Shown: positions 1-64,000 of the stretch, piece after piece
Numbering within the stretch: the stretch's first letter is position 1
Layout: each line of letters opens with the position of its first letter
From: Cognatundibacterium curvum
GTDB taxonomy: Bacteria > Pseudomonadota > Gammaproteobacteria > Burkholderiales > Burkholderiaceae_D
Reading direction: 5' to 3'
Assembly (NCBI RefSeq): GCF_014284235.1
Contig: NZ_JACOGD010000004.1
Span: 1 to 64,000 of the forward strand
Length of the DNA: 64,000 nucleotides
Notes under the pieces: generated by a model
The model's input: only the letters and a program-made list of their open reading frames with translations
Database searches by the model: none
Told to the model about the DNA's origin: nothing
Position numbers and translations under genes: made by a program

Positions 1-73
1 GCTGCCGTTCGACTTGCATGTGTAAGGCATGCCGCCAGCGTTCAATCTGAGCCAGGATCAAACTCTTCAGTTT
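1..73 (-). rRNA. rrs: 16S ribosomal RNA, 5' end (partial)
   Basis: The reverse strand reads the universal bacterial 16S start, with the AGAGTTTGATCCTGGCTCAG primer site at about 49-68, followed by the betaproteobacterial stretch that ends GTCGAACGGCAGC at the window edge. Only about 73 nt of the ~1.5 kb gene are inside; the rest lies left of the window. The exact 5' end is placed near 73 by analogy with E. coli 16S. Confidence 0.97.
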
Positions 74-261
74 AATCTCTGTTTAAAGACATTTCTGTCT
101 GTCGCTCACTCAAAATACTGACAGTTCAATTCTCTGAATTGTTACCAACTCTGAAAATCGTCTTGTTTTATTTCTTGTGAAGCATTTGATATTTTTTAAG
201 CTTGCCGCTCAGTTAAAAACTAAGCGGTGCGCTTTCATCAAGTGCTCACATTTATTGACTG

Positions 262-284
262 TTAATTGTTAAAGATCACAGAAT
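262..284 (-). promoter_or_regulatory. rrn leader boxA-like antitermination element
   Basis: The minus strand reads TGATCTTTAACAATTAAC, which resembles the E. coli rrn boxA region (TGCTCTTTAACAATTTATC) that recruits NusB/NusE for antitermination. It lies between the rrn promoter and the 16S 5' end. The stretch 74-261 between it and 16S is AT-rich leader with a hairpin near 200-225 that could take part in RNase III processing. The assignment is by sequence similarity only. Confidence 0.65.
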
Positions 285-357
285 ATTGAATTCTTTTCTT
301 GCCTGCCTTGCGGCGTTTGCTTCGAATCGTTTTGTTCGTCAGCAGCAGAGAAACGAG

Positions 358-386
358 ATTATGAAGGACTCGCTGACTCTTTGCAA
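358..386 (-). promoter_or_regulatory. Sigma-70 promoter of the rRNA operon
   Basis: On the minus strand a TTGCAA -35 box (381-386) and a CATAAT -10 box (358-363) are separated by exactly 17 bp, a near-consensus sigma-70 promoter. It sits about 280 bp upstream of 16S and upstream of the boxA-like element, as expected for a strong rrn promoter. Confidence 0.75.
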
Positions 387-544
387 GCCCTTCGTTCAAA
401 TAATTTGCATAAACCGAAAAGCTCGCCCGCTCCAATATAGGCGGTGGCTATGTGCATTTCCCTCAAGCACGCTACCAAACGGTAGAATACTGCTTTTCAG
501 ATTTTCCACTTCCGTCCTGCACGGAAGCTTTTTGGATCACCACT

Positions 545-2149
545 ATGTTACGCATTACCGACCTATCGCTCCCACTTGATCACACCGAAGCTGACTTAAC
601 TAATGCGATATTGGCGCAGTTAAAAATCTCTTCGAGTGAGATGACTAGTTACAACATTTTTAAACGCAGTTACGACGCGAGAAAAAAAACGTCCATCTTA
701 CTGATATATACAATTGATGTTGAGACGGTCGATAACAAGGCTGTGCTGAACCGCTGCAAAGACCATCCAAAGATTTCAGCAACGCCCGACACCAGCTATC
801 AGTTTGTGGCGCACGCAGGAAAAACATCGTTTGAAAGACCGGTAGTTATCGGCTTCGGCCCATGCGGCTTATTTGCTGCATTCATTCTGGCAGAAATGGG
901 CTATCGCCCTATCGTTCTGGAGCGCGGCAAGACGGTTCGTGAGCGCACGAAAGATACCTGGGGCTTATGGAGAAAACGTGAATTGCAACCCGAATCGAAT
1001 GTCCAGTTTGGCGAAGGTGGCGCCGGCACATTCTCTGATGGAAAGCTATATAGCCAAATTAAAGATCCCAAGCATTATGGCCGCAAGGTGTTGACTGAAT
1101 TCGTCAAAGCTGGCGCGCCTGAAGAGATTCTGTATGTGAGCAAACCACACATAGGCACCTTTCGTCTGGTAAAAATGATAGAGCAGATGCGCCATCGCAT
1201 TGAGGAGCTGGGTGGCGAAATCCGATTCCAGCAACGCGTGACCGATATCGACATCCAGAACCACGAAGTTCGCGGCCTGCATATTAATGATAATGAATAC
1301 CTGCCAACCAGACACGTGGTACTCGCAATTGGACATAGTGCGCGCGATACCTTCCAGATGATTTACGACCGTGGCGTCTACGTTGAGGCCAAACCTTTTT
1401 CAGTCGGCTTCCGAATTGAACACCCGCAATCGGTGATTGACCAGGCGCGCTTTGGTTCGAATGCAGGCAATAAAATCCTGGGTGCAGCGGACTATAAGTT
1501 AGTTCATCATGCGAAAAATGGACGCTCCGTCTATAGTTTCTGTATGTGCCCTGGCGGCACCGTGGTAGCAGCAACCTCGGAACCGGGTCGCGTTGTAACC
1601 AATGGCATGAGTCAATACTCACGCAATGAACGCAATGCTAATAGCGCGATTGTGGTTGGCATTACGCCTGCAGATTATCCTGGACACCCGCTGGCAGGCA
1701 TAGACTTTCAGCGTCAGCTGGAATCAAGAGCATTTGAACTTGGCGGCAGCAATTACAGCGCACCAGGTCAATTGATCGGCGACTTCATTGCAGGCAAGCC
1801 GTCCACCGCATTGGGCTCAGTCGTCCCCTCCTACAAACCAGGTATAGAATTGGGTGATCTGCATCTGGCATTACCAGAATTTGCGATCACGGCCATGCGC
1901 GAAGCGATTCCGGCATTCGATAAAAAAATTAAAGGTTTTGCGATGCGAGATGGCTTGCTGACTGGCGTCGAAACGCGAACCTCCTCCCCTATACGCATCA
2001 AACGTGACGATCACAGTCTGTGCAGCTTAAATACCAAGGGTCTGTATCCGGCTGGCGAAGGGGCTGGCTATGCCGGGGGCATTTTGTCTGCTGGCGTAGA
2101 TGGCATACGCGTGGCGGAAGCAGTTGCTCTTCATATCGAAGGCAAATAA
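545..2149 (+). CDS. FAD/NAD(P)-dependent dehydrogenase, COG2509 type
   Basis: A 534-aa flavoprotein of the uncharacterised FAD-dependent dehydrogenase family (COG2509). A dinucleotide-binding motif of the GxGPxG type (VIGFGPCGLFAAF) begins after a ~100-residue N-terminal domain, followed by VLERG, the acidic residue region that usually contacts the ribose. A second flavin-contact region near the C-terminus reads GLYPAGEGAGYAGGI, ending in the gene's stop just before a terminator. The ATG at 545 was preferred over an in-frame upstream ATG (452) because the upstream 31 codons look non-coding and fall between the rrn promoter and the gene. The physiological substrate of this family is not established. 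It is divergent from the rRNA operon. Confidence 0.88.
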   Translation: MLRITDLSLPLDHTEADLTNAILAQLKISSSEMTSYNIFKRSYDARKKTSILLIYTIDVETVDNKAVLNRCKDHPKISATPDTSYQFVAHAGKTSFERPVVIGFGPCGLFAAFILAEMGYRPIVLERGKTVRERTKDTWGLWRKRELQPESNVQFGEGGAGTFSDGKLYSQIKDPKHYGRKVLTEFVKAGAPEEILYVSKPHIGTFRLVKMIEQMRHRIEELGGEIRFQQRVTDIDIQNHEVRGLHINDNEYLPTRHVVLAIGHSARDTFQMIYDRGVYVEAKPFSVGFRIEHPQSVIDQARFGSNAGNKILGAADYKLVHHAKNGRSVYSFCMCPGGTVVAATSEPGRVVTNGMSQYSRNERNANSAIVVGITPADYPGHPLAGIDFQRQLESRAFELGGSNYSAPGQLIGDFIAGKPSTALGSVVPSYKPGIELGDLHLALPEFAITAMREAIPAFDKKIKGFAMRDGLLTGVETRTSSPIRIKRDDHSLCSLNTKGLYPAGEGAGYAGGILSAGVDGIRVAEAVALHIEGK

Positions 2150-2160
2150 GAAAAATAAAA

Positions 2161-2190
2161 AACGAGTGTTGGCTGACACTCGTTTTTTTA
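2161..2190. terminator. Bidirectional intrinsic terminator
   Basis: A 9-bp perfect stem (AACGAGTGT / ACACTCGTT) with a 6-nt loop is followed by T7 on the plus strand and by a T-rich tract on the minus strand. It lies between two convergent genes, the FAD dehydrogenase (+) and the HDOD gene (-), and can serve both. Confidence 0.92.
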
Positions 2191-2225
2191 TGCATACCTA
2201 AAAAAGAATCCTGCAGCAGAGTTGG

Positions 2226-3053
2226 CTAAGCAATCAAATCCTGCAAGCCCTCACTCAACTCTGAGATAGGAGGCATCTCTTCAAGAAACAACTCTTCTTT
2301 TAAGCCCAGTTTTTTTGCAACAGCGGCAGGGAAAGTCGCCGCCAGCTCGTCCGCAGAAAACTTAGCCTCGTCTGCACGCGCACGCCATGCAGCCAGATGC
2401 ACGATGGCGGCAACCGGTTCAAATGGCTCATGCTGCAAAGGTTCGGCGCAGGCCTTAATCGCAATCGCAAAGGTTTCCGGAAAACGCCAGCGCTTGGCAA
2501 GCTCTGCGCCCACATCATAAAAATCATAGCCGAAGGAATTCATCTCGACATCGGTGCGGCGCGCATCCAGCGGGCCTGCGATTTTATCAATCTGCAAAGT
2601 CTGCTCTGGCATACCTGCATGCATCACCAACTGTCCAATTGCATGCATCAACCCCACGGTAAAAGCAAAATCTGAATTCCCATGTGCCTGCTTGGCTATC
2701 CATTTCGCAGCAACGGCAGTATTCAGGCTGTAACGCCAAAACTGCTTCAAATCAACACCCGGCATCGCCTTAAATCCACCGGTCAGGCCTGAGCTGACGA
2801 CCAATGTGCGTACCGTCATAAACCCTAGCATAAGCACCGCATCATCGACACTTCCTACAGTACGTGATGCATGGTAGTAGGAGGAATTTGCCAGGCGCAG
2901 CAGTTTGGCACTGAGTACCTGATCAGCAGACAGCTTACGGGCGATCTCATCAATCGAGACACTGTCATTGTTAAAGCTGTCTATCACTTCCTGGACAACT
3001 TTGGGAATGGAGGGTAAGGCATTTTGTTGCTGAAACAGAGCATCGAGTTTCAT
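2226..3053 (-). CDS. HDOD domain protein
   Basis: A 275-aa single-domain HDOD protein, related to HD-superfamily phosphohydrolases but usually lacking the metal-binding HD pair; such proteins act in signalling. The signature is the run of helices from residue ~10 (LPSIPKVVQEVIDSF) through LSAKLLRLANSSYY and DDAVLMLGFMTVR. The ATG at 3053 was chosen over 3059 because AGGAG ends 6 nt before it, while for 3059 the Shine-Dalgarno abuts the start. It lies downstream of ntrC in the same direction with a 187-bp gap, so it may be separately transcribed. No output domain is fused to it. Confidence 0.88.
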   Translation of the reverse strand: MKLDALFQQQNALPSIPKVVQEVIDSFNNDSVSIDEIARKLSADQVLSAKLLRLANSSYYHASRTVGSVDDAVLMLGFMTVRTLVVSSGLTGGFKAMPGVDLKQFWRYSLNTAVAAKWIAKQAHGNSDFAFTVGLMHAIGQLVMHAGMPEQTLQIDKIAGPLDARRTDVEMNSFGYDFYDVGAELAKRWRFPETFAIAIKACAEPLQHEPFEPVAAIVHLAAWRARADEAKFSADELAATFPAAVAKKLGLKEELFLEEMPPISELSEGLQDLIA

Positions 3054-3240
3054 GGGCATCTCCTGGGATGTTGGCGGCCGTGTTGCCTAGACCTGCATCT
3101 TGATCGTCATTTCACATGACAAATCGCCTTTTCTGACAAATAGCGCTACTCGCTATCAAAAATCATACTCTGATATTTGCGCTAAAGAAAACTATTTTCT
3201 CTGCGAAACAACGATCTTTTCAATTCCCCAAAGAAAATAT

Positions 3241-4719
3241 CTAGTCTTCTTTCGCTCCAACGATACCCAATTCCTGAATTTTCCGGGTAATCGTATTGCG
3301 CCCTATACCCAACCTGACTGCCGCATCATTTTTGCGACCATGCGTGTATTTGAGTGCAGCACGAATGACAATCGCCTCAAACTCTTTGCCGAGCTTGACG
3401 ATTACTTCTGGCTCAGCCGCCGCCAGCAAGGAGGCAGCTTCTGTCTCAAGCAAATCATGCCAGTTTTGAGGAGCTGACTCAGTTACAGCCGCGGCTATTG
3501 AATTGCCTATGACTTCATTCGCAAGCCGCGCTTCGCCATTGAATGGCGCTGAAACGCTTACCTGAGCCGTAGATGTCAGATCCTGCGGCAAATCCGGAAT
3601 TTCCACAGTCTGTCCTGGCGCCATCACTGTAATCCAGTTACACAGATTTTCCAACTGACGCACATTGCCAGGGAAATCCAGCGTAGACAAGTAATGCACA
3701 GCCGGTTCAGATAAGCGCTTCACATCCACACCAAGTTGCTTGGCGCTTTGTGCCAGAAAAAATTTTGCGAGCAAGGGAATATCCTCGCGTCGCTCACGCA
3801 AACTAGGCAGCCTGAGCCGGATGACGTTCAGACGATGATAGAGGTCTTCACGAAACAATCCCTCTTTGACGCGCGTCTCAAGATTCTGATGCGTAGCTGC
3901 GATTACCCTGACGTTCGCTTTTAGCGGCTGATGTCCGCCGACACGGTAAAAATGCCCGTCCGATAAAACCCGCAGCAGACGCGTCTGCAAATCGAAAGGC
4001 ATATCTCCGATTTCATCGAGGAATAAAGTGCCCCCTTCTGCCTGCTCAAAACGACCGCGCCGCGTGGTTTGTGCTCCTGTGAAGGCACCTCTTTCATGCC
4101 CAAACAATTCGGACTCCAGCAAATCTTTTGGTATCGCTGCCGTATTTAGCGCAATAAATGGCTGGGATGCGCGTGGACTATGTTTATGTAATGCCCGCGC
4201 AACCAGTTCTTTACCACTACCCGATTCACCGGTAATCAAGACTGTTACATTGGATTGAGACAAGCGCCCTATCGCACGGAAAACATCCTGCATTGCAGGC
4301 GCCTGGCCCAGAATTTCCGGGGTTTCGGAAATGGTCTGCTCGACGCTGGATTCACGCAGACTTTCATCAAGTGCACGGCGTATCAATTCAACCGCTTTAT
4401 CCAGATCAAATGGCTTAGCCAGATATTCAAATGCGCCACCTTGAAATGCTGCCACCGCCGAATCAAGATCTGAGAAAGCGGTCATGATAATCACCGGCAA
4501 ACCCGGATGCTTAGCCTTGACCACCTGCAGCAACTCCAGACCCGATGCGCCGTGCATACGGATATCGGATACCAACACCTGCGGCGCCTCAGTTTGTAAG
4601 GCAGTCATCGCATCGCGCGCATTGGTAAAGCTACGCGTGCTCAGGCTTTCGCGGGCCAGCGCCTTTTCCAGTACCCAACGAATCGACTCATCATCATCCA
4701 CTATCCAGATTGGCTTCAT
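3241..4719 (-). CDS. ntrC: Nitrogen regulation response regulator NtrC
   Basis: A 492-aa sigma-54 activator with the three NtrC domains in order. The receiver (1-120) has acidic residues D8-D10, phospho-acceptor D52 (SDIRM) and K102 (AKPF). The AAA+ domain (~140-370) has Walker A GESGSGKE (164-171) and the sigma-54 contact loop GAFTGA (211-216). The Fis-type helix-turn-helix is at the C-terminus (ALKYTHGRKNDAAVRLGIGRNTITRK). It is phosphorylated by NtrB when nitrogen is limiting and activates glnA and other nitrogen genes. It follows ntrB by 56 bp in the same direction. Confidence 0.96.
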   Translation of the reverse strand: MKPIWIVDDDESIRWVLEKALARESLSTRSFTNARDAMTALQTEAPQVLVSDIRMHGASGLELLQVVKAKHPGLPVIIMTAFSDLDSAVAAFQGGAFEYLAKPFDLDKAVELIRRALDESLRESSVEQTISETPEILGQAPAMQDVFRAIGRLSQSNVTVLITGESGSGKELVARALHKHSPRASQPFIALNTAAIPKDLLESELFGHERGAFTGAQTTRRGRFEQAEGGTLFLDEIGDMPFDLQTRLLRVLSDGHFYRVGGHQPLKANVRVIAATHQNLETRVKEGLFREDLYHRLNVIRLRLPSLRERREDIPLLAKFFLAQSAKQLGVDVKRLSEPAVHYLSTLDFPGNVRQLENLCNWITVMAPGQTVEIPDLPQDLTSTAQVSVSAPFNGEARLANEVIGNSIAAAVTESAPQNWHDLLETEAASLLAAAEPEVIVKLGKEFEAIVIRAALKYTHGRKNDAAVRLGIGRNTITRKIQELGIVGAKED

Positions 4720-4775
4720 ATTTTTCTTTTCAGTTTTATGTTCGGTTTAACACAGCGTGGCGTAAGTATTACTCA

Positions 4776-5858
4776 TCAGGGTAAGGGAATCAGTATTCTG
4801 AAATCCGTACAACCTGGACGACTCTCGCATTCAATCGTACCCATATGCTGAGCCACAAAAGTCTGCGCCAGCGTTAGCCCCAAGCCGCTGCCACCCTCTC
4901 TGCCAGAGACCAGCGGATAAAAAATCCGGTTACGTATTTCAGCGGGAATACCGGGGCCGTTATCAATGATATGCAAATCTAATGCCAGCCTGTAACGCAC
5001 CTTGGCTAACGTGATTTGACGCACAACGCGAGTTTTAAAAGTCAGTACAGCATCGCCCTGAATAATCCGGTCTGACAGGGCTTGCGCCGCGTTATGCGCA
5101 ATATTCAGCACAGACTGTATCAATTGCTCCTTATCGCCACGGAACTCAGGAATCGATAAATCGTAATCGCGCTGTATCGACAGTCCTTGCGGGAACTCAG
5201 CCACAATCAGACTGCGCACCCGCTCACATACTTCATGAATATTCACATCGCCAACGATGTGAGGATGGCGGTGAGGTGCCAATAAGCGATCGACCAAAGT
5301 CTGCAGGCGGTCTGCCTCTTTGATGATGACCTGGGTATATTCCCGCAATTCACGCAATTGCCGCTCAGGCAGCTCAAGCTCCAGCAGCTGGGCTGCGCCA
5401 CGAATTCCACCGAGTGGATTTTTGATTTCATGTGCCAGATTACGAATCAGTTCTTTATTAGCCTGACTTTGATCCAGCATGCGCTCTTCACGATCCAGCT
5501 TGAGTTGCTGCACATTTTCTCTTAACTCGATCAGCACTGGCATGTCTGGGTTATCCAGTGCGGTCACAATACTGTGCACATGCAATGGTTCGCGCCCGGA
5601 GCGCTGCAGCGTCAAGTCCTGACGCTTGTCTGCAAACTGATGCTCGACCGCCTGATGAAACACCTGAAGTAAATCATCCGCATTCAAAAACAAATCGCTG
5701 AGCTTTTGATTGACGAGCGATCGCGCCGAGCTTTCCAGTAAGTTTTCAGCAGCGGCATTTGCGTACACCACGGCACACGCGTCATCCAGCACAATGACCG
5801 CGGAAGTCAGTAAATCCAGACCGGAAAAAAAAGAAGGTGTCATCAAACCAGTATCCAT
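4776..5858 (-). CDS. ntrB: Nitrogen regulation sensor kinase NtrB
   Basis: A 360-aa soluble histidine kinase without membrane segments. A PAS domain (~10-120) is followed by a HisKA H-box LAHEIKNPLGG with the phospho-accepting His143, then a HATPase domain with N-box (IAHNAAQAL), G1 (DNGPGIP) and G2 (GGSGLGLTLA). It phosphorylates NtrC under control of the PII protein. The start is uncertain: the ATG at 5858 directly abuts the U-tract of an intrinsic terminator with no good ribosome site, and an in-frame ATG lies at 5843. Confidence 0.95.
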   Translation of the reverse strand: MDTGLMTPSFFSGLDLLTSAVIVLDDACAVVYANAAAENLLESSARSLVNQKLSDLFLNADDLLQVFHQAVEHQFADKRQDLTLQRSGREPLHVHSIVTALDNPDMPVLIELRENVQQLKLDREERMLDQSQANKELIRNLAHEIKNPLGGIRGAAQLLELELPERQLRELREYTQVIIKEADRLQTLVDRLLAPHRHPHIVGDVNIHEVCERVRSLIVAEFPQGLSIQRDYDLSIPEFRGDKEQLIQSVLNIAHNAAQALSDRIIQGDAVLTFKTRVVRQITLAKVRYRLALDLHIIDNGPGIPAEIRNRIFYPLVSGREGGSGLGLTLAQTFVAQHMGTIECESRPGCTDFRILIPLP

Positions 5859-5884
5859 AAAAAAAGGTCGCCTACCGCGACCTT
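5859..5884 (-). terminator. Intrinsic terminator ending at the ntrB start codon
   Basis: On the minus strand an 8-bp perfect stem (AAGGTCGC / GCGACCTT) with a 5-nt loop is followed by seven T residues, and the ATG of ntrB comes immediately after. It would stop transcription from the DUF4124 gene (and any glnA read-through) right before ntrBC, so ntrBC expression depends on partial read-through or on a promoter overlapping this site. Confidence 0.85.
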
Positions 5885-5929
5885 CTTACGCAAACATCAT
5901 GCCCGCATGCAGGCCAGTCGCCCCCCTCA

Positions 5930-6418
5930 TTACTTGAGGTTAGCAATCTCACGACGCAATGCTTCGACATTTTTTTCTGTACGTGCGATGTTATCTTTCA
6001 TCATCGCAGTGCGCTCCAGATATTTGGCGTAATTACGCTCATCGCCACGCCGTTCGGGCTCGCCGTTATTAAACTCTTTTTTCAAGTCTGCCAGCTTCTG
6101 CTCTTCAGTTTTCAATTCATCGCTGAGTATCTGCTTTCTGTCTGCATCACGGCTTTTCTGTGTACCCTCATCCACTTTAGGGAAGTCAGCCGGACTGGAA
6201 GCGGATTTAGCCTGTGCTTTTTTCGGCGCAGGCGGCAAAACAGGTGCAGGCACCATAGTAATACCAGGTAACTCTACTTTCTTACAACCCTTAGTTGCCC
6301 CGGTATTCTTGTACTCTTTCTTGCCGTTCTCATCCACACACAGGAATACCTCGGTCTGCGCAAGGGCCAGCCCATGGAAGGCAATCGTAGAGATCAAACC
6401 AATCAAAAGTCGCTTCAT
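5930..6418 (-). CDS. DUF4124 domain exported protein
   Basis: A 162-aa protein with a cleavable signal peptide (MKRLLIGLISTIAFHGLALA) followed by a DUF4124-type segment (VFLCVDENGKKEYKNT), whose family is typical of proteobacterial periplasmic proteins of unknown function. Residues ~80-160 are charged and helical, probably coiled coil (KTEEQKLADLKKEF). The ATG at 6418 matches the signal peptide better than an in-frame ATG two codons upstream (6424). It lies between glnA and ntrB in the same direction, with terminators on both sides. Confidence 0.8.
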   Translation of the reverse strand: MKRLLIGLISTIAFHGLALAQTEVFLCVDENGKKEYKNTGATKGCKKVELPGITMVPAPVLPPAPKKAQAKSASSPADFPKVDEGTQKSRDADRKQILSDELKTEEQKLADLKKEFNNGEPERRGDERNYAKYLERTAMMKDNIARTEKNVEALRREIANLK

Positions 6419-6512
6419 AATCATTCAAAAGTCAAAAAACAGGCTCTTAGTGTATGCGAAGCAGGGGCAGTGCACAATCAGACGTTACCAGCCGTTACCA
6501 GTCGTAACAAAG

Positions 6513-6540
6513 AAAAAAGCGGGGCTAGCCCCGCTTTTTT
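6513..6540. terminator. Intrinsic terminator after glnA
   Basis: A fully palindromic hairpin with stem AGCGGGGCT / AGCCCCGCT flanked by A6 and T6 tracts. It lies just past the glnA stop and can work on both strands; on the minus strand it ends the glnA transcript. Confidence 0.93.
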
Positions 6541-6551
6541 CGCCCTGATGA

Positions 6552-7967
6552 TTACAGGGAATAGTACATATCGAACTCTACCGGATGGGTAGTCATGCGG
6601 AAGCGCTGAACTTCCTGCATTTTCAGATCGATGTAGGCATCGATCATGCTGTCGCTGAATACGCCACCACGTGTCAGGAATTCACGATCTTTGTTCAGTG
6701 CATCCAACGCTTCTTCCAAAGAAGAGCAAACTGTAGGTATCAGTGCATCTTCCTCAGGTGGCAGATGGTACAGATCTTTAGTCGCTGCTTCACCTGGGTG
6801 TATCTTGTTCTGAACACCATCCAGACCCGCCATCATCAGTGCGGAGAAGCACAGATATGGGTTCGCCAGTGGATCAGGGAAACGTGCTTCCACGCGACGG
6901 CCTTTTGGATTTGCCACGTAAGGAATACGGATAGAAGCAGAGCGGTTACGCGCAGAGTAAGCCAGTTTTACCGGAGCTTCAAAGCCTGGAACCAGACGTT
7001 TGTAGGAGTTAGTACCCGGATTGGTGATCGCGTTGAGCGCTTTTGCATGCTTGATGATACCGCCGATGTAGTACAGCGCAAAATCAGACAGGCCTGCATA
7101 ACCGTCGCCAGCAAACAGATTCTTGCCATCTTTCCAGATAGATTGATGTACGTGCATACCGGAACCGTTGTCACCAACGATAGGCTTAGGCATAAATGTC
7201 GCTGTTTTGCCGTAAGTGTGAGCCACGTTCCAGACGACGTATTTCAGATTTTGTGTCCAGTCAGCACGCTCCACCAGTGTAGAGAACTTGGTGCCGATCT
7301 CGTTCTGACCAGCGCCAGCCACTTCGTGGTGATGCACTTCTACAGGAATACCCAGAGATTCGAGGATCAGGCACATTTCAGAGCGCATATCCTGGAAGCT
7401 GTCGACCGGAGGAACCGGGAAATAGCCGCCTTTAACTGCAGGACGGTGGCCGGAGTTGCCGCCTTCGAGCTTGGCACCAGTTGACCAGGAAGCTTCTTCG
7501 GAATCAATCTTCACGAAGCAGCCGGACATATCAACGTTCCAGCGTACGCCATCAAAAATAAAGAATTCTGGCTCAGGACCAAAGTACGCTGTATCACCGA
7601 TGCCAGAAGATTTCAGATAAGCTTCTGCGCGCTTGGCGATAGAACGCGGATCGCGGTCATAACCCTTACCGTCGGAAGGCTCGATGACGTCACATTGCAT
7701 GAACAATGTGGTTTCTTCCATGAAAGGATCGATGTTTGCTGTGTTTGGATCAGGCATCAACAACATGTCAGAAGCTTCAATACCTTTCCAACCTGCGATG
7801 GATGAGCCGTCAAATGCGTGACCAGACTCGAACTTATCCATATCAAACTGGGAAACTGGAACAGTCACGTGCTGTTCTTTGCCTCGTGTGTCAGCAAAAC
7901 GGAAGTCAACGAACTTTACTTCGTTGTCTTTCGCCATTTTCAAGACTTCTGCTGCTGTCATTGCCAT
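6552..7967 (-). CDS. glnA: Glutamine synthetase, type I
   Basis: A 471-aa type I glutamine synthetase, which makes glutamine from glutamate, ammonia and ATP and forms a dodecamer in the cytosol. Conserved segments include [12 protein letters not shown], the metal/ATP region [31 protein letters not shown] and the adenylylation loop DLYHLPPEE with Tyr ~398, so the enzyme should be controlled by GlnE adenylylation. The ATG at 7967 has GAGGAG 7-8 nt upstream and gives the standard length; a longer reading frame to 8045 lacks family similarity. It is followed by a terminator, then the DUF4124 gene and ntrBC. Confidence 0.98.
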
Positions 7968-8027
7968 GTGAAACTCCTCAAATAGAGCAAAAAAAATTCG
8001 GAAATTGCCGAGTGTCCTGACTGTGCA

Positions 8028-8045
8028 CAGCAGAAAACCCGCCAA
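8028..8045 (-). promoter_or_regulatory. Candidate sigma-54 (-24/-12) promoter of glnA
   Basis: The minus strand reads TTGGCGGGTTTTCTGCT, with the GG of the -24 element (8042-8043) and the GC of the -12 element (8030-8031) exactly 10 nt apart, the spacing required for sigma-54. The -24 half is TTGGCGG rather than TTGGCAC. It would start transcription about 50 nt upstream of glnA. It was the only correctly spaced GG/GC pair found by eye in the region. Confidence 0.45.
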
Positions 8046-8252
8046 ACTATCTTCTTGACTTACGTATTCAAACTGCGACGCTTAAACTCATACGTCTTAT
8101 TAGCAGAATCTATGCCACCCCACTTAAAAACCCCGGCATCACGCAACAACTACCTAAACAACTGTTTTTAATGATTTTTTGCATAAGCATTCGTAGAAAA
8201 CCAATATAGCGCAAAATCAGCAGCGCACCAAAACACAGCAAAAAAAATATTT

Positions 8253-8269
8253 TGCACTAAATTAGCGCA
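8253..8269. promoter_or_regulatory. Candidate NtrC enhancer site upstream of glnA
   Basis: TGCACTAAATTAGCGCA is a 17-bp imperfect palindrome matching the NtrC consensus TGCACC-N5-GGTGCA in length and outer arms. It lies about 225 bp upstream of the candidate sigma-54 promoter, a normal enhancer distance, and ntrBC is next to glnA. Confidence 0.5.
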
Positions 8270-8527
8270 AAGAATAAGCGCGTCCAATTTGAAGCATCTT
8301 TGTGGTGCAACTTCTTGGCGCTCGATTATCTTTATTCAAAGTCGTGCTCAGAATAGTGCATGCAACGCGATTCTGCTTGATTTGCATCACACAGCAGTGA
8401 TCGACTTGCAAATAAGATTGAGTCTCATTTTCTCAAACGCGCTGCAAAAATTACATCGAACTTCATTTGTCGCATATACTTTCCTCAAAGAAATAATTTA
8501 CTTTCCTTAACAGAGCGTTTCAACACA

Positions 8528-11482
8528 ATGCCCATCTCCTCCCAAATCAAGCGAATCAACTCCAGAATCTGGGTGGTATTGGCATTCTGTGTGGCGATGA
8601 CATTCAGTACAACGATCATCGGCAAGCTCGATCAGGCTGCGCAAAGCGAGCAGCACAACCAGGCTTCAGAGCTCGCATTAATGCAAGCCCACTCATTGGA
8701 GCACAAACTCGCCCATGCGCTGTCTGCCAGCTATGCCGTCGGTGCTTTTATTCAGCAAAATCAAGGGAAAACGGAAGGCTTTACCCAATTTGCTGAACAG
8801 CTGCTGGAATACCATCCCAGCATTAATGCGATTTACCTGGCACCTGGCGGAATTACACAGTTTGTCGTACCAGTCAGCCTGAGTAGCGTGGGTTTAGGCA
8901 TAGACCTCATGCACGACACTACGCGTAAAACAGAGGCTATGCTGGCTGTCCAAAGTAAGCAACTGAGCCTGGCTGGCCCCTTAGAGCTAAAACGTGGCGG
9001 AGCTGGTGTCATCGGCAGATTGCCAGTTTACCTGGAGGATGCAAGCGGGAAGGAAACGCTTTGGGGTATCGTCTCTGTGGTTATATCTCTACCAAAAATT
9101 TTGAACGACGCAGAACTTCCGGAGCTGGCTAAACGCGGACATCAATATGAACTTTGGCGCATACATCCGGAGACAGGTAAAAAACAGATCATTGATCAAA
9201 GTGCACACTTTTCTGACTTGAATAGTGTGCGTCATAGCTTTAGCTTACCGAATACCACCTGGATCTTAGACGTCAACATAAGCAGCGTTACTGGGTTTGC
9301 CACTGCTCCTCCTTTAAAATTTGGAATAGCACTGCTACTCAGCGCAATGCTGGCTGTCATGACACATTTACTGCTATCAGCACGTGAACAAAAAAAAGGC
9401 TTGCGCAAACTGGTGAGTTTGCGCACAGGCGAGTTGGTGGCACGGGAAAAAGATTTACAACGTGCGCAATCCATATCGCAAACCGGTAGCTGGATTGCCG
9501 ACCTGAGCACCATGGAAATCCGTGGCACGGAGCAAGCCTTTCGCATTTGGGGACTAGGTCAGAGAACCACAATTTCCTGCGACTCTGTCCTGACACAGAT
9601 ACATCCCGACGACCGTGCTATCGCACTTGCCGGTTGGCAGCAAGCCAGACAAGGCCATGCCGCGTCCGTCGAATACAGATTACAGATAGGCGATCAACTC
9701 AAATGGGTGCATTCTCAGATTGAACACGATCACGATCCGGTCACGGCTGTAATGCGCTGCATAGGGACTGTTCAGGATATCACCGAGCGCAAAAAAATTG
9801 AAAATGACTTAAGGATCGCTGCGATCGCCTTTGAAGGACAGGAAGGCATCGTCATCACCGATCAGCACAGAAACATCTTGCGCATCAATCAAGCCTTCAC
9901 CCGGATTACTGGTTACGAACGGGACGAGGTACTGGGAAAAACCACCAGCTTATTGAAATCAGGCATACATGGCTCTGCTTACTATGCCGATATGGCGCAG
10001 CAATTAGAAACGCAGGGGTTGTGGCAAGGGGAAATATGGAACCGGCGCAAGAATGGTGAAATTTATCCGGAATGGCTGACGATCACCGCTATACGCGCCG
10101 CGGACGGTGCCATCGTCAATTATGTTGGCACCATGCTAGACATTACTCAAAGAAAAGCGACTGAAGCCAAACTGGAACATCTGGCCTACCACGATCCGCT
10201 GACAGGTCTCGCCAACCGTCGCCTGCTACTGGACAGACTTCAACATGCGCTAGTCAGCAATGCACGCAGCCATCGTTACGGCGCAATCCTGTTTTTAGAT
10301 CTGGATAATTTCAAAACGATTAATGATACTTCGGGCCATGGAAAAGGCGATTTACTGCTGCAGCAAATTGCGAAGCGACTGCAAGTCCGCACAGGAAAAG
10401 GCGATACCCTGGCCCGCATAGGCGGTGATGAATTCATCATCATTTTGGAAGACCTCAGTGAGAATCTGCGCGATACGGCAATTGAAGTCAGGTCATTTGC
10501 CTCTGCTATCCTGGAAGACATCAAACACCCTTTTGATCTCGATGGTCACCCCTTCCATACAACGGCGAGCATAGGTATAGACCTGTTTGGGACCAGCGAA
10601 ACCTGCGCTGAAAACATGCTGAAACAAGTGGAAGTTGCCATGTATGAAGCCAAAGCGGAAGGCGGCGATCATATCTGTTTCTTTAATCCGGATATGTTAG
10701 ACATCATTGCAGCCCGGGCCGCCATGGAAAACAATATACGTATCGGTATCAATGAGCGGCAATTTACCTTATTTTATCAACCACAAGTCAACAGCGCTGG
10801 AAAATGGATAGGTGCGGAAGCCTTGATACGGTGGCGCCATCCAGAAAAAGGCATGATTTCTCCGGCGGAGTTTATTCCGTTAGCAGAAGAATCAGGTTTA
10901 ATTATCCCACTCGGAAACTGGGTGATTCAAGAGGCTTGCTTACAATTGAAATCCTGGTCAGAGCACGCAGCCAGTGCGCATCTGACGCTGGCAGTTAACG
11001 TTAGCGCCAAGCAATTCAGACAGGCTGATTTTGTGGATCTTGTTCTGAGCGCGCTCGATTCCAGCGGTGCCGACCCAAGAAAACTCAAAATCGAACTCAC
11101 AGAGTCAGTGCTGGTCGATAATGTAGAAGAGATCATCGCAAAAATGCAACTATTGAAATCACATGGCGTTTGCTTTTCGCTGGATGACTTCGGCACTGGC
11201 TATTCCTCTCTGACCTACTTAAAGAAGTTACCTCTGGATCAGCTAAAAATAGACCAGTCTTTTGTGCGCGATATTCTGATCAATCCTAACGATGCTGCGA
11301 TCACCCGCACCATTATTGGGCTTGGAAAAAGTCTGGGGCTGGCTGTAATTGCCGAGGGTGTGGAAACCGAAGCGCAGCGTACATTTTTGCAAAGTCAGGA
11401 TTGTCATGCCTTCCAGGGATATTTATTCGGAAAGCCATCTGCTACACTCGATATTCCACACAAAACACCGCTTGCTGTCTGA
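8528..11482 (+). CDS. CHASE-PAS-PAS-GGDEF-EAL c-di-GMP protein
   Basis: A 984-aa inner-membrane signalling protein. Two membrane segments (~13-32 and ~263-285) flank a periplasmic CHASE-type sensor. Two PAS/PAC units follow (~310-420 and ~423-545), then GGDEF (~560-715) and EAL (~735-975). The diguanylate cyclase signature is intact (RIGGDEF, ~632-636), but the product-inhibition I-site lacks its Arg (GKGD in place of RxxD). The phosphodiesterase motifs are all present: EALIRW, ELTES, DDFGTGYSSL, KIDQSFV, AEGVET and FQGYLFG. Both c-di-GMP synthesis and breakdown are therefore possible. It is monocistronic and divergent from glnA. Confidence 0.93.
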   Translation: MPISSQIKRINSRIWVVLAFCVAMTFSTTIIGKLDQAAQSEQHNQASELALMQAHSLEHKLAHALSASYAVGAFIQQNQGKTEGFTQFAEQLLEYHPSINAIYLAPGGITQFVVPVSLSSVGLGIDLMHDTTRKTEAMLAVQSKQLSLAGPLELKRGGAGVIGRLPVYLEDASGKETLWGIVSVVISLPKILNDAELPELAKRGHQYELWRIHPETGKKQIIDQSAHFSDLNSVRHSFSLPNTTWILDVNISSVTGFATAPPLKFGIALLLSAMLAVMTHLLLSAREQKKGLRKLVSLRTGELVAREKDLQRAQSISQTGSWIADLSTMEIRGTEQAFRIWGLGQRTTISCDSVLTQIHPDDRAIALAGWQQARQGHAASVEYRLQIGDQLKWVHSQIEHDHDPVTAVMRCIGTVQDITERKKIENDLRIAAIAFEGQEGIVITDQHRNILRINQAFTRITGYERDEVLGKTTSLLKSGIHGSAYYADMAQQLETQGLWQGEIWNRRKNGEIYPEWLTITAIRAADGAIVNYVGTMLDITQRKATEAKLEHLAYHDPLTGLANRRLLLDRLQHALVSNARSHRYGAILFLDLDNFKTINDTSGHGKGDLLLQQIAKRLQVRTGKGDTLARIGGDEFIIILEDLSENLRDTAIEVRSFASAILEDIKHPFDLDGHPFHTTASIGIDLFGTSETCAENMLKQVEVAMYEAKAEGGDHICFFNPDMLDIIAARAAMENNIRIGINERQFTLFYQPQVNSAGKWIGAEALIRWRHPEKGMISPAEFIPLAEESGLIIPLGNWVIQEACLQLKSWSEHAASAHLTLAVNVSAKQFRQADFVDLVLSALDSSGADPRKLKIELTESVLVDNVEEIIAKMQLLKSHGVCFSLDDFGTGYSSLTYLKKLPLDQLKIDQSFVRDILINPNDAAITRTIIGLGKSLGLAVIAEGVETEAQRTFLQSQDCHAFQGYLFGKPSATLDIPHKTPLAV

Positions 11483-11559
11483 TTGCACTGCCTGAGGGCA
11501 ACTCAGGACTCAATAACAGTGCTCATGTCAGATCAGTATCTTATTCATGAATGGAAACG

Positions 11560-12027
11560 ATGATGTCAGAAACGAATCTGATCGCGCTGGCTAAACAGCG
11601 CGCCATTGAAAACAGCTTTCCTTATGCGGGAACGCTGACTCCGACAGAAGCTTACACCCTGCTCCAGCAGCATGATCAGGCCATCCTGATCGATGTCAGA
11701 ACCAATGCAGAGCGCGACTGGGTTGGGCGGGTGGTGCTCGCTGAAGCACAGCACCATGCTGTGCAATGGAGTCTGTACCCGGGAGGTACACCCAACCCGG
11801 ACTTTCTGACCCAGCTAGCGGACATTTGTCCGGATAAGGCGACCCCGCTGCTGTTTCTTTGCCGCTCAGGGGTACGTTCGCGCCATGCTGCCAAGCTGGC
11901 AACAGAACACGGCTACACACACTGCTTTGACATTCTGGAAGGATTTGAAGGCGACAAAGATACCCAAGGCCATCGCAAGAGCGTCGGCGGCTGGTGTCAG
12001 CACGGATTACCCTGGGTCGGCGCTTAA
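11560..12027 (+). CDS. Rhodanese-like sulfurtransferase
   Basis: A 155-aa single-domain rhodanese. The N-terminal CH2A region LIDVRTNAERDWVG and the catalytic loop LCRSGVRS with the nucleophilic Cys are both present, followed by the C-terminal ILEGFEGD typical of the family. It would transfer sulfane sulfur to cyanide or protein thiols; the physiological acceptor is unknown. The start is one of three closely spaced in-frame ATGs (11551, 11560, 11563); 11560 is preferred because GGAAAC precedes it at proper spacing. Confidence 0.88.
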   Translation: MMSETNLIALAKQRAIENSFPYAGTLTPTEAYTLLQQHDQAILIDVRTNAERDWVGRVVLAEAQHHAVQWSLYPGGTPNPDFLTQLADICPDKATPLLFLCRSGVRSRHAAKLATEHGYTHCFDILEGFEGDKDTQGHRKSVGGWCQHGLPWVGA

Positions 12028-12117
12028 ATTCATGTATTCGCCGAAAGGGGCTTCCATCTTTTATAAGTCTTTGCTAGAATAGCGGACTTCGCTGATGCAG
12101 AAATGCAAAAGCATGTT

Positions 12118-12207
12118 GGAGAGGTGGATGAGTGGTTTAAGTCACACGCCTGGAAAGCGTGCGTAGGTTAATCCCTACCGGGGGTTCGAATCCCCCCTTC
12201 TCCGCCA
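12118..12207 (+). tRNA. tRNA-Ser(GGA)
   Basis: A 90-nt tRNA with acceptor arms GGAGAGG / CTTCTCC (one G-U pair), an anticodon loop CTGGAAA giving anticodon GGA (reads UCC/UCU), a long variable arm as in class II tRNAs, the T loop GGTTCGAAT and an encoded CCA. Its 3' end is the insertion target of the integrated element that follows. Confidence 0.96.
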
Positions 12208-12213
12208 GAATTA
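12184..12213 (+). other. attL core of the integrated element (tRNA-Ser 3' end)
   Basis: The T loop and acceptor end of tRNA-Ser, from the T-loop GTTCGAA to CGCCAGAATTA, reappears in decayed form at 21823-21850, with an integrase gene immediately inside. This is the classic arrangement for a tyrosine-recombinase element integrated in a tRNA 3' end. Confidence 0.75.
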
Positions 12214-12241
12214 AGTTTCAAGCAGTTCCAAGAAACACCAA

Positions 12242-12277
12242 AAGCCCGCGTATCTCCCAGTGAGTGCGCGGGTTTTT
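12242..12277 (+). terminator. Terminator after tRNA-Ser, element-borne
   Basis: A CCCGCG / CGCGGG stem (12245-12250 with 12267-12272) followed by T5. It lies just inside the element and replaces the original tRNA terminator, which is now displaced to 21852-21882. Confidence 0.75.
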
Positions 12278-12320
12278 CGTTTCAGGACGTGCCAGATAAT
12301 GCATTGACATCCCACTTTTT

Positions 12321-12371
12321 TGCATCCATGCTTGCATCCATGGATAAACCCACCTAAAAGCCATGGATGCA
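12321..12371. repeat. TGCATCCATGG repeats, left integrase arm sites
   Basis: Three copies of a TGCATCCATG(G) core: direct at 12321 and 12333, inverted (CCATGGATGCA) at 12361. Two more copies lie near the right end at 21750 and 21762. Their symmetric placement inside both att cores suggests arm-type binding sites of the integrase. Confidence 0.6.
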
Positions 12372-12373
12372 AA

Positions 12374-13639
12374 ATGCCGAAACTCGCTACCCCGCTGACT
12401 GATATACAGGTTAAAAACAGCAAACCAAAAGAGAAGACATGGACGCTGGCTGATGGCAATGGCCTGTATCTGGAAATCAACCCAGCCGGAAAAAAAAGCT
12501 GGCGCATGGCTTACCGGCGACCAGTCACAAAGAAAAACAATCGCCTGAGCTTTGGCGACTACCCACTGATTGGTCTGGCCGAGGCAAGGGCTAAGTGTCT
12601 GGCCGCAGCCAAGCTACTCAAGGAAGGCATTGACCCTGCCGCCGAACGCGACGAAAAGAAGCAGCTTGCCGCTGAATCAGCCGCCCATACTTTTGAAAAA
12701 ATCGCCCGCGAATGGCATAACACCCGCTTGAGTGCGTGGAGTGCGGCCACCGCCAAAGACACCATTAACCGACTAGAAAAGGATATCTTTCCAGAAATAG
12801 GGAAACTCCCTATCAGCGAAATAACGCATAAGCAAATGATTGCGGCCTTGCGCAAGATTGAAGAGCGTGGCGCTGGTGAAGTCGCGCACCGCTTGAAGGC
12901 GACATGCGCCCGAGTCTTTAGCTATGCGAATCAGCATGGCATTGAGAACCGCAACCCTGCCGCCGACTTGAAAGACGTACTTAAACCAGTGAAGGCCGGA
13001 CACTTTGCCGCCATTTCACCAGACGAACTACCTGCTTTTCTGGAATCCATTAATAAAAACGATGCCAGACTATATGCGCCAACCCGTATTGCCCTGCGGC
13101 TGATGTTGCTGATTTTCGTTCGCAGCAGTGAGCTACGCACCACACCATGGAGCGAAATCAATTTAGAAACCGGTGAGTGGGTAATCCCATGGCAGCGCAT
13201 GAAACGCGGCAAGCTGACCATTAACCCAGATCAGACAGATCACCACGTTTGTCTGTCTCGCCAAGGACTGGAGCTACTGAAAGAACTGCACGGCTACACA
13301 GGCGGTAGCACTTACCTATTCCCGAACCAACGCGACCACAGCAAACCCATGTCCGGCGATGCTATCCGCATGGCCTTAAACCGCATGGGCTATGAAGGAA
13401 AAATGACGACGCACGGTTTCCGCGCCTTAGCGATGACCACACTCAAGGAAAAGCTAGGCTACCGACATGAAACAGTAGATCGCCAGCTTGCCCACGCTCA
13501 GAAAGACAAAATTGCCAGCGCCTATGATCGGGCTCAATTCTTGGATGAACGCAAAAAGATGATGCAGCACTGGGCGGATTACTTGGACGGCGTGAAGGCT
13601 TCCAGCAACGTCATTCACGCTACATTCAAACAGGCCTGA
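12374..13639 (+). CDS. Tyrosine-type site-specific integrase (P4/DUF4102 type)
   Basis: A 421-aa integrase. The N-terminal DUF4102-like arm-binding domain reads TPLTDIQVKNSKPKEKTW and DGNGLYLEI, the SAM-like core-binding domain spans ~100-190, and the catalytic domain spans ~205-400. Catalytic residues are visible: Arg in LIFVRSSELR, His-x-x-Arg in THGFRALAMT, a His in QLAHAQKD, and the nucleophilic Tyr in ASAYDRAQFLDERKKMMQHW. The ATG at 12374 was preferred over 12320, because the extra codons run through the integrase arm repeats. It sits beside the tRNA-Ser attL and catalyses integration and excision of the element. Confidence 0.95.
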   Translation: MPKLATPLTDIQVKNSKPKEKTWTLADGNGLYLEINPAGKKSWRMAYRRPVTKKNNRLSFGDYPLIGLAEARAKCLAAAKLLKEGIDPAAERDEKKQLAAESAAHTFEKIAREWHNTRLSAWSAATAKDTINRLEKDIFPEIGKLPISEITHKQMIAALRKIEERGAGEVAHRLKATCARVFSYANQHGIENRNPAADLKDVLKPVKAGHFAAISPDELPAFLESINKNDARLYAPTRIALRLMLLIFVRSSELRTTPWSEINLETGEWVIPWQRMKRGKLTINPDQTDHHVCLSRQGLELLKELHGYTGGSTYLFPNQRDHSKPMSGDAIRMALNRMGYEGKMTTHGFRALAMTTLKEKLGYRHETVDRQLAHAQKDKIASAYDRAQFLDERKKMMQHWADYLDGVKASSNVIHATFKQA

Positions 13640-13764
13640 GTACTGGCGCAGCTTACCAGCATTTTTTCCTCGCAAACCCGCATGAAATACAGCCTCTGTG
13701 TGCGGCTTTTTTTACGCCCACCATCAAAGCCACAAAAAATAGTAGCCTTATCTCAGCAAAAACA

Positions 13765-13867
13765 GGTGTACCGGTGTACCAAACAGCGGAAACCAGCGCC
13801 AGCCTTAGCTTTTCATGGAACACAATATATATAAATAGGTGTACCAAAGGTGTACCAAATGTGTACC
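13765..13867 (+). repeat. Left iteron cluster, GGTGTACC(AAA)
   Basis: Five GGTGTACC units start at 13765, 13773, 13838, 13849 and 13860 (the last with T in place of the first G), several followed by AAA. A matching, largely inverted cluster lies at 20938-21066. In P4 the alpha protein binds iterons (GGTGAACAG) at two separated sites, ori and crr. This pair beside an alpha-like primase suggests a replication origin; that is inference. Confidence 0.65.
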
Positions 13868-13895
13868 AGCTAAAAACTGCCTTCCATTTCATGCA

Positions 13896-13931
13896 GGTTT
13901 ACAAGGCAAAAGCGGTGAAAGGCTGCACCAG
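13896..13931 (+). repeat. 36-bp sequence shared by both iteron regions (left copy)
   Basis: GGTTTACAAGGCAAAAGCGG through GGCTGCACCAG is repeated, with a few substitutions and two bases fewer, at 21128-21163 in the same orientation. Each copy lies just right of an iteron cluster, so the two non-coding regions are related as wholes, not only in the short iterons. Confidence 0.6.
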
Positions 13932-14070
13932 CTATGGCTTTTGCTTGAAAATGTATTGTTTTGATACCTGCCCACACCTTCTGGAATATCGCGCAAGGGG
14001 AATTTTGTTGCGCAAACCGCCCAGCGGCGAGTGATTGGTAGAATCTTTGCGCTATACTTGGACAATTATC

Positions 14071-14076
14071 TGTACA
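14071..14076. promoter_or_regulatory. TGTACA operator core before yefM
   Basis: TGTACA lies 16 nt upstream of the antitoxin start. The E. coli YefM-YoeB complex binds palindromes with a TGTACA core in its own promoter, so this is a likely autoregulatory operator. Confidence 0.4.
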
Positions 14077-14091
14077 TATATAGGGGTTATC

Positions 14092-14349
14092 ATGCGCGTT
14101 ATCAGCTACTCAGAAGCCCGTAATTCTTTGAAATCCGTCATTGATAGCGTTATTGACGATGCTGACATCACCGTGATTAACAGGCGCGATGGTGGGGATG
14201 CAGTTGTTATGTCGCTAGATCATTACCAGCAAATGGCAGAGACTTTGCATCTACTGTCAGCACCTGCGAATGCGCAAAGGCTGGCCGAGTCCATAAAGCA
14301 ATATCGTGCAGGCAAAACAGTAAAGCGCACATTGGTGACGGCAGAATGA
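14092..14349 (+). CDS. YefM/Phd-family antitoxin
   Basis: An 85-aa antitoxin with the YefM N-terminal DNA-binding fold (RVISYSEARNSLKSVID, then INRRDGGDAVVMSLDHYQQ) and a disordered toxin-neutralising tail ending in KRTLVTAE. AGGGG 7 nt upstream supports the ATG at 14092. It overlaps the toxin gene by ATGA, indicating translational coupling. It neutralises the neighbouring YoeB toxin and represses the pair's promoter; it may stabilise the integrated element. Confidence 0.9.
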   Translation: MRVISYSEARNSLKSVIDSVIDDADITVINRRDGGDAVVMSLDHYQQMAETLHLLSAPANAQRLAESIKQYRAGKTVKRTLVTAE

Positions 14350-14612
14350 GTCGATCAATCTGCTTTACCTCGCATGGATGGGATGATTATCTCTACTGGC
14401 AAGGGCAAGACAAAAAGACCCTGAAGCGTATTAATACCCTGATTGAAGCATCCAGCCGTGAACCGTTTACAGGCATAGGTAAGCCAGAGGCGCTATTAGG
14501 GGATATGTCTGGCTTCTGGTCTAGGCGCATAGATGAGCGCCACCGGCTTGTCTATGCGGTGGACGATGAGGCATTGACGGTACTGGCTTGCCGATATCAC
14601 TATGGGGATTAG
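14346..14612 (+). CDS. Txe/YoeB-family mRNA interferase toxin
   Basis: An 88-aa ribosome-dependent endoribonuclease of the RelE fold. YoeB hallmarks are visible: WDDYLYWQGQDKKTLKRIN, GIGKPEALLGDMSGFWSRRI, DERHRLVYAV, and the C-terminal CRYHYGD carrying catalytic His/Tyr. Length is normal for the family, so the toxin looks intact. It starts within the antitoxin stop (ATGA). Confidence 0.93.
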   Translation: MSRSICFTSHGWDDYLYWQGQDKKTLKRINTLIEASSREPFTGIGKPEALLGDMSGFWSRRIDERHRLVYAVDDEALTVLACRYHYGD

Positions 14613-14617
14613 TTGTC

Positions 14618-15592
14618 ATGAAGAAAAATGAGGATTCGTTTAGCATGACGAACGCAATACTACAGCAATCCGAAATTGCTAAGGCCATGGAAAAATCAGC
14701 ATTAGACCGCAACGCTCTTGAGAATGGTATTGAGCAGTCCGCCACAACTCGCAAAGCCATAGAAAATGGTATGCAGCAGTTCGCCGCAGATCGCAAAGCC
14801 ATAGAAAATGGTATGCAGCAGTTCGCCGCAGATCGCAAAGCCATAGAAAATGGTATGCAACAGTTCGCCGCAGATCGCAAAGCCATAGAAAATGGTATGC
14901 AGCAGTTCGCCGCAGATCGCAAAGCTATAGGGAATAATTTAAGCGAGATTGCGTTAGCGCGTGAGGCCGCACAAAAGCCGTTTATTGAGAGTCATGCGCA
15001 GCTTCAATCTGCTATGGCGGAGATTGGAAACCAATTAAAGACTGCGATGGAAGCGCCTCAAAAAATTCTTCAGTTGTCAATGGCAAATATTCAGAAACAT
15101 TTAGATGATGCAAGTAAACAGATATATGAGCCGTTACGCCTATTGGTCATGGCCGCAGACCTTTACAGGGCAATAAAGGAAGACAATCATTCTGAGGTGG
15201 ACGCTATCATGGCATCCCCAGATTTTGGAGCGCAACTATTGCACTTATTGGTGCGTTGGACTGAAATGAACGAAGAAGAACGTTCTGGAAAACTCGCTGA
15301 AATGGTTGTTGAATCAAATAAACGCGCCGAAATGGCTATTGAATTAGATCAACAATTAAAAAAAATTAAAACCGGATATTTAAATCGCCAAGACCAGATA
15401 GATAAGCAAGTGTTGATTGCCTATTTCAAAGAAAAAAACCACGTTATAAAAAACTCTGCCGAACTTGAGAAATGGCCGTTCGATGACTGGCCGCTGACCA
15501 ACAATTATTCAATTGAGATAATTAAAAAATGGTACAAGGAAGCAATGCCGAATGTAAACCTTGTCGGTGGGCGACCAAAAAAAGGAAAATAA
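14618..15592 (+). CDS. Coiled-coil protein with 14-residue tandem repeats
   Basis: A 324-aa protein of unknown function. Residues ~30-101 consist of five 14-residue (two-heptad) units of the type KAIENGMQQFAADR, four nearly identical in DNA and the first degenerate. A long helical segment follows, then a mixed region and a basic tail NLVGGRPKKGK that resembles an AT-hook core. No signal peptide or membrane segment is seen. The ATG at 14618 begins just after the yoeB stop; an in-frame upstream ATG at 14588 would overlap yoeB. Its place behind the toxin suggests an accessory gene of the element. A filament-like or DNA-associated role is speculation. Confidence 0.7.
   Translation: MKKNEDSFSMTNAILQQSEIAKAMEKSALDRNALENGIEQSATTRKAIENGMQQFAADRKAIENGMQQFAADRKAIENGMQQFAADRKAIENGMQQFAADRKAIGNNLSEIALAREAAQKPFIESHAQLQSAMAEIGNQLKTAMEAPQKILQLSMANIQKHLDDASKQIYEPLRLLVMAADLYRAIKEDNHSEVDAIMASPDFGAQLLHLLVRWTEMNEEERSGKLAEMVVESNKRAEMAIELDQQLKKIKTGYLNRQDQIDKQVLIAYFKEKNHVIKNSAELEKWPFDDWPLTNNYSIEIIKKWYKEAMPNVNLVGGRPKKGK
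14711..14920 (+). repeat. 42-bp in-frame tandem repeats (5 units)
   Basis: Units start at 14711 (degenerate), 14753, 14795, 14837 and 14879. The last four are almost identical at the DNA level, including synonymous positions, which points to recent slippage or unequal crossing-over. The period of 14 codons preserves the heptad phase of the coiled coil. Confidence 0.9.
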
Positions 15593-15727
15593 TATACTGC
15601 TCACCTCATAAACCACCTGTTTATCTGGTTATCAGGAATTTTTGTTATATCCGTTACCTGAAAAAATTCGCCTTGCTGAAGTGCCATTACTTACCAAGTG
15701 GTGCGGCAAATAACCAGAAAGGCGAAT

Positions 15728-15928
15728 ATGCAAACACCGTCCCCCGCAAGATTATTGCGACTTCCCAGCGTCTTAGGGCGCGTTCCATTCAGTAAATCAG
15801 AGACTTATCGCCGCATAAAAGCGGGAACCTTCCCTGCTCCTGTTCGGCTGGGTTTGCGTTCCGTTGCTTGGCTGGAGTCAGATATCGAGCAATACATTCA
15901 AAAGCTGGCGCAGGAGTCGGCAAAATGA
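15728..15928 (+). CDS. AlpA-family transcriptional regulator
   Basis: A 66-aa AlpA/MerR-like winged-helix protein: LLRLPSVLGRVPFSKSETYRRIKAGTFPAPVRLGLRSVAWLESDIEQYI contains the full phage AlpA signature. In P4-like elements such proteins activate or repress the element's genes and often promote excision. AAAGGCG precedes the ATG at 15728. Its stop overlaps the next start (ATGA). Confidence 0.9.
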   Translation: MQTPSPARLLRLPSVLGRVPFSKSETYRRIKAGTFPAPVRLGLRSVAWLESDIEQYIQKLAQESAK

Positions 15929-16599
15929 ATTCCATCAATCACAACATGAACAAGGCAATTGCTATTACCGCTTCGCAGCAAGAGAGCAACGCCACCCCAG
16001 CACATTACGCTTGCATTGATACGGCGGAAGTACTTAACGAACGTGGCGGCTTTGGGGATGAGATAGGTAATTTGCTTGATATCCAAGGTCAAAGCGTAGT
16101 ATTCAATGCGCCATGGCTTGGCGCAAAGCCTGTCCTGCAATTGAAATATGATATGTCGCGCAGTGAAAGCAGTGAATCGTTTAACGAATTTAAGCAGCTT
16201 GCTACCGTAGGAATGGCGTCACGTTCGCCGCAAGATGTACTGTATGCTGAGATTGAGTTTTGCGACCCGTTACGGCCGGATCAACCGCCGCTTTACATGG
16301 CTGCAACGGTACATTTAGGTGCTATCAGCCAGACAGAGGATTGGTGTGAAAAAGCGCACAAACCGTATGATTTACTTGAATGTGCTACGTCACTTTACTG
16401 GTATCGACAAACGACCGGCGGCAACCATAAAGAGGGTAAGTTTTCGTTTCGTGGACATCAATTTATCTACCAAATTGACGATGACTTTACGCGCTCATAC
16501 GATGCAGGCTTGAGCGATTGTGAAAGAACCAAAATCATCAGCATTCGTTTTGCTGACGGAGAGCCACACAATGGTGTGATTATCGAGGGGATAGTATGA
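15925..16599 (+). CDS. Unknown element protein
   Basis: A 224-aa protein I do not recognise. It is soluble, with no signal peptide. It starts within the AlpA gene's stop (ATGA) and its own stop overlaps the next start by 4 nt, so it belongs to a tightly packed operon running to 17700. Notable segments are LNERGGFGDEIGNLLDIQ and HLGAISQTEDWCEKAHKPYD. Confidence 0.7.
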   Translation: MNSINHNMNKAIAITASQQESNATPAHYACIDTAEVLNERGGFGDEIGNLLDIQGQSVVFNAPWLGAKPVLQLKYDMSRSESSESFNEFKQLATVGMASRSPQDVLYAEIEFCDPLRPDQPPLYMAATVHLGAISQTEDWCEKAHKPYDLLECATSLYWYRQTTGGNHKEGKFSFRGHQFIYQIDDDFTRSYDAGLSDCERTKIISIRFADGEPHNGVIIEGIV

Positions 16600-16886
16600 A
16601 ACATCACCCCCTTGCCATCAGGCCACACAAGCAGTATGCTGTGCGCGTCCCTGAGAAAAAAGGGAACGAGTTTGGCGACTCGAATCACACCAAAGCGCAC
16701 AAGCCGCGCTATGCGGCTTTTTCATGTGCGTATGTCATTGCATCCTCTTTATGGGCGGCAGTGGCGGGGATACCTTCGGGTATGCCGGTTCCTTTGGTGT
16801 CCGGTTCGCCAACCCCGTCATGTGCTGCCCACCCGTTTGGCGACGGGCGCAGTGTAACCACACACCAAAGAGCCTGCCATGAATGA
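16596..16886 (+). CDS. Small element protein, possibly Ash-like
   Basis: A 96-aa frame starting inside the previous stop (ATGA) and overlapping the next start by 8 nt. The C-terminal part (AGIPSGMPVPLVSGSPTP) loosely recalls the phage Ash family, whose members carry short A/G-x-P-x-S-L-V-x-G repeats, but the match is weak. It could equally be a lineage-specific small protein. Support comes mainly from its place in the overlapping gene chain. Confidence 0.45.
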   Translation: MKHHPLAIRPHKQYAVRVPEKKGNEFGDSNHTKAHKPRYAAFSCAYVIASSLWAAVAGIPSGMPVPLVSGSPTPSCAAHPFGDGRSVTTHQRACHE

Positions 16887-17115
16887 TAAAAACCCCCTAA
16901 TCTCCCCCATCCGTTTGAGCAGTGAAAATAACGCTGCATCTTTGCTTGGCACAATCAGCGAGAACGAAATTCAAACTCTGCTGCACCTGCGAGCATTTCC
17001 CTGCGATTTAAGAGCAGGTCTGCAAAAGTCAATTGCCGCCACCGCGCAACGCTATGCCATCAAGCCGTGTCTTGTTCTTGTCGGCGTTGCTGTTGAAGGG
17101 GGTCGCCATGTCTAA
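16879..17115 (+). CDS. Small element protein, paralogue of the next gene
   Basis: A 78-aa protein of unknown function. It shares a pattern with the downstream 75-aa protein: EIQ-x2-L-x2-R, then IA, then KPxLxLV at the C-terminus. This suggests a tandem duplication. Start and stop overlap both neighbours. Confidence 0.6.
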   Translation: MNDKNPLISPIRLSSENNAASLLGTISENEIQTLLHLRAFPCDLRAGLQKSIAATAQRYAIKPCLVLVGVAVEGGRHV

Positions 17116-17335
17116 CAAACTCACCGCCGTGGTTGCACGCAATCAAAAAAACGATAACGCCATAATCGAAACATTCACTCAGGAAGAAATTCAACTAGTT
17201 TTAAATTACCGCAGTTTGCAGGACTCGTTCCAAGTAATCATGTACCGCGCCATTGCACACATGACAAAAACGGTAGGTAAAAAACCAGCGCTAAGCCTTG
17301 TTCAATCCTTCAATCAACAAAGGGGGAATGTATGA
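17108..17335 (+). CDS. Small element protein, paralogue of the previous gene
   Basis: A 75-aa protein of unknown function with EEIQLVLNYRSLQDS and KKPALSLVQS, aligning with the preceding 78-aa protein. The ATG at 17108 overlaps the previous stop, and its own stop overlaps the next ATG, so all are probably translated in a coupled way. Confidence 0.6.
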   Translation: MSNKLTAVVARNQKNDNAIIETFTQEEIQLVLNYRSLQDSFQVIMYRAIAHMTKTVGKKPALSLVQSFNQQRGNV

Positions 17336-17700
17336 ATAAGCCGATTACCCCTCGTGCAATTTTGCCCGCCATTGTGGGTATGCATTTGCCGCCCGTTGAG
17401 TTAACTATAGACGCGCACTACCAAAGCGCCGTCGATTGCGGCATACGTGCTGCACAAGCGTTTCTTAACGAGGATGAAGCAGTCAGTTTGCACAAGCATC
17501 TGCCAGCCTGCCTACACCATTATTTACAACTGGTGCGGCAAGCTTGCATCTTGCTGGACCCAGTGGAAGCGGTTTGGCAGCAACATGAACAGGCTAGCCG
17601 TGATGCTTTTTGCGCCGGTTATCTTGGCCGCATTCAGCAGGAATTACGCCTGATGCGACCGCCTCCATCGCGCCAGCGCCACGCTGCCGCGATGCACTAA
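17332..17700 (+). CDS. Unknown element protein
   Basis: A 122-aa soluble protein, unrecognised, with a helical central part (DCGIRAAQAFLNEDEAVSL, LHHYLQLVRQACILLDPV) and a basic tail. It is the last of the ATGA-linked chain starting with the AlpA gene. Confidence 0.6.
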   Translation: MNKPITPRAILPAIVGMHLPPVELTIDAHYQSAVDCGIRAAQAFLNEDEAVSLHKHLPACLHHYLQLVRQACILLDPVEAVWQQHEQASRDAFCAGYLGRIQQELRLMRPPPSRQRHAAAMH

Positions 17701-17709
17701 AAGGCAGAT

Positions 17710-17862
17710 ATGACCCCAAAACAGTTAAAGAGTCGCATTGATTCGTCAATGCGCTGGGTGTGCATACGCGTGTACATTTTTCATCTCAACGTGTGTTCCC
17801 GTCTGATGATGAAAACAAAGGAGCAAAGGATAAGGAATGGCGATGAGCAGAAAACCAATTGA
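17710..17862 (+). CDS. Possible 50-aa small protein
   Basis: A short frame beginning MTPKQLKSRIDSSMRW, with AAGGCAG upstream, overlapping the start of the primase gene by 20 nt. Nothing but position and a plausible ribosome site supports it; it could be non-coding leader. Confidence 0.25.
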   Translation: MTPKQLKSRIDSSMRWVCIRVYIFHLNVCSRLMMKTKEQRIRNGDEQKTN

Positions 17863-20788
17863 GCGACCTACACCAGAAGCCATACAAGCGGCACTAAGCT
17901 TTATTCCGCCCGATGACCGGCAGTTATGGTTAAAGATCGGTATGGGCATTAAGCAGGAGTTAGGTGACGCGGGTTTTGACCTGTTTGACTCTTGGAGTCA
18001 GAGCGGCAGCAACTATGATGCGGAGGCCGCAAAAACAAGCTGGCGCAGTTTTAAAGCGGGCGGCAAGATCGGCATCGGCACATTGCTGTATGAAGCAAAA
18101 CAACGCGGGTTTAATATCAAAGACCATGCACCCGCAGCGCCACTGAGTGCAGAACAGGCGGCCAGCATGGCGCAGGAAAGAGCCGCCAAGTTATCCGAAG
18201 AACAGGCAGAGACAGAACGCAAACAGGCAGCCGCTGCCAGCATGGCACAAAAGCAGTGGAACAGCGCCAGCGAACAAGGTCATTCAGACTATCTGCAAAA
18301 AAAAGGGATTGCTGGGCATGGTGTACGGTTTGCCCGTCATAGCAAAGGCGATACGTTGCTGATTCCTGTCATCGATACCAGCGGCCAGCTTTGCAATATT
18401 CAGCGTGTTTTTGCCAATGGCGATAAACGTTTTTATACCGGTGGCAAAGTGTCGGGCGGCTTTCATTTAATCGGTGATGCTGGCGCTGCTATCTGGCTAT
18501 TAATTGCAGAGGGATACGCTACCGGCGCGGCCTTATTTGAAGCGACTGGCTACCCTGTGGCGATTGCCTTCAGCGCCAGCAATCTGAAGCATATCGCAGC
18601 CCTGATGCAGCAGCGGTATCCAGATAAGCGCCTGTTGCTGTGCGCTGATGACGATAGCGAGACAGAACAGAACACCGGAAAAAATACAGGTGTGATCGCA
18701 GCCAAAGAAGCTGCCACCGCAACTGGCGGCACGTGGTGTAAGCCGCTGAATTTACCTGAAGGTGGTAATGATTTTAATGATCTTGCGGTGGCGCGTGGAC
18801 TGGCCGAAGTCAAAAGCCAGATCGAGGCCACAATCAACGGAACAGCGCCAGCCAGTGCAGTGCCAATAAACGGGCAGGAAGTGAGCCAGATCACGGCACA
18901 GGCGCATGACGTTGACGCGGCAAAGTCCGATAAGGTCAGCGTACAAAAAACGCCCCAAAAGCCCGCCAATGCACCGCGCCAGAATCGAGGCAGCAAACCT
19001 GTTGGCGCTGGCCAATCGAGTAAGCCGTTTTTTACTGTGAGTGATGAAGGTGTGTTTTATCACGCCTTCCATGAAGGCGAAGCCTTACCCGCTCTTAAAA
19101 TCTGTTCGCCCTTGTATGTGATCGCCAGAACGCGGGATGCGGCCAGCAGTGAATGGGGTTATCTCTTGGAATTAAACGACCCTGACGACAATATCAAACG
19201 CTGGCCGATGTCGTCCCGCATGTTGTCTGGTGATGGCACGCAATATCGAGCTGATTTGCTTTCGCTGGGCTTGATGATTGAACCTGGCCTGAAGGTTAAA
19301 AACTTGCTGACCACCTACATACAAACGGCTGACGTGCCTGACCGTGTGCGGTGTGTTGAACGTACAGGCTGGCATGATGATGTGTATGTGCTGCCAGATC
19401 GCAGTATAGGACAAGGAGCAGAAACAGTGCTGTTTCAGGCGAATGGCAGTACTACGTCACAGTTTAAACAAAAGGGAACGCTGGCAGAGTGGCAAACCCA
19501 TATATCTGCCTATTGTCGGGGTAATTCGCGGCTATTGTTTTTTGTATCGACGGGTTTTGCGTCGGTATTACTCAATCACGCGAAAGTGCAGAGCTTTGGC
19601 TTGCATCTGATGGGCAGTAGTTCCACCGGTAAAAGTACAGCCATGAAAGTGGCGGCCTCGGTGTTTGGTGGCGCTGATTATGCGCAAAGCTGGCACGTGA
19701 CCGACAATTCGTTAGAAGCGACCGCGCAAAAGCATTCCGACGCCTTACTGGTATTGGATGAACTTGGGCAGGCCGACCCTAAGATGGTGGGCAATATCGC
19801 CTATATGCTCAGTAATGAAAAAGGCAAAGGCCGCGCTACACAGAACGCGACAGCAAAGAAGATCGCCACATGGCGGCTGATATTTATCAGTGATGGGGAA
19901 TTGTCTTTAGAGGCCAAAATGGCCGAAGCAGGCAAAGCGACCAAAGGCGGCCAAGATGTGCGCATGGCACACATTCATGCTGATGCTGGCAAAGGCTTGG
20001 GCGTTTTTGATACTGTGCACAGCTTTGCTGATGGTGCGGCTATGTCCCGTCACTTGGTCAGTATGGCACAGCAATATCACGGCGCGGCTGGCCTGACGTT
20101 TATCGAATGGCTGGTCAGCAATGTAGGGCTATTACCAGATATGCTGCGACAGGCAATAGGCAGCACGGCGGGCAAACTCTGTCCAGCCAATGCGCACGGC
20201 CAAGTAAAGCGCGTGTCTGAGTTCTTCTCGTTGGTGGCTGCTGGTGGTGAGTTAGCGACCGCAGCAGGCGTGACAGGTTGGGCAGATGGTGAAGCCACCG
20301 AAGCGGCCACAACCTGCTTTAACGACTGGTTATCAAGTCGTGGCACAGCGGGGGATATTGAGCAAGATCGTATGCTGGCGCTGTTGCCCGACTTCATTCA
20401 AGTTAATGGAGATTCTCGCTTTGCATGGGCGCACAGAGCGATGGATGACCACGCACCTAAAACTATTAACCAAGCCGGTTTTAAACGCATAGTAAGCAAG
20501 GCAGGAAACCCTATCAGGAATAATACGGACTGGCACAAGGAATACGGCGACAAGATACATCCTGATGAAGCCGAAGGCGCAAGCATTGACTATTTCCTGC
20601 TACCCAAAGTATTTAAAGAGGAAGTATGTAAAGGTTTTGATGCCAGACTGGTAGCGGCCAAGATGTCAGAGCTAGGCGTATTTGAAAAAGACAAGGAGGG
20701 TAAGTGCAGCATCCTTGAACGATTCGCCGGAATCAAAGCCAGATACTACAAAATACCAAGCGATAAACTGTACTCACTCATTGCCTGA
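17843..20788 (+). CDS. P4-alpha-like primase/helicase (PriCT-2, TOPRIM, DUF927)
   Basis: A 981-aa replication protein. A PriCT-2-type domain lies at ~8-75 (PDDRQLWLKIGMGIKQEL). A TOPRIM region is at ~219-270 with LLIAEGYATG and the acidic LLCADDDSE, typical of primases. A DUF927 helicase-like domain follows from ~390, with Walker A GSSSTGKST (~590) and Walker B LLVLDELGQ (~634). It probably primes and unwinds DNA at the element's origin, like P4 alpha. The ATG at 17843 has AAGGA 6 nt upstream; an ATG at 17837 abuts that site. It is flanked at a distance by the two iteron clusters. Confidence 0.9.
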   Translation: MSRKPIERPTPEAIQAALSFIPPDDRQLWLKIGMGIKQELGDAGFDLFDSWSQSGSNYDAEAAKTSWRSFKAGGKIGIGTLLYEAKQRGFNIKDHAPAAPLSAEQAASMAQERAAKLSEEQAETERKQAAAASMAQKQWNSASEQGHSDYLQKKGIAGHGVRFARHSKGDTLLIPVIDTSGQLCNIQRVFANGDKRFYTGGKVSGGFHLIGDAGAAIWLLIAEGYATGAALFEATGYPVAIAFSASNLKHIAALMQQRYPDKRLLLCADDDSETEQNTGKNTGVIAAKEAATATGGTWCKPLNLPEGGNDFNDLAVARGLAEVKSQIEATINGTAPASAVPINGQEVSQITAQAHDVDAAKSDKVSVQKTPQKPANAPRQNRGSKPVGAGQSSKPFFTVSDEGVFYHAFHEGEALPALKICSPLYVIARTRDAASSEWGYLLELNDPDDNIKRWPMSSRMLSGDGTQYRADLLSLGLMIEPGLKVKNLLTTYIQTADVPDRVRCVERTGWHDDVYVLPDRSIGQGAETVLFQANGSTTSQFKQKGTLAEWQTHISAYCRGNSRLLFFVSTGFASVLLNHAKVQSFGLHLMGSSSTGKSTAMKVAASVFGGADYAQSWHVTDNSLEATAQKHSDALLVLDELGQADPKMVGNIAYMLSNEKGKGRATQNATAKKIATWRLIFISDGELSLEAKMAEAGKATKGGQDVRMAHIHADAGKGLGVFDTVHSFADGAAMSRHLVSMAQQYHGAAGLTFIEWLVSNVGLLPDMLRQAIGSTAGKLCPANAHGQVKRVSEFFSLVAAGGELATAAGVTGWADGEATEAATTCFNDWLSSRGTAGDIEQDRMLALLPDFIQVNGDSRFAWAHRAMDDHAPKTINQAGFKRIVSKAGNPIRNNTDWHKEYGDKIHPDEAEGASIDYFLLPKVFKEEVCKGFDARLVAAKMSELGVFEKDKEGKCSILERFAGIKARYYKIPSDKLYSLIA

Positions 20789-20937
20789 TCAGTTTGGCGA
20801 ACCGGCGGCGCGGCCTGTGGTGGTGGCGTGGGAATTCCCTTCGCGCTGCAAAATGGCCTTTGCCATACATAAAAATGCCAAGATAGGGCAATAAATTACC
20901 TTATAAGCAATATTTCAACCCGTAAATCTGGTTGTTT

Positions 20938-21066
20938 GGTACACCGGTACACCTCAGAAAAGGCGTGGTACACCTCTAACGTGTACCACGCAAACCTAAT
21001 ATCCATGCGGGTTTGCGGCCTGTTTCCTCGCCTTGGCACACCGGTACACCTGTTTAAAGGTACATT
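20938..21066. repeat. Right iteron cluster, mainly GGTACACC
   Basis: GGTACACC, the reverse complement of GGTGTACC, occurs at 20938, 20946, 20967 and 21043, with variants at 21035 (GGCACACC) and 21059 (GGTACATT), and one opposite copy at 20980. Units 20967 and 20980 form an 11-bp perfect inverted repeat (GCGTGGTACAC / GTGTACCACGC, 20963-20991). Together with the left cluster this makes an origin-like pair flanking the element's genes. Confidence 0.65.
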
Positions 21067-21127
21067 CCTACTTCATTTCGAGAAAGCACCTGTTTTCTGG
21101 AATTTTAATGAAGCTGCACCAGATATA

Positions 21128-21163
21128 GGTTTCAAGGCAAAAACGGCTTGCAAGCTGCGCCAG
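21128..21163 (+). repeat. 36-bp sequence shared by both iteron regions (right copy)
   Basis: GGTTTCAAGGCAAAAACGG through GCTGCGCCAG matches 13896-13931 in the same orientation with a few differences. Confidence 0.6.
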
Positions 21164-21749
21164 TACTGCATCTGTGATACAGCGGACGGGTTGTATCAGG
21201 CTTGCGGTTGTCATACGCCTGTGAGCACGATGACTATTCTCCAAACGGAAGTAAAGAATTCTTAGGTTCTTTTTTAGCCTTAAAGACTGCGGGCGCGAAG
21301 ACCCCGAATTTTTCCCAGATGTTTGCTTCCCGTACACTTCCTTCCTTTTCTAACTTGCCATGCTGCACCATTGATTAGATGGCGTGAACGGTTCCTTGCT
21401 AACCGTTTCATGATGGGGATAGTTCAAGCCCCGCCTGAGACTTAGACACACACTTCCAAGCTTAGTTAAGTTAAGCGGCAGCAGGTTCAACTGGTGAAGC
21501 CCCGTACCTTAAAATCTCGGGTCCTTTTCACGTTATAGAAACGCGGGTGCCATGACCCCGAATTGTGCCTAGTTTGCGTGTGTACAAGGGGGGTATAAGC
21601 TTGGACGTGGTAGGGGCGGGTCAAAAGTCTAGAAAACCATTAGCGGAAACCGTTAGCTTAACCAAGTATTTATGGAACCCAAAAACTACCCCCCGGGGGT
21701 TTGGATGGAACATGCATTAATTACAACAAGCAAAGTAAGAAAATATTTT

Positions 21750-21772
21750 TGCATCCATGGGTGCATCCATAA
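21750..21772. repeat. TGCATCCATGG repeats, right integrase arm sites
   Basis: Two direct copies, TGCATCCATGG at 21750 and TGCATCCATAA at 21762, match the three copies beside the integrase gene near the left end. Confidence 0.6.
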
Positions 21773-21822
21773 ATAATTTTGAAAAATAGAAAATCCTTTA
21801 TTTATGCGGGTTTCCGAAGATG

Positions 21823-21850
21823 ATTCGACTTCCCCCTTCCGCCAGGATTA
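21823..21850 (+). other. attR core, partial copy of the tRNA-Ser 3' end
   Basis: ATTCGACTTCCCCCTTCCGC and the following CAGGATTA align with the tRNA-Ser segment 12184-12213, with a 2-nt deletion and four substitutions. It is followed at once by an intrinsic terminator, as expected for the original sequence behind tRNA-Ser. Confidence 0.7.
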
Positions 21851-21851
21851 A

Positions 21852-21882
21852 AAAACGCCCTTGAGAAATCAAGGGCGTTTTT
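21852..21882. terminator. Intrinsic terminator, probably the ancestral tRNA-Ser terminator
   Basis: A stem of 13 bp (AAAACGCCCTTGA paired with TCAAGGGCGTTTT) with a 4-nt loop, flanked by A and T tracts on both sides. It follows the attR core and can also stop the convergent fimbrial operon from the right. Confidence 0.88.
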
Positions 21883-21912
21883 ATTTGTTGATCATTCGTA
21901 TACGCACAAGCG

Positions 21913-21936
21913 AGTTGCGGCAAGTAAGCCGCAACT
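21913..21936. other. Hairpin downstream of the fimbrial operon
   Basis: A 9-bp perfect stem AGTTGCGGC / GCCGCAACT with a 6-nt loop just past the adhesin stop. It lacks a U-tract on the minus strand, so it may stabilise the mRNA 3' end rather than terminate. Confidence 0.4.
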
Positions 21937-21949
21937 TTCCTGCAATTAG

Positions 21950-22942
21950 CTATTCGTAATTCATGGTAAATGTGACTGTAGCAGCGACATTTCCCGCAGT
22001 GACTGCAGTTCCAGTCTGAAAATATCGGGCACTGTATGGAACAGACAGCACACCATCCGGAGAAAGGCCGACAACAGTTTTAGCCCCAAAACTTACCGGA
22101 GTTCCACCACCATCACGGATTTGGACGCCGACTCCGGCGGCAAAGCCTGCGCCGCTAGCTGGTTGCACCACCCCCGGATAAGTCCCGGATGCATTCGCTG
22201 TATTCAGCGTTATCTTTACCGTAGAACCAGACTGACAATTAAGATTCAAGGAAAACGGTGTGCCTCCGGTCGTCGATCCCTGACCAGTCAAGGCGGACGT
22301 GGGTATGGCTGGCATACTTACCGTCATATTGGCGGAGCCTGCAGAAACGCTGCAAGCGGTCACATTGACGTTCGTTCCGCCATTCAGGCTGACATACACA
22401 TCGGATGCAAAGTTGGTGCTGTTATTCAAACCCAATACCACCCACTGAAAATGGAACAAGTTGGATTTCGCCGCCACAGTTCCAGGCGTAATGGCCCCAG
22501 TTTTAATGAACTGAAAAGTCATCGTATTGGTCACGACGGCACCGGAGGCTGTCACAAATGCGAAGTCATTTCCCATTGGCGCAGTAATTCCCAAGGTGTC
22601 ATTGAGCAGCAAACCTACGCCAGGAAGATTGGTCGGAATGATAATTCCGCCACCATTGCGTGCAGTCCACGCCGCTGGATTAGCCGTCCGGAATTGAATA
22701 AATGCCTGGCGTGGATTGCCAGGATAAAAATTATCATTGGTGCTACAGGTAAAAGTGTAATTCTGAGAAACAGGCGCACCGATCAGCGTTCCCACCGGTG
22801 CATCCCGGGGAACCGTTATCGTAGCAGGCATAGTGAAACTAGGCGGTGCAGATACGATAGAGCAGCTTGTGTACGCATGCGTCACCAGACTGAAGCTACT
22901 TAACAGCAGAAAGAAAAATAGTTGGAAGTAAATGCGCCGCAT
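21950..22942 (-). CDS. Fimbrial tip adhesin-like protein
   Basis: A 330-aa exported protein with a signal peptide (MRRIYFQLFFFLLLSSFSLVTHA), an N-terminal domain of ~170 residues likely for receptor binding, and a C-terminal pilin-like domain (GTPFSLNLNCQSGSTVKITL, ending TVTFTMNYE) that can complete the donor-strand chain. It is the last gene of the locus, as fimD is in Bordetella. A GTG at 23029 overlapping the usher stop is an alternative start, but only the ATG at 22942 places the signal peptide at the N-terminus. Confidence 0.8.
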   Translation of the reverse strand: MRRIYFQLFFFLLLSSFSLVTHAYTSCSIVSAPPSFTMPATITVPRDAPVGTLIGAPVSQNYTFTCSTNDNFYPGNPRQAFIQFRTANPAAWTARNGGGIIIPTNLPGVGLLLNDTLGITAPMGNDFAFVTASGAVVTNTMTFQFIKTGAITPGTVAAKSNLFHFQWVVLGLNNSTNFASDVYVSLNGGTNVNVTACSVSAGSANMTVSMPAIPTSALTGQGSTTGGTPFSLNLNCQSGSTVKITLNTANASGTYPGVVQPASGAGFAAGVGVQIRDGGGTPVSFGAKTVVGLSPDGVLSVPYSARYFQTGTAVTAGNVAATVTFTMNYE

Positions 22943-23025
22943 CTGCGAATCAGCCAGCGATCTTGATTGGCAAGCCCGGTTTTGCGTATCAACGCAGCCT
23001 GGGAAGGCTTGAAATGAGCAAATGT

Positions 23026-25716
23026 TCACGGCTTTACTCCCGCTGATTTACTATCTGCTACTTGTGCGTAAGCAAAATCCTTAGGCAAACAGGTAGTTCG
23101 GATCAATTCATAGGCTGCACCAGGATTAATAGCTTTATTTTGTTCTGCCACCTGGTATTGCAAGGTGCAGCTATCCGCCAGGTCATCTCTGATCCAACTA
23201 ACCTGAAGTTGGCCGCGCGCTGAGGGCAGATGTGCAAATATGCGCCCCCCCTGACTGACAATGCCGACAGCTTGCTGCGATTGATCAGTGACCTGTGCAC
23301 CAAAAGGTATGGGCGTACCATCAGGCAAGGCAGACTGGATAATCGCCATACGCTGATGACTGGTTTTGAAGCGCATTTTAACGATAGCGCCTGCATAAGG
23401 CGCTATCTCTTGCGTAGTTGCCTCGAACTGCACATCCAGCGGCAAGCCTTTAGGACTCACTTCAATGGTATTACTCACAAACGGCGTCATATACGGTACG
23501 ATAGCAAATCCCTGCTGGTTCAGACGGACACCATTGGCATTGCTGATTTCCGCACCCGCAGCGCCCGGTGCCTCAACGATGCCTATAGTCTCGCCCAGGC
23601 TTTGCCCCAACAGCAAACCACCCTCATGTAGGACCATAGAACCGGCAGCAGTTAAAGATTGCTGTGAGTAATTACCACCCTTACCGGCACTGACTGCCAG
23701 GCGCGCATACGGTCCACGGTATTCGCCGGTGGCGTTCACAGCGGTTCCGGCATTACGGTCATTTGACACACTGGCACCGTAAGTGAACTCATTCTGTGGC
23801 CCTGCCGTTGCGTTAAAGCTGGCGAGCGCAGTACTACCACCCGGCTGACTGGATGTCAGGCTGGCGCTCACATTCTTAGCGTGGCCATGTTCATCGTCCA
23901 GCGGCAGTGATAATCCTGCATAAAACTGATTAATGTAACTATTTGAAAACACGTCTTTGCTACGTGTGACCGACAGATTGTAATTCAGCCGACCGATGTG
24001 ATTGTTATAGCCGAGCTGAAACTGAGTATCGTTACCAGAACGATTCCAGTAACTTTGCGTCGTTCCCATGATATACAAGGTGCCAAACTGACTACCCAAA
24101 CGCTGATTCAGCGAGATGCTGAAACGGTTACGGCTACGATCCAATGAAGGTGGCAAGCCACGCAACAGACTATCGCGCAACAAAGACGCATCGGTCAGAT
24201 TCAAAAAACCATTGGTCGAGTAGCGATAAGCTGCAATCGCCAGATTAGTATCCACCGTTGGCAAACTCAGGTTATACGAAAGACGCAGGCTGCTGCCACT
24301 TTGAGTGTTTGCTGCTGGCAACTCTGCTTCAGAATGTGTCAGATCGACGCCCAATGCGCCGGATTCTGTATTAACGGCAACGCCACCAAGTACAGAACGA
24401 TAAGCTGGTGTAGCGGCAATGCCGCCATACGCAGTCCATTGATTACTGAGTCCGTGCTGCACAGTCGCCTGCACCAGATTGACCGACTCCACCAGACCCG
24501 CCAGTTGCAAGCGTCCTGCCGCAACATTGAAACGACTGACACCGGGTCGCAGTAACTGAGCCACATTCGCGTATGGCACACTGAAGTTACGCTGCCTGCC
24601 ATCAGCTTCCGTGACGGTGACTTGCAAATCACCGCCGTATCCAGTCGCGTACAAATCCCTAATTTCAAATGGCCCCGCAGAAACAGTAGTTTCATAAATC
24701 AGATTGCCACGCTGCCGCACAGTAACTTTGGCATTGCTTTCAGCTACACCCCTGACCACAGGTGCAAAGCCGCGCATAGAACCGGGTAGCATTCGGTCAT
24801 CTGACCCCACTTGCACACCACGGATAGAAATTACATCAAACAAGTCATTAGACGTATAACTATCACCTATGGTGACTTGTGCATTCCAATCCTGCAAGCT
24901 GGTTTGAACATAACTAGCCATATGCTGCCATGCATGGCGCGAGCCATTTGGGCCACCACTTTGCCAGCTCAGGGCAGAATTCTGGCGAAAACGCCAACGA
25001 TCCCAATTAAAGCCTGCCTCCAAACCCAGGAAATGATTGCTCTGCGAAACGCCCTGCACTTCGGTACGATAACTATTGAGCGTGTAGTTCAGACTGGCAG
25101 CCGTCACTCCCAAATCCCAAAATGCAGGATTTACATAGCCTCTGGGGACCCGGTTTTGCGCAGCCTGAGGAATGCTGATATCAAGGCGCTGATCAGCGCT
25201 GTCAAAACGCTCAGTGGCATCTGGCAGCAGGCTCTGCAAACTGACGCAGGAAGATGGCAAAGCCAGCTCCCTTAAAGCTTGCGTTTGTAACTTCTCAAAA
25301 TTGACCTCACCCCGTAACAACAATTCTCTCGAAAGACAGGCATGTGCATTCGTGCCTGGGTCATTACTGCGAAACACAACCGTCATGACGCCCATCCATC
25401 GCTCATTGATAAACACATCAACCCGATAAGTTCCAGGCAAGACGACATTACCACGCTCAAAGCGGCTCAGATCAAATATGCCGCTATTACCAGTCAAGAA
25501 TGCAGGGTTAAAGGTTTCTCCTGCATTGCGCCCGGCTCGCTTCATTTCGGAGTTACCAGCTGCTGAGGCAGCATCGGTAGCTGGTGACGTATCAGCCCAC
25601 ACCGGGCACTGAATCAGGGCAAGCCCAGCCCCCAGCGCCAGCATTCTGCAAACATAGGTTAAGGGGCGACAGGTATGTTGAGGCTGTCTGAACGAATGGC
25701 GGATGAAACTATTCAT
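23026..25716 (-). CDS. Outer membrane usher protein (FimD/PapC family)
   Basis: An 896-aa usher that forms the outer-membrane pore and assembly platform for fimbriae. After the signal peptide, the N-terminal chaperone-binding domain contains FNPAFLTGNSGIFDLSRF and PGTYRVDVFINERW. The ~24-strand barrel follows with the plug region, and the C-terminal domain ends with a Cys (DSCTLQYQV) and another (RTTCLPKDF), a normal disulfide pair. The ATG at 25716 overlaps the chaperone stop by 8 nt. Confidence 0.96.
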   Translation of the reverse strand: MNSFIRHSFRQPQHTCRPLTYVCRMLALGAGLALIQCPVWADTSPATDAASAAGNSEMKRAGRNAGETFNPAFLTGNSGIFDLSRFERGNVVLPGTYRVDVFINERWMGVMTVVFRSNDPGTNAHACLSRELLLRGEVNFEKLQTQALRELALPSSCVSLQSLLPDATERFDSADQRLDISIPQAAQNRVPRGYVNPAFWDLGVTAASLNYTLNSYRTEVQGVSQSNHFLGLEAGFNWDRWRFRQNSALSWQSGGPNGSRHAWQHMASYVQTSLQDWNAQVTIGDSYTSNDLFDVISIRGVQVGSDDRMLPGSMRGFAPVVRGVAESNAKVTVRQRGNLIYETTVSAGPFEIRDLYATGYGGDLQVTVTEADGRQRNFSVPYANVAQLLRPGVSRFNVAAGRLQLAGLVESVNLVQATVQHGLSNQWTAYGGIAATPAYRSVLGGVAVNTESGALGVDLTHSEAELPAANTQSGSSLRLSYNLSLPTVDTNLAIAAYRYSTNGFLNLTDASLLRDSLLRGLPPSLDRSRNRFSISLNQRLGSQFGTLYIMGTTQSYWNRSGNDTQFQLGYNNHIGRLNYNLSVTRSKDVFSNSYINQFYAGLSLPLDDEHGHAKNVSASLTSSQPGGSTALASFNATAGPQNEFTYGASVSNDRNAGTAVNATGEYRGPYARLAVSAGKGGNYSQQSLTAAGSMVLHEGGLLLGQSLGETIGIVEAPGAAGAEISNANGVRLNQQGFAIVPYMTPFVSNTIEVSPKGLPLDVQFEATTQEIAPYAGAIVKMRFKTSHQRMAIIQSALPDGTPIPFGAQVTDQSQQAVGIVSQGGRIFAHLPSARGQLQVSWIRDDLADSCTLQYQVAEQNKAINPGAAYELIRTTCLPKDFAYAQVADSKSAGVKP

Positions 25717-26467
25717 GGGCAACCCCGGAATAAGCAGTCGTACCGCCATAATCGTTGATGATGCTAAAGCTAATATCAGCTTTAGCTGACTTACATAAAG
25801 TCAATCCCTTCATCGCAAAACGCATCTTGGAATAGGGAGCAATCATGCCGGTATCGGCCTGTATACGATGGCTGTCCACCGTTAGCTCCAAGACATTGAG
25901 CGTGATGTGAAATGCAGTAGGATTATCCGCTTCCAACATGCAAACGCTGCTGGCACGGTCAGGCACAAATTTCCAACGTAATTGTTCGGGGGCCTTCACC
26001 ACACTGGATGTGAGTGACTTAGGGCGGAAAAAAACTTTGATACGTGACCGAAACGCGAATTGCAGCATATTCTTTGCGTCACCTTCAGCTTGCTTCGGTG
26101 CCGGTGGAATTTCCAGCACGTTCAGCCAGAACACCGATTCCCTATCCTGTGGCAAGGGCTCACGTGAATACAGCATACGCAGAGTCTGACCACGATGGGG
26201 CTCCATGCGGAACAGTGGCGGAGTCAGCGTGAACGGGGTCGTCACTTTATCTGGCGTCACACTGGCATCGCCATTATCCATCCAGGCTTCCACCAGAGCC
26301 GGATACTCGCCTTCATTGCTGAGTCTGACCGTTGCCTCCTGATCTGATTCGCGAAAAATCACACGCGTAGCGCCAACCACTACGCCGGCATGAGCTGCTG
26401 ATAAAACCTGCAAGCCCAACACGAACAACATCAACTGAGCAGAAGAACGAAAGAGAGAAATTTTCAT
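25709..26467 (-). CDS. Periplasmic fimbrial chaperone (PapD family)
   Basis: A 252-aa chaperone with a signal peptide (start ATG 26467), then the PapD fold: VVVGATRVIFRESDQEATVRLSNEG on the F1-G1 side, the G1 strand motif FRMEPHRGQTLRMLY, and ESVFWLNVLEIPP. It caps pilin subunits by donor-strand complementation before delivery to the usher. It lies between the pilin (188-bp gap) and usher (overlap) genes. Confidence 0.95.
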   Translation of the reverse strand: MKISLFRSSAQLMLFVLGLQVLSAAHAGVVVGATRVIFRESDQEATVRLSNEGEYPALVEAWMDNGDASVTPDKVTTPFTLTPPLFRMEPHRGQTLRMLYSREPLPQDRESVFWLNVLEIPPAPKQAEGDAKNMLQFAFRSRIKVFFRPKSLTSSVVKAPEQLRWKFVPDRASSVCMLEADNPTAFHITLNVLELTVDSHRIQADTGMIAPYSKMRFAMKGLTLCKSAKADISFSIINDYGGTTAYSGVAHE

Positions 26468-26655
26468 GATGACTAACTGTGGATGAGCTGAAATATGTAC
26501 CTCAGATTCACGGCTTTCATCTGTGTACATGCGTGGCTGAGCATACCCGGCGACTCAGCGACCAAACTGCTGGAACCGACTGCGGCACTATGCACCGCAG
26601 CCTTCCGTGCACGGGCCAAAGACTCAGACAACAGCCTTCGCCCGTATCAGTGGAA

Positions 26656-27210
26656 TCACTGATAAATCATCGTGAAAGTCACACTGCTATTGGCCGAACC
26701 GGCTCCTGATGCGCCGGTCGCGATGTATTGCGCAAAGTAGTTCAGAGTACCTGAGCCCGATGTCACATTACCGATCTGGCTGTTTTGAGTTGCCAGCGGA
26801 TTGCCCAGCAAAATTTTGCTGGCATCAGCGTTCAACAGTTGCAGCTCAACATTGGCTGCTACGCCCGCGCCTTGCAGGATCAGGTTATTACTGGCTGCAT
26901 TGATGGTAGGGCCAGGCTCAAAATAGGTCTGTGCTTTTGTCATCGATGCTGAGCAATTTGTGAGCGCGATGGTAAAAGGTGTTCGTCCGGCGACGCTGCC
27001 AGCAGTTGCCAGCGCAGCAGTAGAAACCGTAGGCAGCGCAACATTAATCGTCACTGGAGCAGTGGCACCATTCAGATTACACGTCGATGCAGTCACCTTA
27101 CCGGTGATATTAATCGTGCCATCGATCGCGGATGCGGTACCAGGCAACAACGCCAGCATACTGACCGTTGCGGCAGTCATTACCGGCAATAACGTAGATT
27201 TGATTTTCAT
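26656..27210 (-). CDS. Major fimbrial subunit (FimA/Fim2-3-like pilin)
   Basis: A 184-aa pilin with a signal peptide, then the mature start IDGTINITGKVTASTCNL. Two cysteines make the usual pilin disulfide (STCNL and LTNCSA), a segment TYFEPGPTIN is close to Bordetella Fim2/Fim3, and it has the C-terminal beta-strand VTFTMIYQ. AAGG 10 nt upstream supports the ATG at 27210. It is the first gene of the chaperone-usher operon. No intrinsic terminator was seen in the 188 bp before the chaperone. Confidence 0.93.
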   Translation of the reverse strand: MKIKSTLLPVMTAATVSMLALLPGTASAIDGTINITGKVTASTCNLNGATAPVTINVALPTVSTAALATAGSVAGRTPFTIALTNCSASMTKAQTYFEPGPTINAASNNLILQGAGVAANVELQLLNADASKILLGNPLATQNSQIGNVTSGSGTLNYFAQYIATGASGAGSANSSVTFTMIYQ

Positions 27211-27530
27211 ATCAGTCATACCTTTCATTCAGTGGATGTCACACAAAAAAACAAAGTCACGAAATCAGAAGTATGTAAAACACGGGATGCTAATCCGGTG
27301 AATTGGCATGATTACCTGCAGCCTGACATGCCATATTTTTCAATTCGTATGCAAAGGAGGAATTAACAAAAATCCTGTATTTTCCTTACCCCACTAATAC
27401 GGCAAGCTTGGCGGTGATTTTTCTACACCATACTTTTGAAGTCCGCGGGCAAAGTATAGGTTGTCAAGAAAGCAGGATATGTCATCAAATGTTAAATAGC
27501 TGCACTGGAAATGTTAGCTGTTGTTAAAAA

Positions 27531-27566
27531 TTTCACAATGGAAATTAAATATTTTCCATGAAGAAT
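27531..27566. promoter_or_regulatory. TTTCC/GGAAA operator-like sites before the major pilin
   Basis: TTTCACAATGGAAA (27531-27544) and the partial TTTCCATGAAGAA resemble the perfect TTTCC-N4-GGAAA palindromes found before the neighbouring pilin-like gene. They lie ~320 bp upstream of the major pilin start. Confidence 0.35.
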
Positions 27567-27667
27567 TTTACTTTCCTTTATTTCATCAATCTGGTGCGGC
27601 CAGCGTTGAACCTGGTGCAAACCAGCAGAAATTTTGAATGTGGCGCTCTTAACACACACTACAAAGC

Positions 27668-27702
27668 AAAAAGGCCGGTCAGCAAATTTGCATGACCGGC
27701 CT
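27668..27702 (-). terminator. Intrinsic terminator after the pilin-like gene
   Basis: A 10-bp stem AGGCCGGTCA / TGACCGGCCT whose loop contains the palindrome GCAAATTTGC, followed on the minus strand by T5. It separates the single pilin-like gene at 27786-28181 from the fimbrial operon. Confidence 0.85.
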
Positions 27703-27785
27703 GTATCCGCCTAAGCTTGTACAACGAAATTAAAAGTGGCGATTTCGTATAATTAATTGATCAATCCTTGAGAAAGTCATCAAAA

Positions 27786-28181
27786 TTATTGGTATTCAGT
27801 CGTCACCAAAATATTCGCTTGCAAGCCCGGATATTTATCCAGCATTTCTGCGACATTTGACCATTGCGCCTGCCCCCGCTGCAAAGAAAGCTGAGAACGC
27901 ACAATCAGCTGAGCTGCTTCGTTACTTAGTTTGCTCAAGCTTCCAGCTGTCGCAGTCTGCGTCTCAGACGGCAATACTTCTGCGGTAGTTCTGACTTGCG
28001 TTATGGAGGAATGGCACTGGTTATAGGAAACGGCCTGACGATTGTCTGCCGCCTGCACATTACATGTCGCAGTAGTGACCGCTCCACTGAAAGCGATACG
28101 TCCGTCATGGGCTGACGCCTGCCCCGCAGCAGCCAGCATACTCAAGGCGGCTAAGATAACGCCAACGGTCTGGTTTTTCAT
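27786..28181 (-). CDS. Small fimbrial-like protein
   Basis: A 131-aa exported protein with a signal peptide (MKNQTVGVILAALSMLAAAG) and a pilin-like mature start (DGRIAFSGAVTTATCNVQ) with a second Cys in NQCHSS. It ends ILVTTEYQ like a pilin terminal strand. It is shorter than a normal pilin (~180 aa) and the region after residue 80 is not pilin-like. It may be a minor or regulatory subunit, or a decayed pilin. It is a single-gene unit with its own terminator. Confidence 0.75.
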   Translation of the reverse strand: MKNQTVGVILAALSMLAAAGQASAHDGRIAFSGAVTTATCNVQAADNRQAVSYNQCHSSITQVRTTAEVLPSETQTATAGSLSKLSNEAAQLIVRSQLSLQRGQAQWSNVAEMLDKYPGLQANILVTTEYQ

Positions 28182-28584
28182 AATGGTCTGCCTTTTAGTC
28201 CCGGATGAAAAAGAAGAAAAATCAAATGTCGCCCGAGCACTTAACCCGCTCTTTAAGCTGTCATTTAGTTTCCATATGGGAATAGTAGTTTTTCCAAGTG
28301 GAAATTTCCAATAGGAAATTTCAATCAAGTTCCAGCTTTGAGAAAGAAAAACCACGCCGTTTTAATGATACGCAAACATCGCTTATAACTTTTATCAAGA
28401 TCCTTACCATAAGGATCACGGGAACATAGTATTGCTGTTATGAATCATGCTTTTTACCCATCTATCCCTTCATTTTTGCATTCTGTCGCAAGGAAATTGA
28501 ACGAATAAATAGCGAGGAATAACATGCCTGCATCAACCAAAAAACAACGCCTGTTCATCCACACTCAGCACAAGGAGCAAAATC
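28182..28584. other. Divergent intergenic region with tandem palindromes
   Basis: About 400 bp without a gene, between the minus-strand pilin-like gene and a plus-strand membrane protein. It holds three TTTCC-N4-GGAAA-type palindromes (listed separately). No other element was recognised. Confidence 0.6.
28269..28318. promoter_or_regulatory. Three tandem TTTCC-N4-GGAAA palindromes
   Basis: TTTCCATATGGGAA (28269-28282), TTTCCAAGTGGAAA (28291-28304) and TTTCCAATAGGAAA (28305-28318) lie 88-137 bp upstream of the small fimbrial gene. Identical arms and fixed spacing suggest binding sites for one dimeric regulator, shared with the major pilin promoter. The regulator is unknown. Confidence 0.55.
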
Positions 28585-28932
28585 ATGAAAACGAAAAAAA
28601 CTTATATTGCATTTGGCATCCTGACTTGCGCAGCCATCCTGGCCTTAATTTTTCAACTATCGCCAGAAACTCATGTCGTCTGGGATGATGAAGAAGTCGG
28701 TGGTGTCGTCGGCTGGGGCTTGGGCTTTTTTGGCATACTGATAGGTTTAGGCGCGAGTTTTTTTGCCTTACTGATTACCGGCTTGGTCTTTGCCAGTCTG
28801 TCAGCAGTCATGGTGCTGGTATTTGCCGCAGTTGTACTGGCAGTCTGTTTTGCACTGGCTCCCTTGTTACTGCCCTTCCTGATCCTGGCTGGGCTGATCA
28901 TGCTGATGTCACGCCGCAAAACCGTGTCCTGA
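28585..28932 (+). CDS. Small integral membrane protein
   Basis: A 115-aa protein with three to four hydrophobic segments (residues ~8-25, ~40-60, ~62-85, ~86-108) and a basic C-terminus (SRRKTVS). AAGGAG sits 8 nt before the ATG. Its family is unknown. Confidence 0.75.
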   Translation: MKTKKTYIAFGILTCAAILALIFQLSPETHVVWDDEEVGGVVGWGLGFFGILIGLGASFFALLITGLVFASLSAVMVLVFAAVVLAVCFALAPLLLPFLILAGLIMLMSRRKTVS

Positions 28933-29078
28933 ACTGAGCGAAGTACAGAGCGCAGCTCATAGGTCAGCTAAGCTGGCAAATCAGTTGTCAGCCTGAGCGA
29001 CACAGTCAGAAAATCAGCAGCACTCCCATCATTCATGCAGGCAGAGACTGGTACAATTCCGCACCCATTTTCTCCTGC

Positions 29079-29747
29079 ATGACCATGAAATCTCCGGAAC
29101 TCCGCAAAGAACTCTCAGAACTCACACTGCATAAACGTGGCATACGCATCAATCTGCAATTACCGCTGATAGAAAGCGAAGACGAGATCACGCTGCGCAG
29201 CTGGGAACAATTGCGCGATCGTTTGCTGGCGCTCCATCTGTGCTGCCTGGCTGCCCAGCCTGAGCAGCAAGCGGATCTGAACAATCTGATCACTAAGCAT
29301 AACCTGCAGCACATCCTGTCGGCACAGGAGCAAGCCTGGATAACCCACCAACAGCAGCCCGCCGCGCTGCCTGACTTCGCCATGCATTGCCACTATGCGC
29401 TGCACTTTCTGCAATGGGCAACCGGCCTGCAGCCCGCACCAGGTATGCCTGACCGGGCTGAGCGCTTAGCCGATCTGAGCCTGACTCACCATTTATTCGA
29501 GACGACGAACAGTCCAGCTTCGGCCCCTGCGGCGCTACGCCTGCGCAGCAAATCTGAATTGCTGGACTGGGCTGATTTACTTTATCGTTTGCACTGGTCC
29601 GTGCGGCACGCCCACATCACTAACAAACCCACACCCGGCAGACTGCATGCAGCCAGCGTACTGGCCTGGCATCAAGCAGCTAACTGGCTGATCGCTTACG
29701 ACAATGAAGACGACTGGGATCAGGTCAGTACCGAAACCGGAGGCTGA
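29079..29747 (+). CDS. DUF4272 domain protein
   Basis: A 222-aa soluble protein with the DUF4272 pattern: LHKRGIRINLQLPLIESEDEITLRSWEQLRDRLLAL, the central SLTHHLFE-like segment and the closing RLHWSVRHAHI. Function is unknown. It is 2 bp upstream of the SRAP gene and probably co-transcribed. Confidence 0.75.
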   Translation: MTMKSPELRKELSELTLHKRGIRINLQLPLIESEDEITLRSWEQLRDRLLALHLCCLAAQPEQQADLNNLITKHNLQHILSAQEQAWITHQQQPAALPDFAMHCHYALHFLQWATGLQPAPGMPDRAERLADLSLTHHLFETTNSPASAPAALRLRSKSELLDWADLLYRLHWSVRHAHITNKPTPGRLHAASVLAWHQAANWLIAYDNEDDWDQVSTETGG

Positions 29748-29749
29748 GC

Positions 29750-30412
29750 ATGTGTGTCAACTTCACACCTAGCCGCAAGGATCAGCTCAACACTGCATTT
29801 TCTGTACAGCCGCCGGCATCCTGCGATTGGAAAAACGAAGTCTGGCAAGATGATGCCGCCCCAGTCATCATTGCTGATGCCAGTGCGGGACGAATCTGCA
29901 TTTCAGCCAGTTATGGCATGTTGCCCAAGCATCAGTTCGCGCCCGGCAGCAAACGCTACAGCACCATGAACGCACGTGCTGAAACCATCGCCAGCCTGAA
30001 ATCCTATCGGTCTGCCTGGCAGCATGGTCAACGTTGCGTCGTGCCTATGCAGAATTTTTTTGAACCTAATTATGAGTCCGGTAAAGCGCAGCGCTGGCAT
30101 ATCGGGGTGCAGGGGCAAGATAATTTCTTAGTGGCAGGTCTGTTTCAGGCCTGGGAAAGCGTGGATAAGTTGCTCAGCTATTCATTCACTCAAATCACCA
30201 TCAATGCAGATCAACATCCATTAATGAAGCGCTTTCATCAGCCGGGCGAAGAGAAGCGCTCACTGGTGATACTGCCCGCTGAAAACATCGATGCATGGCT
30301 GCATTGCCGTGACCTGGAACAGGCCCGCGACATGCTGCAGCTTTACCCGGCAGATAAGATGTGGGGCCGGCCGGTTGATACCAACCCACCAGCGCAAGCC
30401 AGTTTATTCTGA
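29750..30412 (+). CDS. SOS-response-associated peptidase (SRAP, YedK/HMCES family)
   Basis: A 220-aa SRAP protein, which forms a thiazolidine crosslink with abasic sites in single-stranded DNA. The catalytic Cys2 (MCVNF) follows the initiator Met, Asn is in MNARAETI, Glu in NFFEPNYE, and the conserved His in KRFHQPGEEKR. The usual RMP after the His is replaced by QPG. It overlaps the convergent mscS-like gene by 9 bp. Confidence 0.92.
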   Translation: MCVNFTPSRKDQLNTAFSVQPPASCDWKNEVWQDDAAPVIIADASAGRICISASYGMLPKHQFAPGSKRYSTMNARAETIASLKSYRSAWQHGQRCVVPMQNFFEPNYESGKAQRWHIGVQGQDNFLVAGLFQAWESVDKLLSYSFTQITINADQHPLMKRFHQPGEEKRSLVILPAENIDAWLHCRDLEQARDMLQLYPADKMWGRPVDTNPPAQASLF

Positions 30413-32029
30413 GCTGGCCGGCGCCTTAAACCAATCCTGCTTAGGCACTACTTTTTCATGTCCGGGATCGCCCAGATAATGCGGTGACATAATCTGTACG
30501 CCATAGCTATTGAAGACATCCTGGATATTGGCATGCAGCAGATTGATGACCTCGGCCCGTGGTCGCGGCTCGGTCGGGATGGCGTGACAAATCAGCAGAT
30601 ACTCAGGATAAAAATCGGACAAGGCAGTCTGAAAAACTTTAGGTGCAGGATGGGTTTGCACACCTTGCGTACGACTGGCGGCCTCTATCAACATTGCTTC
30701 CACCTGACGCCATGGTGTGTCGTAGCCTATCGTGACTTTGGTATCAATCACAAAGCCATCGCCACCGACTACGCGCGAATAATTTTTGGTCACATTATTC
30801 AGCACAAAAGAATTCGGCAGTGTCAGTTCTACGCCCATGCCATTGCGGATGCGGGTCGTGAACATACCCAGATCGGTGATGGTGCCTTCATGCTCGGCCA
30901 CGCGGATAAACTCACCTTTACGATAAACCCGCGAGTAAGTCAGGATCAGGCCACTGGCAGCCTGCCCGACCAGGCTGGAGGCGCCGAGTGAAATCATCAG
31001 ACCAACTAACACTGACACCCCTTTAAATGCCTCGGTACCTGAACCTGGCAAATACGGATAAGCCATCGTCAATGCAAACAGCCAGACTGCGATGGTCGCG
31101 ATTTTACGCGTTGGTCCCACCAAATCAGCGTCCAGCCAATCCACCTCAATTTGACGGTTCTTCACCAGGTCAAAAAACCGTCCCATCGCATGCGTGAACA
31201 GTTTTGCCAATCCAAAAATCACTACTGCAACAAATAAGTCCGGGATCGCTTTGAGTATGGCGCCCCCCAGTGTCAGCACCAACCCAAACAGATAGGCATT
31301 CAACTGCTCGCCCCAAGGGCGGGTGAAAGGAAACAGCGACATCAGCACACCCAGCCACTGATAGCTGAGCAAGAAACTGAGACCCCAACTCAGTATCTGG
31401 CTGGCTTTCAGTATCAGCCAATGCAAACGCTCACGTTTAATCAATGCAGAACCAACGTCCTGCAGTTCCGCCAGTTTTGCGTTAGCAAAGATCAGGCTGC
31501 GGCGCATCACAATGCGGCGCAACTTCCAGACCACCCACAATAAGCCAGCAAAAGACAGCGTCGCCACCAGCGCATATAGCGCTGCATGCAGCATACTGCG
31601 CAGATTGCGGCTTTCCTCGTATTCGCTGATCGCCAGTTGCAGGGCCTGCTGCGCCTGCCGGCTTACGCTGTCCAGTGTTTCCTGCTGAAAAGGATCAACA
31701 TCTTCCGGCGCGATATAAAAGCTGCCGCTGCCGTCTATCTGCACCAAAACTCCGGGTGATACATGACTGAGACCGACTTCATGGCGTCCAGGTTTTTCCA
31801 GCTGTTGTTCAATTCTTGCGCGGGCGCGCTGCATCCTGTCTTCCGGCGTCATGCCAAGTACGCTGGCTCTGAGCGTCATTATCTGGCGGTTAAATATCTG
31901 CAGTCTGACTTCGGCCGGATGCGGGATGCCGCTTTTGCCCGCATCCTCTGCAGCGCACACAACAAACGTCAGACATAAGAACATCAAACCTAACAGTGGC
32001 CCCAAGCTGCGCCGGATGGATAAAAACAT
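30404..32029 (-). CDS. MscS-family mechanosensitive channel
   Basis: A 541-aa protein: signal peptide, a periplasmic region of ~130 residues, at least four membrane segments, then the MscS core. The pore helix region is SLGASSLVGQAASGLIL, followed by the beta domain (GEFIRVAEHEGTITDLGMFTTRIRNG) and LPNSFVLNNVTKNYSR. It releases solutes on hypo-osmotic shock or carries out a related signalling role. Confidence 0.93.
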   Translation of the reverse strand: MFLSIRRSLGPLLGLMFLCLTFVVCAAEDAGKSGIPHPAEVRLQIFNRQIMTLRASVLGMTPEDRMQRARARIEQQLEKPGRHEVGLSHVSPGVLVQIDGSGSFYIAPEDVDPFQQETLDSVSRQAQQALQLAISEYEESRNLRSMLHAALYALVATLSFAGLLWVVWKLRRIVMRRSLIFANAKLAELQDVGSALIKRERLHWLILKASQILSWGLSFLLSYQWLGVLMSLFPFTRPWGEQLNAYLFGLVLTLGGAILKAIPDLFVAVVIFGLAKLFTHAMGRFFDLVKNRQIEVDWLDADLVGPTRKIATIAVWLFALTMAYPYLPGSGTEAFKGVSVLVGLMISLGASSLVGQAASGLILTYSRVYRKGEFIRVAEHEGTITDLGMFTTRIRNGMGVELTLPNSFVLNNVTKNYSRVVGGDGFVIDTKVTIGYDTPWRQVEAMLIEAASRTQGVQTHPAPKVFQTALSDFYPEYLLICHAIPTEPRPRAEVINLLHANIQDVFNSYGVQIMSPHYLGDPGHEKVVPKQDWFKAPASSE

Positions 32030-32345
32030 AGCGTTCCCATTTCATGATCAGCAATAACTGCAAGCATGACCGCCTGCAAAACCATGCAGCCTGTTTATTG
32101 ATGTGCCGCACAGCATGCTGATAATAACAAGACAATTGCCACTATGAATAGCAATCTGCCACCTGCCGCAGCTTTTTGCGGCTTTCAACACAGACGCTTT
32201 CCACACTTAACTGGATAGCAGTGAATCTCCTCAAGAGTCAGTACATTTAACAAAATATTGCCTTAGATCACTATTTATTTTCTTCTCCATATTACTCTTA
32301 CACACTACAATGACTTATCTCAGTTTGACTTCTGGCTGGCACATC
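32030..32345. other. Divergent intergenic region
   Basis: 316 bp between mscS-like (-) and the Sel1 gene (+). It contains a short hairpin GCCGC...GCGGC at about 32166-32183. I see no confident promoter or gene. Confidence 0.5.
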
Positions 32346-33056
32346 ATGAACAAGCTCACATTGAAACCAATACTCCTCGCTGCCGCACTGTGTGCAGCAG
32401 GTTTTTCCCTGCACCTCGCCCATGCGTACAGCTTTGACGATGGTGTTGCGCTGTATGAAGAGCAGGATTTCCCAGAGGCAGCAACAGCCTTTCTGGAGGC
32501 AGCAGAGGAAGGCAATGCGGATGCCCAGTTCAACCTGGGCCTGATGTATCTGAATGCAGAAGGCGTGGACGAAGATTACGAGCAAGCATTTGCCTGGTTC
32601 GCTAAATCAGCCGAACAGAATAATCCACGTGCCCAAACCAATCTGGCGCGTATGTATGCCAAAGGCAAAGGTGTGCGTCCTGACTACGATGCCGCTGTCA
32701 CCTGGTTCAATAAGGCAGCTGAACAGAATTATCCGGATGCGCAATACAGCCTGGGCGTGTTATATGTGACTGGCAATGGCGTGCCACTCGACTACAACAA
32801 AGCCCGAGATTTATTCCAGAAAGCCGCCGATCAGGGCAATGCCAGCGCACAGTATCAGCTGGGTCTGATGTACTTCAAAGGCAAGGGCATGGAAGTGAAT
32901 CAGGTGGAAGGCTATAAATGGCTGGAACTCGCTGGCGACTATAGCGATGCTGCCGTGTTCCGCGAATTCGCTCAGCAATCCATGTCCGCCGCAGACCTGG
33001 AAAAAGCCGCTGCACTGGCGGAAGAATGGAAAGCCAGTCAGGAAAACAATTCTTAA
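32346..33056 (+). CDS. Sel1-repeat exported protein
   Basis: A 236-aa protein with a signal peptide (start ATG 32346) and at least four Sel1/TPR-like repeats, for example ADAQFNLGLMYLNAEGV, PRAQTNLARMYAKGKGV, PDAQYSLGVLYVTGNGV and ASAQYQLGLMYFKGKGM. These form an alpha-solenoid for protein binding. Partner unknown. It ends 3 bp before the convergent SCO gene. Confidence 0.92.
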   Translation: MNKLTLKPILLAAALCAAGFSLHLAHAYSFDDGVALYEEQDFPEAATAFLEAAEEGNADAQFNLGLMYLNAEGVDEDYEQAFAWFAKSAEQNNPRAQTNLARMYAKGKGVRPDYDAAVTWFNKAAEQNYPDAQYSLGVLYVTGNGVPLDYNKARDLFQKAADQGNASAQYQLGLMYFKGKGMEVNQVEGYKWLELAGDYSDAAVFREFAQQSMSAADLEKAAALAEEWKASQENNS

Positions 33057-33059
33057 TAC

Positions 33060-33662
33060 TCAGGTTTTGCGCCCGGCAAAAGCATGCAGCATCTCCAGCA
33101 CATGGGATGCTGGCGGCATTTCTGCCGTTTTGTAGACTAGCTGCGCCTGGCGGTCGAACAAAAAAATATTTCCTGAATGCCGCTCATTCCCCACTATCGG
33201 CCCTTTTAATAAAGCCAGTATCGCTGACAAGTCCTGTTCACGCGGTGCCAATACCTGCCACAAAGGATGGGCAGCAAATTGCTCACGCCATTGCCGCATC
33301 GCCGCTGCCGTATCCGTCAAAGGGTCTATGCTCAGGGAAATCAGCTGCAGGTCTTTATCCTGACTGGATATCTTCGCTGCAACCGCAGCAAACAAAGCAC
33401 CCTGCAGCGGACAAATCGCACTACACCCGGTGAACATGAGCTGCACAGCCGTGACTTTCCCTGCTAACAGCCGCTGCAAAGCGATGCGCTGGTTTGCGCT
33501 ATTCAATACGCTGATCTCATGTAAACGACGTGGCGGCCGGATAAAGCCAAATGGATCATGCGCAGGCGGTGCAGCCTGCACCCAGGCGGGCAGACACAGT
33601 GCTGCGGCCTGCAACACAAACTGACGCCGTCCGGTCAGCGCGTCTGATTCAGGAATTGCCAT
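33060..33662 (-). CDS. SCO1/SenC-type copper protein
   Basis: A 200-aa thioredoxin-fold protein with the copper-binding CxxxC of SCO proteins (FTGCSAICP, C80 and C84) and the matching distal His (NERHSGN, H162). A GRRQF segment before the hydrophobic stretch suggests Tat-type export. Its N-terminus overlaps the preceding cytochrome gene. SCO proteins deliver copper to cytochrome oxidase; here the neighbour is a copper radical oxidase, so a role in loading that enzyme is likely. The ATG at 33662 is preferred to a GTG at 33674. Confidence 0.88.
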   Translation of the reverse strand: MAIPESDALTGRRQFVLQAAALCLPAWVQAAPPAHDPFGFIRPPRRLHEISVLNSANQRIALQRLLAGKVTAVQLMFTGCSAICPLQGALFAAVAAKISSQDKDLQLISLSIDPLTDTAAAMRQWREQFAAHPLWQVLAPREQDLSAILALLKGPIVGNERHSGNIFLFDRQAQLVYKTAEMPPASHVLEMLHAFAGRKT

Positions 33663-34114
33663 AGCGCTGAACACTGTTCATCATTGATTTGAAAAACCGG
33701 CATATTCCTGGAAATCAGTATATGCGCGGGATCGATACCGGTTCTGAGTACCCGACAAAAACTACCCAACTCATAGCTGGAGGCCGGGCCGCCACGGCGT
33801 GACTGCCTGTTACGCAGCACGCCTGCTTCTAAGGCCGGAGCAAAATTCTGCGCCAGCTTGTCAGTGGTCGCATTGGCTTTGCCGGACGCCTGGCTGGAAG
33901 CATTGCTGTGGCAATTCACGCAGCGGCTGGCCATGGATGGCAATGCGATATCCTGCCCTCTGAGTTGTGCACTAACTGGAAGCTGACCCGTATACAGTTT
34001 TCTACCCAAGTCAGTCGCACTCTGGTTCGCATCGCTGCCCGTTGCCACTAACAGCAGCGGTGCGCACAGCGCAGCCAACAGCCGTCGTTTGAGCGGTGTG
34101 AAGCGCTGGCTCAT
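33635..34114 (-). CDS. Small c-type cytochrome
   Basis: A 159-aa exported protein with one heme c motif, CVNCH (65-69), after a basic N-terminus and hydrophobic signal. It starts within the stop of the copper oxidase gene (ATGA) and overlaps the SCO gene at its end, so the three are co-translated. It may shuttle electrons to or from the diheme module of the large protein. Confidence 0.88.
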   Translation of the reverse strand: MSQRFTPLKRRLLAALCAPLLLVATGSDANQSATDLGRKLYTGQLPVSAQLRGQDIALPSMASRCVNCHSNASSQASGKANATTDKLAQNFAPALEAGVLRNRQSRRGGPASSYELGSFCRVLRTGIDPAHILISRNMPVFQINDEQCSALWQFLNQTR

Positions 34115-37100
34115 CGTGCGCTAATCCAATCTAGCAAGCGACTCCATTGCTGCTGCACATTGGACCATGCCTGACTCGCCAATTGCTGCAACTGTGCCAC
34201 AGGGCTATCCGCCAGCATTGCTGTCTTCGCCTGCACACCTGCCGCTGGATTGCTGACATTCGCAAACAGCACGGATTTCTCAGCCGCGTTATCTGCATTA
34301 ATTTGCCGGAAATCGCCCTCCCAGACCGGGTCACCCCAATTCACGCCGTCGCTGCTGACATAGAAATTGACCAGACTCATGGTGCCATTACCACCACCCA
34401 CACGTGGCAGGTAACGGAAGCCAGCAAGCTCTTGCGCTCCGCCCAGATCGACCTGGAACCAATGTGGCGGGCGTGGATTGGCCGTTTGCCACTGGGTATG
34501 CCAGATCGTATCTTTGTTTCCGTCAATCGCATTCGCAGCAGCACCGTTCTCGCCTTGCAGTTCTGCGCTGTCTGCGCTGGCTTTCCAATTGCTACGCGCC
34601 AGCAAAGCCCCCTGCTCATTGACCAGATTAAATTCCGCCATCGAACCCCAGGCATTGTTATTCACCTCGCCCAGTTGCTCCAGCTTCACATAACGGACCG
34701 CGCCACCTGTCAGTTCTGCATTGCCGATCTGATTGACAAAAGCTGCTAACTGATTGAGCTCAGCATCCGTAAAGGAGCGCATTTTTTGCGCACCGGCACC
34801 CAGTAATGGGGGATTGGCCGCATTGATGGTCGCCGGATTATGCGCTGCAATCGCCTGCTGTACCGTCGCAGCAGAGCCATCATGCAAATAAGGCGCAGTG
34901 GCCCAGACATCGCGTAAAGTCGGCACATCCAGACCCGTCAAAGGCGTGCCCTGACGCTGGCCGCTGCTGGCTTTGAGGGTGCCGATGTTATACAACTTAC
35001 CCAAGGCCGTACCACTGACCGTAAAGTTCACCCCAGTGTGACAAGATGCGCAGTAAGTATTAAACAGACCGCGTCCCGCCTTGCCATCCACTGTCAGCGA
35101 GTTATCCGGATTCCGATAAGGGCTGGCATCAACCTGGCGCAAGGATGCCATGTAAGCCGCCAATGCATCCAGATCAGCGCTGAGGCCCGCCTTTTTATCG
35201 CCTAAGGGCTGATTGCGGGTGCCGGCATTGTAATCCGCATCCTTCATCAATCCTGTGCCTTGGGCAAAGCTGCGGATCTGGGATTCAAAATCCTGTAGCT
35301 CGTCAAAATTTCCTGACCAATGCAGATTCATCTGGCCACCGGCGCGGCCACGCAGGCTGATGGTATTGCGTAAGCCCTCGCCTAAACCGGTAAAGTCCCA
35401 GGTACGGCCATCGGTTCCAGCCTCGCTGTGGCAAGCGGTACAGCTGAGCCAGCCGCCACGCGCCAGACGTGGATCACGCGCATCATAGAAATGCTGTTTC
35501 CCGATTAAAACCTGTGCACTGAGTTTCTCAGCCGCGATGGTGGATGCCACTTGTACTGCACCCACCTGCATTTGCCCACGCTGCAGCATAGCTGTCAGAT
35601 CGAAACGACTGACCGTGCGGTCCATAAAATTATTAACGAACAGCACATTGCCATCGCTGGAAAAACTCAGTCCCTGTGGTGCGCGCCCTGCATCAAAGCG
35701 GAACATTTCGCGTGCACCAACCGGATCAAGCACCGCGATCTGCCTGGTGTTTTCCAATGCGAGGAACAGATACGCACCACCCGGATGAAACGCTGCCGCA
35801 CTGACCAGACCGGTGCTATTGATATCAACTCGGGCAGCGTAATCCTCTTTCATGCTGTTGAGATTAATGCGCGAGCTGATCGCTCTGACCGTGTTCTGAA
35901 AGTCGAGATTTTTTCCATCGCGCAGACTACCGCGCAGTATATTGTCCTGTTTGGATGGTATCCAGGCTGAAACGCCATCCGGTGCAATCGCAGCGGCGGC
36001 CAGATAATTGGGTATGCCGCGTCCCTGAGTTTGTGCATCCTGTTTATCACTATGCTGCAGGATCACTGAGCTTTGCAGGCGCAGAGGATGCGTATTTGCT
36101 ACCACCACAATACCGCCATAATTGACGCCATTGACCGTCGTTTGCACCTTGGCTGTACCTTCACCAGGCAAAGCTGGCGTAATAAAGCGTGATACCAGCA
36201 GACGATCACTGTCCTGATGCAAACTCAGATAACGCGGCGTGGCACCGACACTGAGACTCGCCATCTGCTTGCCAGTCGCGCTGTCGATTTGCCACACCTG
36301 GCCCAGCGCTTCCAGCGCGACATACAGGCGCGCTTCATTAGCCGCCGCGACGATGCCGAACGGCTGGCTACCCACAGGCAAGGCCACGGTATTGCTGACT
36401 TTCAGTGTCGTGCTATCGATCACACTCAGACTGGCCGCATCGCGATTGCTGACCCACACTTTGCCATCTGTCGTCAGCGCCAATTGGCGCGGCCCTTTAC
36501 CTACCGCAATCTCAGCCAGTTTCTGCAGATTTTGCGCATCCATCACCGTTACGCTGTCATTGTCCGGATTCACCACCCAAATACGGTCACCGCCAGTGCG
36601 TTTTTCCGTCAACAGCGCGGTCGATGCGCGCGCCTGCCCCGCAATCGCAGGGGTCGTCACCGCCTGATAAAAACTATAGGTGGAGATAATGCCGGACAGG
36701 TTTTTTACTGTCGCAGTAACACGGTACAGCCCGGGCTGAGTGTATTGATGCGTCGTCGTCGCGCTGGCACTGAACGTGTTGGAATTAGCGCTGCCATCGC
36801 CAAAGTCCCAGGCAAAAGTCAGACCACTGCCGGTTGCATTCACCTGATAACTGACCGTCGATCCGTTGATTTGCGCTTGTACATTGACCGGTGAAATCAC
36901 CGCCGCAGGCAGCGTCACATTCATCACGAAGCTTTGGGATGCGACGCCACCACGACCATCGCTGACACTGGCACTGACCATGAAACTGCCGTCGCGGGTC
37001 GTGGTGCCGCTGATCAGACCGGTCGCGGCATTCAGGGTCAAACCGGGCGGCAAACCAGATGCAGTAAAACTCAGGGTATCGCCATCAGGATCATTCGCCT

Positions 37101-39951
37101 GCAAGTTGAGATTCACGGTCTGCCCGAGCTGCACACCGGTGAAGGTCGGCATATTCAAGGTCGGCGCACGGTTTGCGGGACGACCATACACCTGCACTTC
37201 TGCGAGCTGCAGGAAGTTTGTGCCAGCCAGTTGTACTTTGACGTAACGGCCACTGGCTTTCAGGTCCAGTAACAGATTGGATGGAGCGACTCCGGCGTAA
37301 TAGGACTTAGTAACAGCGGTATCAGCCAGCAAACTGTTCAGGCTGCGGCCACTCATGTCCTGCGCCGACGCCAATACATAGAAATTGCCCAGACGTTCGG
37401 CACAGCAATCGCTGCGATTCCAGATGCGCACCCGGCTCAATTCTTGCACACTGCCGAGATCGACCTGCCACCAGTCATTGGCGGCTGTTCCTGCGGTATG
37501 GGTAACACTGCCATTGGCGAGATTGCCATCACTGATGCCATCGACTGCGCGTGCGCTGTCAAAATTCTGATACATGGATGACTGTGAAGTCGCTTTTCCA
37601 CGCGCCAGATTGTTCAGATATATCGTTTTCTCTGCCGCGTTGTTCTGGAAATCAGCCAGATTTCCTTCCGCGACAGGATTGCCCCAGTTCACGCCATCGG
37701 CACTGGTGTAAAAATAAAATCTGGCGATGGTACCGTTACCGCCGCCTGGCCTTGGTAAATAGCGGAAAGCGCTCAGCTGCATCGCTTTGCCCAGGTCGAC
37801 CACAAAGGAATGTGGTGCAGCTGTGGCGTTGGCAGTCCAGGCAGTATGCCAAATCGTATTCGGATCACCGTCTATGGCATTGGCCGGGCCATGATTACCA
37901 GCCTGCGCTTCAGCACTGTCTGCACTGACCTTCCAACCCGCGCGTGGCAGCAAATTGCCATCCTGATCCAACAAATTGAATTCCGCCATCGAGGCCCAGG
38001 GATTACCGCCTACCTCAGACATCTGGACCAGCTTCACAAAACGGGTGCTGCCCGCAGCAGCGACATTCCACACAAAATCGCTGCTGACATACGCGCCGCT
38101 ACTCTGCGCAAACACAGTGACAGAATAGCTGCCTGCCTGTGTCACCACACCGGAAATCACACCGCTTTGCGCATTGATGCTCAGACCTGGCGGTAATCCG
38201 CTGGCACGAAAACTCACCGCACCGGGTGCAGCTACGGTCGCCGTAATATTTAAGGAAACATTGCTACCAGTATTAGAAAACTGGTCGTCAGGCGCCTGCA
38301 GTTTAGGCGCATTGTTGCCGTGAATATTAATCGTCTTCGCAATTGAAGGCACACCTTTGGCATCCAAACCGAACAGCATGTAATTACCAGGCAATAAGAT
38401 CCCTGGATTGCCCGGTATATTCAGCGTGTATTGCCCTGCCGCGCTGCGCGTAAAGCTGAGTGCGATACGGCGCTGATCGTTGTTGACCGTATGGGTCGTG
38501 GCCGACAGGCGTATTAAGGCAAACGCAGCGATACCGTCAGTCGCGCTGACATTGATATTACTGCCGTAACCAGCCGTTGCCGGTACCGTCGTCAAGACCG
38601 GACGATTGGCCGCTGTACCATCTGCGTTCAACAAATAAGATGGCGTATAGACTTGTATATCCTGATGGTTCGCCGCACAGCCATTGCCACACAGGCCGCC
38701 ACCTGCGGACAATACGCGTCCGTCATGCATCAGCAAGGCGACGGAGTGATACACACGCGGTACCGACATGGCAGGCAAAGTCGTGAAAGTTTCTGTCACC
38801 GGGTCCCATAATTCGGGCGCCAATACTGCGGTGTTATCGGAGAACGGTACGGGACGGGTCTGTCCACCTATCACCATCACCTTGCCATCCGGCAGAACTA
38901 CCAGATTGGAATAAGCGCGCGCGTAACTCATGGAAGCGAGTTTGCGTACTGACAGGCTGCCATTGGTGTTGATCAGGTAAACGGAATTGCTCGCATCGGC
39001 GTCCTGATAATCTTTAGCACCACCAACTTTGAGTATCTTTCCGGCGTCGTACATGACGGTGTTTCCATTCATGGAATCAGCGTCGTCTGCACGTTGTCCA
39101 GCCGGTGACACCGAGCCATTGCCGCGCGTATCTATCCAGTTCATATTGCGACTTGGCCCCGCGTGCAAGACTTTGCCATTGCCGGTTGGGATCAGCCACA
39201 TATGATTATCACCACGGTACACACCACCGGCGTCATTGGTCAGCATATTGGCGACCGAGACTCCACTCAGGCGCCGCCAGCCATTGGCGTTATCCCAGAT
39301 TTCGCCATGCTTGTTGCCGGCACCGCCAGACCAGGAACCACCCAGTGTGAACACCGAGCCATCTGCCAAGGTGGTCGAGGCGTTGTAACCACGGGTGATG
39401 TTCATGTTGGCCGCTGAACTCCAGCTTGCATTGGCCGGGTTGTAGATACTGGTTTTGCCGCTATCGATGCCGCCATTCACCAGCAAGCGGCCGTCACTGA
39501 GCAAGGCCGTACCCGGACAAAACATGTCATGCCCGGTAGCGCTGATCAGCGTTTCTGTCGCTTTATTGGTGAGGGGATCAAAATTCGAGAAATAAGTCTG
39601 CCCGCCTGCGCCAAACGAGAAGCGGTCATTAGCAGACCAGAACAAGACATGTCCATCCGGCAAATTGGAGGCCGCTGCAGGCACCAGCGACAGCGGGATA
39701 GGTGCCGACCATGAAGAAGGCGCTGCAGGCGCAGCACGCAAACTATCGAAAGCCAGGCTCAGATTGCTGCCACTTTGCTCAGCAGAAGCTTGAGGCGCAG
39801 ACTGATTTCCGCCACAAGCCGCCAGCGACAACATCAAGATACTGCTCAATACGGGCAAAACTGTAACTCGCGTTACATATGTTACAGTTTTCACATTTGG
39901 CGCAGCCAACACAGCCCGTACAGCTTGCATTTCTGAAAATTGATAGCGCAT
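34111..39951 (-). CDS. Copper radical oxidase (galactose oxidase-like) fused to diheme cytochrome c module
   Basis: A 1,946-aa exported lipoprotein (lipobox LSLAACGG, Cys46). Residues ~75-545 are a galactose-oxidase Kelch domain plus DUF1929. Its active-site residues all align with GalOx: C145 (HDMFCPG, =Cys228), Y189 (RGYNAS, =Tyr272), W207 (GGSWSGG, =Trp290), Y401-H402 (VYHS, =Tyr495-His496) and H487 (THTVNNDQRR, =His581); spacings 44, 18 and 85 are identical. Then come an Ig-like unit, two discoidin (F5/8C) domains, a second Ig-like unit, a PKD domain, a YVTN beta-propeller, a diheme peroxidase-like module with CTACH (1504-1508) and CASCH (1634-1638), and a third discoidin domain. It should oxidise an alcohol or aldehyde on the cell surface; substrate unknown. 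AGG 7 nt upstream supports the start. Confidence 0.92.
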   Translation of the reverse strand: MRYQFSEMQAVRAVLAAPNVKTVTYVTRVTVLPVLSSILMLSLAACGGNQSAPQASAEQSGSNLSLAFDSLRAAPAAPSSWSAPIPLSLVPAAASNLPDGHVLFWSANDRFSFGAGGQTYFSNFDPLTNKATETLISATGHDMFCPGTALLSDGRLLVNGGIDSGKTSIYNPANASWSSAANMNITRGYNASTTLADGSVFTLGGSWSGGAGNKHGEIWDNANGWRRLSGVSVANMLTNDAGGVYRGDNHMWLIPTGNGKVLHAGPSRNMNWIDTRGNGSVSPAGQRADDADSMNGNTVMYDAGKILKVGGAKDYQDADASNSVYLINTNGSLSVRKLASMSYARAYSNLVVLPDGKVMVIGGQTRPVPFSDNTAVLAPELWDPVTETFTTLPAMSVPRVYHSVALLMHDGRVLSAGGGLCGNGCAANHQDIQVYTPSYLLNADGTAANRPVLTTVPATAGYGSNINVSATDGIAAFALIRLSATTHTVNNDQRRIALSFTRSAAGQYTLNIPGNPGILLPGNYMLFGLDAKGVPSIAKTINIHGNNAPKLQAPDDQFSNTGSNVSLNITATVAAPGAVSFRASGLPPGLSINAQSGVISGVVTQAGSYSVTVFAQSSGAYVSSDFVWNVAAAGSTRFVKLVQMSEVGGNPWASMAEFNLLDQDGNLLPRAGWKVSADSAEAQAGNHGPANAIDGDPNTIWHTAWTANATAAPHSFVVDLGKAMQLSAFRYLPRPGGGNGTIARFYFYTSADGVNWGNPVAEGNLADFQNNAAEKTIYLNNLARGKATSQSSMYQNFDSARAVDGISDGNLANGSVTHTAGTAANDWWQVDLGSVQELSRVRIWNRSDCCAERLGNFYVLASAQDMSGRSLNSLLADTAVTKSYYAGVAPSNLLLDLKASGRYVKVQLAGTNFLQLAEVQVYGRPANRAPTLNMPTFTGVQLGQTVNLNLQANDPDGDTLSFTASGLPPGLTLNAATGLISGTTTRDGSFMVSASVSDGRGGVASQSFVMNVTLPAAVISPVNVQAQINGSTVSYQVNATGSGLTFAWDFGDGSANSNTFSASATTTHQYTQPGLYRVTATVKNLSGIISTYSFYQAVTTPAIAGQARASTALLTEKRTGGDRIWVVNPDNDSVTVMDAQNLQKLAEIAVGKGPRQLALTTDGKVWVSNRDAASLSVIDSTTLKVSNTVALPVGSQPFGIVAAANEARLYVALEALGQVWQIDSATGKQMASLSVGATPRYLSLHQDSDRLLVSRFITPALPGEGTAKVQTTVNGVNYGGIVVVANTHPLRLQSSVILQHSDKQDAQTQGRGIPNYLAAAAIAPDGVSAWIPSKQDNILRGSLRDGKNLDFQNTVRAISSRINLNSMKEDYAARVDINSTGLVSAAAFHPGGAYLFLALENTRQIAVLDPVGAREMFRFDAGRAPQGLSFSSDGNVLFVNNFMDRTVSRFDLTAMLQRGQMQVGAVQVASTIAAEKLSAQVLIGKQHFYDARDPRLARGGWLSCTACHSEAGTDGRTWDFTGLGEGLRNTISLRGRAGGQMNLHWSGNFDELQDFESQIRSFAQGTGLMKDADYNAGTRNQPLGDKKAGLSADLDALAAYMASLRQVDASPYRNPDNSLTVDGKAGRGLFNTYCASCHTGVNFTVSGTALGKLYNIGTLKASSGQRQGTPLTGLDVPTLRDVWATAPYLHDGSAATVQQAIAAHNPATINAANPPLLGAGAQKMRSFTDAELNQLAAFVNQIGNAELTGGAVRYVKLEQLGEVNNNAWGSMAEFNLVNEQGALLARSNWKASADSAELQGENGAAANAIDGNKDTIWHTQWQTANPRPPHWFQVDLGGAQELAGFRYLPRVGGGNGTMSLVNFYVSSDGVNWGDPVWEGDFRQINADNAAEKSVLFANVSNPAAGVQAKTAMLADSPVAQLQQLASQAWSNVQQQWSRLLDWISAR

Positions 39952-40467
39952 TCCGGTACCTGATTTCGATAGTTAACTCAAGAAGTTCGCTATGCTAAAT
40001 TCAGTTACCAATAGTTACAATTGTCAAAAAGAAATTACATTTCTCTACGTTAATTTTTCTTGAAGGAATTCTCTATTTTTCTTGCTTGTCTTTGCCTGAA
40101 CTGAGTTTTCCTTAGCTCGAAGCAATTGTGCTGAAATACATTTTCTGCACATCACTAAAAATCCAGGCAATCATGCTGAGACGCAATGTTCATCATGCTT
40201 TCAGGAATGTTGCCTCTAGTAGACTATGCAAAAATAAGCAATGTTCTCTACGCTCAATAAGCCTGAAATTCCTTCGAAAAACAGTTACCCGTGGAAATTG
40301 AAAATGATTGTTAATTTAATTATTTTATTTGTGAATCATTTTTAAATGACGTGAAAAGTGGGGATTTATTACAAAATCCCCGTATCTGGTTCAATTGCTG
40401 CTACCAATTTTGCTCAAAATTCACTCAAAAACGATGCTAAATGACTCATGCTTACAGTCATTTACTG
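39952..40467. other. 516-bp intergenic region upstream of the copper oxidase operon
   Basis: Very AT-rich, no gene. It contains an inverted pair AAAATGATT (40301-40309) and AATCATTTTT (40334-40343) and GTAAC-type repeats near 40005-40020. A weak ATGACT/AGTCAT hairpin (40441-40461) just beyond cobQ may help terminate the B12 operon. Confidence 0.5.
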
Positions 40468-41919
40468 TCAGTCCAGCCGCGCCAGCGCATCGAGTATAGG
40501 CGCAGCCGCATCGGCGATGCGATCTATACTGAGTTCACGTAATGCAGCCAAATCAACTTTGTGCTCACTGCGTAAGCCGGCCCAGTGCAACAAAGCCTGA
40601 CAAGCTTCAGGATGATCGAACATGCCATGCAAATAGCTGCCCAGTATCTGGCCATCGGCTGAAACTGCGCCCTCACCTTCAGCCTGCCCATCCAGCCTGA
40701 ACGCCGGTGACAGTTTGCTGACATACGTCACCCCCATGTGGATTTCGTAGCCACTGACGCGTGCCTCATCAGGATCAGGTGCAAACGCACACACACCTGT
40801 GACTTGCTGCAGCCTTTTTTCGCGGGTCAATTCGGTAACCGTATCGAGCAATGCGAAGCCCGCCGTGATGCCTGGCGCGCTTTCCACACCATGCATATCG
40901 CTGATCTGCTGGCCCAGCATCTGATAACCGCCGCAGATGCCGATCAGCTTGCCGCCATAGCGTAAATGCTTACGCAACACGGTTTCCCAACCCTGCTGGC
41001 GCAAAAACTCCAGATCCGAACGGGTGTTTTTACTGCCGGGCAAAATAATTAAATCTGCCGCAGGGATGGCCTGATCCGGGCCGATGAATTGCAAATCCAC
41101 GTCAGGATGCGCGCGCAAGGCATCGAAATCGGTGTGGTTGGAAATGCGTGGAATGGCAGGCACGATAATGCGGAAGCGGCCACTGCCATGCTGACTGGAT
41201 TGAATCGCATCCTCGGCATCAAGCTGCAATCCGTGCAGATACGGCAGCACCGCCAGCACCGGCTTACCGGTTTTTTCCTCCAGCCAGCGCAGACCCGGTT
41301 CCAGCAGGCTGATATCGCCGCGAAAGCGGTTAATCACAAAGCCGATAATGCGGTTTTGCTCGGACGCAGACAAACAAGCCAGCGTCCCCAGAAAATGGGC
41401 GAACACGCCGCCACGGTCAATATCCGCCACCAGAATCACAGGGCAATCGACCGCTTCGGCAAAGCCCATATTCGCGATATCGCGTTCGCGCAGATTGACT
41501 TCAGCCGGGCTGCCCGCACCCTCCACCACGATCACCTGATATTGCTGTTGCAGGCGCTGATAAGACTCCAGCACCGCCCCCATCGCAACCGTCTTGTATT
41601 GGTCATAGTCACGCGCATGCATGTCAGCACGCACTTTGCCGTGGATAATAATTTGCGCGCCAGTATCCGATGAAGGTTTCAGCAATACCGGATTCATATC
41701 GGTATGCGGCAGTATGCCAGCGGCCTGCGCCTGCAAAGCCTGAGCGCGCCCGATTTCACCGCCATCCACCGTCACCGCGCTGTTCAGCGCCATATTCTGC
41801 GGCTTCATTGGAGCCACACGCACGCCCTGGCGTTGCAACAGGCGGCATAAGGCCGCGACCACGGTACTTTTCCCGGCATCAGAAGTCGTGCCCTGCACCA
41901 TCAGTGTCGTCAGTTTCAT
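40468..41919 (-). CDS. cobQ: Cobyric acid synthase
   Basis: A 483-aa glutamine amidotransferase that amidates side chains b, d, e and g of adenosylcobyrinate a,c-diamide. The N-terminal dethiobiotin-synthetase-like domain has [12 protein letters not shown] and [11 protein letters not shown]. The C-terminal GATase has the nucleophilic Cys in [12 protein letters not shown] and the catalytic His in GSYLHGMFD. It is the last gene of the riboswitch-led B12 operon, 24 bp after the cytosolic BtuF-like gene. Confidence 0.97.
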
Positions 41920-41943
41920 CTATTTGTTTTCTATGCAGTTCAG

Positions 41944-42747
41944 TTACAGCATGGCCTGTGCGGCTTGCCAGTCAGCGATCAGCACATGGATTTGTAGCAG
42001 CCCGTGCTGGATCGCAGCCGGGCCAGGCGACAGAATATCGGGGGATTTAATTTCAAATACCCGTCCATGTCTGACCGCAGGAATTTGCTCCCAGCCAGGT
42101 CGCGCCATCAATTGTTCAGGCCGGAATTTTTTACCGCACCAGGAAGCGATGATGATATCCGGCGCGCGCCGTATCACTTCGTCGGGATCGGCAATAATGC
42201 GGTCTTTCGCGCTATAGAAAACAGCCCTATCTGCAAATACATCCTCACCACCAGCGATCTCGATTAATTCCGATACCCAGCCTATACCCGACATCAGCGG
42301 CTCATTCCACTCTTCGAAATACACTTTGGGACGCTGTGTCCATGCTGTCGTGTCGCGCCTACAGGCCGCGATCTGCTGCTCGAGCTCAGCCACCAGCGCA
42401 AGGCCAGCTTCTGCCCGGCCAGCCAGCATAGCCAGCACTTGTATCATATGCAGGATGCCCGCCACATCACGCTGATTAAAGGCATGCACCTCTACCCCGG
42501 CACTGATCAGTTCGCGGCTCAGTTCTGCCTGCATATTCGAATAGGCGACTACCAAATCGGGTCTGACGGCCAGTATCTTTTCTACTTTGGCCGAAGAAAA
42601 TCCACTGATCTTAGGCTTCTCTTCACGTGCACGCGCCGGTCTGACCGTGTAGCCGGAAATCCCGGCCACCAGATCTTCGGCACCTATCGCATACATGACT
42701 TCAACTGCCTCAGTCGATAAGCAGGCGATACGCTGATATAAACTCAT
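41944..42747 (-). CDS. BtuF-like cobalamin-binding protein without signal peptide
   Basis: A 267-aa protein of the BtuF/FecB periplasmic-binding fold (ACLSTEAVEVMYAIGAEDLVAGISGYT, VRPDLVVAYSN, ISGYTVRP). It has no signal peptide: the ATG at 42747, in the previous stop (ATGA), begins MSLYQRIACLS directly at the fold. It may act in the cytosol as a corrinoid-binding or chaperone-like protein; this is inference. It differs clearly from its exported neighbour. Confidence 0.85.
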   Translation of the reverse strand: MSLYQRIACLSTEAVEVMYAIGAEDLVAGISGYTVRPARAREEKPKISGFSSAKVEKILAVRPDLVVAYSNMQAELSRELISAGVEVHAFNQRDVAGILHMIQVLAMLAGRAEAGLALVAELEQQIAACRRDTTAWTQRPKVYFEEWNEPLMSGIGWVSELIEIAGGEDVFADRAVFYSAKDRIIADPDEVIRRAPDIIIASWCGKKFRPEQLMARPGWEQIPAVRHGRVFEIKSPDILSPGPAAIQHGLLQIHVLIADWQAAQAML

Positions 42748-43730
42748 GACTTCACTTTCTGTACTGCTGTGGCTGACTGTGTTCCTGACTGCGCACCGGT
42801 TTGACGGTGTAGTCTGGCCTGCTCCAGTGCTTCGCACATGGCGCGTGCGCCTTCAATCATGCGGGGGCCAGGGCGGTTCATCAAATCGCCATCAATCGCC
42901 ACCAGATTCTGATTTTTGTTGGCCAGCAAAGTCGGGAAGCTCTTCCACTGTTCCAGCATAAGGCTAATACGCTTTTTGTTTTCGGCTGCCAGTATCAGTT
43001 CCGGATTTTCCTGCAATACGGATTCTATGCTGACCACCGGTGCTGTGGTGGTGAGCTTGCCGTAGATATTTTCACCACCGCAGCTGCGCAATACGTCATT
43101 GATAATGTGTTTTTCATTGAGCGTGTACAGCGGCTTATTCCAGACCTGATAGAAAGTGCGCACTACCGGTTTTTGCGCATAGCGGCTGGCAATCTGCTGC
43201 CATTGCAAGCGAAAATCCGCTGCCGCCAGCTCCGCTTTTTTGCTGGTCCCCATCAGTAGTCCCAGCTTACTCAGGGTCTCGGGGATATGCTCCATCTGAT
43301 GCGGTTCGCTGAAAAAGAAAGGCACGCCGGATTGCTTCAGCAATTCCAGCTGACGATCAAATGCGCCATGCATCCAGACTACGATCAAATCCGGCTTGGC
43401 TGCCAGAATGCGTTCCATATCCAGCTGACGTAAATCACCGATACGCGGTATCACTTTAGCCGCTTCCGGAAAGTCGCTATAGCTGACGGTGGCGACGATT
43501 TTATCGCCAGCACCCGCAGCAAAAATCAGCTCAGTCACATGCGGTGCCAGACTGATCACGCGTTGCGCCGGTTTGCTTAAAGTGACCTGACGCCCCAGAT
43601 CATCGGTCACCGTCAATTGCGCCGCTGGGGCCGCTATTGCTGCCGATGCAGATGCAGCAGAAACCGGCAATGGCAAACTGCTGCCCAATATCGCAACCCA
43701 AGCGAGTTGCCGCCATAAAGTGGTATTCAT
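42744..43730 (-). CDS. btuF: Cobalamin ABC transporter substrate-binding protein
   Basis: A 328-aa periplasmic B12-binding protein with a signal peptide (LAWVAILGSSLPLPVSAASA) and the BtuF fold (RVISLAPHVTELIFAAGAGDKIVATVSYSDFP, LAAKPDLIVVW). It passes B12 from BtuB to BtuCD. The ATG at 43730 overlaps the previous stop (ATGA). It lies far from btuCD within the same operon. Confidence 0.88.
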   Translation of the reverse strand: MNTTLWRQLAWVAILGSSLPLPVSAASASAAIAAPAAQLTVTDDLGRQVTLSKPAQRVISLAPHVTELIFAAGAGDKIVATVSYSDFPEAAKVIPRIGDLRQLDMERILAAKPDLIVVWMHGAFDRQLELLKQSGVPFFFSEPHQMEHIPETLSKLGLLMGTSKKAELAAADFRLQWQQIASRYAQKPVVRTFYQVWNKPLYTLNEKHIINDVLRSCGGENIYGKLTTTAPVVSIESVLQENPELILAAENKKRISLMLEQWKSFPTLLANKNQNLVAIDGDLMNRPGPRMIEGARAMCEALEQARLHRQTGAQSGTQSATAVQKVKS

Positions 43731-44746
43731 CCTTGTTTCGTCCATTCTTGTAAAGCCAGTTCTAAGCGCTGCCAGGCTGCCTCAGAAGCAGGCAGGCCAA
43801 AGCGTATGCCATGTGGTCGTTGCAGGCCCGGTGCGAAATAGCGGGTCCAGATGCCGCGCTGCGCCAGCCATTCCCATAAGGTTTCGGTCTGCCCCTGCAA
43901 GTCTTGTGCAGAAACCCATTGAAATAGGTCAGTGCCGCTACTGGGCAAGCGCTGAGCCTGCAGCAATTCGCGCAAACGCTGGCCTTGCAGCTGCAAACGC
44001 GCACGGGTCTGCTGTTGCCAGTCCAGATCACTGAGTGCGCGCAGCGCCACTTCCTGTGCCGGACCACTGACAGCCCAGGGGCCCAGCCAGTCGGCCAGGC
44101 GGGTCAGCAATTCCGGTGCGGCTGCCACAAAGCCCAGGCGTAGTCCGGCCAGTCCAAAAAATTTACCGACTGAGCGCAATACGATCAGACCGGCATGCTG
44201 CGCATGTTCAGTATGCGCAGCCAGGCTGATCTCAGGCAAGGTATCACCAAAGGCTTCATCCACAATCAGCCAGCCACCGCGCTGATGCAGGCGCTGCGCC
44301 CATTGCAGCAACTCTGCTGGTGCAATCCAGGCACCGGTAGGATTATTCGGCTGGCAGATCACCATCACATCGCACTCAGCGAGCTGCTGTGCCAGTTCAG
44401 AAAAAGGACATTCGCTGACTTGATGGCCAGCCTGCCGCCATTGATGCGCGTGCTCGGCATACGAAGGAGCGGACACCACCACGCGGCTGGCCGCACGCAA
44501 ACGCGGCAAGGCCTGAATCGCAGCCTGACTGCCTGCCACCGCCAGTAAAGCCGGGGCCTGATAATAGGCTGATGCTGCAGCATTCAGCGCATCCGATATT
44601 TCTGGCAAGCGGTGCCAGGCATTACTGCTGAGCGCAGGTACAGGATAAAAATCAGGATTGATGCCGGTCGATAAATCGACCCAGTCCGCCAATGGCCGCC
44701 CATAACGCGCGACAGCATCGCGCAAATTGCCACCATGTTCAAGCAT
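43727..44746 (-). CDS. cobD: Threonine-phosphate decarboxylase
   Basis: A 339-aa PLP enzyme (called CobC in aerobic organisms) that decarboxylates L-threonine-O-3-phosphate to the aminopropanol phosphate linker of B12. Motifs are GGNLRDAVARYGRPL at the start, CQPNNPTG, and the Schiff-base Lys in RSVGKFFGLAGLRLG. The ATG at 44746 overlaps the cbiB stop by 8 nt. Confidence 0.94.
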   Translation of the reverse strand: MLEHGGNLRDAVARYGRPLADWVDLSTGINPDFYPVPALSSNAWHRLPEISDALNAAASAYYQAPALLAVAGSQAAIQALPRLRAASRVVVSAPSYAEHAHQWRQAGHQVSECPFSELAQQLAECDVMVICQPNNPTGAWIAPAELLQWAQRLHQRGGWLIVDEAFGDTLPEISLAAHTEHAQHAGLIVLRSVGKFFGLAGLRLGFVAAAPELLTRLADWLGPWAVSGPAQEVALRALSDLDWQQQTRARLQLQGQRLRELLQAQRLPSSGTDLFQWVSAQDLQGQTETLWEWLAQRGIWTRYFAPGLQRPHGIRFGLPASEAAWQRLELALQEWTKQG

Positions 44747-45698
44747 AGAATATTCCGCCCTGTCCCAAGCCCAGTGTGAGTAACACGGCGATACCCAGCC
44801 ACAGCAGCGTGCTATGCCAGACCAGGTGCCATGCAGCCAGAATATCCGACGGCGCAGCACTGCGTCCTGCGCCTAAAGGTGGACGCTGTTCGTCCTGACC
44901 ATCATAACGGGCGCTGCCACCCAGTTGTACGCCCAGCGCACCGGCACCGGCAGCCATCACGGGTCCCGCATTCGGACTGGGCCAGGCCGCAGTCTGGGTG
45001 CGCCAGCAATGCAAGGCCAGCCGGGTATTGCCGAGTAAGGCGTAACTGAGTGCAGTCAAGCGTGCCGGAATCAGATTGAGCACATCATCCACCCGTGCCG
45101 CCACACAGCCAAAACGTAAAAAACGCGGACTGCGGTAGCCCCACATCGCATCCAGGGTATTCGACAATCGGTACAACACTGCACCCGCACCGCCGAGTAA
45201 CAGGAACCAGAACAAGGTACCAAACACCGCATCGCAACCATTTTCCAGCACCGACTCGACGCTGGCTTTCGACAAATACGCGGCGTCCGCCTCAGCGGTA
45301 TCACGGCTGACGATGCGTCCAGTCAGTTGTCTGGCCTGCTCCAGATCGCCTGCATCCAGTGCCTGCTGTATCGGTAAATTATGCTCACGCAAACTGCGCA
45401 AACCCAGGCAAACATACAACAAGGCCGCATGCAGTAAGGGTGCCAGCCAGAGACTGGTGTAAGCGGCCGCATACAGGATTGCCTGCACCAGCAAGACGAT
45501 AGGCAATACGCAGACAGCCCAAGCCAAACCGCCTTTGTAGCGGCTGACATTCGCATGATTCAGCCATCGTTCGATAAGGCTGGCCAGCTTGCCGAAGCCA
45601 ATCAGCGGATGCCAGCGTCTGGTCTCACCCAGCAGACAATCGAGTAACACGCCCAGCAGCAATGCACAGCATAGTGTGAGGCCAGTCAGCATCAGCAT
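44739..45698 (-). CDS. cbiB: Adenosylcobinamide-phosphate synthase (CbiB)
   Basis: A 319-aa inner-membrane protein that attaches the aminopropanol linker to cobyric acid. Family motifs are DCLLGETRRWHPLIGFG near the N-terminus, RDTAEADAAYLSKASVESVLENGCDAVFG and YRLSNTLDAMWGYRS. GGGAG 9 nt upstream supports the ATG at 45698, which overlaps cobP by 7 bp. Confidence 0.94.
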   Translation of the reverse strand: MLMLTGLTLCCALLLGVLLDCLLGETRRWHPLIGFGKLASLIERWLNHANVSRYKGGLAWAVCVLPIVLLVQAILYAAAYTSLWLAPLLHAALLYVCLGLRSLREHNLPIQQALDAGDLEQARQLTGRIVSRDTAEADAAYLSKASVESVLENGCDAVFGTLFWFLLLGGAGAVLYRLSNTLDAMWGYRSPRFLRFGCVAARVDDVLNLIPARLTALSYALLGNTRLALHCWRTQTAAWPSPNAGPVMAAGAGALGVQLGGSARYDGQDEQRPPLGAGRSAAPSDILAAWHLVWHSTLLWLGIAVLLTLGLGQGGIFYA

Positions 45699-46270
45699 GG
45701 ACGGCTCCCTTTCAGGTACATGGGTAATCCGGCTGCGACCCACACCACCTGTTCTGCGATTGCCGCTACCGCCTGATTCATACGACCGGACTCATCGACG
45801 AAGCAACGCGAAATCGCACCCATAGGCACGATGCCCATGCCGACCTCATTCGATACCAGAATCACCTGCCCCGGCTGTCGTTCCAATTGCGCCAGCAGTG
45901 CAGCGCGTTGGGTGAGCCAGGTCGCCGGTAAAGTGATTTGCCCGACGTCAGGGAATTCCTGCTGTTGGGCGAACAAACAATTCGACAGCCACACCGTGAG
46001 GCAATCGACCAGAATCACGCAATCCGGTGCGGCATAGTGAGCGAGTACTTCCGCCAGTGCGATGGGCTGCTCCACCGTGAGCCAATGTGCCGGGCGCTGT
46101 GCCCGGTGCATGGCGATACGCTGCTGCATTTCGTCATCCTGACTGCCGGCCGTGGCGACATAGACGACGCGCTTTCCAGCCTGCTCAGCCTGCTCAGCCT
46201 GTACGGCCAGCTGCTCGGCATAACGGCTTTTGCCAGAACGCGCAGCACCGAATACCAGCGTGCAGCTCAT
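45692..46270 (-). CDS. cobP: Adenosylcobinamide kinase / guanylyltransferase
   Basis: A 192-aa bifunctional CobU/CobP enzyme: P-loop FGAARSGKS at residues ~7-15, ATAGSQDDEMQQRIAMHRAQRP carrying the guanylylated His, and LVDCLTVWLSN. It phosphorylates adenosylcobinamide and transfers GMP to it. It starts inside the cobB stop (ATGA). Confidence 0.95.
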   Translation of the reverse strand: MSCTLVFGAARSGKSRYAEQLAVQAEQAEQAGKRVVYVATAGSQDDEMQQRIAMHRAQRPAHWLTVEQPIALAEVLAHYAAPDCVILVDCLTVWLSNCLFAQQQEFPDVGQITLPATWLTQRAALLAQLERQPGQVILVSNEVGMGIVPMGAISRCFVDESGRMNQAVAAIAEQVVWVAAGLPMYLKGSRPC

Positions 46271-47568
46271 AGCGCCTCACCCAGCAGTAAGCGTGCCATC
46301 GCCGCCGGATGCGAAGGGAAATACGCATGAAAATACGAGGCGCGTAAATTGCCGACCTGGTACACCGCTTCGCCCTGCTGTGCATCACGCTGTTTCACCG
46401 CATGGGTGGCAGCGGTCAGGCTGGTGTTGAAACTCGAGAAGTGAAAAGTATGGCCGCGTAATTCACCATCACTGGTGGACAGATACTGTGGCCCCAGCGC
46501 GGTCAGCCGCTTTTGCATCGTCACGGTGCCGGGTAACAGACCCGCCATAGGCCAGCTCAGACCCTGCTGATCGCATACCGTTTCTGTGAGCGCCATCATG
46601 CCGCCGCACTCTGCGTAGACTGGCTTGCCTGCTGCATGATGCGCGAGTATCGATGTTTTCCAGGTCGATGCCTGCGACAAGCGTTCAGCATGTAATTCAG
46701 GATAACCGCCAGGCAGATACACCGCGTCAGCCGAGTCAGGCACGGCCTGATCTGCGAGTGGCGAGAAAAATACCAGGCTGGCGCCAGCCTGCTGCAGGCA
46801 CAGCAAATTGGCTGGATAAATAAACGCAAAAGCGGCATCGCGTGCTATCGCGATGGTTTTTCCAGCCAGCGGAGTTGAGTTTTCAATTACAGTCTCAGGT
46901 ATGGAAAAAGTCGTCAGCGGTAAGGCTGCAAAAGCCTGCATATCGAGCTGTAACTGTTCTGCCAGCTGATCCAGGATGGTATCGAGTTGGCTGACTTCAT
47001 CCGGCAACACCAGACCCAGATGGCGCTCCGGCAAGGTCTGCTCCTGACGACTCAGGGTACCGATCAGCGGAATATCACGCATCGCTTCTGCCACCATCTG
47101 CGCGTGTCCAGCCGATGCGATGCGGTTGGCAATCACTCCGGCTAAGTGCACCGGCCCGTAATCGCGTAAGCCCAATGCCAGCGCCCCCACGGTCTGCGCC
47201 ATGGCCGACGCATCCAGCACCGCTAACACCGGCACACCGAATGCACGGGCTAAATCCGCCGATGAAGGCTGGCCATCATACAGCCCCATCACGCCTTCGA
47301 TCAGGATCACATCGGCTTCCATCGCAGCCTGCGCCAGCAAAGCTTGAGATGCGGCATGACCGACCATCCATAAATCCAGCGACAGTACAGCATGACTGCA
47401 GGCGCGTTCCAGCAGCATAGGATCGATGAAATCCGGCCCCGTTTTAAATACCCTTACCCGCTGACCGGCGCGCACGAGTTTGCGTGCCAGCGCTGCGGTG
47501 GTGGTGGTCTTGCCTTGCCCCGAAGCGATGGCCGACACCAGCACCACCTTGGCCTGATGGCTCACCAT
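46267..47568 (-). CDS. cobB: Cobyrinate a,c-diamide synthase
   Basis: A 433-aa CobB/CbiA family amidotransferase. The N-terminal P-loop domain has SAIASGQGKTTTTAALARKL and EGVMGLYDG; the C-terminal GATase has VYAECGGMMALTE with the nucleophilic Cys, and HAYFPSHPAAM near the end. It uses cobyrinate, so its presence implies corrin-ring synthesis elsewhere or use of an imported precursor. It overlaps cobO by 7 bp. Confidence 0.95.
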   Translation of the reverse strand: MVSHQAKVVLVSAIASGQGKTTTTAALARKLVRAGQRVRVFKTGPDFIDPMLLERACSHAVLSLDLWMVGHAASQALLAQAAMEADVILIEGVMGLYDGQPSSADLARAFGVPVLAVLDASAMAQTVGALALGLRDYGPVHLAGVIANRIASAGHAQMVAEAMRDIPLIGTLSRQEQTLPERHLGLVLPDEVSQLDTILDQLAEQLQLDMQAFAALPLTTFSIPETVIENSTPLAGKTIAIARDAAFAFIYPANLLCLQQAGASLVFFSPLADQAVPDSADAVYLPGGYPELHAERLSQASTWKTSILAHHAAGKPVYAECGGMMALTETVCDQQGLSWPMAGLLPGTVTMQKRLTALGPQYLSTSDGELRGHTFHFSSFNTSLTAATHAVKQRDAQQGEAVYQVGNLRASYFHAYFPSHPAAMARLLLGEAL

Positions 47569-48194
47569 TCCACACCTGCCTGCGCCACGATGCCGTCTTT
47601 AAATGCATGCTTGACGATCTGCATTTCAGTCACGGTATCGGCCACTTCTATCAATTCCGGCAAAGCACCGCGCCCGGTCACCACCACGTGCTGCATTTCA
47701 GGACGGGCATCGATATCAGCGATCACCTGTTGCACATCCAGATAATGATACTTGAGTGCGATATTCAGTTCATCCAGCACCACCAGCCCTATCGCCGGAT
47801 CTTGCATAAATCGCTTAGCCTGTTCCCAGGCCAGCAGGGCTTTTTCTATATCGCGTTCACGGTTTTGGGTTTCCCAGGTATAGCCTTCACCCATGGCATG
47901 GAACTGCACTTCATCCGGGAAGCGGCGCAGGAAAATTTCTTCGCCGGTCGACATCGCGCCCTTAATGAACTGCACCACACCAACCTGCATGCCATGTCCC
48001 AGTGCACGCATCACCATGCCGAAGGCACTGGAGCTCTTACCCTTGCCATTGCCGGTATGAACCAGCAAGACGCCAGTCTCACGCTGGGCCTGTTGTATGC
48101 GTTCATCCATCAGCGCTTTTTTGCGCTCCATGCGGCGCTGGTGACGGGTATTGATATTGTCGGCGCTGCTATCGCCATTTGCAGTGTTAGTCAT
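47562..48194 (-). CDS. cobO: Corrinoid adenosyltransferase (CobA/CobO/BtuR)
   Basis: A 210-aa ATP:corrinoid adenosyltransferase. The P-loop is LLVHTGNGKGKSSSAFGM, followed by HAMGEGYTWETQN and LVVLDELNIALKY, all diagnostic for the family. It adds the 5'-deoxyadenosyl ligand. The ATG at 48194 lies 4 bp after btuD. Confidence 0.96.
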   Translation of the reverse strand: MTNTANGDSSADNINTRHQRRMERKKALMDERIQQAQRETGVLLVHTGNGKGKSSSAFGMVMRALGHGMQVGVVQFIKGAMSTGEEIFLRRFPDEVQFHAMGEGYTWETQNRERDIEKALLAWEQAKRFMQDPAIGLVVLDELNIALKYHYLDVQQVIADIDARPEMQHVVVTGRGALPELIEVADTVTEMQIVKHAFKDGIVAQAGVEW

Positions 48195-48198
48195 GATG

Positions 48199-48963
48199 TC
48201 AGGTTTGAGGTAAGAACAGGGTTTGTCCGTTATGCTGAAAGCTCTGGATAGGATGACCCAGACATTCGCTGAGCAGAGGGACGGTGAACATCTGATCGCG
48301 GCTGCCACTGAGCCAGCGCCCGTCACCCATCAGTAACAGCGCATGGGTGGCAATACGGTGCGCCAGATTGAGGTCATGGCTGACCATCACCACCGATTTT
48401 TGTTGTTGCTGACAGAGCTCAGAAAATAATTGCATCACGCTGACCTGATGCGCCAGATCGAGTGCATTGGCTGGCTCATCCAGTAACATGCATTGCGCAT
48501 CCTGCGCCAGCAAAGCAGCGATTGCGACGCGCTGACGCTCACCGCCGGACAGGCTGCGCACATCGCGTTCAGCCAGATCAGCGACATCCAGCGCCTGCAA
48601 GGCACGCAAGGCGAGCGCAACATCATCACCGGCATCCCAGTAGTGCGCATCCTGAAACGGGTGTCTGGCACTGAGCACGGTATCTAATGCGCTGTAGCCA
48701 AATGCATCGTGCCGGCTTTGTGTCAGATAGGCGCGGATTTTGGCCAGATCGGCCAGCCGCCAGTCGCGGATATCACGCCCTTCGAACAAGACCTCGCCAT
48801 CGGCTTCAATCTCACGCATACCGCTCAGGGTGCGTAACAGCGTACTTTTGCCCGCACCATTGCGGCCGATGATGCACCAGCATTCACCCGGCTGTACCTG
48901 CCAGTGCAGCTTATCGAGCAGACGACGCTGGCCTATATGTAAGTTCAGATAGCGGACTTCCAT
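48199..48963 (-). CDS. btuD: B12 ABC transporter ATP-binding protein
   Basis: A 254-aa ABC ATPase: Walker A GRNGAGKST, signature LSGGERQRVA, Walker B CMLLDEPANALD and switch His in VMVSHDLN. It pairs with the adjacent permease. The ATG at 48963 shares one base with the btuC stop and has GGAGG upstream. Confidence 0.95.
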   Translation of the reverse strand: MEVRYLNLHIGQRRLLDKLHWQVQPGECWCIIGRNGAGKSTLLRTLSGMREIEADGEVLFEGRDIRDWRLADLAKIRAYLTQSRHDAFGYSALDTVLSARHPFQDAHYWDAGDDVALALRALQALDVADLAERDVRSLSGGERQRVAIAALLAQDAQCMLLDEPANALDLAHQVSVMQLFSELCQQQQKSVVMVSHDLNLAHRIATHALLLMGDGRWLSGSRDQMFTVPLLSECLGHPIQSFQHNGQTLFLPQT

Positions 48964-50021
48964 CAATGCCTCCGCAACTGATGCAACTGCATTAAAAATA
49001 CCGGTACACCGATCAGTGCCGTAATCACACCGACCGGCAATTGCTGAGGTGCCACCACGGTACGTGCGATGGTGTCGGCAAACACTAAGAAACTGCCGCC
49101 CGCCAGGGTTGAAGCCGGGATCAGCAAACGATGATCGGGCCCCAGTGCAAAGCGACAGGCATGCGGCATGATCAGGCCAACAAAGCCAATACTGCCTGCG
49201 GTAGAGACCGCACTGGCCGTCAGCAAAGCCGCGCCAAGAAATAAGAATTGACGCAAACGTCCCACATTCACACCCAGCGTATGGGCCGTGTCAGCATGCA
49301 TGGCAGCGATATTGATGGAACGTGCATAACGCATCGCCAATGTCAGTACCGTACCCCATACCAGCCACGGCATCCAGCGCGATTGCGATGCGGACAAATC
49401 GCCTATCATCCAAAACACCATGCCGCGCAAACGACTGTCCGGCGCCACCGATAACATCAGCGTGATCAGCGCACCGCAGCCCGCCGCGACGATCACACCG
49501 GTCAGTAATAACAAGGGCGCGCTGCCATCGCTGCTGCCATTCCCTTTAAAGTCGCGATAAGCCAGCGCGAACAGCAGCAAGGCTACTGCCAGTGCACCGC
49601 AAAACGCAGCCAGATCGATCATCCACAGGCTGCCGTAAAATAAAATCATGGCCAGAGCTGCCACCGAGGCACCGCCGGAAATACCCAGCACATAAGGATC
49701 GGCCAGCGGATTGCGCAATAAGGCTTGCATCATCACGCCGGACAAGGCCAAGGTGGCACCGGTCACAAAACCGGTCATCGCGCGACTCAGGCGCAGATCC
49801 AGCAGGCTGGAGGCCAGCGTTGTATTGTCCTGTCCCTGTACCATCGCCATCACGGCCTGCCCCAGTTCGGACAAACTCAGCGGCACGGAACCAATCACAC
49901 AGGCGAAAACGATGCTGCATACAGCGATCGTGATTAAGGCGGGAAGCAGCAAGGCCGGACGACGCGACCAGTGCAAGGTGCGCGTTGATGTGGCAATGCT
50001 GTTCGTAAGGCGTGTAGTCAT
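48963..50021 (-). CDS. btuC: B12 ABC transporter permease (FecCD/BtuC family)
   Basis: A 352-aa permease with ~10 membrane segments, LRLSRAMTGFVTGATLALSGVMMQALLRNPLADPYVLGISGG near the start and FVGLIMPHACRFALGPDHR near the end, typical of BtuC/FecCD proteins. It imports B12 from BtuF. The start at 50021 fits the first hydrophobic segment and avoids a long unsupported extension. Confidence 0.93.
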   Translation of the reverse strand: MTTRLTNSIATSTRTLHWSRRPALLLPALITIAVCSIVFACVIGSVPLSLSELGQAVMAMVQGQDNTTLASSLLDLRLSRAMTGFVTGATLALSGVMMQALLRNPLADPYVLGISGGASVAALAMILFYGSLWMIDLAAFCGALAVALLLFALAYRDFKGNGSSDGSAPLLLLTGVIVAAGCGALITLMLSVAPDSRLRGMVFWMIGDLSASQSRWMPWLVWGTVLTLAMRYARSINIAAMHADTAHTLGVNVGRLRQFLFLGAALLTASAVSTAGSIGFVGLIMPHACRFALGPDHRLLIPASTLAGGSFLVFADTIARTVVAPQQLPVGVITALIGVPVFLMQLHQLRRH

Positions 50022-50185
50022 GAAACGACCCGAAATTAGGTGACGCAGTCCTGAGTCAAACAACTGAGCCCGGCCCGGGCCTGCGTCTGGTGTGCTGCCC
50101 TCAGGCAGCACATGCAGCTAGTTCAAACTTATTAAGGATACCGTAACAAGACAGCGACAAGCTCAGGCGATACCCGCTTCATTGA

Positions 50186-50208
50186 AAGCGGCAATCAACC
50201 TGCCGCTT
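50186..50208. other. Hairpin between btuB and btuC
   Basis: An 8-bp stem AAGCGGCA / TGCCGCTT with a 7-nt loop, downstream of the btuB stop. It has only three U residues after it, so it could be a weak attenuator or a 3' stabiliser. A second hairpin (TGTGCTGCC/GGCAGCACA) lies around 50090-50111. Confidence 0.35.
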
Positions 50209-50243
50209 GCCGTGTCCGATTAAAGGCTATAAAGGCTAGCCTG

Positions 50244-52100
50244 TTATTTAAAGCCGTAGTTCACACCCAAAAACAGCGTAGAGCCAGCGGTAGCATAATT
50301 TTTCGCCGTTTCGTAATCCTTGTTCAGGGCGTTGTTCCAACGTGCCAGCACTTGCAAGTCTTTGCTCAATTGATAGCTGCCATACAGGTTCAGTAAACCA
50401 TAACCTGGCAAGACTTTCTTGTTGGCGACATCATCAAAGCGCTGACCGGACAACACGGTTTCCACGCCAAATTTAGCTTTTTCTATGCTGTATTCTGCGG
50501 CCAGGCTGCCATGCTTTTTAGCGCGGCGTGCCAGTTGCAAACCGGTGGTGTTATCTTTCGGATTTTGAATATCGACCGAGCCACGCAGCGTCACACCTGC
50601 CACTACAGTGCTGCCACCGATAGTCAGGCCAAACATGGTTGCCTGATTCACGTTATAGGCGCAACCGTAAGGATGTGTGCTTTGCTCAACCGGGCAGACA
50701 TTGGTGCTGACCAGCAGATCAGTTGCCTTATTGCGGTAGTACACAGCGCTCAGCTGGTTATCGCCTTGCTCATAATAGAGACCGATTTCAGCATTCTTGG
50801 CTTTTTCCGGCTTGTTGCTGGCGATGCCGTAACCTGGGTAATACAACTCATTGAAAGTCGGTGCACGGAAGCTGGTGCCGTAGCTGCCGTTCACGCGCAA
50901 AGCATCGCTCAGTTTGTAACCGTAAGCGATACTGCCAGTGGTGTTATTACCGTAAATCGAGCTGTGATCGTAACGCAGGCTGGCGCTGGCCAGATGGGCA
51001 TCCTGTTTAAAAATGTAAGAACCCGCCAGCGAGTCAGTCTTACGCTTGCCGTTCAGGACTTTAGTCGTAGCATAGACTTTTTCTTCGCGACGTTCTGCAA
51101 TCACTTGCAGCACATCTTTGCCAATCGCAAAATTATTCTGGAAGCTGATCAGTTCCTGGCGGGTATCGATCTGGCTTTTGCCATAGGATGCATCGGTATA
51201 GCCCTGATCACCGGACTGGGAAATCTGCACAGAAGAAGTCCAGACATCCGAAATTTTTCCCTTACCATACAGCGCCAGAGTTTCCAGAGTCTGCACATTG
51301 CGGTCGTCGTAAGAAGGACCCGCATCGAACATTGCATTCAGGCGGCTTTGCATAATGCTGGCGCCGACATCATAGCCTTTCGCCACTTCCAGATTGACCT
51401 TGGCATGCAGACTGTCCATTTTGTGACCGTCTTTATCGGCATTATAGGAATAGATACCTGCTGCCGGTTTGGTCACAGAAAAGCCTTCTGCCTCAGTGTG
51501 TGCAGCGTTCAGAGAGAAGCTCAGTTTGTCGCTGATAGAACCGGAAATGCCGGTTTGCAGCTGGCGCGCGCCATAGCTGCCCACACCCAGCGATGCGGTT
51601 GGTGCCAGTGCACCTGCGGTTTTTTTAGTGAAAATCTGAATCACGCCACCCATCGCATCCGCGCCATACAGGCTGGACAAAGGACCGTAGACGATTTCGA
51701 TATGATCGATCAGTTGCAGCGGAATCGTGGCCCAGGTTGCGCCACCGGTAGTCGCAGAACCGATGCGTACGCCATCGACTAACACTACGTTCTGGCTGTT
51801 ATTACCACCACGGATAAACACGGAAGCGTTAGAACCCGCGCCGCCATTGCGCGCAATTTCTATACCGCGTTGTTGCTGCAATAAATCGACGATAGTCGCT
51901 GCGCCGGATTTAGCGATGTCTTCTGCGCTGATGACGACATTGTCTGCCAATACGTCTTTAGCGGCTTGCTCCAGGCGGCCTGCGGTAACGATCACGCTGG
52001 CAGCGGTCGTCATAGATTGAGATTGGGCGAAAGTTTGCGCTGCAGGGAATGCAGCAGCTATAGCTAATGCCATAGCGAGAGGTTGACGTACAGATTTCAT
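50244..52100 (-). CDS. btuB: TonB-dependent vitamin B12 receptor
   Basis: A 618-aa outer-membrane receptor. It has a signal peptide (PLAMALAIAAAFPAAQTFAQ), then a plug with the B12-receptor sequence VLADNVVISAEDI, QQQRGIEIARNGGAGSNASVFIRGG and VLVDGVRI, and a 22-strand barrel ending LFLGVNYGFK. It brings B12 across the outer membrane using TonB. The ATG at 52100 begins the signal peptide. An in-frame upstream extension to 52352 overlaps the cobalamin riboswitch and is rejected. It is the first gene of the B12 operon. Confidence 0.95.
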   Translation of the reverse strand: MKSVRQPLAMALAIAAAFPAAQTFAQSQSMTTAASVIVTAGRLEQAAKDVLADNVVISAEDIAKSGAATIVDLLQQQRGIEIARNGGAGSNASVFIRGGNNSQNVVLVDGVRIGSATTGGATWATIPLQLIDHIEIVYGPLSSLYGADAMGGVIQIFTKKTAGALAPTASLGVGSYGARQLQTGISGSISDKLSFSLNAAHTEAEGFSVTKPAAGIYSYNADKDGHKMDSLHAKVNLEVAKGYDVGASIMQSRLNAMFDAGPSYDDRNVQTLETLALYGKGKISDVWTSSVQISQSGDQGYTDASYGKSQIDTRQELISFQNNFAIGKDVLQVIAERREEKVYATTKVLNGKRKTDSLAGSYIFKQDAHLASASLRYDHSSIYGNNTTGSIAYGYKLSDALRVNGSYGTSFRAPTFNELYYPGYGIASNKPEKAKNAEIGLYYEQGDNQLSAVYYRNKATDLLVSTNVCPVEQSTHPYGCAYNVNQATMFGLTIGGSTVVAGVTLRGSVDIQNPKDNTTGLQLARRAKKHGSLAAEYSIEKAKFGVETVLSGQRFDDVANKKVLPGYGLLNLYGSYQLSKDLQVLARWNNALNKDYETAKNYATAGSTLFLGVNYGFK

Positions 52101-52275
52101 GATGAACCGGGAAAAATTGTTTTGCGACCTAAGTCCCCGTGGGCCGCGCAGAACAAAATGACAGGATGAGAGATGTGCAGACTGGTTTCTGCAAGAAACA
52201 ACGAAGGCAGCGCATGCGTTCAGGCGCTGACACAGCAAATTGTTGACGAAATCCCCCGTCCGTATCACTTCACGA

Positions 52276-52466
52276 ATGTCTGGCCGGTATCCGGGCTGAC
52301 AAATATCACCATCTGACCTTCCCATGCAAATTTGCACAGTGGTATAGAGCAATGGCTGGCAGTGACATCAAATAATGCACACTGCAATTTGTACACCGTT
52401 GCGGGGGCAGCACACTTTCACGTTTCAAACGAAGCGCATCGTGTTTCCCGTTTAACTGCAGACATG
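52276..52466 (-). ncRNA. Cobalamin (AdoCbl) riboswitch
   Basis: On the minus strand, ~176 nt upstream of btuB, the conserved blocks of the cobalamin riboswitch occur in order: GGGAA (after GTTAAAC), the B12 box GCTGCCCCCGCAACGGT, ACTGCCAG and ACCACTG, GGGAAGG, and finally AGCCCGGATACCGGCC. The final block matches the 3' end of the E. coli btuB element (AGCCCGAAGACCTGCCGGCC). It should reduce btuB and downstream expression when B12 is plentiful. Confidence 0.93.
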
Positions 52467-52590
52467 AATATGTCCGCAAGCACCAAAACCCCGCCATTCT
52501 ATCGGTTGCGGGTGACGACAGCAAGGAAAGAAGCCCGTGACGGACCAATGCGAGGTAAATAGCAGGCTCTGAATAACGCCGGGCAAAGGT

Positions 52591-52944
52591 TTATCCTGAA
52601 GAGAATTTCTTTTCTGCCATGGAAACCCAGGCACTGACCAACTCTTTATGCACCTCGCTCATATCGCTCAGATGAATACCGGCACGATAATTGCCGTCCG
52701 ACAAAACAACATGGCGCACATTGCCTTTGCAACTCACCCGAAAAATTTCTTTGGGATCTTTGATACTAGGAATTTCTACCAGCATGGGGTAACTACGGGA
52801 AGGAGTCAGATTTTCTTCGCTGATCAGCAATATGCCCTCTGCTGAGATATTAATGGCGCGGCACATCAGCAAGCGCCCATCGCTGAGCTTGATGCCGCAG
52901 CGCCAGGTCACATTGATACGCGGAGCACGTCTTAATTCCACCAT
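52591..52944 (-). CDS. PilZ domain protein
   Basis: A 117-aa single-domain c-di-GMP receptor: the RxxxR motif (ELRRAPRI) near residue 5 and the NxSxxG motif (INISAEGIL) ~25 residues later are both intact, so it should bind c-di-GMP. Fits with the GGDEF-EAL protein elsewhere in the window. A TTG start at 52953 is less likely than the ATG at 52944. Confidence 0.9.
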   Translation of the reverse strand: MVELRRAPRINVTWRCGIKLSDGRLLMCRAINISAEGILLISEENLTPSRSYPMLVEIPSIKDPKEIFRVSCKGNVRHVVLSDGNYRAGIHLSDMSEVHKELVSAWVSMAEKKFSSG

Positions 52945-53018
52945 GTTGAGCAAGCTTTCCGTGAGTGCCTGGCACGCCCATATCGATGGTGCGTACCTGT
53001 TATTGGCATTAATTAATG

Positions 53019-53561
53019 CTACATCAAGAAATCAAAATGCGTGCAAGAACCATAAGAAAAGCGCCTGTCGCGGGCAGCAACCCGTTGTGCAATGTCGACA
53101 TCGCTGGCGGCTGCATCCCAATGGCTCAGAATTTTCAAGACCCCGGCATGGGTCACCAGTATCACTCCGTCCAGGTTTTGCACCTGTAAAGTACGCAGAA
53201 AAGCACTGACACGGATAGTCATTTGCATTAAGGATTCGGCTCCGCCGGGCTGGTAATGCACGGTATCGGCGGCCCAGGCATCAATATCAGCGCGGTCTAT
53301 GCAATCCCAGGGCTGCATTTCCCAGTCGCCGAAATTCAATTCACGCAAACGGTCATCGGTCTGCACAGGCCGGGCCAGCAAGCTGGCCAGCGACAGGCAG
53401 CGCTGCAAAGGACTGCTATAAACGGGAAAAGATGGCAAGCTGGCACGCAGACTGGCCGCCGCCTGCGCATTGGCCTGCGCATCAACCGCCAGATCGCTAT
53501 GTCCATAGCACAGTCCCTCGGCCTGCAGAGGTGCCAGATGACGGATCGCGATCAGCTTCAT
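53019..53561 (-). CDS. cobC: Alpha-ribazole phosphatase-like histidine phosphatase
   Basis: A 180-aa phosphoglycerate-mutase-fold enzyme. The phospho-His sits in IRHLAP, the second His in VTHAGV, with SPLQRC and RELNFGDWE as in alpha-ribazole-5'-phosphate phosphatases. Linkage to cobS (ATGA overlap) supports the B12 role. It is the last gene of the dgkA-cobT-cobS-cobC group. Confidence 0.88.
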   Translation of the reverse strand: MKLIAIRHLAPLQAEGLCYGHSDLAVDAQANAQAAASLRASLPSFPVYSSPLQRCLSLASLLARPVQTDDRLRELNFGDWEMQPWDCIDRADIDAWAADTVHYQPGGAESLMQMTIRVSAFLRTLQVQNLDGVILVTHAGVLKILSHWDAAASDVDIAQRVAARDRRFSYGSCTHFDFLM

Positions 53562-54361
53562 GCCGCTGCAGAGGCGACCGGATGCGCGAGCAAGCCCAGG
53601 TAAAACGCGACTTCAGTGACCTGCTGTACCGCGCCCAGACAATCACCGGTATAGCCGCCGATTTTGCGTACAAACATGCGCGCCATCCAAAAGGCCGCCA
53701 GCAGCATCAGAATCAGGGCAGGCAGCAGGCGCTCCACTACGACCGGCTGCCACAACAGGATAGCACCGGCGGGAATAATCACCGTCAGGCAAGCCAGCCC
53801 GAACTCATTGGAACTCATATGCTGCGCCAGCGGCTTGGCTTTGCCCTCATCACGCGCATAACTGAGCAACCAGATCAGGCTGCAAGACAGCAAGCGCGAT
53901 AAAGGATGAGCGATCAGCAAAGCCGGCACCACCAGCACCAGCGGCAAGCTGAACAACAAGGCAAATTTACTCAGCAACATCAGGAAGATACCGATCGCAC
54001 CATAAGCGCCGACCCGCGAATCCTTCATGATGTCCAGCGTACGCTGCGCTGTCATGCCGCCGCCAAAGCCATCGCAGACATCGGCAAAACCGTCTTCATG
54101 AAAAGCGCCGGTCAGCAGGATGCCAGCGATCATAGACAACAAAATCGCAATCGCATTCGGCCACCACTGCGCAGCCGCGATATACACGCTGGCGCTCACC
54201 GCACCGACTACCCAACCGACCGCAGGAAAATAGCGCGAGGCCTGATGTAGCCAGGATGCGTCAAATCCCACCCAGGCCGGAATCGGAATGCGGGTAAAAA
54301 ATTGCAGAGCGATGAAAAACAGACGCAACTGATGCAGCAGCTGTATGCGCAGGGTCGTCAT
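53558..54361 (-). CDS. cobS: Adenosylcobinamide-GDP ribazoletransferase
   Basis: A 267-aa membrane protein with about six hydrophobic segments. Family motifs are LQFFTRIPIP, YFPAVGWVVGA, GAFHEDGFADVCDGFGGG (metal-binding acidic residues) and MKDSRVGAYGAIG. It joins alpha-ribazole to adenosylcobinamide-GDP. It starts 3 bp after cobT. Confidence 0.96.
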   Translation of the reverse strand: MTTLRIQLLHQLRLFFIALQFFTRIPIPAWVGFDASWLHQASRYFPAVGWVVGAVSASVYIAAAQWWPNAIAILLSMIAGILLTGAFHEDGFADVCDGFGGGMTAQRTLDIMKDSRVGAYGAIGIFLMLLSKFALLFSLPLVLVVPALLIAHPLSRLLSCSLIWLLSYARDEGKAKPLAQHMSSNEFGLACLTVIIPAGAILLWQPVVVERLLPALILMLLAAFWMARMFVRKIGGYTGDCLGAVQQVTEVAFYLGLLAHPVASAAA

Positions 54362-54364
54362 GGC

Positions 54365-55393
54365 TTACTGACTCTTTTCGCTAACCTGAGCCGAACTGAA
54401 TGTCGCCATCTGATTCAGGAAATTCACCGCCGCCTGCACCATAGGATAAACCAGTGCCGCACCGGTACCCTCACCCAGACGCAGATCCAGCTTCAATACC
54501 GGCTGCACCTGCAAGGCCGCCAACATACGCGCATGTCCACTCTCGTCGGACTGATGTGAGAACACGCAGTAATCCAGTATCGCCGGTTGCAGTCTGGCCG
54601 CGACCAGCAAGGCGCTGCTCACGATGAAGCCGTCAATCAGCAAGACCATACGCCGTTGCGCCGCTTCCAGCATCGCGCCGACCATGGTCGCAATCTCAAA
54701 ACCACCAAAATGCGCCAGCACATCCAGCGGTTGCTGCACATGCGAGTGCAGTGCGACAGCCGCCTCGATCACGCTTTGTTTATGCGAAATACCTTGCGCC
54801 GACAAGCCGGTACCGGCGCCGACGCAATCTGCAACCAGAATGCCGGTCAGCTTATGCATGATGGCAGCGGCTGAGGTGGTATTGCCTATGCCCATTTCAC
54901 CAAAGCCAATCACATTACCGGTGATATCGGCGATTAAAGCACGGCCATTCTGGATCGCGGTTTCGCATTGTTGCGCACTCATCGCAGCGACCTTGGCAAA
55001 ATTGCGGGTGCCCGGTGCGATCTTGGTATTCCACAAACCCGGACGCACACCAAAATCATGGTTCACGCCGGTATCCGCGATATGCAATGCGATGCCATTC
55101 TGGCGCGCAAACACATTGATCGCCGCACCACCAGCCAGAAAATTCTCTACCATTTGCCAGGTCACATCCTGCGGAAATGCAGACACGCCCTCGGCCACCA
55201 CGCCGTGGTCACCGGCAAAAATGATCATGGCCGGAGCCACCAGTTCAGGTGTGGTGGTTTGCTGGATCAGACCGATTTGTAAAGCCAGTTGTTCCAGCCG
55301 TCCCAGACTGCCGGGCGGCTTGGTTTTATCATTAATGGCGAATTCTAATTGCGCGGCCAGTGCTGCGTTCTGCGTGCTCGGTAAAGTTTGCAT
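54365..55393 (-). CDS. cobT: Nicotinate-nucleotide:dimethylbenzimidazole phosphoribosyltransferase
   Basis: A 342-aa CobT. Signature elements are KTKPPGSLGRLE near residue 25, IFAGDHGVVAEGVSAFPQDVT, GEMGIGNTTSAAA and the catalytic Glu near the C-terminus (LRLGEGTGAALV). It activates the lower ligand to alpha-ribazole phosphate. Confidence 0.97.
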   Translation of the reverse strand: MQTLPSTQNAALAAQLEFAINDKTKPPGSLGRLEQLALQIGLIQQTTTPELVAPAMIIFAGDHGVVAEGVSAFPQDVTWQMVENFLAGGAAINVFARQNGIALHIADTGVNHDFGVRPGLWNTKIAPGTRNFAKVAAMSAQQCETAIQNGRALIADITGNVIGFGEMGIGNTTSAAAIMHKLTGILVADCVGAGTGLSAQGISHKQSVIEAAVALHSHVQQPLDVLAHFGGFEIATMVGAMLEAAQRRMVLLIDGFIVSSALLVAARLQPAILDYCVFSHQSDESGHARMLAALQVQPVLKLDLRLGEGTGAALVYPMVQAAVNFLNQMATFSSAQVSEKSQ

Positions 55394-55395
55394 GC

Positions 55396-55794
55396 TCAGT
55401 AGTAAAATCGGTTAATCAAGACCACCGCCCAGGTAGCGATGGCCATTATCAGTGTCAGCAAGACGGCTGCACTGCCAAAGTCTTTGGCATTTTTGGATAA
55501 GCGATGACGCTCCAGCGAGACCCGGTCCACCACCGCCTCTATCGCAGAGTTAATCAGCTCGACCACCAATATCTGCAGCAGCACGGCGATCATCATCAGC
55601 TTTTCAAAAGCCGACACCGGCAATAGCAAGGCGATGATGATGCCGATGATGACCAGCACCAGCTCCTGACGAAACGCATGCTCATTGCGCCAGGCGGCGC
55701 GAAACCCATCAACCGAATAAAAAAACGCGGAAAAAATCCGGCGCAGCCCGCTTTTACTTTTGAACTCACTGACTGCCGGTTCCTGATCTGACAT
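55396..55794 (-). CDS. dgkA: Diacylglycerol kinase
   Basis: A 132-aa trimeric membrane kinase that recycles diacylglycerol to phosphatidic acid. Three membrane helices, with the catalytic ELINSAIEAVVDR segment and the N-terminal AAWRNEHAFRQEL, are typical. It lies 2 bp ahead of cobT, so it shares a transcript with B12 genes. Confidence 0.95.
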   Translation of the reverse strand: MSDQEPAVSEFKSKSGLRRIFSAFFYSVDGFRAAWRNEHAFRQELVLVIIGIIIALLLPVSAFEKLMMIAVLLQILVVELINSAIEAVVDRVSLERHRLSKNAKDFGSAAVLLTLIMAIATWAVVLINRFYY

Positions 55795-56119
55795 AAGGCT
55801 TCCTTGTATTTACCATGAAGGTTTGCTGGTCAGGCACATCATTGCGCCTGCAGAGTTTGCTGCAGACCTGAACACTGGCTTGATTCCAAGTCAGCAGGCA
55901 CTGCGGATTTCCAACCCCGCCGAATTTTACCTGACAAAACTGCCATACCTTCAGGCTTTTACGTGTCCGCCAGCATGTTTTTGTATGCAGCCGCCGTCAT
56001 GCCGTATTTGGAGCATTCACTTTAATCCAGGCTGAGACTGCTGCATTTTGACCACGGAAGCATGACGGTCTTTTCACATTGTGGTATAACAATACATATT
56101 GCACTGCACCACGGATACT
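55795..56119. other. Divergent intergenic region between dgkA and the IclR gene
   Basis: About 325 bp without a gene. It contains an operator-like palindrome before the IclR gene (listed). No cobalamin riboswitch box is present on the minus strand, so the dgkA-cob group does not seem to share the btuB riboswitch type of control. Confidence 0.6.
56078..56093. promoter_or_regulatory. Palindrome upstream of the IclR regulator
   Basis: ATTGTGGTATAACAAT has ATTGT/ACAAT arms separated by 6 nt, 27 bp before the regulator's ATG. It is well placed for autoregulation; no binding preference is known. Confidence 0.35.
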
Positions 56120-56893
56120 ATGAAAAACGACGCTCCTGCTTCAGAAAAGACTTCTATCCAAGTGATAGAACGTATGGTTGCTCTGCTTGATGCGCTCTCG
56201 CGCTATCAGGACCCGGTCAGCCTCAAAGAACTCGCCATCGTCACCGGCCTGCACCCATCCACCGCGCACCGGATTTTGAATGATCTGGTCACCACCCGCT
56301 TTGTCGACCGTGCCGAAACCGGCTACTACCAACTCGGTATGCGTCTGCTGGAGCTGGGGAATATCGTCAAAAGCCGCCTCAATGTGCGTGAAGCCGCGCT
56401 GGAATTCATGCGTACCCTGCACCGCCAGACCAATCAGACCATTAATCTGTCGGTGCGTCAGGGCGATGAAATCGTCTATATCGACCGCGCTTACTCAGAA
56501 CGTTCAGGCATGCAGGTAGTACGCGCCATCGGTGGCCGCGCTCCGCTGCATCTGACCTCCACCGGAAAATTATTCCTGTCGCTGGACGAACCCAAAGCCA
56601 TACGCGCCTATGCGACGCGCACCGGTCTGGCCGGACATAATAAAAATTCGATTACCGATCTCGCCAAGCTGGAACGCGAACTGGCTGAAGTGCGCAGCAA
56701 TGGCTTCGCGCGCGACAATGAAGAACTGGAACTCGGCGTACGCTGCATGGCCGCCGGCATCCACGACGACAGCGGCAAAATGATCGCCGGCCTGTCCATC
56801 TCCGCCCCCGCCGACCGCCTGCAAGAAGACTGGCTCAGCAACCTGACCGACACCGCCACCGAAATCTCACGCGCGCTGGGCTATCGTGGCTAA
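56120..56893 (+). CDS. IclR-family transcriptional regulator
   Basis: A 257-aa regulator. The winged helix (~15-75) reads PVSLKELAIVTGLHPSTAHRILNDLV, and the C-terminal effector domain includes LHLTSTGKLFLS and DNEELELGVRCMAAGI. The ligand is unknown and no catabolic gene lies beside it. The ATG at 56120 is preferred to a TTG at 56099. Confidence 0.93.
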   Translation: MKNDAPASEKTSIQVIERMVALLDALSRYQDPVSLKELAIVTGLHPSTAHRILNDLVTTRFVDRAETGYYQLGMRLLELGNIVKSRLNVREAALEFMRTLHRQTNQTINLSVRQGDEIVYIDRAYSERSGMQVVRAIGGRAPLHLTSTGKLFLSLDEPKAIRAYATRTGLAGHNKNSITDLAKLERELAEVRSNGFARDNEELELGVRCMAAGIHDDSGKMIAGLSISAPADRLQEDWLSNLTDTATEISRALGYRG

Positions 56894-56920
56894 TGATCGA
56901 AGCTGATTACCTGGCTTCAG

Positions 56921-56950
56921 GCTGCATCCGGGTTTGCAGGCGGGTGCAGC
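56921..56950 (+). terminator. Hairpin after the IclR gene
   Basis: GCTGCATCC / GGGTGCAGC forms a 9-bp stem with a 12-nt loop and one G-T pair 28 bp after the stop. The U-tract is poor (TTAT), so termination is uncertain. Confidence 0.35.
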
Positions 56951-57049
56951 TTATCGGATAAAAGTACTCTCTAGTCGAAGCCAATACAACAATCACCCAA
57001 ATGACAGGCTGCAATTCACACCTGGTGCGGTGCGCAGCGTGACAGCCGC

Positions 57050-57433
57050 CTACAGCTGGTTTTGCGCATACGTAAAAATCGCTTCATTCAGAAAATCCAC
57101 CATCTTTGGATGATAGGCATTATGGAAGGTCTTCATATCCGGATTGTCTTGATAGAACAGCGCCATACCGATATAAGCTTCGCGGGAAGGCGGGTAAAAC
57201 CTGGAGGCGATGGAGTAATGACGCGCGATCAGGGTTTGAATTTCCGATGACGATGGCTGCGCACCATCCAGCAGCGGCGCCAGTTCTTTGTATAAGGCAT
57301 CCCAGTCCAGATGAACCTGATGCTTATCGACATGCGACCAGTTGTTTGTCTCTGCCAGCGATTTCGTTTGCTCAGCCGCCATCGCTACACGGCAGCGTTC
57401 CAGATATTCCGGGGTCGGATGTTGAGGGGTCAT
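57050..57433 (-). CDS. Free-standing TipAS-domain protein
   Basis: A 127-aa protein matching the TipAS antibiotic-recognition fold (W-x6-HLDWDALYKELAPLL, RHYSIASRFYPPSREAYIGMALFYQDN, GMALFYQDNPDMK). Such domains normally sit behind a MerR helix-turn-helix; none is present here. The ATG at 57433 leaves only the domain; the upstream frame to 57562 has no MerR similarity. Confidence 0.8.
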   Translation of the reverse strand: MTPQHPTPEYLERCRVAMAAEQTKSLAETNNWSHVDKHQVHLDWDALYKELAPLLDGAQPSSSEIQTLIARHYSIASRFYPPSREAYIGMALFYQDNPDMKTFHNAYHPKMVDFLNEAIFTYAQNQL

Positions 57434-57720
57434 AAAATAGGTAGTTTCCAATGTAGATGCGCGTGTAGCGCTAAGATTTTTTAAATGCTGCCATGAAAGC
57501 TGAACTGCAACTGCATCCTTGATTTCATGCCGCCTCTCCTGCAATAGCCTGGATTGTTGCAATATTTGAAAAGCAATATCTTAATACAATTTCAGCAACA
57601 TGCTTCCATCATGTTAAAGGACGCATACTGGATGCGACATTTCGCCAGCCGACGGCAGGCCAATTCCATCTGCCAAGTCTATCGACAATTCAAGGTCTTG
57701 AAAAAGGAATGCCTGGCAGC
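57434..57720. other. Intergenic region upstream of the TipAS gene
   Basis: About 290 bp with no supportable gene or RNA; only weak frames on either strand. Confidence 0.5.
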
Positions 57721-58314
57721 TCAGGCGATCAGTTCCAAGCTGACCCATCCGCCAGTGTTAAGCGTTTCCTCAACATGGCTGCGCCCTGGTAGGCGAGCTT
57801 CGAGAGTATTCAGCGTGTAACTGCGGAGTGATACTCTGACCCGCTCAGGACAGTAAGAATTCCAGAGGACAGAGTAGCCAAATCCGTGATCATCGTGCGC
57901 TGTTTCACCGTAAAATTGAGTCCCCGCCGAAGACTCGAGCCTGAAGCTGTACTTATCTCGCAGCACAGGCGCAGCCCTAAGTGCCGCAAAAATCTCGGCC
58001 TCTGATTTAAAATCAGCTTCTGTAGCAGCGGGTTTGTCAGGAAACAGTTCTTCTATAGTTTTACCCGCATGACTGGTGGATGCTGTTTCAAGAAAAGTGA
58101 CGGTTATCACTTGCCCCGCCTGAATGGGATACTCACTGATCCATGTGAGGTGGCAAGACTCGCCAACTGCCGGGTATCTCCCCCCAAATAAATCAACACT
58201 AGGCAGTTGACCGTCTATGCGAGTTCCGCCAACACGGACGTTGATTACGTCGTACCCATCCATCGATACGGTCGCAAGAAGTTGCTGATCAATAGCTACG
58301 CTGAGTGCGGGCAT
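57721..58314 (-). CDS. Unknown soluble protein
   Basis: A 197-aa protein I do not recognise. The first ~75 residues look beta-rich (LLATVSMDGYDVINVRVGG, ESCHLTWISEY, AGQVITVTFLE), with an acidic helix near 100-120 (TEADFKSEAEIFAALRAAP) and a further beta-rich tail. No signal peptide. It is the last minus-strand gene before the cassette array and is not evidently part of it. Confidence 0.65.
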   Translation of the reverse strand: MPALSVAIDQQLLATVSMDGYDVINVRVGGTRIDGQLPSVDLFGGRYPAVGESCHLTWISEYPIQAGQVITVTFLETASTSHAGKTIEELFPDKPAATEADFKSEAEIFAALRAAPVLRDKYSFRLESSAGTQFYGETAHDDHGFGYSVLWNSYCPERVRVSLRSYTLNTLEARLPGRSHVEETLNTGGWVSLELIA

Positions 58315-58480
58315 GTTTATCGCCTGATTGCTTTAATGTGGGAAAACTAAACTAACACATCAATATATTTTCAACAACCAAACAGCTATCTACTCAAAGG
58401 CACAGGCTTGCAGCAACATTGAATCAAACCGAACAAAGCGAGTGATATAGCAGCATTGATTTGTAGAGTATTAACATTTA

Positions 58481-58512
58481 ATATACACCTATTGCAAATA
58501 GGATATACACCT
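58481..58512 (+). repeat. Direct repeat ATATACACCT before the first cassette
   Basis: ATATACACCT occurs at 58481 and 58503, a 22-bp period, upstream of the DUF4062 gene. A degenerate recombination-box-like GTCAGGC follows at 58532. The region could be a relic integron recombination site (attI-like) or an operator; I cannot tell which. Confidence 0.4.
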
Positions 58513-58581
58513 GTGCGGATGTATAGTAAACGTCAGGCCTTTTGAACCGTCACTCACCACCATACAGAATAAAAATCAACC

Positions 58582-59754
58582 ATGGCAAATCTACGGGTAT
58601 TTATATCTTCAACTTGCTACGACCTTTCTGTCGTTCGTGGTCAACTTCGGAATTTCATCGAGAGTATTGGCTACGAACCCGTCATGAGTGACTACAACGA
58701 TGTGGTTTATGACCCTCGGGCACATACTCACACCAGTTGCATAGATGAGGTCTCTTCCTGCGATGTGGTCGTTGTAATCATCGGCTCTCGATTCGGCGGA
58801 AAAGTAGTTCCGCAAGCTCTTGCAAGCGTTGATATTGATTCCTTGATGACCGCATCGAAGAGCATTGAAACATTAAAACACCAGGAGAGCATCTCCATTA
58901 CACAGCTCGAAGTCCTTAAGGCTATTGAGAAATCAATTCCTGTTTTTGCCTTCGTTGATGATCGCGTATCACAAAACCATCTTGATTACGAAAAGAACAA
59001 AAACAAACCATTCATTGATAGCTTTGAATTCTCATCGATTGAGAAGCCGGAAACGGCGAAATTCATCTTTGAATTTATAAATTTTCTGCGCCATCGTTCA
59101 ATCAACAACAGCGTAACAAACTACGCTAAATATCAAGACATTGAAGACGCTCTGAGAAAACAGTGGTCCGGCTTATTTCAGAGATTACTTTCTGAACAAC
59201 GTAACAAGCAAGTCGAATTGCGTCGAATCGACGCTTTAACAGAGCAGTTTGAAGACCTGAGGGCAGCTATCCTTACTACCATTGGAAGCAAAAATGAACG
59301 TGAAGTGGCACGTGGGGTCGTGAGATTTAGGCGACTTTTTGACTTCTTGCGGGGATTCGACATCCCTGATTATGCATTCGTATTGACGGAGACGCATTCT
59401 TGGGCTGAATTTCTCAAACATCTCGATGTTGTTGAAGTACGGGAAGCGGAAGGATTGCGGGACGTGAGGGCATACGGACCACGCCCAATGCATTTCCTTG
59501 TTAAGGGCGATGGCACTTTTTATGAAACTCGTTTTCCCTTACGTGTTGCCGATTTAAGTATGGACTGGGATGCCTTGACCCGCCTTGAGTCGGAAGTGCG
59601 AGCAATTATTTTCGACGCTCTCAATGAAATGCGTGCATCTCCATCAAACCGATATGTTCGCTATGTTCCTCAGCAGTTGGAGGAATATCTCATCAAGCAC
59701 GGCCAAGAACTTAGATTCTCAAATGATGAAGCAGATCCGACCGCAGTTGTCTAA
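58582..59754 (+). CDS. DUF4062 domain protein (first cassette)
   Basis: A 390-aa protein whose N-terminal ~110 residues match DUF4062 (RVFISSTCYDLSVVRGQLRNF, SCDVVVVIIGSRFGG), a Rossmann-like domain often found in front of STAND/AAA ATPases and immune-type effectors. Here no ATPase follows; residues ~115-390 are mostly helical and unrecognised. The stop TAA lies inside the left recombination box of its attC. A defence role is plausible by family and context but unproven. Confidence 0.8.
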   Translation: MANLRVFISSTCYDLSVVRGQLRNFIESIGYEPVMSDYNDVVYDPRAHTHTSCIDEVSSCDVVVVIIGSRFGGKVVPQALASVDIDSLMTASKSIETLKHQESISITQLEVLKAIEKSIPVFAFVDDRVSQNHLDYEKNKNKPFIDSFEFSSIEKPETAKFIFEFINFLRHRSINNSVTNYAKYQDIEDALRKQWSGLFQRLLSEQRNKQVELRRIDALTEQFEDLRAAILTTIGSKNEREVARGVVRFRRLFDFLRGFDIPDYAFVLTETHSWAEFLKHLDVVEVREAEGLRDVRAYGPRPMHFLVKGDGTFYETRFPLRVADLSMDWDALTRLESEVRAIIFDALNEMRASPSNRYVRYVPQQLEEYLIKHGQELRFSNDEADPTAVV

Positions 59755-59838
59755 CAAGTCAATCAACCGAATGCCCAAAAGCTGCGCTTTTGGGTGTCCT
59801 CCACTGCGCTCCGGCGCCGGTTATGTCCAACGTTATGC
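59749..59838 (+). other. attC site 1
   Basis: The left box GTCTAAC contains the gene's stop. An inner hairpin CCCAAAAGCTGCGCTTTTGGG-type region and CGGTTATG follow, and the right box GTTATGC (59832-59838) completes a 90-bp site matching the attC consensus. Confidence 0.85.
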
Positions 59839-59856
59839 CTTTGAGTTTCACCAAAT

Positions 59857-60696
59857 ATGAAGATTGACATTTCATTTACTTGCAATTGCGGCCAAAGAAT
59901 TTCGGAAACTTTTCCCTGCCCTGAGCCTAACTTTATGGCAGAAAGAAACAAAGACAGCTATTCCGAAAACTATGAATCAGCTTATTGTGAAAGCTGCGGA
60001 ACAAATTACAACGTAACCATAATGAATTCGTTTGGCGGGGCAGATGTGTACGTAAATAACGGGGAGATAAACGTCCAAAACAGTGGCCCGTACTACACAG
60101 AAGATGATAACGACGAAGAGTTTTACTGGAAAAGCGAATCGCCTGAGTACTACAGAATCCTTAATGACCACCTAGACAGCGCATCAGAACTTTTAAAAGT
60201 TGAAGTCAATGAAAAAAACAGATTCAGCCTAAATGTAATGATTTACGGCCATGTCGTAGCAGCAGCGGAAGGCTTTTTATCTTCAATGTTCATCAGAACA
60301 ACTGTCGGCCACGAAGAGCTAATACGAAAGCTAGTTGAGACAGATCCTAAATTTTCAGATATGAAGTTCACACTCTCTCAGCTTTTTAAAGAACGAGAGC
60401 AAATCAAGGACACAGTCGCAAAGTATCTTCACGACCTCATATTCCACGACTTAAAGAAAATCAAGCCAATGTACAAAGTTGTTCTTGGTCATGATTTTGG
60501 TGATATTTCTTGGCTGTTCAAGGCTGTCGCCAAACGGCATCATTGTGTACACCGAGCGGGGCATGATAAAGACGGAACGCCCATTGTTTTTGCCGAAAAT
60601 GAAGTTTTGGAGCTAATTGACAATATCAAACAGTTGGCTGAAGAGTTGTTATTTACAACAAACAAGCTTGAAGATGCTCTATCAAGGCCGTTTTAA
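59857..60696 (+). CDS. Zinc-ribbon plus HEPN-type protein (cassette 2)
   Basis: A 279-aa protein. The N-terminus is a metal-binding ribbon with C9xC11, C21 and C44xxC47. The C-terminal helical domain carries RHHCVHRAG (R227-x4-H232), the R-x4-H motif of HEPN domains, many of which are RNases in toxin and defence systems. The HEPN call rests on this motif and the helical context (LIRKLVETD, FHDLKKIKPMYKVVLG). A different zinc-ribbon/HEPN protein is carried by cassette 6. Confidence 0.7.
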   Translation: MKIDISFTCNCGQRISETFPCPEPNFMAERNKDSYSENYESAYCESCGTNYNVTIMNSFGGADVYVNNGEINVQNSGPYYTEDDNDEEFYWKSESPEYYRILNDHLDSASELLKVEVNEKNRFSLNVMIYGHVVAAAEGFLSSMFIRTTVGHEELIRKLVETDPKFSDMKFTLSQLFKEREQIKDTVAKYLHDLIFHDLKKIKPMYKVVLGHDFGDISWLFKAVAKRHHCVHRAGHDKDGTPIVFAENEVLELIDNIKQLAEELLFTTNKLEDALSRPF

Positions 60697-60731
60697 TCGG
60701 CATAGCAGCCCGATGAACTCAAACGTTGGCA
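60687..60731 (+). other. attC site 2 (short)
   Basis: A short ~45-bp site: the left box near GTTTTAAT contains the stop, an ATCGG...CCGAT hairpin follows, then AACTCAAAC and right box GTTGGCA. Confidence 0.6.
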
Positions 60732-60737
60732 CACAAA

Positions 60738-61054
60738 ATGAACAGCCAAAGTGAACTCGTATCAAAGTTGATCATGCCGCTTACTGAGCTTGATACATCG
60801 ACATTCGATCCAAAACTGGTAATTCTTGCTGCACTTTCATGGCCAACTGACGGATGGATGTTGCTTTAATGTGGATTGAGCAAGGCGTACCTCTTAATGA
60901 GGAACTCGTTAGTGCCCTTGAGGCTGTCTCGGCAAACAAGAGCAATGCCCAGACCATTCGTCATAAAGCATTCGCACTCGCAAAAAGGTGGTACCGTGAG
61001 CAGCAAAAGCATCATACTATCGACAAATATGGCCCTGCCCACACGCCTATCTAG
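60738..61054 (+). pseudogene. Cassette 3 gene, two frames (frame-disrupted or overlapping)
   Basis: A first frame (60738-60869, 43 codons, ending LSWPTDGWMLL) overlaps a second frame (60854-61054, 66 codons, MDVALMWIEQGVPLNEELV...) by 16 nt. A single -1 frame change in the overlap would join them into one ~105-aa protein reading PTDGWMDVALMWIEQG without interruption. This fits a frameshift mutation, a sequencing indel or a programmed slip. The family is unknown; the C-terminal part is helical. Two coupled small genes remain possible. Confidence 0.5.
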
Positions 61055-61132
61055 ACGGTCAAGCAGATGCTGCTTGCTTTGCTCGTTGCCCCCGATAAAC
61101 CTTCGCTCTGAATCACACCTTATGGAATTTTT

Positions 61133-61354
61133 ATGAAGGCAAGCTGGCTGATTATTGTTCTCGTAGCCGCCGCTCTGGCGATCCTCACTTGCTTATCGGG
61201 AGCAAAACTATTTGGTATTTTCGAATCCTGGTCAACTGCGCTCAATCCAGATACAAGAAAACTTCTCACGCCTATGTTGATTCTGTTTCCCGCAAGCATC
61301 CTGTCTGTACTTGGATTCTACCGCCGGAAAAAATCAGCAAAGCAAGGCGAATAG
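61133..61354 (+). CDS. Two-helix membrane protein (cassette)
   Basis: A 73-aa protein with two hydrophobic segments (~5-25 and ~46-62) and a basic tail YRRKKSAKQGE. Family unknown. No clear attC separates it from the disrupted gene upstream; a degenerate site may lie between 61055 and 61130. Confidence 0.6.
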   Translation: MKASWLIIVLVAAALAILTCLSGAKLFGIFESWSTALNPDTRKLLTPMLILFPASILSVLGFYRRKKSAKQGE

Positions 61355-61411
61355 ACTGACACATCAAACACCGCATTGTGTGGGTGTCGATAATGGAATC
61401 ATCTCTCCCTT

Positions 61412-61491
61412 GCCTAATGCAGGTTCAATGCGGATGCTGATACGCCGCATGCTATGGATACGATTGGCGCTGGTTAAGCTGGGTGTTAGGC
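61412..61491 (+). other. attC site 4
   Basis: Left box GCCTAAT, an imperfect inverted region (TGCAGGTTCAA against TTAAGCTGGGTGTTAGG) and right box GTTAGGC (61485-61491). About 80 bp. Confidence 0.65.
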
Positions 61492-61748
61492 ATCACATTG
61501 ATTGCGTGAGTTTTCGGGCTATTAGTCAAAACACTGCCAGGAATTTTTTATACCCGATTCCGCTTCGTTCTTAACCTAAGCAAACTACTGATACCCTGTT
61601 TCTTTATTGCCAATTCCACATCCCCACTTTACAATCAGTCATCATTTTTATCAGGGTCAGCGTGCGTTATGTCTCAACGCTCAACTACCAGCCTAACGAA
61701 CCGTTGCAGCGGATCGCCTGCGGCGCCCACTGAACTCAAACGTTATAC
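61485..61748 (+). repeat. Gene-less cassette A
   Basis: The ~205 bp between attC sites 4 and 5 has no gene, and is clearly related to 63331-63590. Shared strings include GTGAGTTTTC, AGTCAAA, ATTGCCAAT, TTTACAATCAG and CAGCCTAA. It may hold a promoter or RNA. Confidence 0.75.
61691..61748 (+). other. attC site 5
   Basis: A canonical 58-bp site: left box GCCTAAC, CCGTTGCAG...CCGTT-type hairpin with GGATCGCC / GGCGCCC, the AACTCAAAC block and right box GTTATAC. Confidence 0.9.
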
Positions 61749-61766
61749 CCCTAGGGAAAGAGCAGA

Positions 61767-62549
61767 ATGAAAATTGTCGCGCCGTGCATGGAATGCCAAA
61801 AAGAACTAGGACATCCGTCATTCGAGCCGATATTTGCAGATTACTATGAAGGAGCAGTGGCTTATATAGAGTGCTCCAGAGGGCATAAATCTGCAGTTCT
61901 GCTGCAAAGCCAAAAATTCGAAATCCTACTTGAGTCGGCCGCAAACGCACTTCTTGAGGGCTATACGATTGAGGCAGCGTCAAGCCTCTCGGCAGCTTAC
62001 GAAAGGTTTTTTGAGTTTTCGATTAATGTCTTTTGTAAAAAGAACGCAATCACCAAGCAGGCTCTTGACGAAACATTTAAGCAAGTGTCAAAACAGTCCG
62101 AGCGCCAGATTGGGGGCTTTCTTTTTCTTCATCTAATAACTTTTGGTAGCAACTACGCGCTCAGCAAGAGGATTCCAGAATTAAGGAACAAGGTAATCCA
62201 TCAAGGCTACATACCAACGCCAGAAGAAGTAATAGATTTCGGAGAGCTAATCTATCAAGAAATCTACTCAATAACTCAACTCCTAAAATCCCGCATGCAA
62301 AGCGAAATGCAGCAGGTCATCATGGATGACTTGCAATCAAAGAGCGAGAAAATCCCACCAGAAACACCCCGCGCCACATCTACTGGTGCAATGTTCTTTT
62401 CTTTATCCATGGCCGAGCAAAAGAGAGACTTTCACGAGGCTCTTGCTTCTTACAAGGATGCTAAGGAAGTGATTTTTGGCTCCGTGCCATACATGAAATT
62501 ACTTAACAAAGCAGTTTCGCTATATTCAAAATTGCGTGGTGGGGTATAA
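61767..62549 (+). CDS. Zinc-finger plus HEPN-type protein (cassette 6)
   Basis: A 260-aa protein with an N-terminal zinc-finger-like module (C7-x2-C10, C36-x3-H40) and a helical domain with ELRNKVIHQGYIPTPEE (R140-N-x3-H145), a textbook HEPN R-N-x3-H motif. The region LLEGYTIEAASSLSAAYERFFEFS is the usual HEPN N-terminal helix pattern. The last ~60 residues are helical and unrecognised. It is not a close relative of cassette 2 but has the same domain plan. Confidence 0.78.
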   Translation: MKIVAPCMECQKELGHPSFEPIFADYYEGAVAYIECSRGHKSAVLLQSQKFEILLESAANALLEGYTIEAASSLSAAYERFFEFSINVFCKKNAITKQALDETFKQVSKQSERQIGGFLFLHLITFGSNYALSKRIPELRNKVIHQGYIPTPEEVIDFGELIYQEIYSITQLLKSRMQSEMQQVIMDDLQSKSEKIPPETPRATSTGAMFFSLSMAEQKRDFHEALASYKDAKEVIFGSVPYMKLLNKAVSLYSKLRGGV

Positions 62550-62601
62550 CCCATCATTCAAGCGGGATACCTAACGGCGTCCCTTAATTCAAACGTTTGC
62601 G
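62544..62601 (+). other. attC site 6
   Basis: Left box GTATAAC contains the gene's stop; AAGCGGGA / TCCCTT-type stems and AATTCAAAC lead to the right box GTTTGCG, one base from consensus. 58 bp. Confidence 0.85.
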
Positions 62602-62621
62602 CCATCACCGAGGAGGAAAAA

Positions 62622-62882
62622 TTGGAAGGTCTAAGTGTCATCGTTATCATTGGCTTACTTGTCTATTTCGGATGGATTAAGCCACATCAAAACTGGCTTT
62701 CCTGGCCTACGCTTGAACAGTACTGGTCGCGGCATCCTGAATGCCGCACAAACAATGGAGTTAAGTGCTACAACTGCGGGTCAAGAAGCACGAGACATTA
62801 CGGTTGGAAAGTGAGATCCGATAATCGAAGAATTCACAAATGCAATCAATGCAGTACAGTTCTTTACCGAACCCAAGGCTAG
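62622..62882 (+). CDS. Membrane-anchored zinc-ribbon protein (cassette 7)
   Basis: An 86-aa protein with one N-terminal membrane helix (~4-18) and a zinc ribbon (C49-x2-C52, C74-x2-C77) reading CYNCG and CNQC. The start codon is TTG, fixed by a strong AGGAGG 5 nt upstream. It could sense or bind nucleic acid near the membrane; function unknown. Confidence 0.75.
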   Translation: MEGLSVIVIIGLLVYFGWIKPHQNWLSWPTLEQYWSRHPECRTNNGVKCYNCGSRSTRHYGWKVRSDNRRIHKCNQCSTVLYRTQG

Positions 62883-62898
62883 TGCATATCAAAAAAAG

Positions 62899-62968
62899 CG
62901 CTAACCCTGCAGCTCAACCGGACGCTGCGCCATTATGCTGCGCAGCGCCAGTTAGCTCTACGTTAGGC
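62899..62968 (+). other. attC site 7
   Basis: A nearly ideal 70-bp attC: left box GCGCTAAC, inner hairpin GACGCTGCGC / GCTGCGCAGCGCC with a short AT loop, GTTAGCTC, and right box GTTAGGC. Confidence 0.92.
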
Positions 62969-62976
62969 ATATAAAG

Positions 62977-63297
62977 ATGAACCGCCTCGTTATATCTATT
63001 TTTATCGCGACCATTGCTGGTAGTGTGGCCGTCTGCCTTCTGCCGCCGCCGTGGCTCGCACCCTTGTCTGCGGTCGCAGCTATTTGTGCCGCCATCTTTG
63101 CCATCATCGTCAGAATCAAAACAAAGACCCAGCAGCCCTCTGCAAATCCTGTAGCCAGTGCTCTGCTATCGTTAGCCAATCTTCCTGAGCAACCTCTCGC
63201 TAAAGTCAGGAAGGGGTGGGCATTAACAATGTTTCTCACGTCAGCAGCATTTCTTATCTCGCTATGCCTCGCGGTTATTGTGCGTGCGAATACCTAA
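62977..63297 (+). CDS. Small membrane protein (cassette 8)
   Basis: A 106-aa protein with three hydrophobic segments (~4-25, ~30-48, ~82-102) around a soluble part (KTKTQQPSANPVASALLSL). Family unknown. Confidence 0.65.
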   Translation: MNRLVISIFIATIAGSVAVCLLPPPWLAPLSAVAAICAAIFAIIVRIKTKTQQPSANPVASALLSLANLPEQPLAKVRKGWALTMFLTSAAFLISLCLAVIVRANT

Positions 63298-63336
63298 GCC
63301 CAGGCTCATGGGACGCACCTCAGGTATACCTTAGGC
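63292..63336 (+). other. attC-like site 8 with altered right box
   Basis: A short site from ACCTAAG to CTTAGGC; the two boxes are complementary, but the right box begins with C in place of the invariant G at the recombination point. Confidence 0.5.
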
Positions 63337-63590
63337 ATTGCAATGATTGAGTGAGTTTTCAGGCCACCAGTCAAAGCACTTTCCGAAAATTTTCCACTAG
63401 GTTCATCTGCACTTTCAACCCAAGCAATCTGCTCATGTTTGTTTCATTATTGCCAATCCCATTACCCCGCTTTACAATCAGCTATCATTTGTTATCGGGG
63501 GCAGTGCGTTATGTGTCATTGCTCAACAACCAGCCTAAAACATCATTTCTGCTGATTGCGTGCGGTGCCTGCTGAATTCAATCGTTAAAG
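63331..63590 (+). repeat. Gene-less cassette B
   Basis: A ~260-bp unit with no gene, related over its whole length to cassette A (61485-61748), and ending in attC site 9. Confidence 0.75.
63533..63590 (+). other. attC site 9
   Basis: Left box GCCTAAA, stems TTGCGTGCGG and TGCCTGCTG, AATTCAATC block, right box GTTAAAG. 58 bp, one or two bases from consensus. Confidence 0.75.
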
Positions 63591-63604
63591 TCCAAGGTGG
63601 GAAA

Positions 63605-64000
63605 ATGGGTTATTTATCAAAAGCAATATTACTTTTACCATCCATAATTTCACTTTCGGCAAATGCCGACAGCGAATTAACCTTAAGTAAAGAATGTAAA
63701 AAAGCTGCACCTTTCGTTAAGAAATATGAGCACTTAAATTTGAAAGGTTATCAATGTGGAAATGAGATTCAGGACCTGAAGCGATTTAAGTTAAGTGGAT
63801 TAAAACTTCTCGCCGCACAGGCTCCTGACGAATATACAAGCAGCGCTTATTATACGAGCAATAAAATTTTTGATGGAGTTATCTCGTATCCAGAAGGTCC
63901 TAATGACACTTATGCTTTCGATACAAAAAATGGCCACTTTAGCTTTGGCGGCGGCTCGGATGAAAAGAGTTTAGCCGCAATAAAATACCCATCAAAGTTA
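63605..64000 (+). CDS. Exported protein, partial (cassette 10)
   Basis: An open frame of 132 codons running off the window end. It has a signal peptide (MGYLSKAILLLPSIISLSANA) and AAGGTGG before the ATG. The mature part is charged and unrecognised (KECKKAAPFVKKYEHL, GYQCGNEIQDLKRF). Confidence 0.75.
   Translation, partial: MGYLSKAILLLPSIISLSANADSELTLSKECKKAAPFVKKYEHLNLKGYQCGNEIQDLKRFKLSGLKLLAAQAPDEYTSSAYYTSNKIFDGVISYPEGPNDTYAFDTKNGHFSFGGGSDEKSLAAIKYPSKL

Follow-up and report, generated by a model that had tools for sequence, protein, structure and literature searches.

In Cognatundibacterium curvum, a predicted galactose-oxidase-type (AA5) copper radical oxidase is contained in a long fusion protein together with a diheme c domain, and is encoded with a small cytochrome c and a SCO-family copper protein. 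The reading that we prefer, tentatively, is that this operon specifies a copper radical oxidase of the galactose-6-oxidase type together with one-electron partners, some built in and some accessory, which would make or keep its tyrosyl radical, and with SCO loading the copper. The window is the whole stretch of DNA analysed, 64,000 nucleotides long (assembly GCF_014284235.1, contig NZ_JACOGD010000004.1, positions 1 to 64,000, forward strand). As an earlier note on this DNA had described, three overlapping genes lie there on the minus strand:

34111-39951 (-), oxidase-diheme fusion gene, 1,946 aa, lipoprotein-like
33635-34114 (-), small monoheme cytochrome c gene, from the sequence, with a 4-nt overlap with the fusion gene
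33060-33674 (-), SCO-family copper protein gene, from the sequence, with a GTG start and a 40-nt overlap with the cytochrome c gene

Within the fusion, the following features were located:

39814..39951 (-), N-terminal signal and lipobox LAAC/GGN (C46), read by eye in the sequence
38317..39750 (-), galactose-oxidase catalytic domain (kelch propeller and GO-like E-set), residues 68-545, from profile, PDB match and residue mapping
within 38317..39750 (-), C145-Y189 cofactor pair, copper ligands Y189/Y401/H402/H487, and W207, by alignment to galactose oxidase
38056..38310 (-), He_PIG Ig-like domain 1, about residues 548-632, Pfam, boundary approximate
37612..38049 (-), discoidin (F5/8C) domain 1, about residues 635-780, Pfam
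37186..37611 (-), discoidin (F5/8C) domain 2, about residues 781-922, Pfam
36913..37164 (-), He_PIG Ig-like domain 2, residues 930-1013, Pfam
36682..36903 (-), PKD domain, about residues 1017-1090, 53.1 bits against a curated cut-off of 23.5
35572..36594 (-), YVTN beta-propeller, about residues 1120-1460, TIGR02276, 73.5 bits against a curated cut-off of 27.85
34702..35529 (-), diheme c domain (CCP/MauG superfamily), about residues 1475-1750, CCP_MauG, 28.7 bits against a cut-off of 25.6
35428..35442 (-), heme 1 motif CTACH, residues 1504-1508, with C, C and H in 43/43 modules
35038..35052 (-), heme 2 motif CASCH, residues 1634-1638, with C, C and H in 43/43 modules
34840..34842 (-), H1704, candidate sixth ligand of heme 2 by alignment (Met in CCP, Tyr in MbnH)
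34235..34656 (-), discoidin (F5/8C) domain 3, about residues 1766-1905, Pfam

The oxidase domain was recognised by its kelch propeller and GO-like E-set (PF09118, 77.9 bits, cut-off 25), and its best PDB match had an E value of 4.5e-173. Residues C145, Y189, W207, Y401, H402 and H487 align with C228, Y272, W290, Y495, H496 and H581 of the Fusarium galactose oxidase, in agreement with the previous claim that all active-site residues are kept. At positions of the galactose pocket of galactose oxidase, F194, R330, Y405, Q406 and F464 are identical here and F441 is replaced by Tyr. The GlxA equivalog model of NCBIfam (NF052501) gave 143.6 bits, below its cut-off of 800. The Fusarium galactose 6-oxidase (AA5_2; PDB 1gof/1t2x) and the PDB entries 9g43/9g8h, named "Galactose oxidase", have the catalytic domain, the cofactor and most pocket residues in common with the window protein, and their N-terminal discoidin domain matches its discoidin domain 3. 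Their chains, however, are devoid of hemes, whereas the window protein carries heme motifs and is adjoined by the SCO and cytochrome c genes.

About 1,400 residues of the fusion stand C-terminal to the catalytic domain. The PKD domain, YVTN propeller and diheme module announced in the earlier note all scored above curated cut-offs; its "two discoidin pairs" have to be replaced by the three F5/8C stretches listed above, and the two He_PIG domains had escaped it. Structure prediction, a check that it had proposed, was satisfactory for the propeller part (mostly pLDDT >83, AlphaFold) and weak for the diheme part (pLDDT 62). The lipobox has Gly at +2. Under the E. coli lipoprotein rule this residue fits outer-membrane sorting; the cytochrome c partner, if periplasmic, would argue for the periplasmic side rather than for the cell surface proposed in the earlier note.

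Sequence placed the diheme module in the CCP/MauG superfamily; Foldseek agreed weakly, on a model with a pLDDT of 62. H1544, W1545 and H1690 are invariant in 43/43 modules. Bacterial CCP, MauG and MbnH share with it the superfamily and the two c-hemes, but depart from it at the sixth-ligand position of the C-terminal heme. The Met of CCP was found there in none of the 43 modules, the residue being His in 38 and Ala in 5, the latter with a His a few residues on; in the alignment to MbnH, His stands in place of the Tyr of MauG and MbnH. In a remote alignment to the CCP 1iqc, the distal Gln falls on F1555 (Phe in 43/43) and the distal Glu on Q1564 (an acid in 0/43), while another alignment, to 3o5c, sets the distal Glu in a gap. 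The MauG/MbnH equivalog models of NCBIfam were likewise missed, TIGR03791 with 33.2 against 443.85 and TIGR04039 with 49.5 against 362.85. A MauG-like maturase is disfavoured by the His at the heme-2 ligand position. An entry for MauG Y294H was present among the structure matches, Tyr294 being the sixth-ligand Tyr of MauG.

The small cytochrome c (CVNCH, RRGGP, M138-P139, C120/C148) is of the His/Met monoheme type: CXXCH and M138-P139 are invariant in 26/26 aligned rows. With Pfam Cytochrom_C it scored 17.3 bits, below the cut-off of 21.3, and it has the CXXCH and Met ligand of class I. The SCO protein scored 47.5 bits with the SCO1/SenC family (cut-off 22.8); C84, C88, P89 and H166 (CxxxCP and distal His) are present in 60/60 sequences and an Arg-Arg N-terminus in 59/60.

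Related loci were compared on 80 among the matches listed, gene presence being scored at set thresholds. The cytochrome c and SCO pair adjoins the oxidase in 59 of these 80, of which 36 are diheme-fused and 23 are without diheme. At these thresholds the two genes were both present (59) or both absent (21) in all 80 listed loci. Fusion of diheme to oxidase was scored in 40 listed loci; the other 40 lack the diheme, some being truncated by contig ends. Among 250 genomes of the order to which the window belongs, two had a strong match to the cytochrome c family; in each the match adjoins a fused oxidase, and the second of these loci is identical to a member of the set of 80. Of 72,556 plasmids, six gave strong matches, and all of these belong to the 11 plasmids in which an oxidase match was seen. 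A genetic tie of the cytochrome c and SCO to the oxidase is found in Bryobacterales MAGs as well as in several lineages of proteobacteria. The trio is nevertheless rare (2 of 21 genomes with PF09118, in two broader samples). Since 21 of the 80 listed loci are without the pair, 40 without diheme, and only these 2 of 21 PF09118 genomes have the trio, neither partner can be a general requirement of these oxidases. A phage origin was rejected, 50,697 phage records giving no match.

The origin of the fusion was examined by topology (AU) tests on a 50-row subset, with groups picked after seeing a 120-row quick tree in which PAR and L149 form long branches. On this subset, holding 18 fused rows together was rejected (p-AU 2.7e-93), and with it a single origin of the fusion. 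The genome of C. curvum encodes a second fusion, in which a glyoxal-oxidase-like oxidase carries a module that groups as sister of the window module in a quick tree (SH-aLRT 91); this second fusion has another SCO and is without such a cytochrome c. Grouping it with 12 window-type rows was also rejected in the 50-row test (p-AU 1.4e-4). By these trees, the fused oxidases are not one clade and the diheme module has been coupled repeatedly to separate oxidase clades. A class sample, in which module matches at E <= 1e-40 lay on copper radical oxidases in 5/5 cases (two being the window genome's own), suggested that the module is exclusive to these enzymes; the order sample spoke against this, since of its 7 full-length module matches 4 were off any oxidase, and the idea was rejected. 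In one of the two genera with such off-oxidase modules, it adjoins a glucose/sorbosone-dehydrogenase (GSDH)-type gene, with a GMC oxidoreductase nearby.

Gene order, motifs, pocket residues, conservation and repeated coupling were read from the data; heme and copper loading, the direction of electron flow, substrate and location belong to the mechanism that we infer. SCO would deliver copper to the oxidase, and the C145-Y189 thioether would then form with O2, as in galactose oxidase, by analogy with other family members. By giving up one electron, to the c-hemes in its own chain and to the dedicated cytochrome c of His/Met type, the inactive Cu(II)-Tyr form would become, and stay, the active Cu(II)-Tyr radical form; these carriers would fill the role that added or tandem peroxidases have for fungal enzymes. 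The active enzyme would oxidise a primary alcohol, probably C6 of galactosides held by the discoidin domains; the neighbouring genes examined in the window, which included a mechanosensitive channel, an usher, an integrase, an EAL/GGDEF protein, a TonB receptor and cobQ-type and Sel1 proteins, were uninformative on the substrate.

For one-electron partners we count the conserved cofactor and pocket residues, the pair's position beside the oxidase in most of the listed loci (59/80), and the tracking of the oxidase by the cytochrome c in order genomes and plasmids. Also counted are the repeated coupling to separate clades, the GSDH and GMC neighbours of the off-oxidase module, the presence in the C. 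curvum genome of ResB, for cytochrome c maturation, and a fungal precedent: the tandem peroxidase of Colletotrichum activates AlcOx by one-electron oxidation despite low peroxidase activity, as described in PMC9770985. There a dedicated heme partner activates a copper radical oxidase, as proposed here, but it is a fungal class II peroxidase from a separate, head-to-head gene (PMC9770985). Against one-electron partners stand the oxidase loci and genomes without one or both of them, the second fusion without cytochrome c, and the occurrence of the module without copper oxidase. Moreover, bis-His hemes are usually of low potential; such a heme would be a poor tyrosine oxidant, so that tyrosine oxidation would fall to the cytochrome c or to heme 1.

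The together-or-absent pattern in the 80 listed loci fits a copper-maturation pair equally, in which the cytochrome would set the redox state either of the copper carried by SCO or of the cofactor while the Tyr-Cys crosslink forms, perhaps helped by the fused diheme. We regard this as unlikely, even though the pair stays together in 5 listed loci where it precedes the oxidase or is encoded on the opposite strand. By analogy, PMC4736821 states that GlxA maturation needs both Sco and a heme peroxidase and that this Streptomyces peroxidase is a Tat substrate (the Arg-Arg N-terminus of SCO may be compared), and proposes such a step for DtpA, Sco and GlxA; the DtpA step is, however, itself a hypothesis of that paper. 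In addition, SCO and cytochrome c flank the oxidase on opposite sides in two plasmid loci (L167, L168), another SCO-like frame stands alone in 4 of the 21 listed loci without the pair, and the second fusion of the genome has a SCO without such a cytochrome.

The earlier note had proposed a self-contained oxidase/peroxidase, in which H2O2 made by the oxidase would be removed by the attached diheme, fed by the small cytochrome c. Its parts list stood, profiles, residue mapping and conservation agreeing on the galactose-oxidase-type oxidase, the CCP/MauG-superfamily diheme and the two adjoining genes; H2O2 removal was not specifically supported, and we consider it quite unlikely. Bacterial CCP takes electrons from a cytochrome c donor, a part that the small cytochrome could play, and separate CCP_MauG-type genes adjoin oxidases in L149 and L172; in Streptomyces, DtpA uses GlxA-made H2O2 (PMC4736821). 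Against these points, the superfamily membership of the module comes with His instead of Met or Tyr in 38/43 and with none of the distal residues of CCP at the positions aligned with 1iqc, although in so remote an alignment the pocket could be built otherwise, and the cytochrome c is kept in the 23 listed loci without fused diheme. A Streptomyces-like DyP partner was ruled out, PF04261 being absent from the genome of C. curvum (0/1, with 3 of 14 controls positive).

It is also quite unlikely that the cassette enzymes are copper-radical dehydrogenases, in which electrons from a sugar alcohol would leave Cu-Tyr singly, via the fused hemes and the cytochrome c, to respiration, with little or no H2O2. 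To our knowledge this enzyme class is known only as oxidases, and operation as a dehydrogenase would be new for it. That the propeller and the diheme serve as an inert or structural add-on, acquired like the discoidin domains, is very doubtful: the module does occur by itself (L190, L193) or as part of a different propeller protein (L191, L192), but its heme motifs and three further residues are invariant in 43/43 and it was coupled repeatedly to oxidases.

Links of SCO to GlxA and of peroxidases to oxidases are already published, the heme partners being a separate fungal peroxidase in PMC9770985 and a DyP peroxidase, with Sco, in PMC4736821. The GlxA-Sco-DtpA copper pathway of Streptomyces lividans resembles the window cassette in that a copper radical oxidase depends on SCO and a heme protein; there the latter is a separate DyP peroxidase (PMC4736821), in contrast to the fused c-type heme motifs and the cytochrome c found here. 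Among the papers listed in a limited literature search there was no earlier report of the diheme fusion or of its cytochrome c partner. The activation and copper supply of copper radical oxidases in vivo are still under study. The present data suggest that some bacteria may wire a galactose-oxidase-type radical enzyme to dedicated electron carriers and, the diheme being in the same chain as the oxidase in a large subset of cassette loci, the question of the redox partner can be put to the test with a single polypeptide and a small operon. The diheme fusions would be an obvious starting point for galactose oxidases that activate themselves or are wired to an electrode.

The combination of a YVTN-like propeller with a CCP-like diheme is also found in hydrazine synthase beta/gamma (PDB 5c2v), but there without an oxidase domain, on separate subunits (although a fusion model exists in NCBIfam) and with low identity to the window protein. 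The first two PDB fold matches of the propeller were hydrazine synthase beta and an archaeal YVTN protein.

Three overlapping minus-strand genes make up the cassette, among them the SCO and cytochrome c genes that the earlier note described:

34111-39951, minus strand, oxidase-diheme fusion, 1,946 aa
33635-34114, minus strand, cytochrome c, 159 aa, one CXXCH
33060-33674, minus strand, SCO-family protein, 204 aa

On the fusion, Pfam recognised a GO-like E-set with kelch motifs, two He_PIG stretches, three F5/8C stretches, PKD, propeller families, CCP_MauG and Cytochrom_C. The top PDB matches of its N-terminal domain were galactose oxidases (E 4.5e-173), and the six cofactor residues named previously, C145, Y189, W207, Y401, H402 and H487, were confirmed by alignment as Fusarium C228, Y272, W290, Y495, H496 and H581. 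Among the residues that we take to line the substrate pocket of galactose oxidase, F194, R330, Y405, Q406 and F464 are identical in the window oxidase, and the F441 position is a Tyr. Across 84 aligned oxidase domains, Y189, Y401 and H402 did not vary, C145 and H487 were interrupted by gaps only (1 and 2, respectively), and W207 was a Trp in 80. It is replaced by Phe in three Variovorax oxidases (L080, L067 and L063) and by Val in PAR, the second oxidase-diheme fusion of the same genome; substrate or redox tuning is a possible meaning of these replacements.

GTDB genomes were scanned with the oxidase domain, which gave at least 80 loci, and every long frame in the 80 was scored. Among the 80 loci listed, the diheme fusion together with the cytochrome c/SCO pair was found in 36, and the pair without the fusion in 23, of which 14 are Variovorax and the remainder include Acetobacteraceae and Bryobacterales MAGs. 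Four had the fusion without the pair, one of them (L008) ending at a contig end. The last 17 had neither, two being cut inside the oxidase (L039, L081) and one having 165 bp downstream (L062); another SCO-like frame, alone, was present in 4 of these 17. Gene order was oxidase-cytochrome-SCO in 54 loci, cytochrome-SCO-oxidase in 4 and divergent in 1, with the oxidase only in 21. At one locus (L013:3-1964, plus strand), the contig start truncates a propeller-diheme frame that lies immediately 5′ of an intact oxidase-diheme fusion; this may be a tandem of two fusions.

The CXXCH, a Met-Pro and a Cys pair of the cytochrome c are invariant in 26 rows, and so is its RRGGP apart from one near-invariant Gly; judging from these motifs, its heme is expected to be His/Met ligated. 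In the SCO, C84, C88, P89 and H166 were kept in 60 of 60 sequences, and 59 of 60 had an Arg-Arg close to the N-terminus. A hydrophobic stretch of Tat type followed the Arg-Arg in 55 of 65 open frames, by a loose pattern that also matches upstream sequence, which is only suggestive of a Tat-like signal. A Tat-exported SCO, if true, would be unusual.

The earlier note had described the diheme module as peroxidase-like. Sequence, and weakly the model (pLDDT 62, TM 0.3-0.4), place it in the CCP/MauG superfamily, and both CXXCH motifs, H1544, W1545 and H1690 were kept in 43 of 43 modules. The peroxidase part fared less well. His1704, which aligns with a Met of CCP 1iqc and a Tyr of MbnH 6e1c, is a His in 38 of the 43; the other 5, of Rhizobacter type, carry an Ala at this position with a His several residues further on, and in hydrazine synthase gamma a His is also present after the stretch aligned with 1704. 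Alignment to 1iqc puts the distal Glu at Q1564, which varies (Q, G, L, R or A in the 43 modules), and the Gln at F1555, a Phe in all 43; in the 3o5c alignment the distal Glu falls in a gap. Given the roles of the Met, distal Glu and Gln in CCP, these ligand and distal positions make peroxidase activity less likely. Separate diheme genes were also seen next to copper radical oxidases, whether these were fused or not, with CCP_MauG in the first and third and a profile match in the second:

L149:12976-14460, plus strand, separate diheme gene
L182:11758-13029, minus strand, separate diheme gene
L172:8824-10554, minus strand, separate diheme gene

PAR, too, is followed by an SCO gene:

G000:C55, L005:8662-14529, minus strand, PAR fusion, 1,955 aa, glyoxal-oxidase-like oxidase with PKD, YVTN, diheme and PA14
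L005:7853-8593, minus strand, SCO gene of another type, after PAR

Its oxidase domain is 33% identical to the window's (Pfam Glyoxal_oxid_N 43.4, cut-off 37.5) and its propeller-diheme module 51%. The cytochrome c profile found no match in this genome besides the window's. In a quick 120-row oxidase tree, fused window-type oxidases formed one 46-row group, including two contig-truncated rows (SH-aLRT 94), and PAR, L170 and L149 were fusions outside it, as were L180-L182, which came to light afterwards. AU tests on a 50-row subset rejected all 18 fused rows as one group (p-AU 2.7e-93) and PAR with 12 window-type rows (1.4e-4); the groups had been picked with the first tree in view, and the two trees come from quick searches. 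In the module tree, the PAR module is sister to Undibacterium modules (SH-aLRT 91). Transfer of the module between oxidases of separate clades is the most economical explanation, and it speaks for a functional tie between the two.

All 5 module matches of the class sample were on oxidase fusions, two of them this genome's own, as were 3 of 7 full-length matches of the order sample. The others were two stand-alone modules from one genus and two, from another single genus, on an LVIVD/PKD protein:

L191:5306-9622, minus strand, module on LVIVD/PKD protein without copper oxidase
L192:6287-10273, plus strand, module on LVIVD/PKD protein without copper oxidase

A GSDH-type gene (GSDH-NPCBM) directly follows this gene and a GMC oxidoreductase gene lies divergently upstream, which, in this one genus, fits an electron-transfer unit for sugar or alcohol oxidoreductases.

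By analogy, we favour a scheme in which module and cytochrome c would serve the copper radical site as one-electron partners and the SCO would supply copper to the oxidase, because two parallels are published. In PMC4736821, GlxA maturation requires both Sco and the heme peroxidase DtpA, and DtpA consumes the H2O2 made by GlxA but, compared with HRP, does not boost GlxA activity; in PMC9770985, a fungal AlcOx is activated through one-electron oxidation by a tandem peroxidase of low peroxidase activity. A close rival is that cytochrome c and SCO form a maturation pair, since, wherever the cytochrome c was scored among the 80 loci, it came with the SCO. The SCO link to copper radical oxidases is not new: PMC4736821 attributes to Banci 2007 the suggestion, drawn from genomic context, that Sco acts for enzymes of this kind in further species. 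Among the literature matches listed, which mostly leave subscription papers outside, neither a copper radical oxidase-diheme fusion nor this cytochrome c was found; a review on enzymes that contain their own cytochromes (PMC6472588) names galactose oxidase a single time, for its use on electrodes, and does not contain the term 'copper radical'.

In broader samples, PF09118 was present in 12 of the 250 genomes taken from the order and in 10 of 398 from the phylum (21 distinct genomes). The trio occurred in 2 of these 21 (the window's own and G016, whose locus is identical to L082, one of the 80) and the diheme fusion in 3 (also G318), a few of the stretches examined being short contigs; the cassette is thus a minority among PF09118 genomes. 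The cytochrome c profile had strong matches in 2 of the 250 genomes, with weak matches in larger frames in 8 more, and in 1 of 229 genomes of another sample, the window's own. Among 72,556 plasmids, the cytochrome c is encoded on 6, all within the 11 with an oxidase match; the other five (three Streptomyces, Sinorhizobium and Nostoc) are without it. Cytochrome c and oxidase adjoin on 5 of the 6; on the remaining plasmid (C. oxalaticus) each of them matches at two places. On a named plasmid the cassette is annotated as 'discoidin domain-containing protein', 'hypothetical protein' and 'SCO family protein'.

The two closest loci, of U. crateris and U. rugosum, have the same trio and an oxidase domain 98% identical to the window's; the host is close to Undibacterium. 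The window also contains an integrase (12320-13639, plus strand) and a PriCT-2/DUF927 primase-like gene (17837-20788, plus strand), which may belong to an integrated element that has nothing to do with the fusion.
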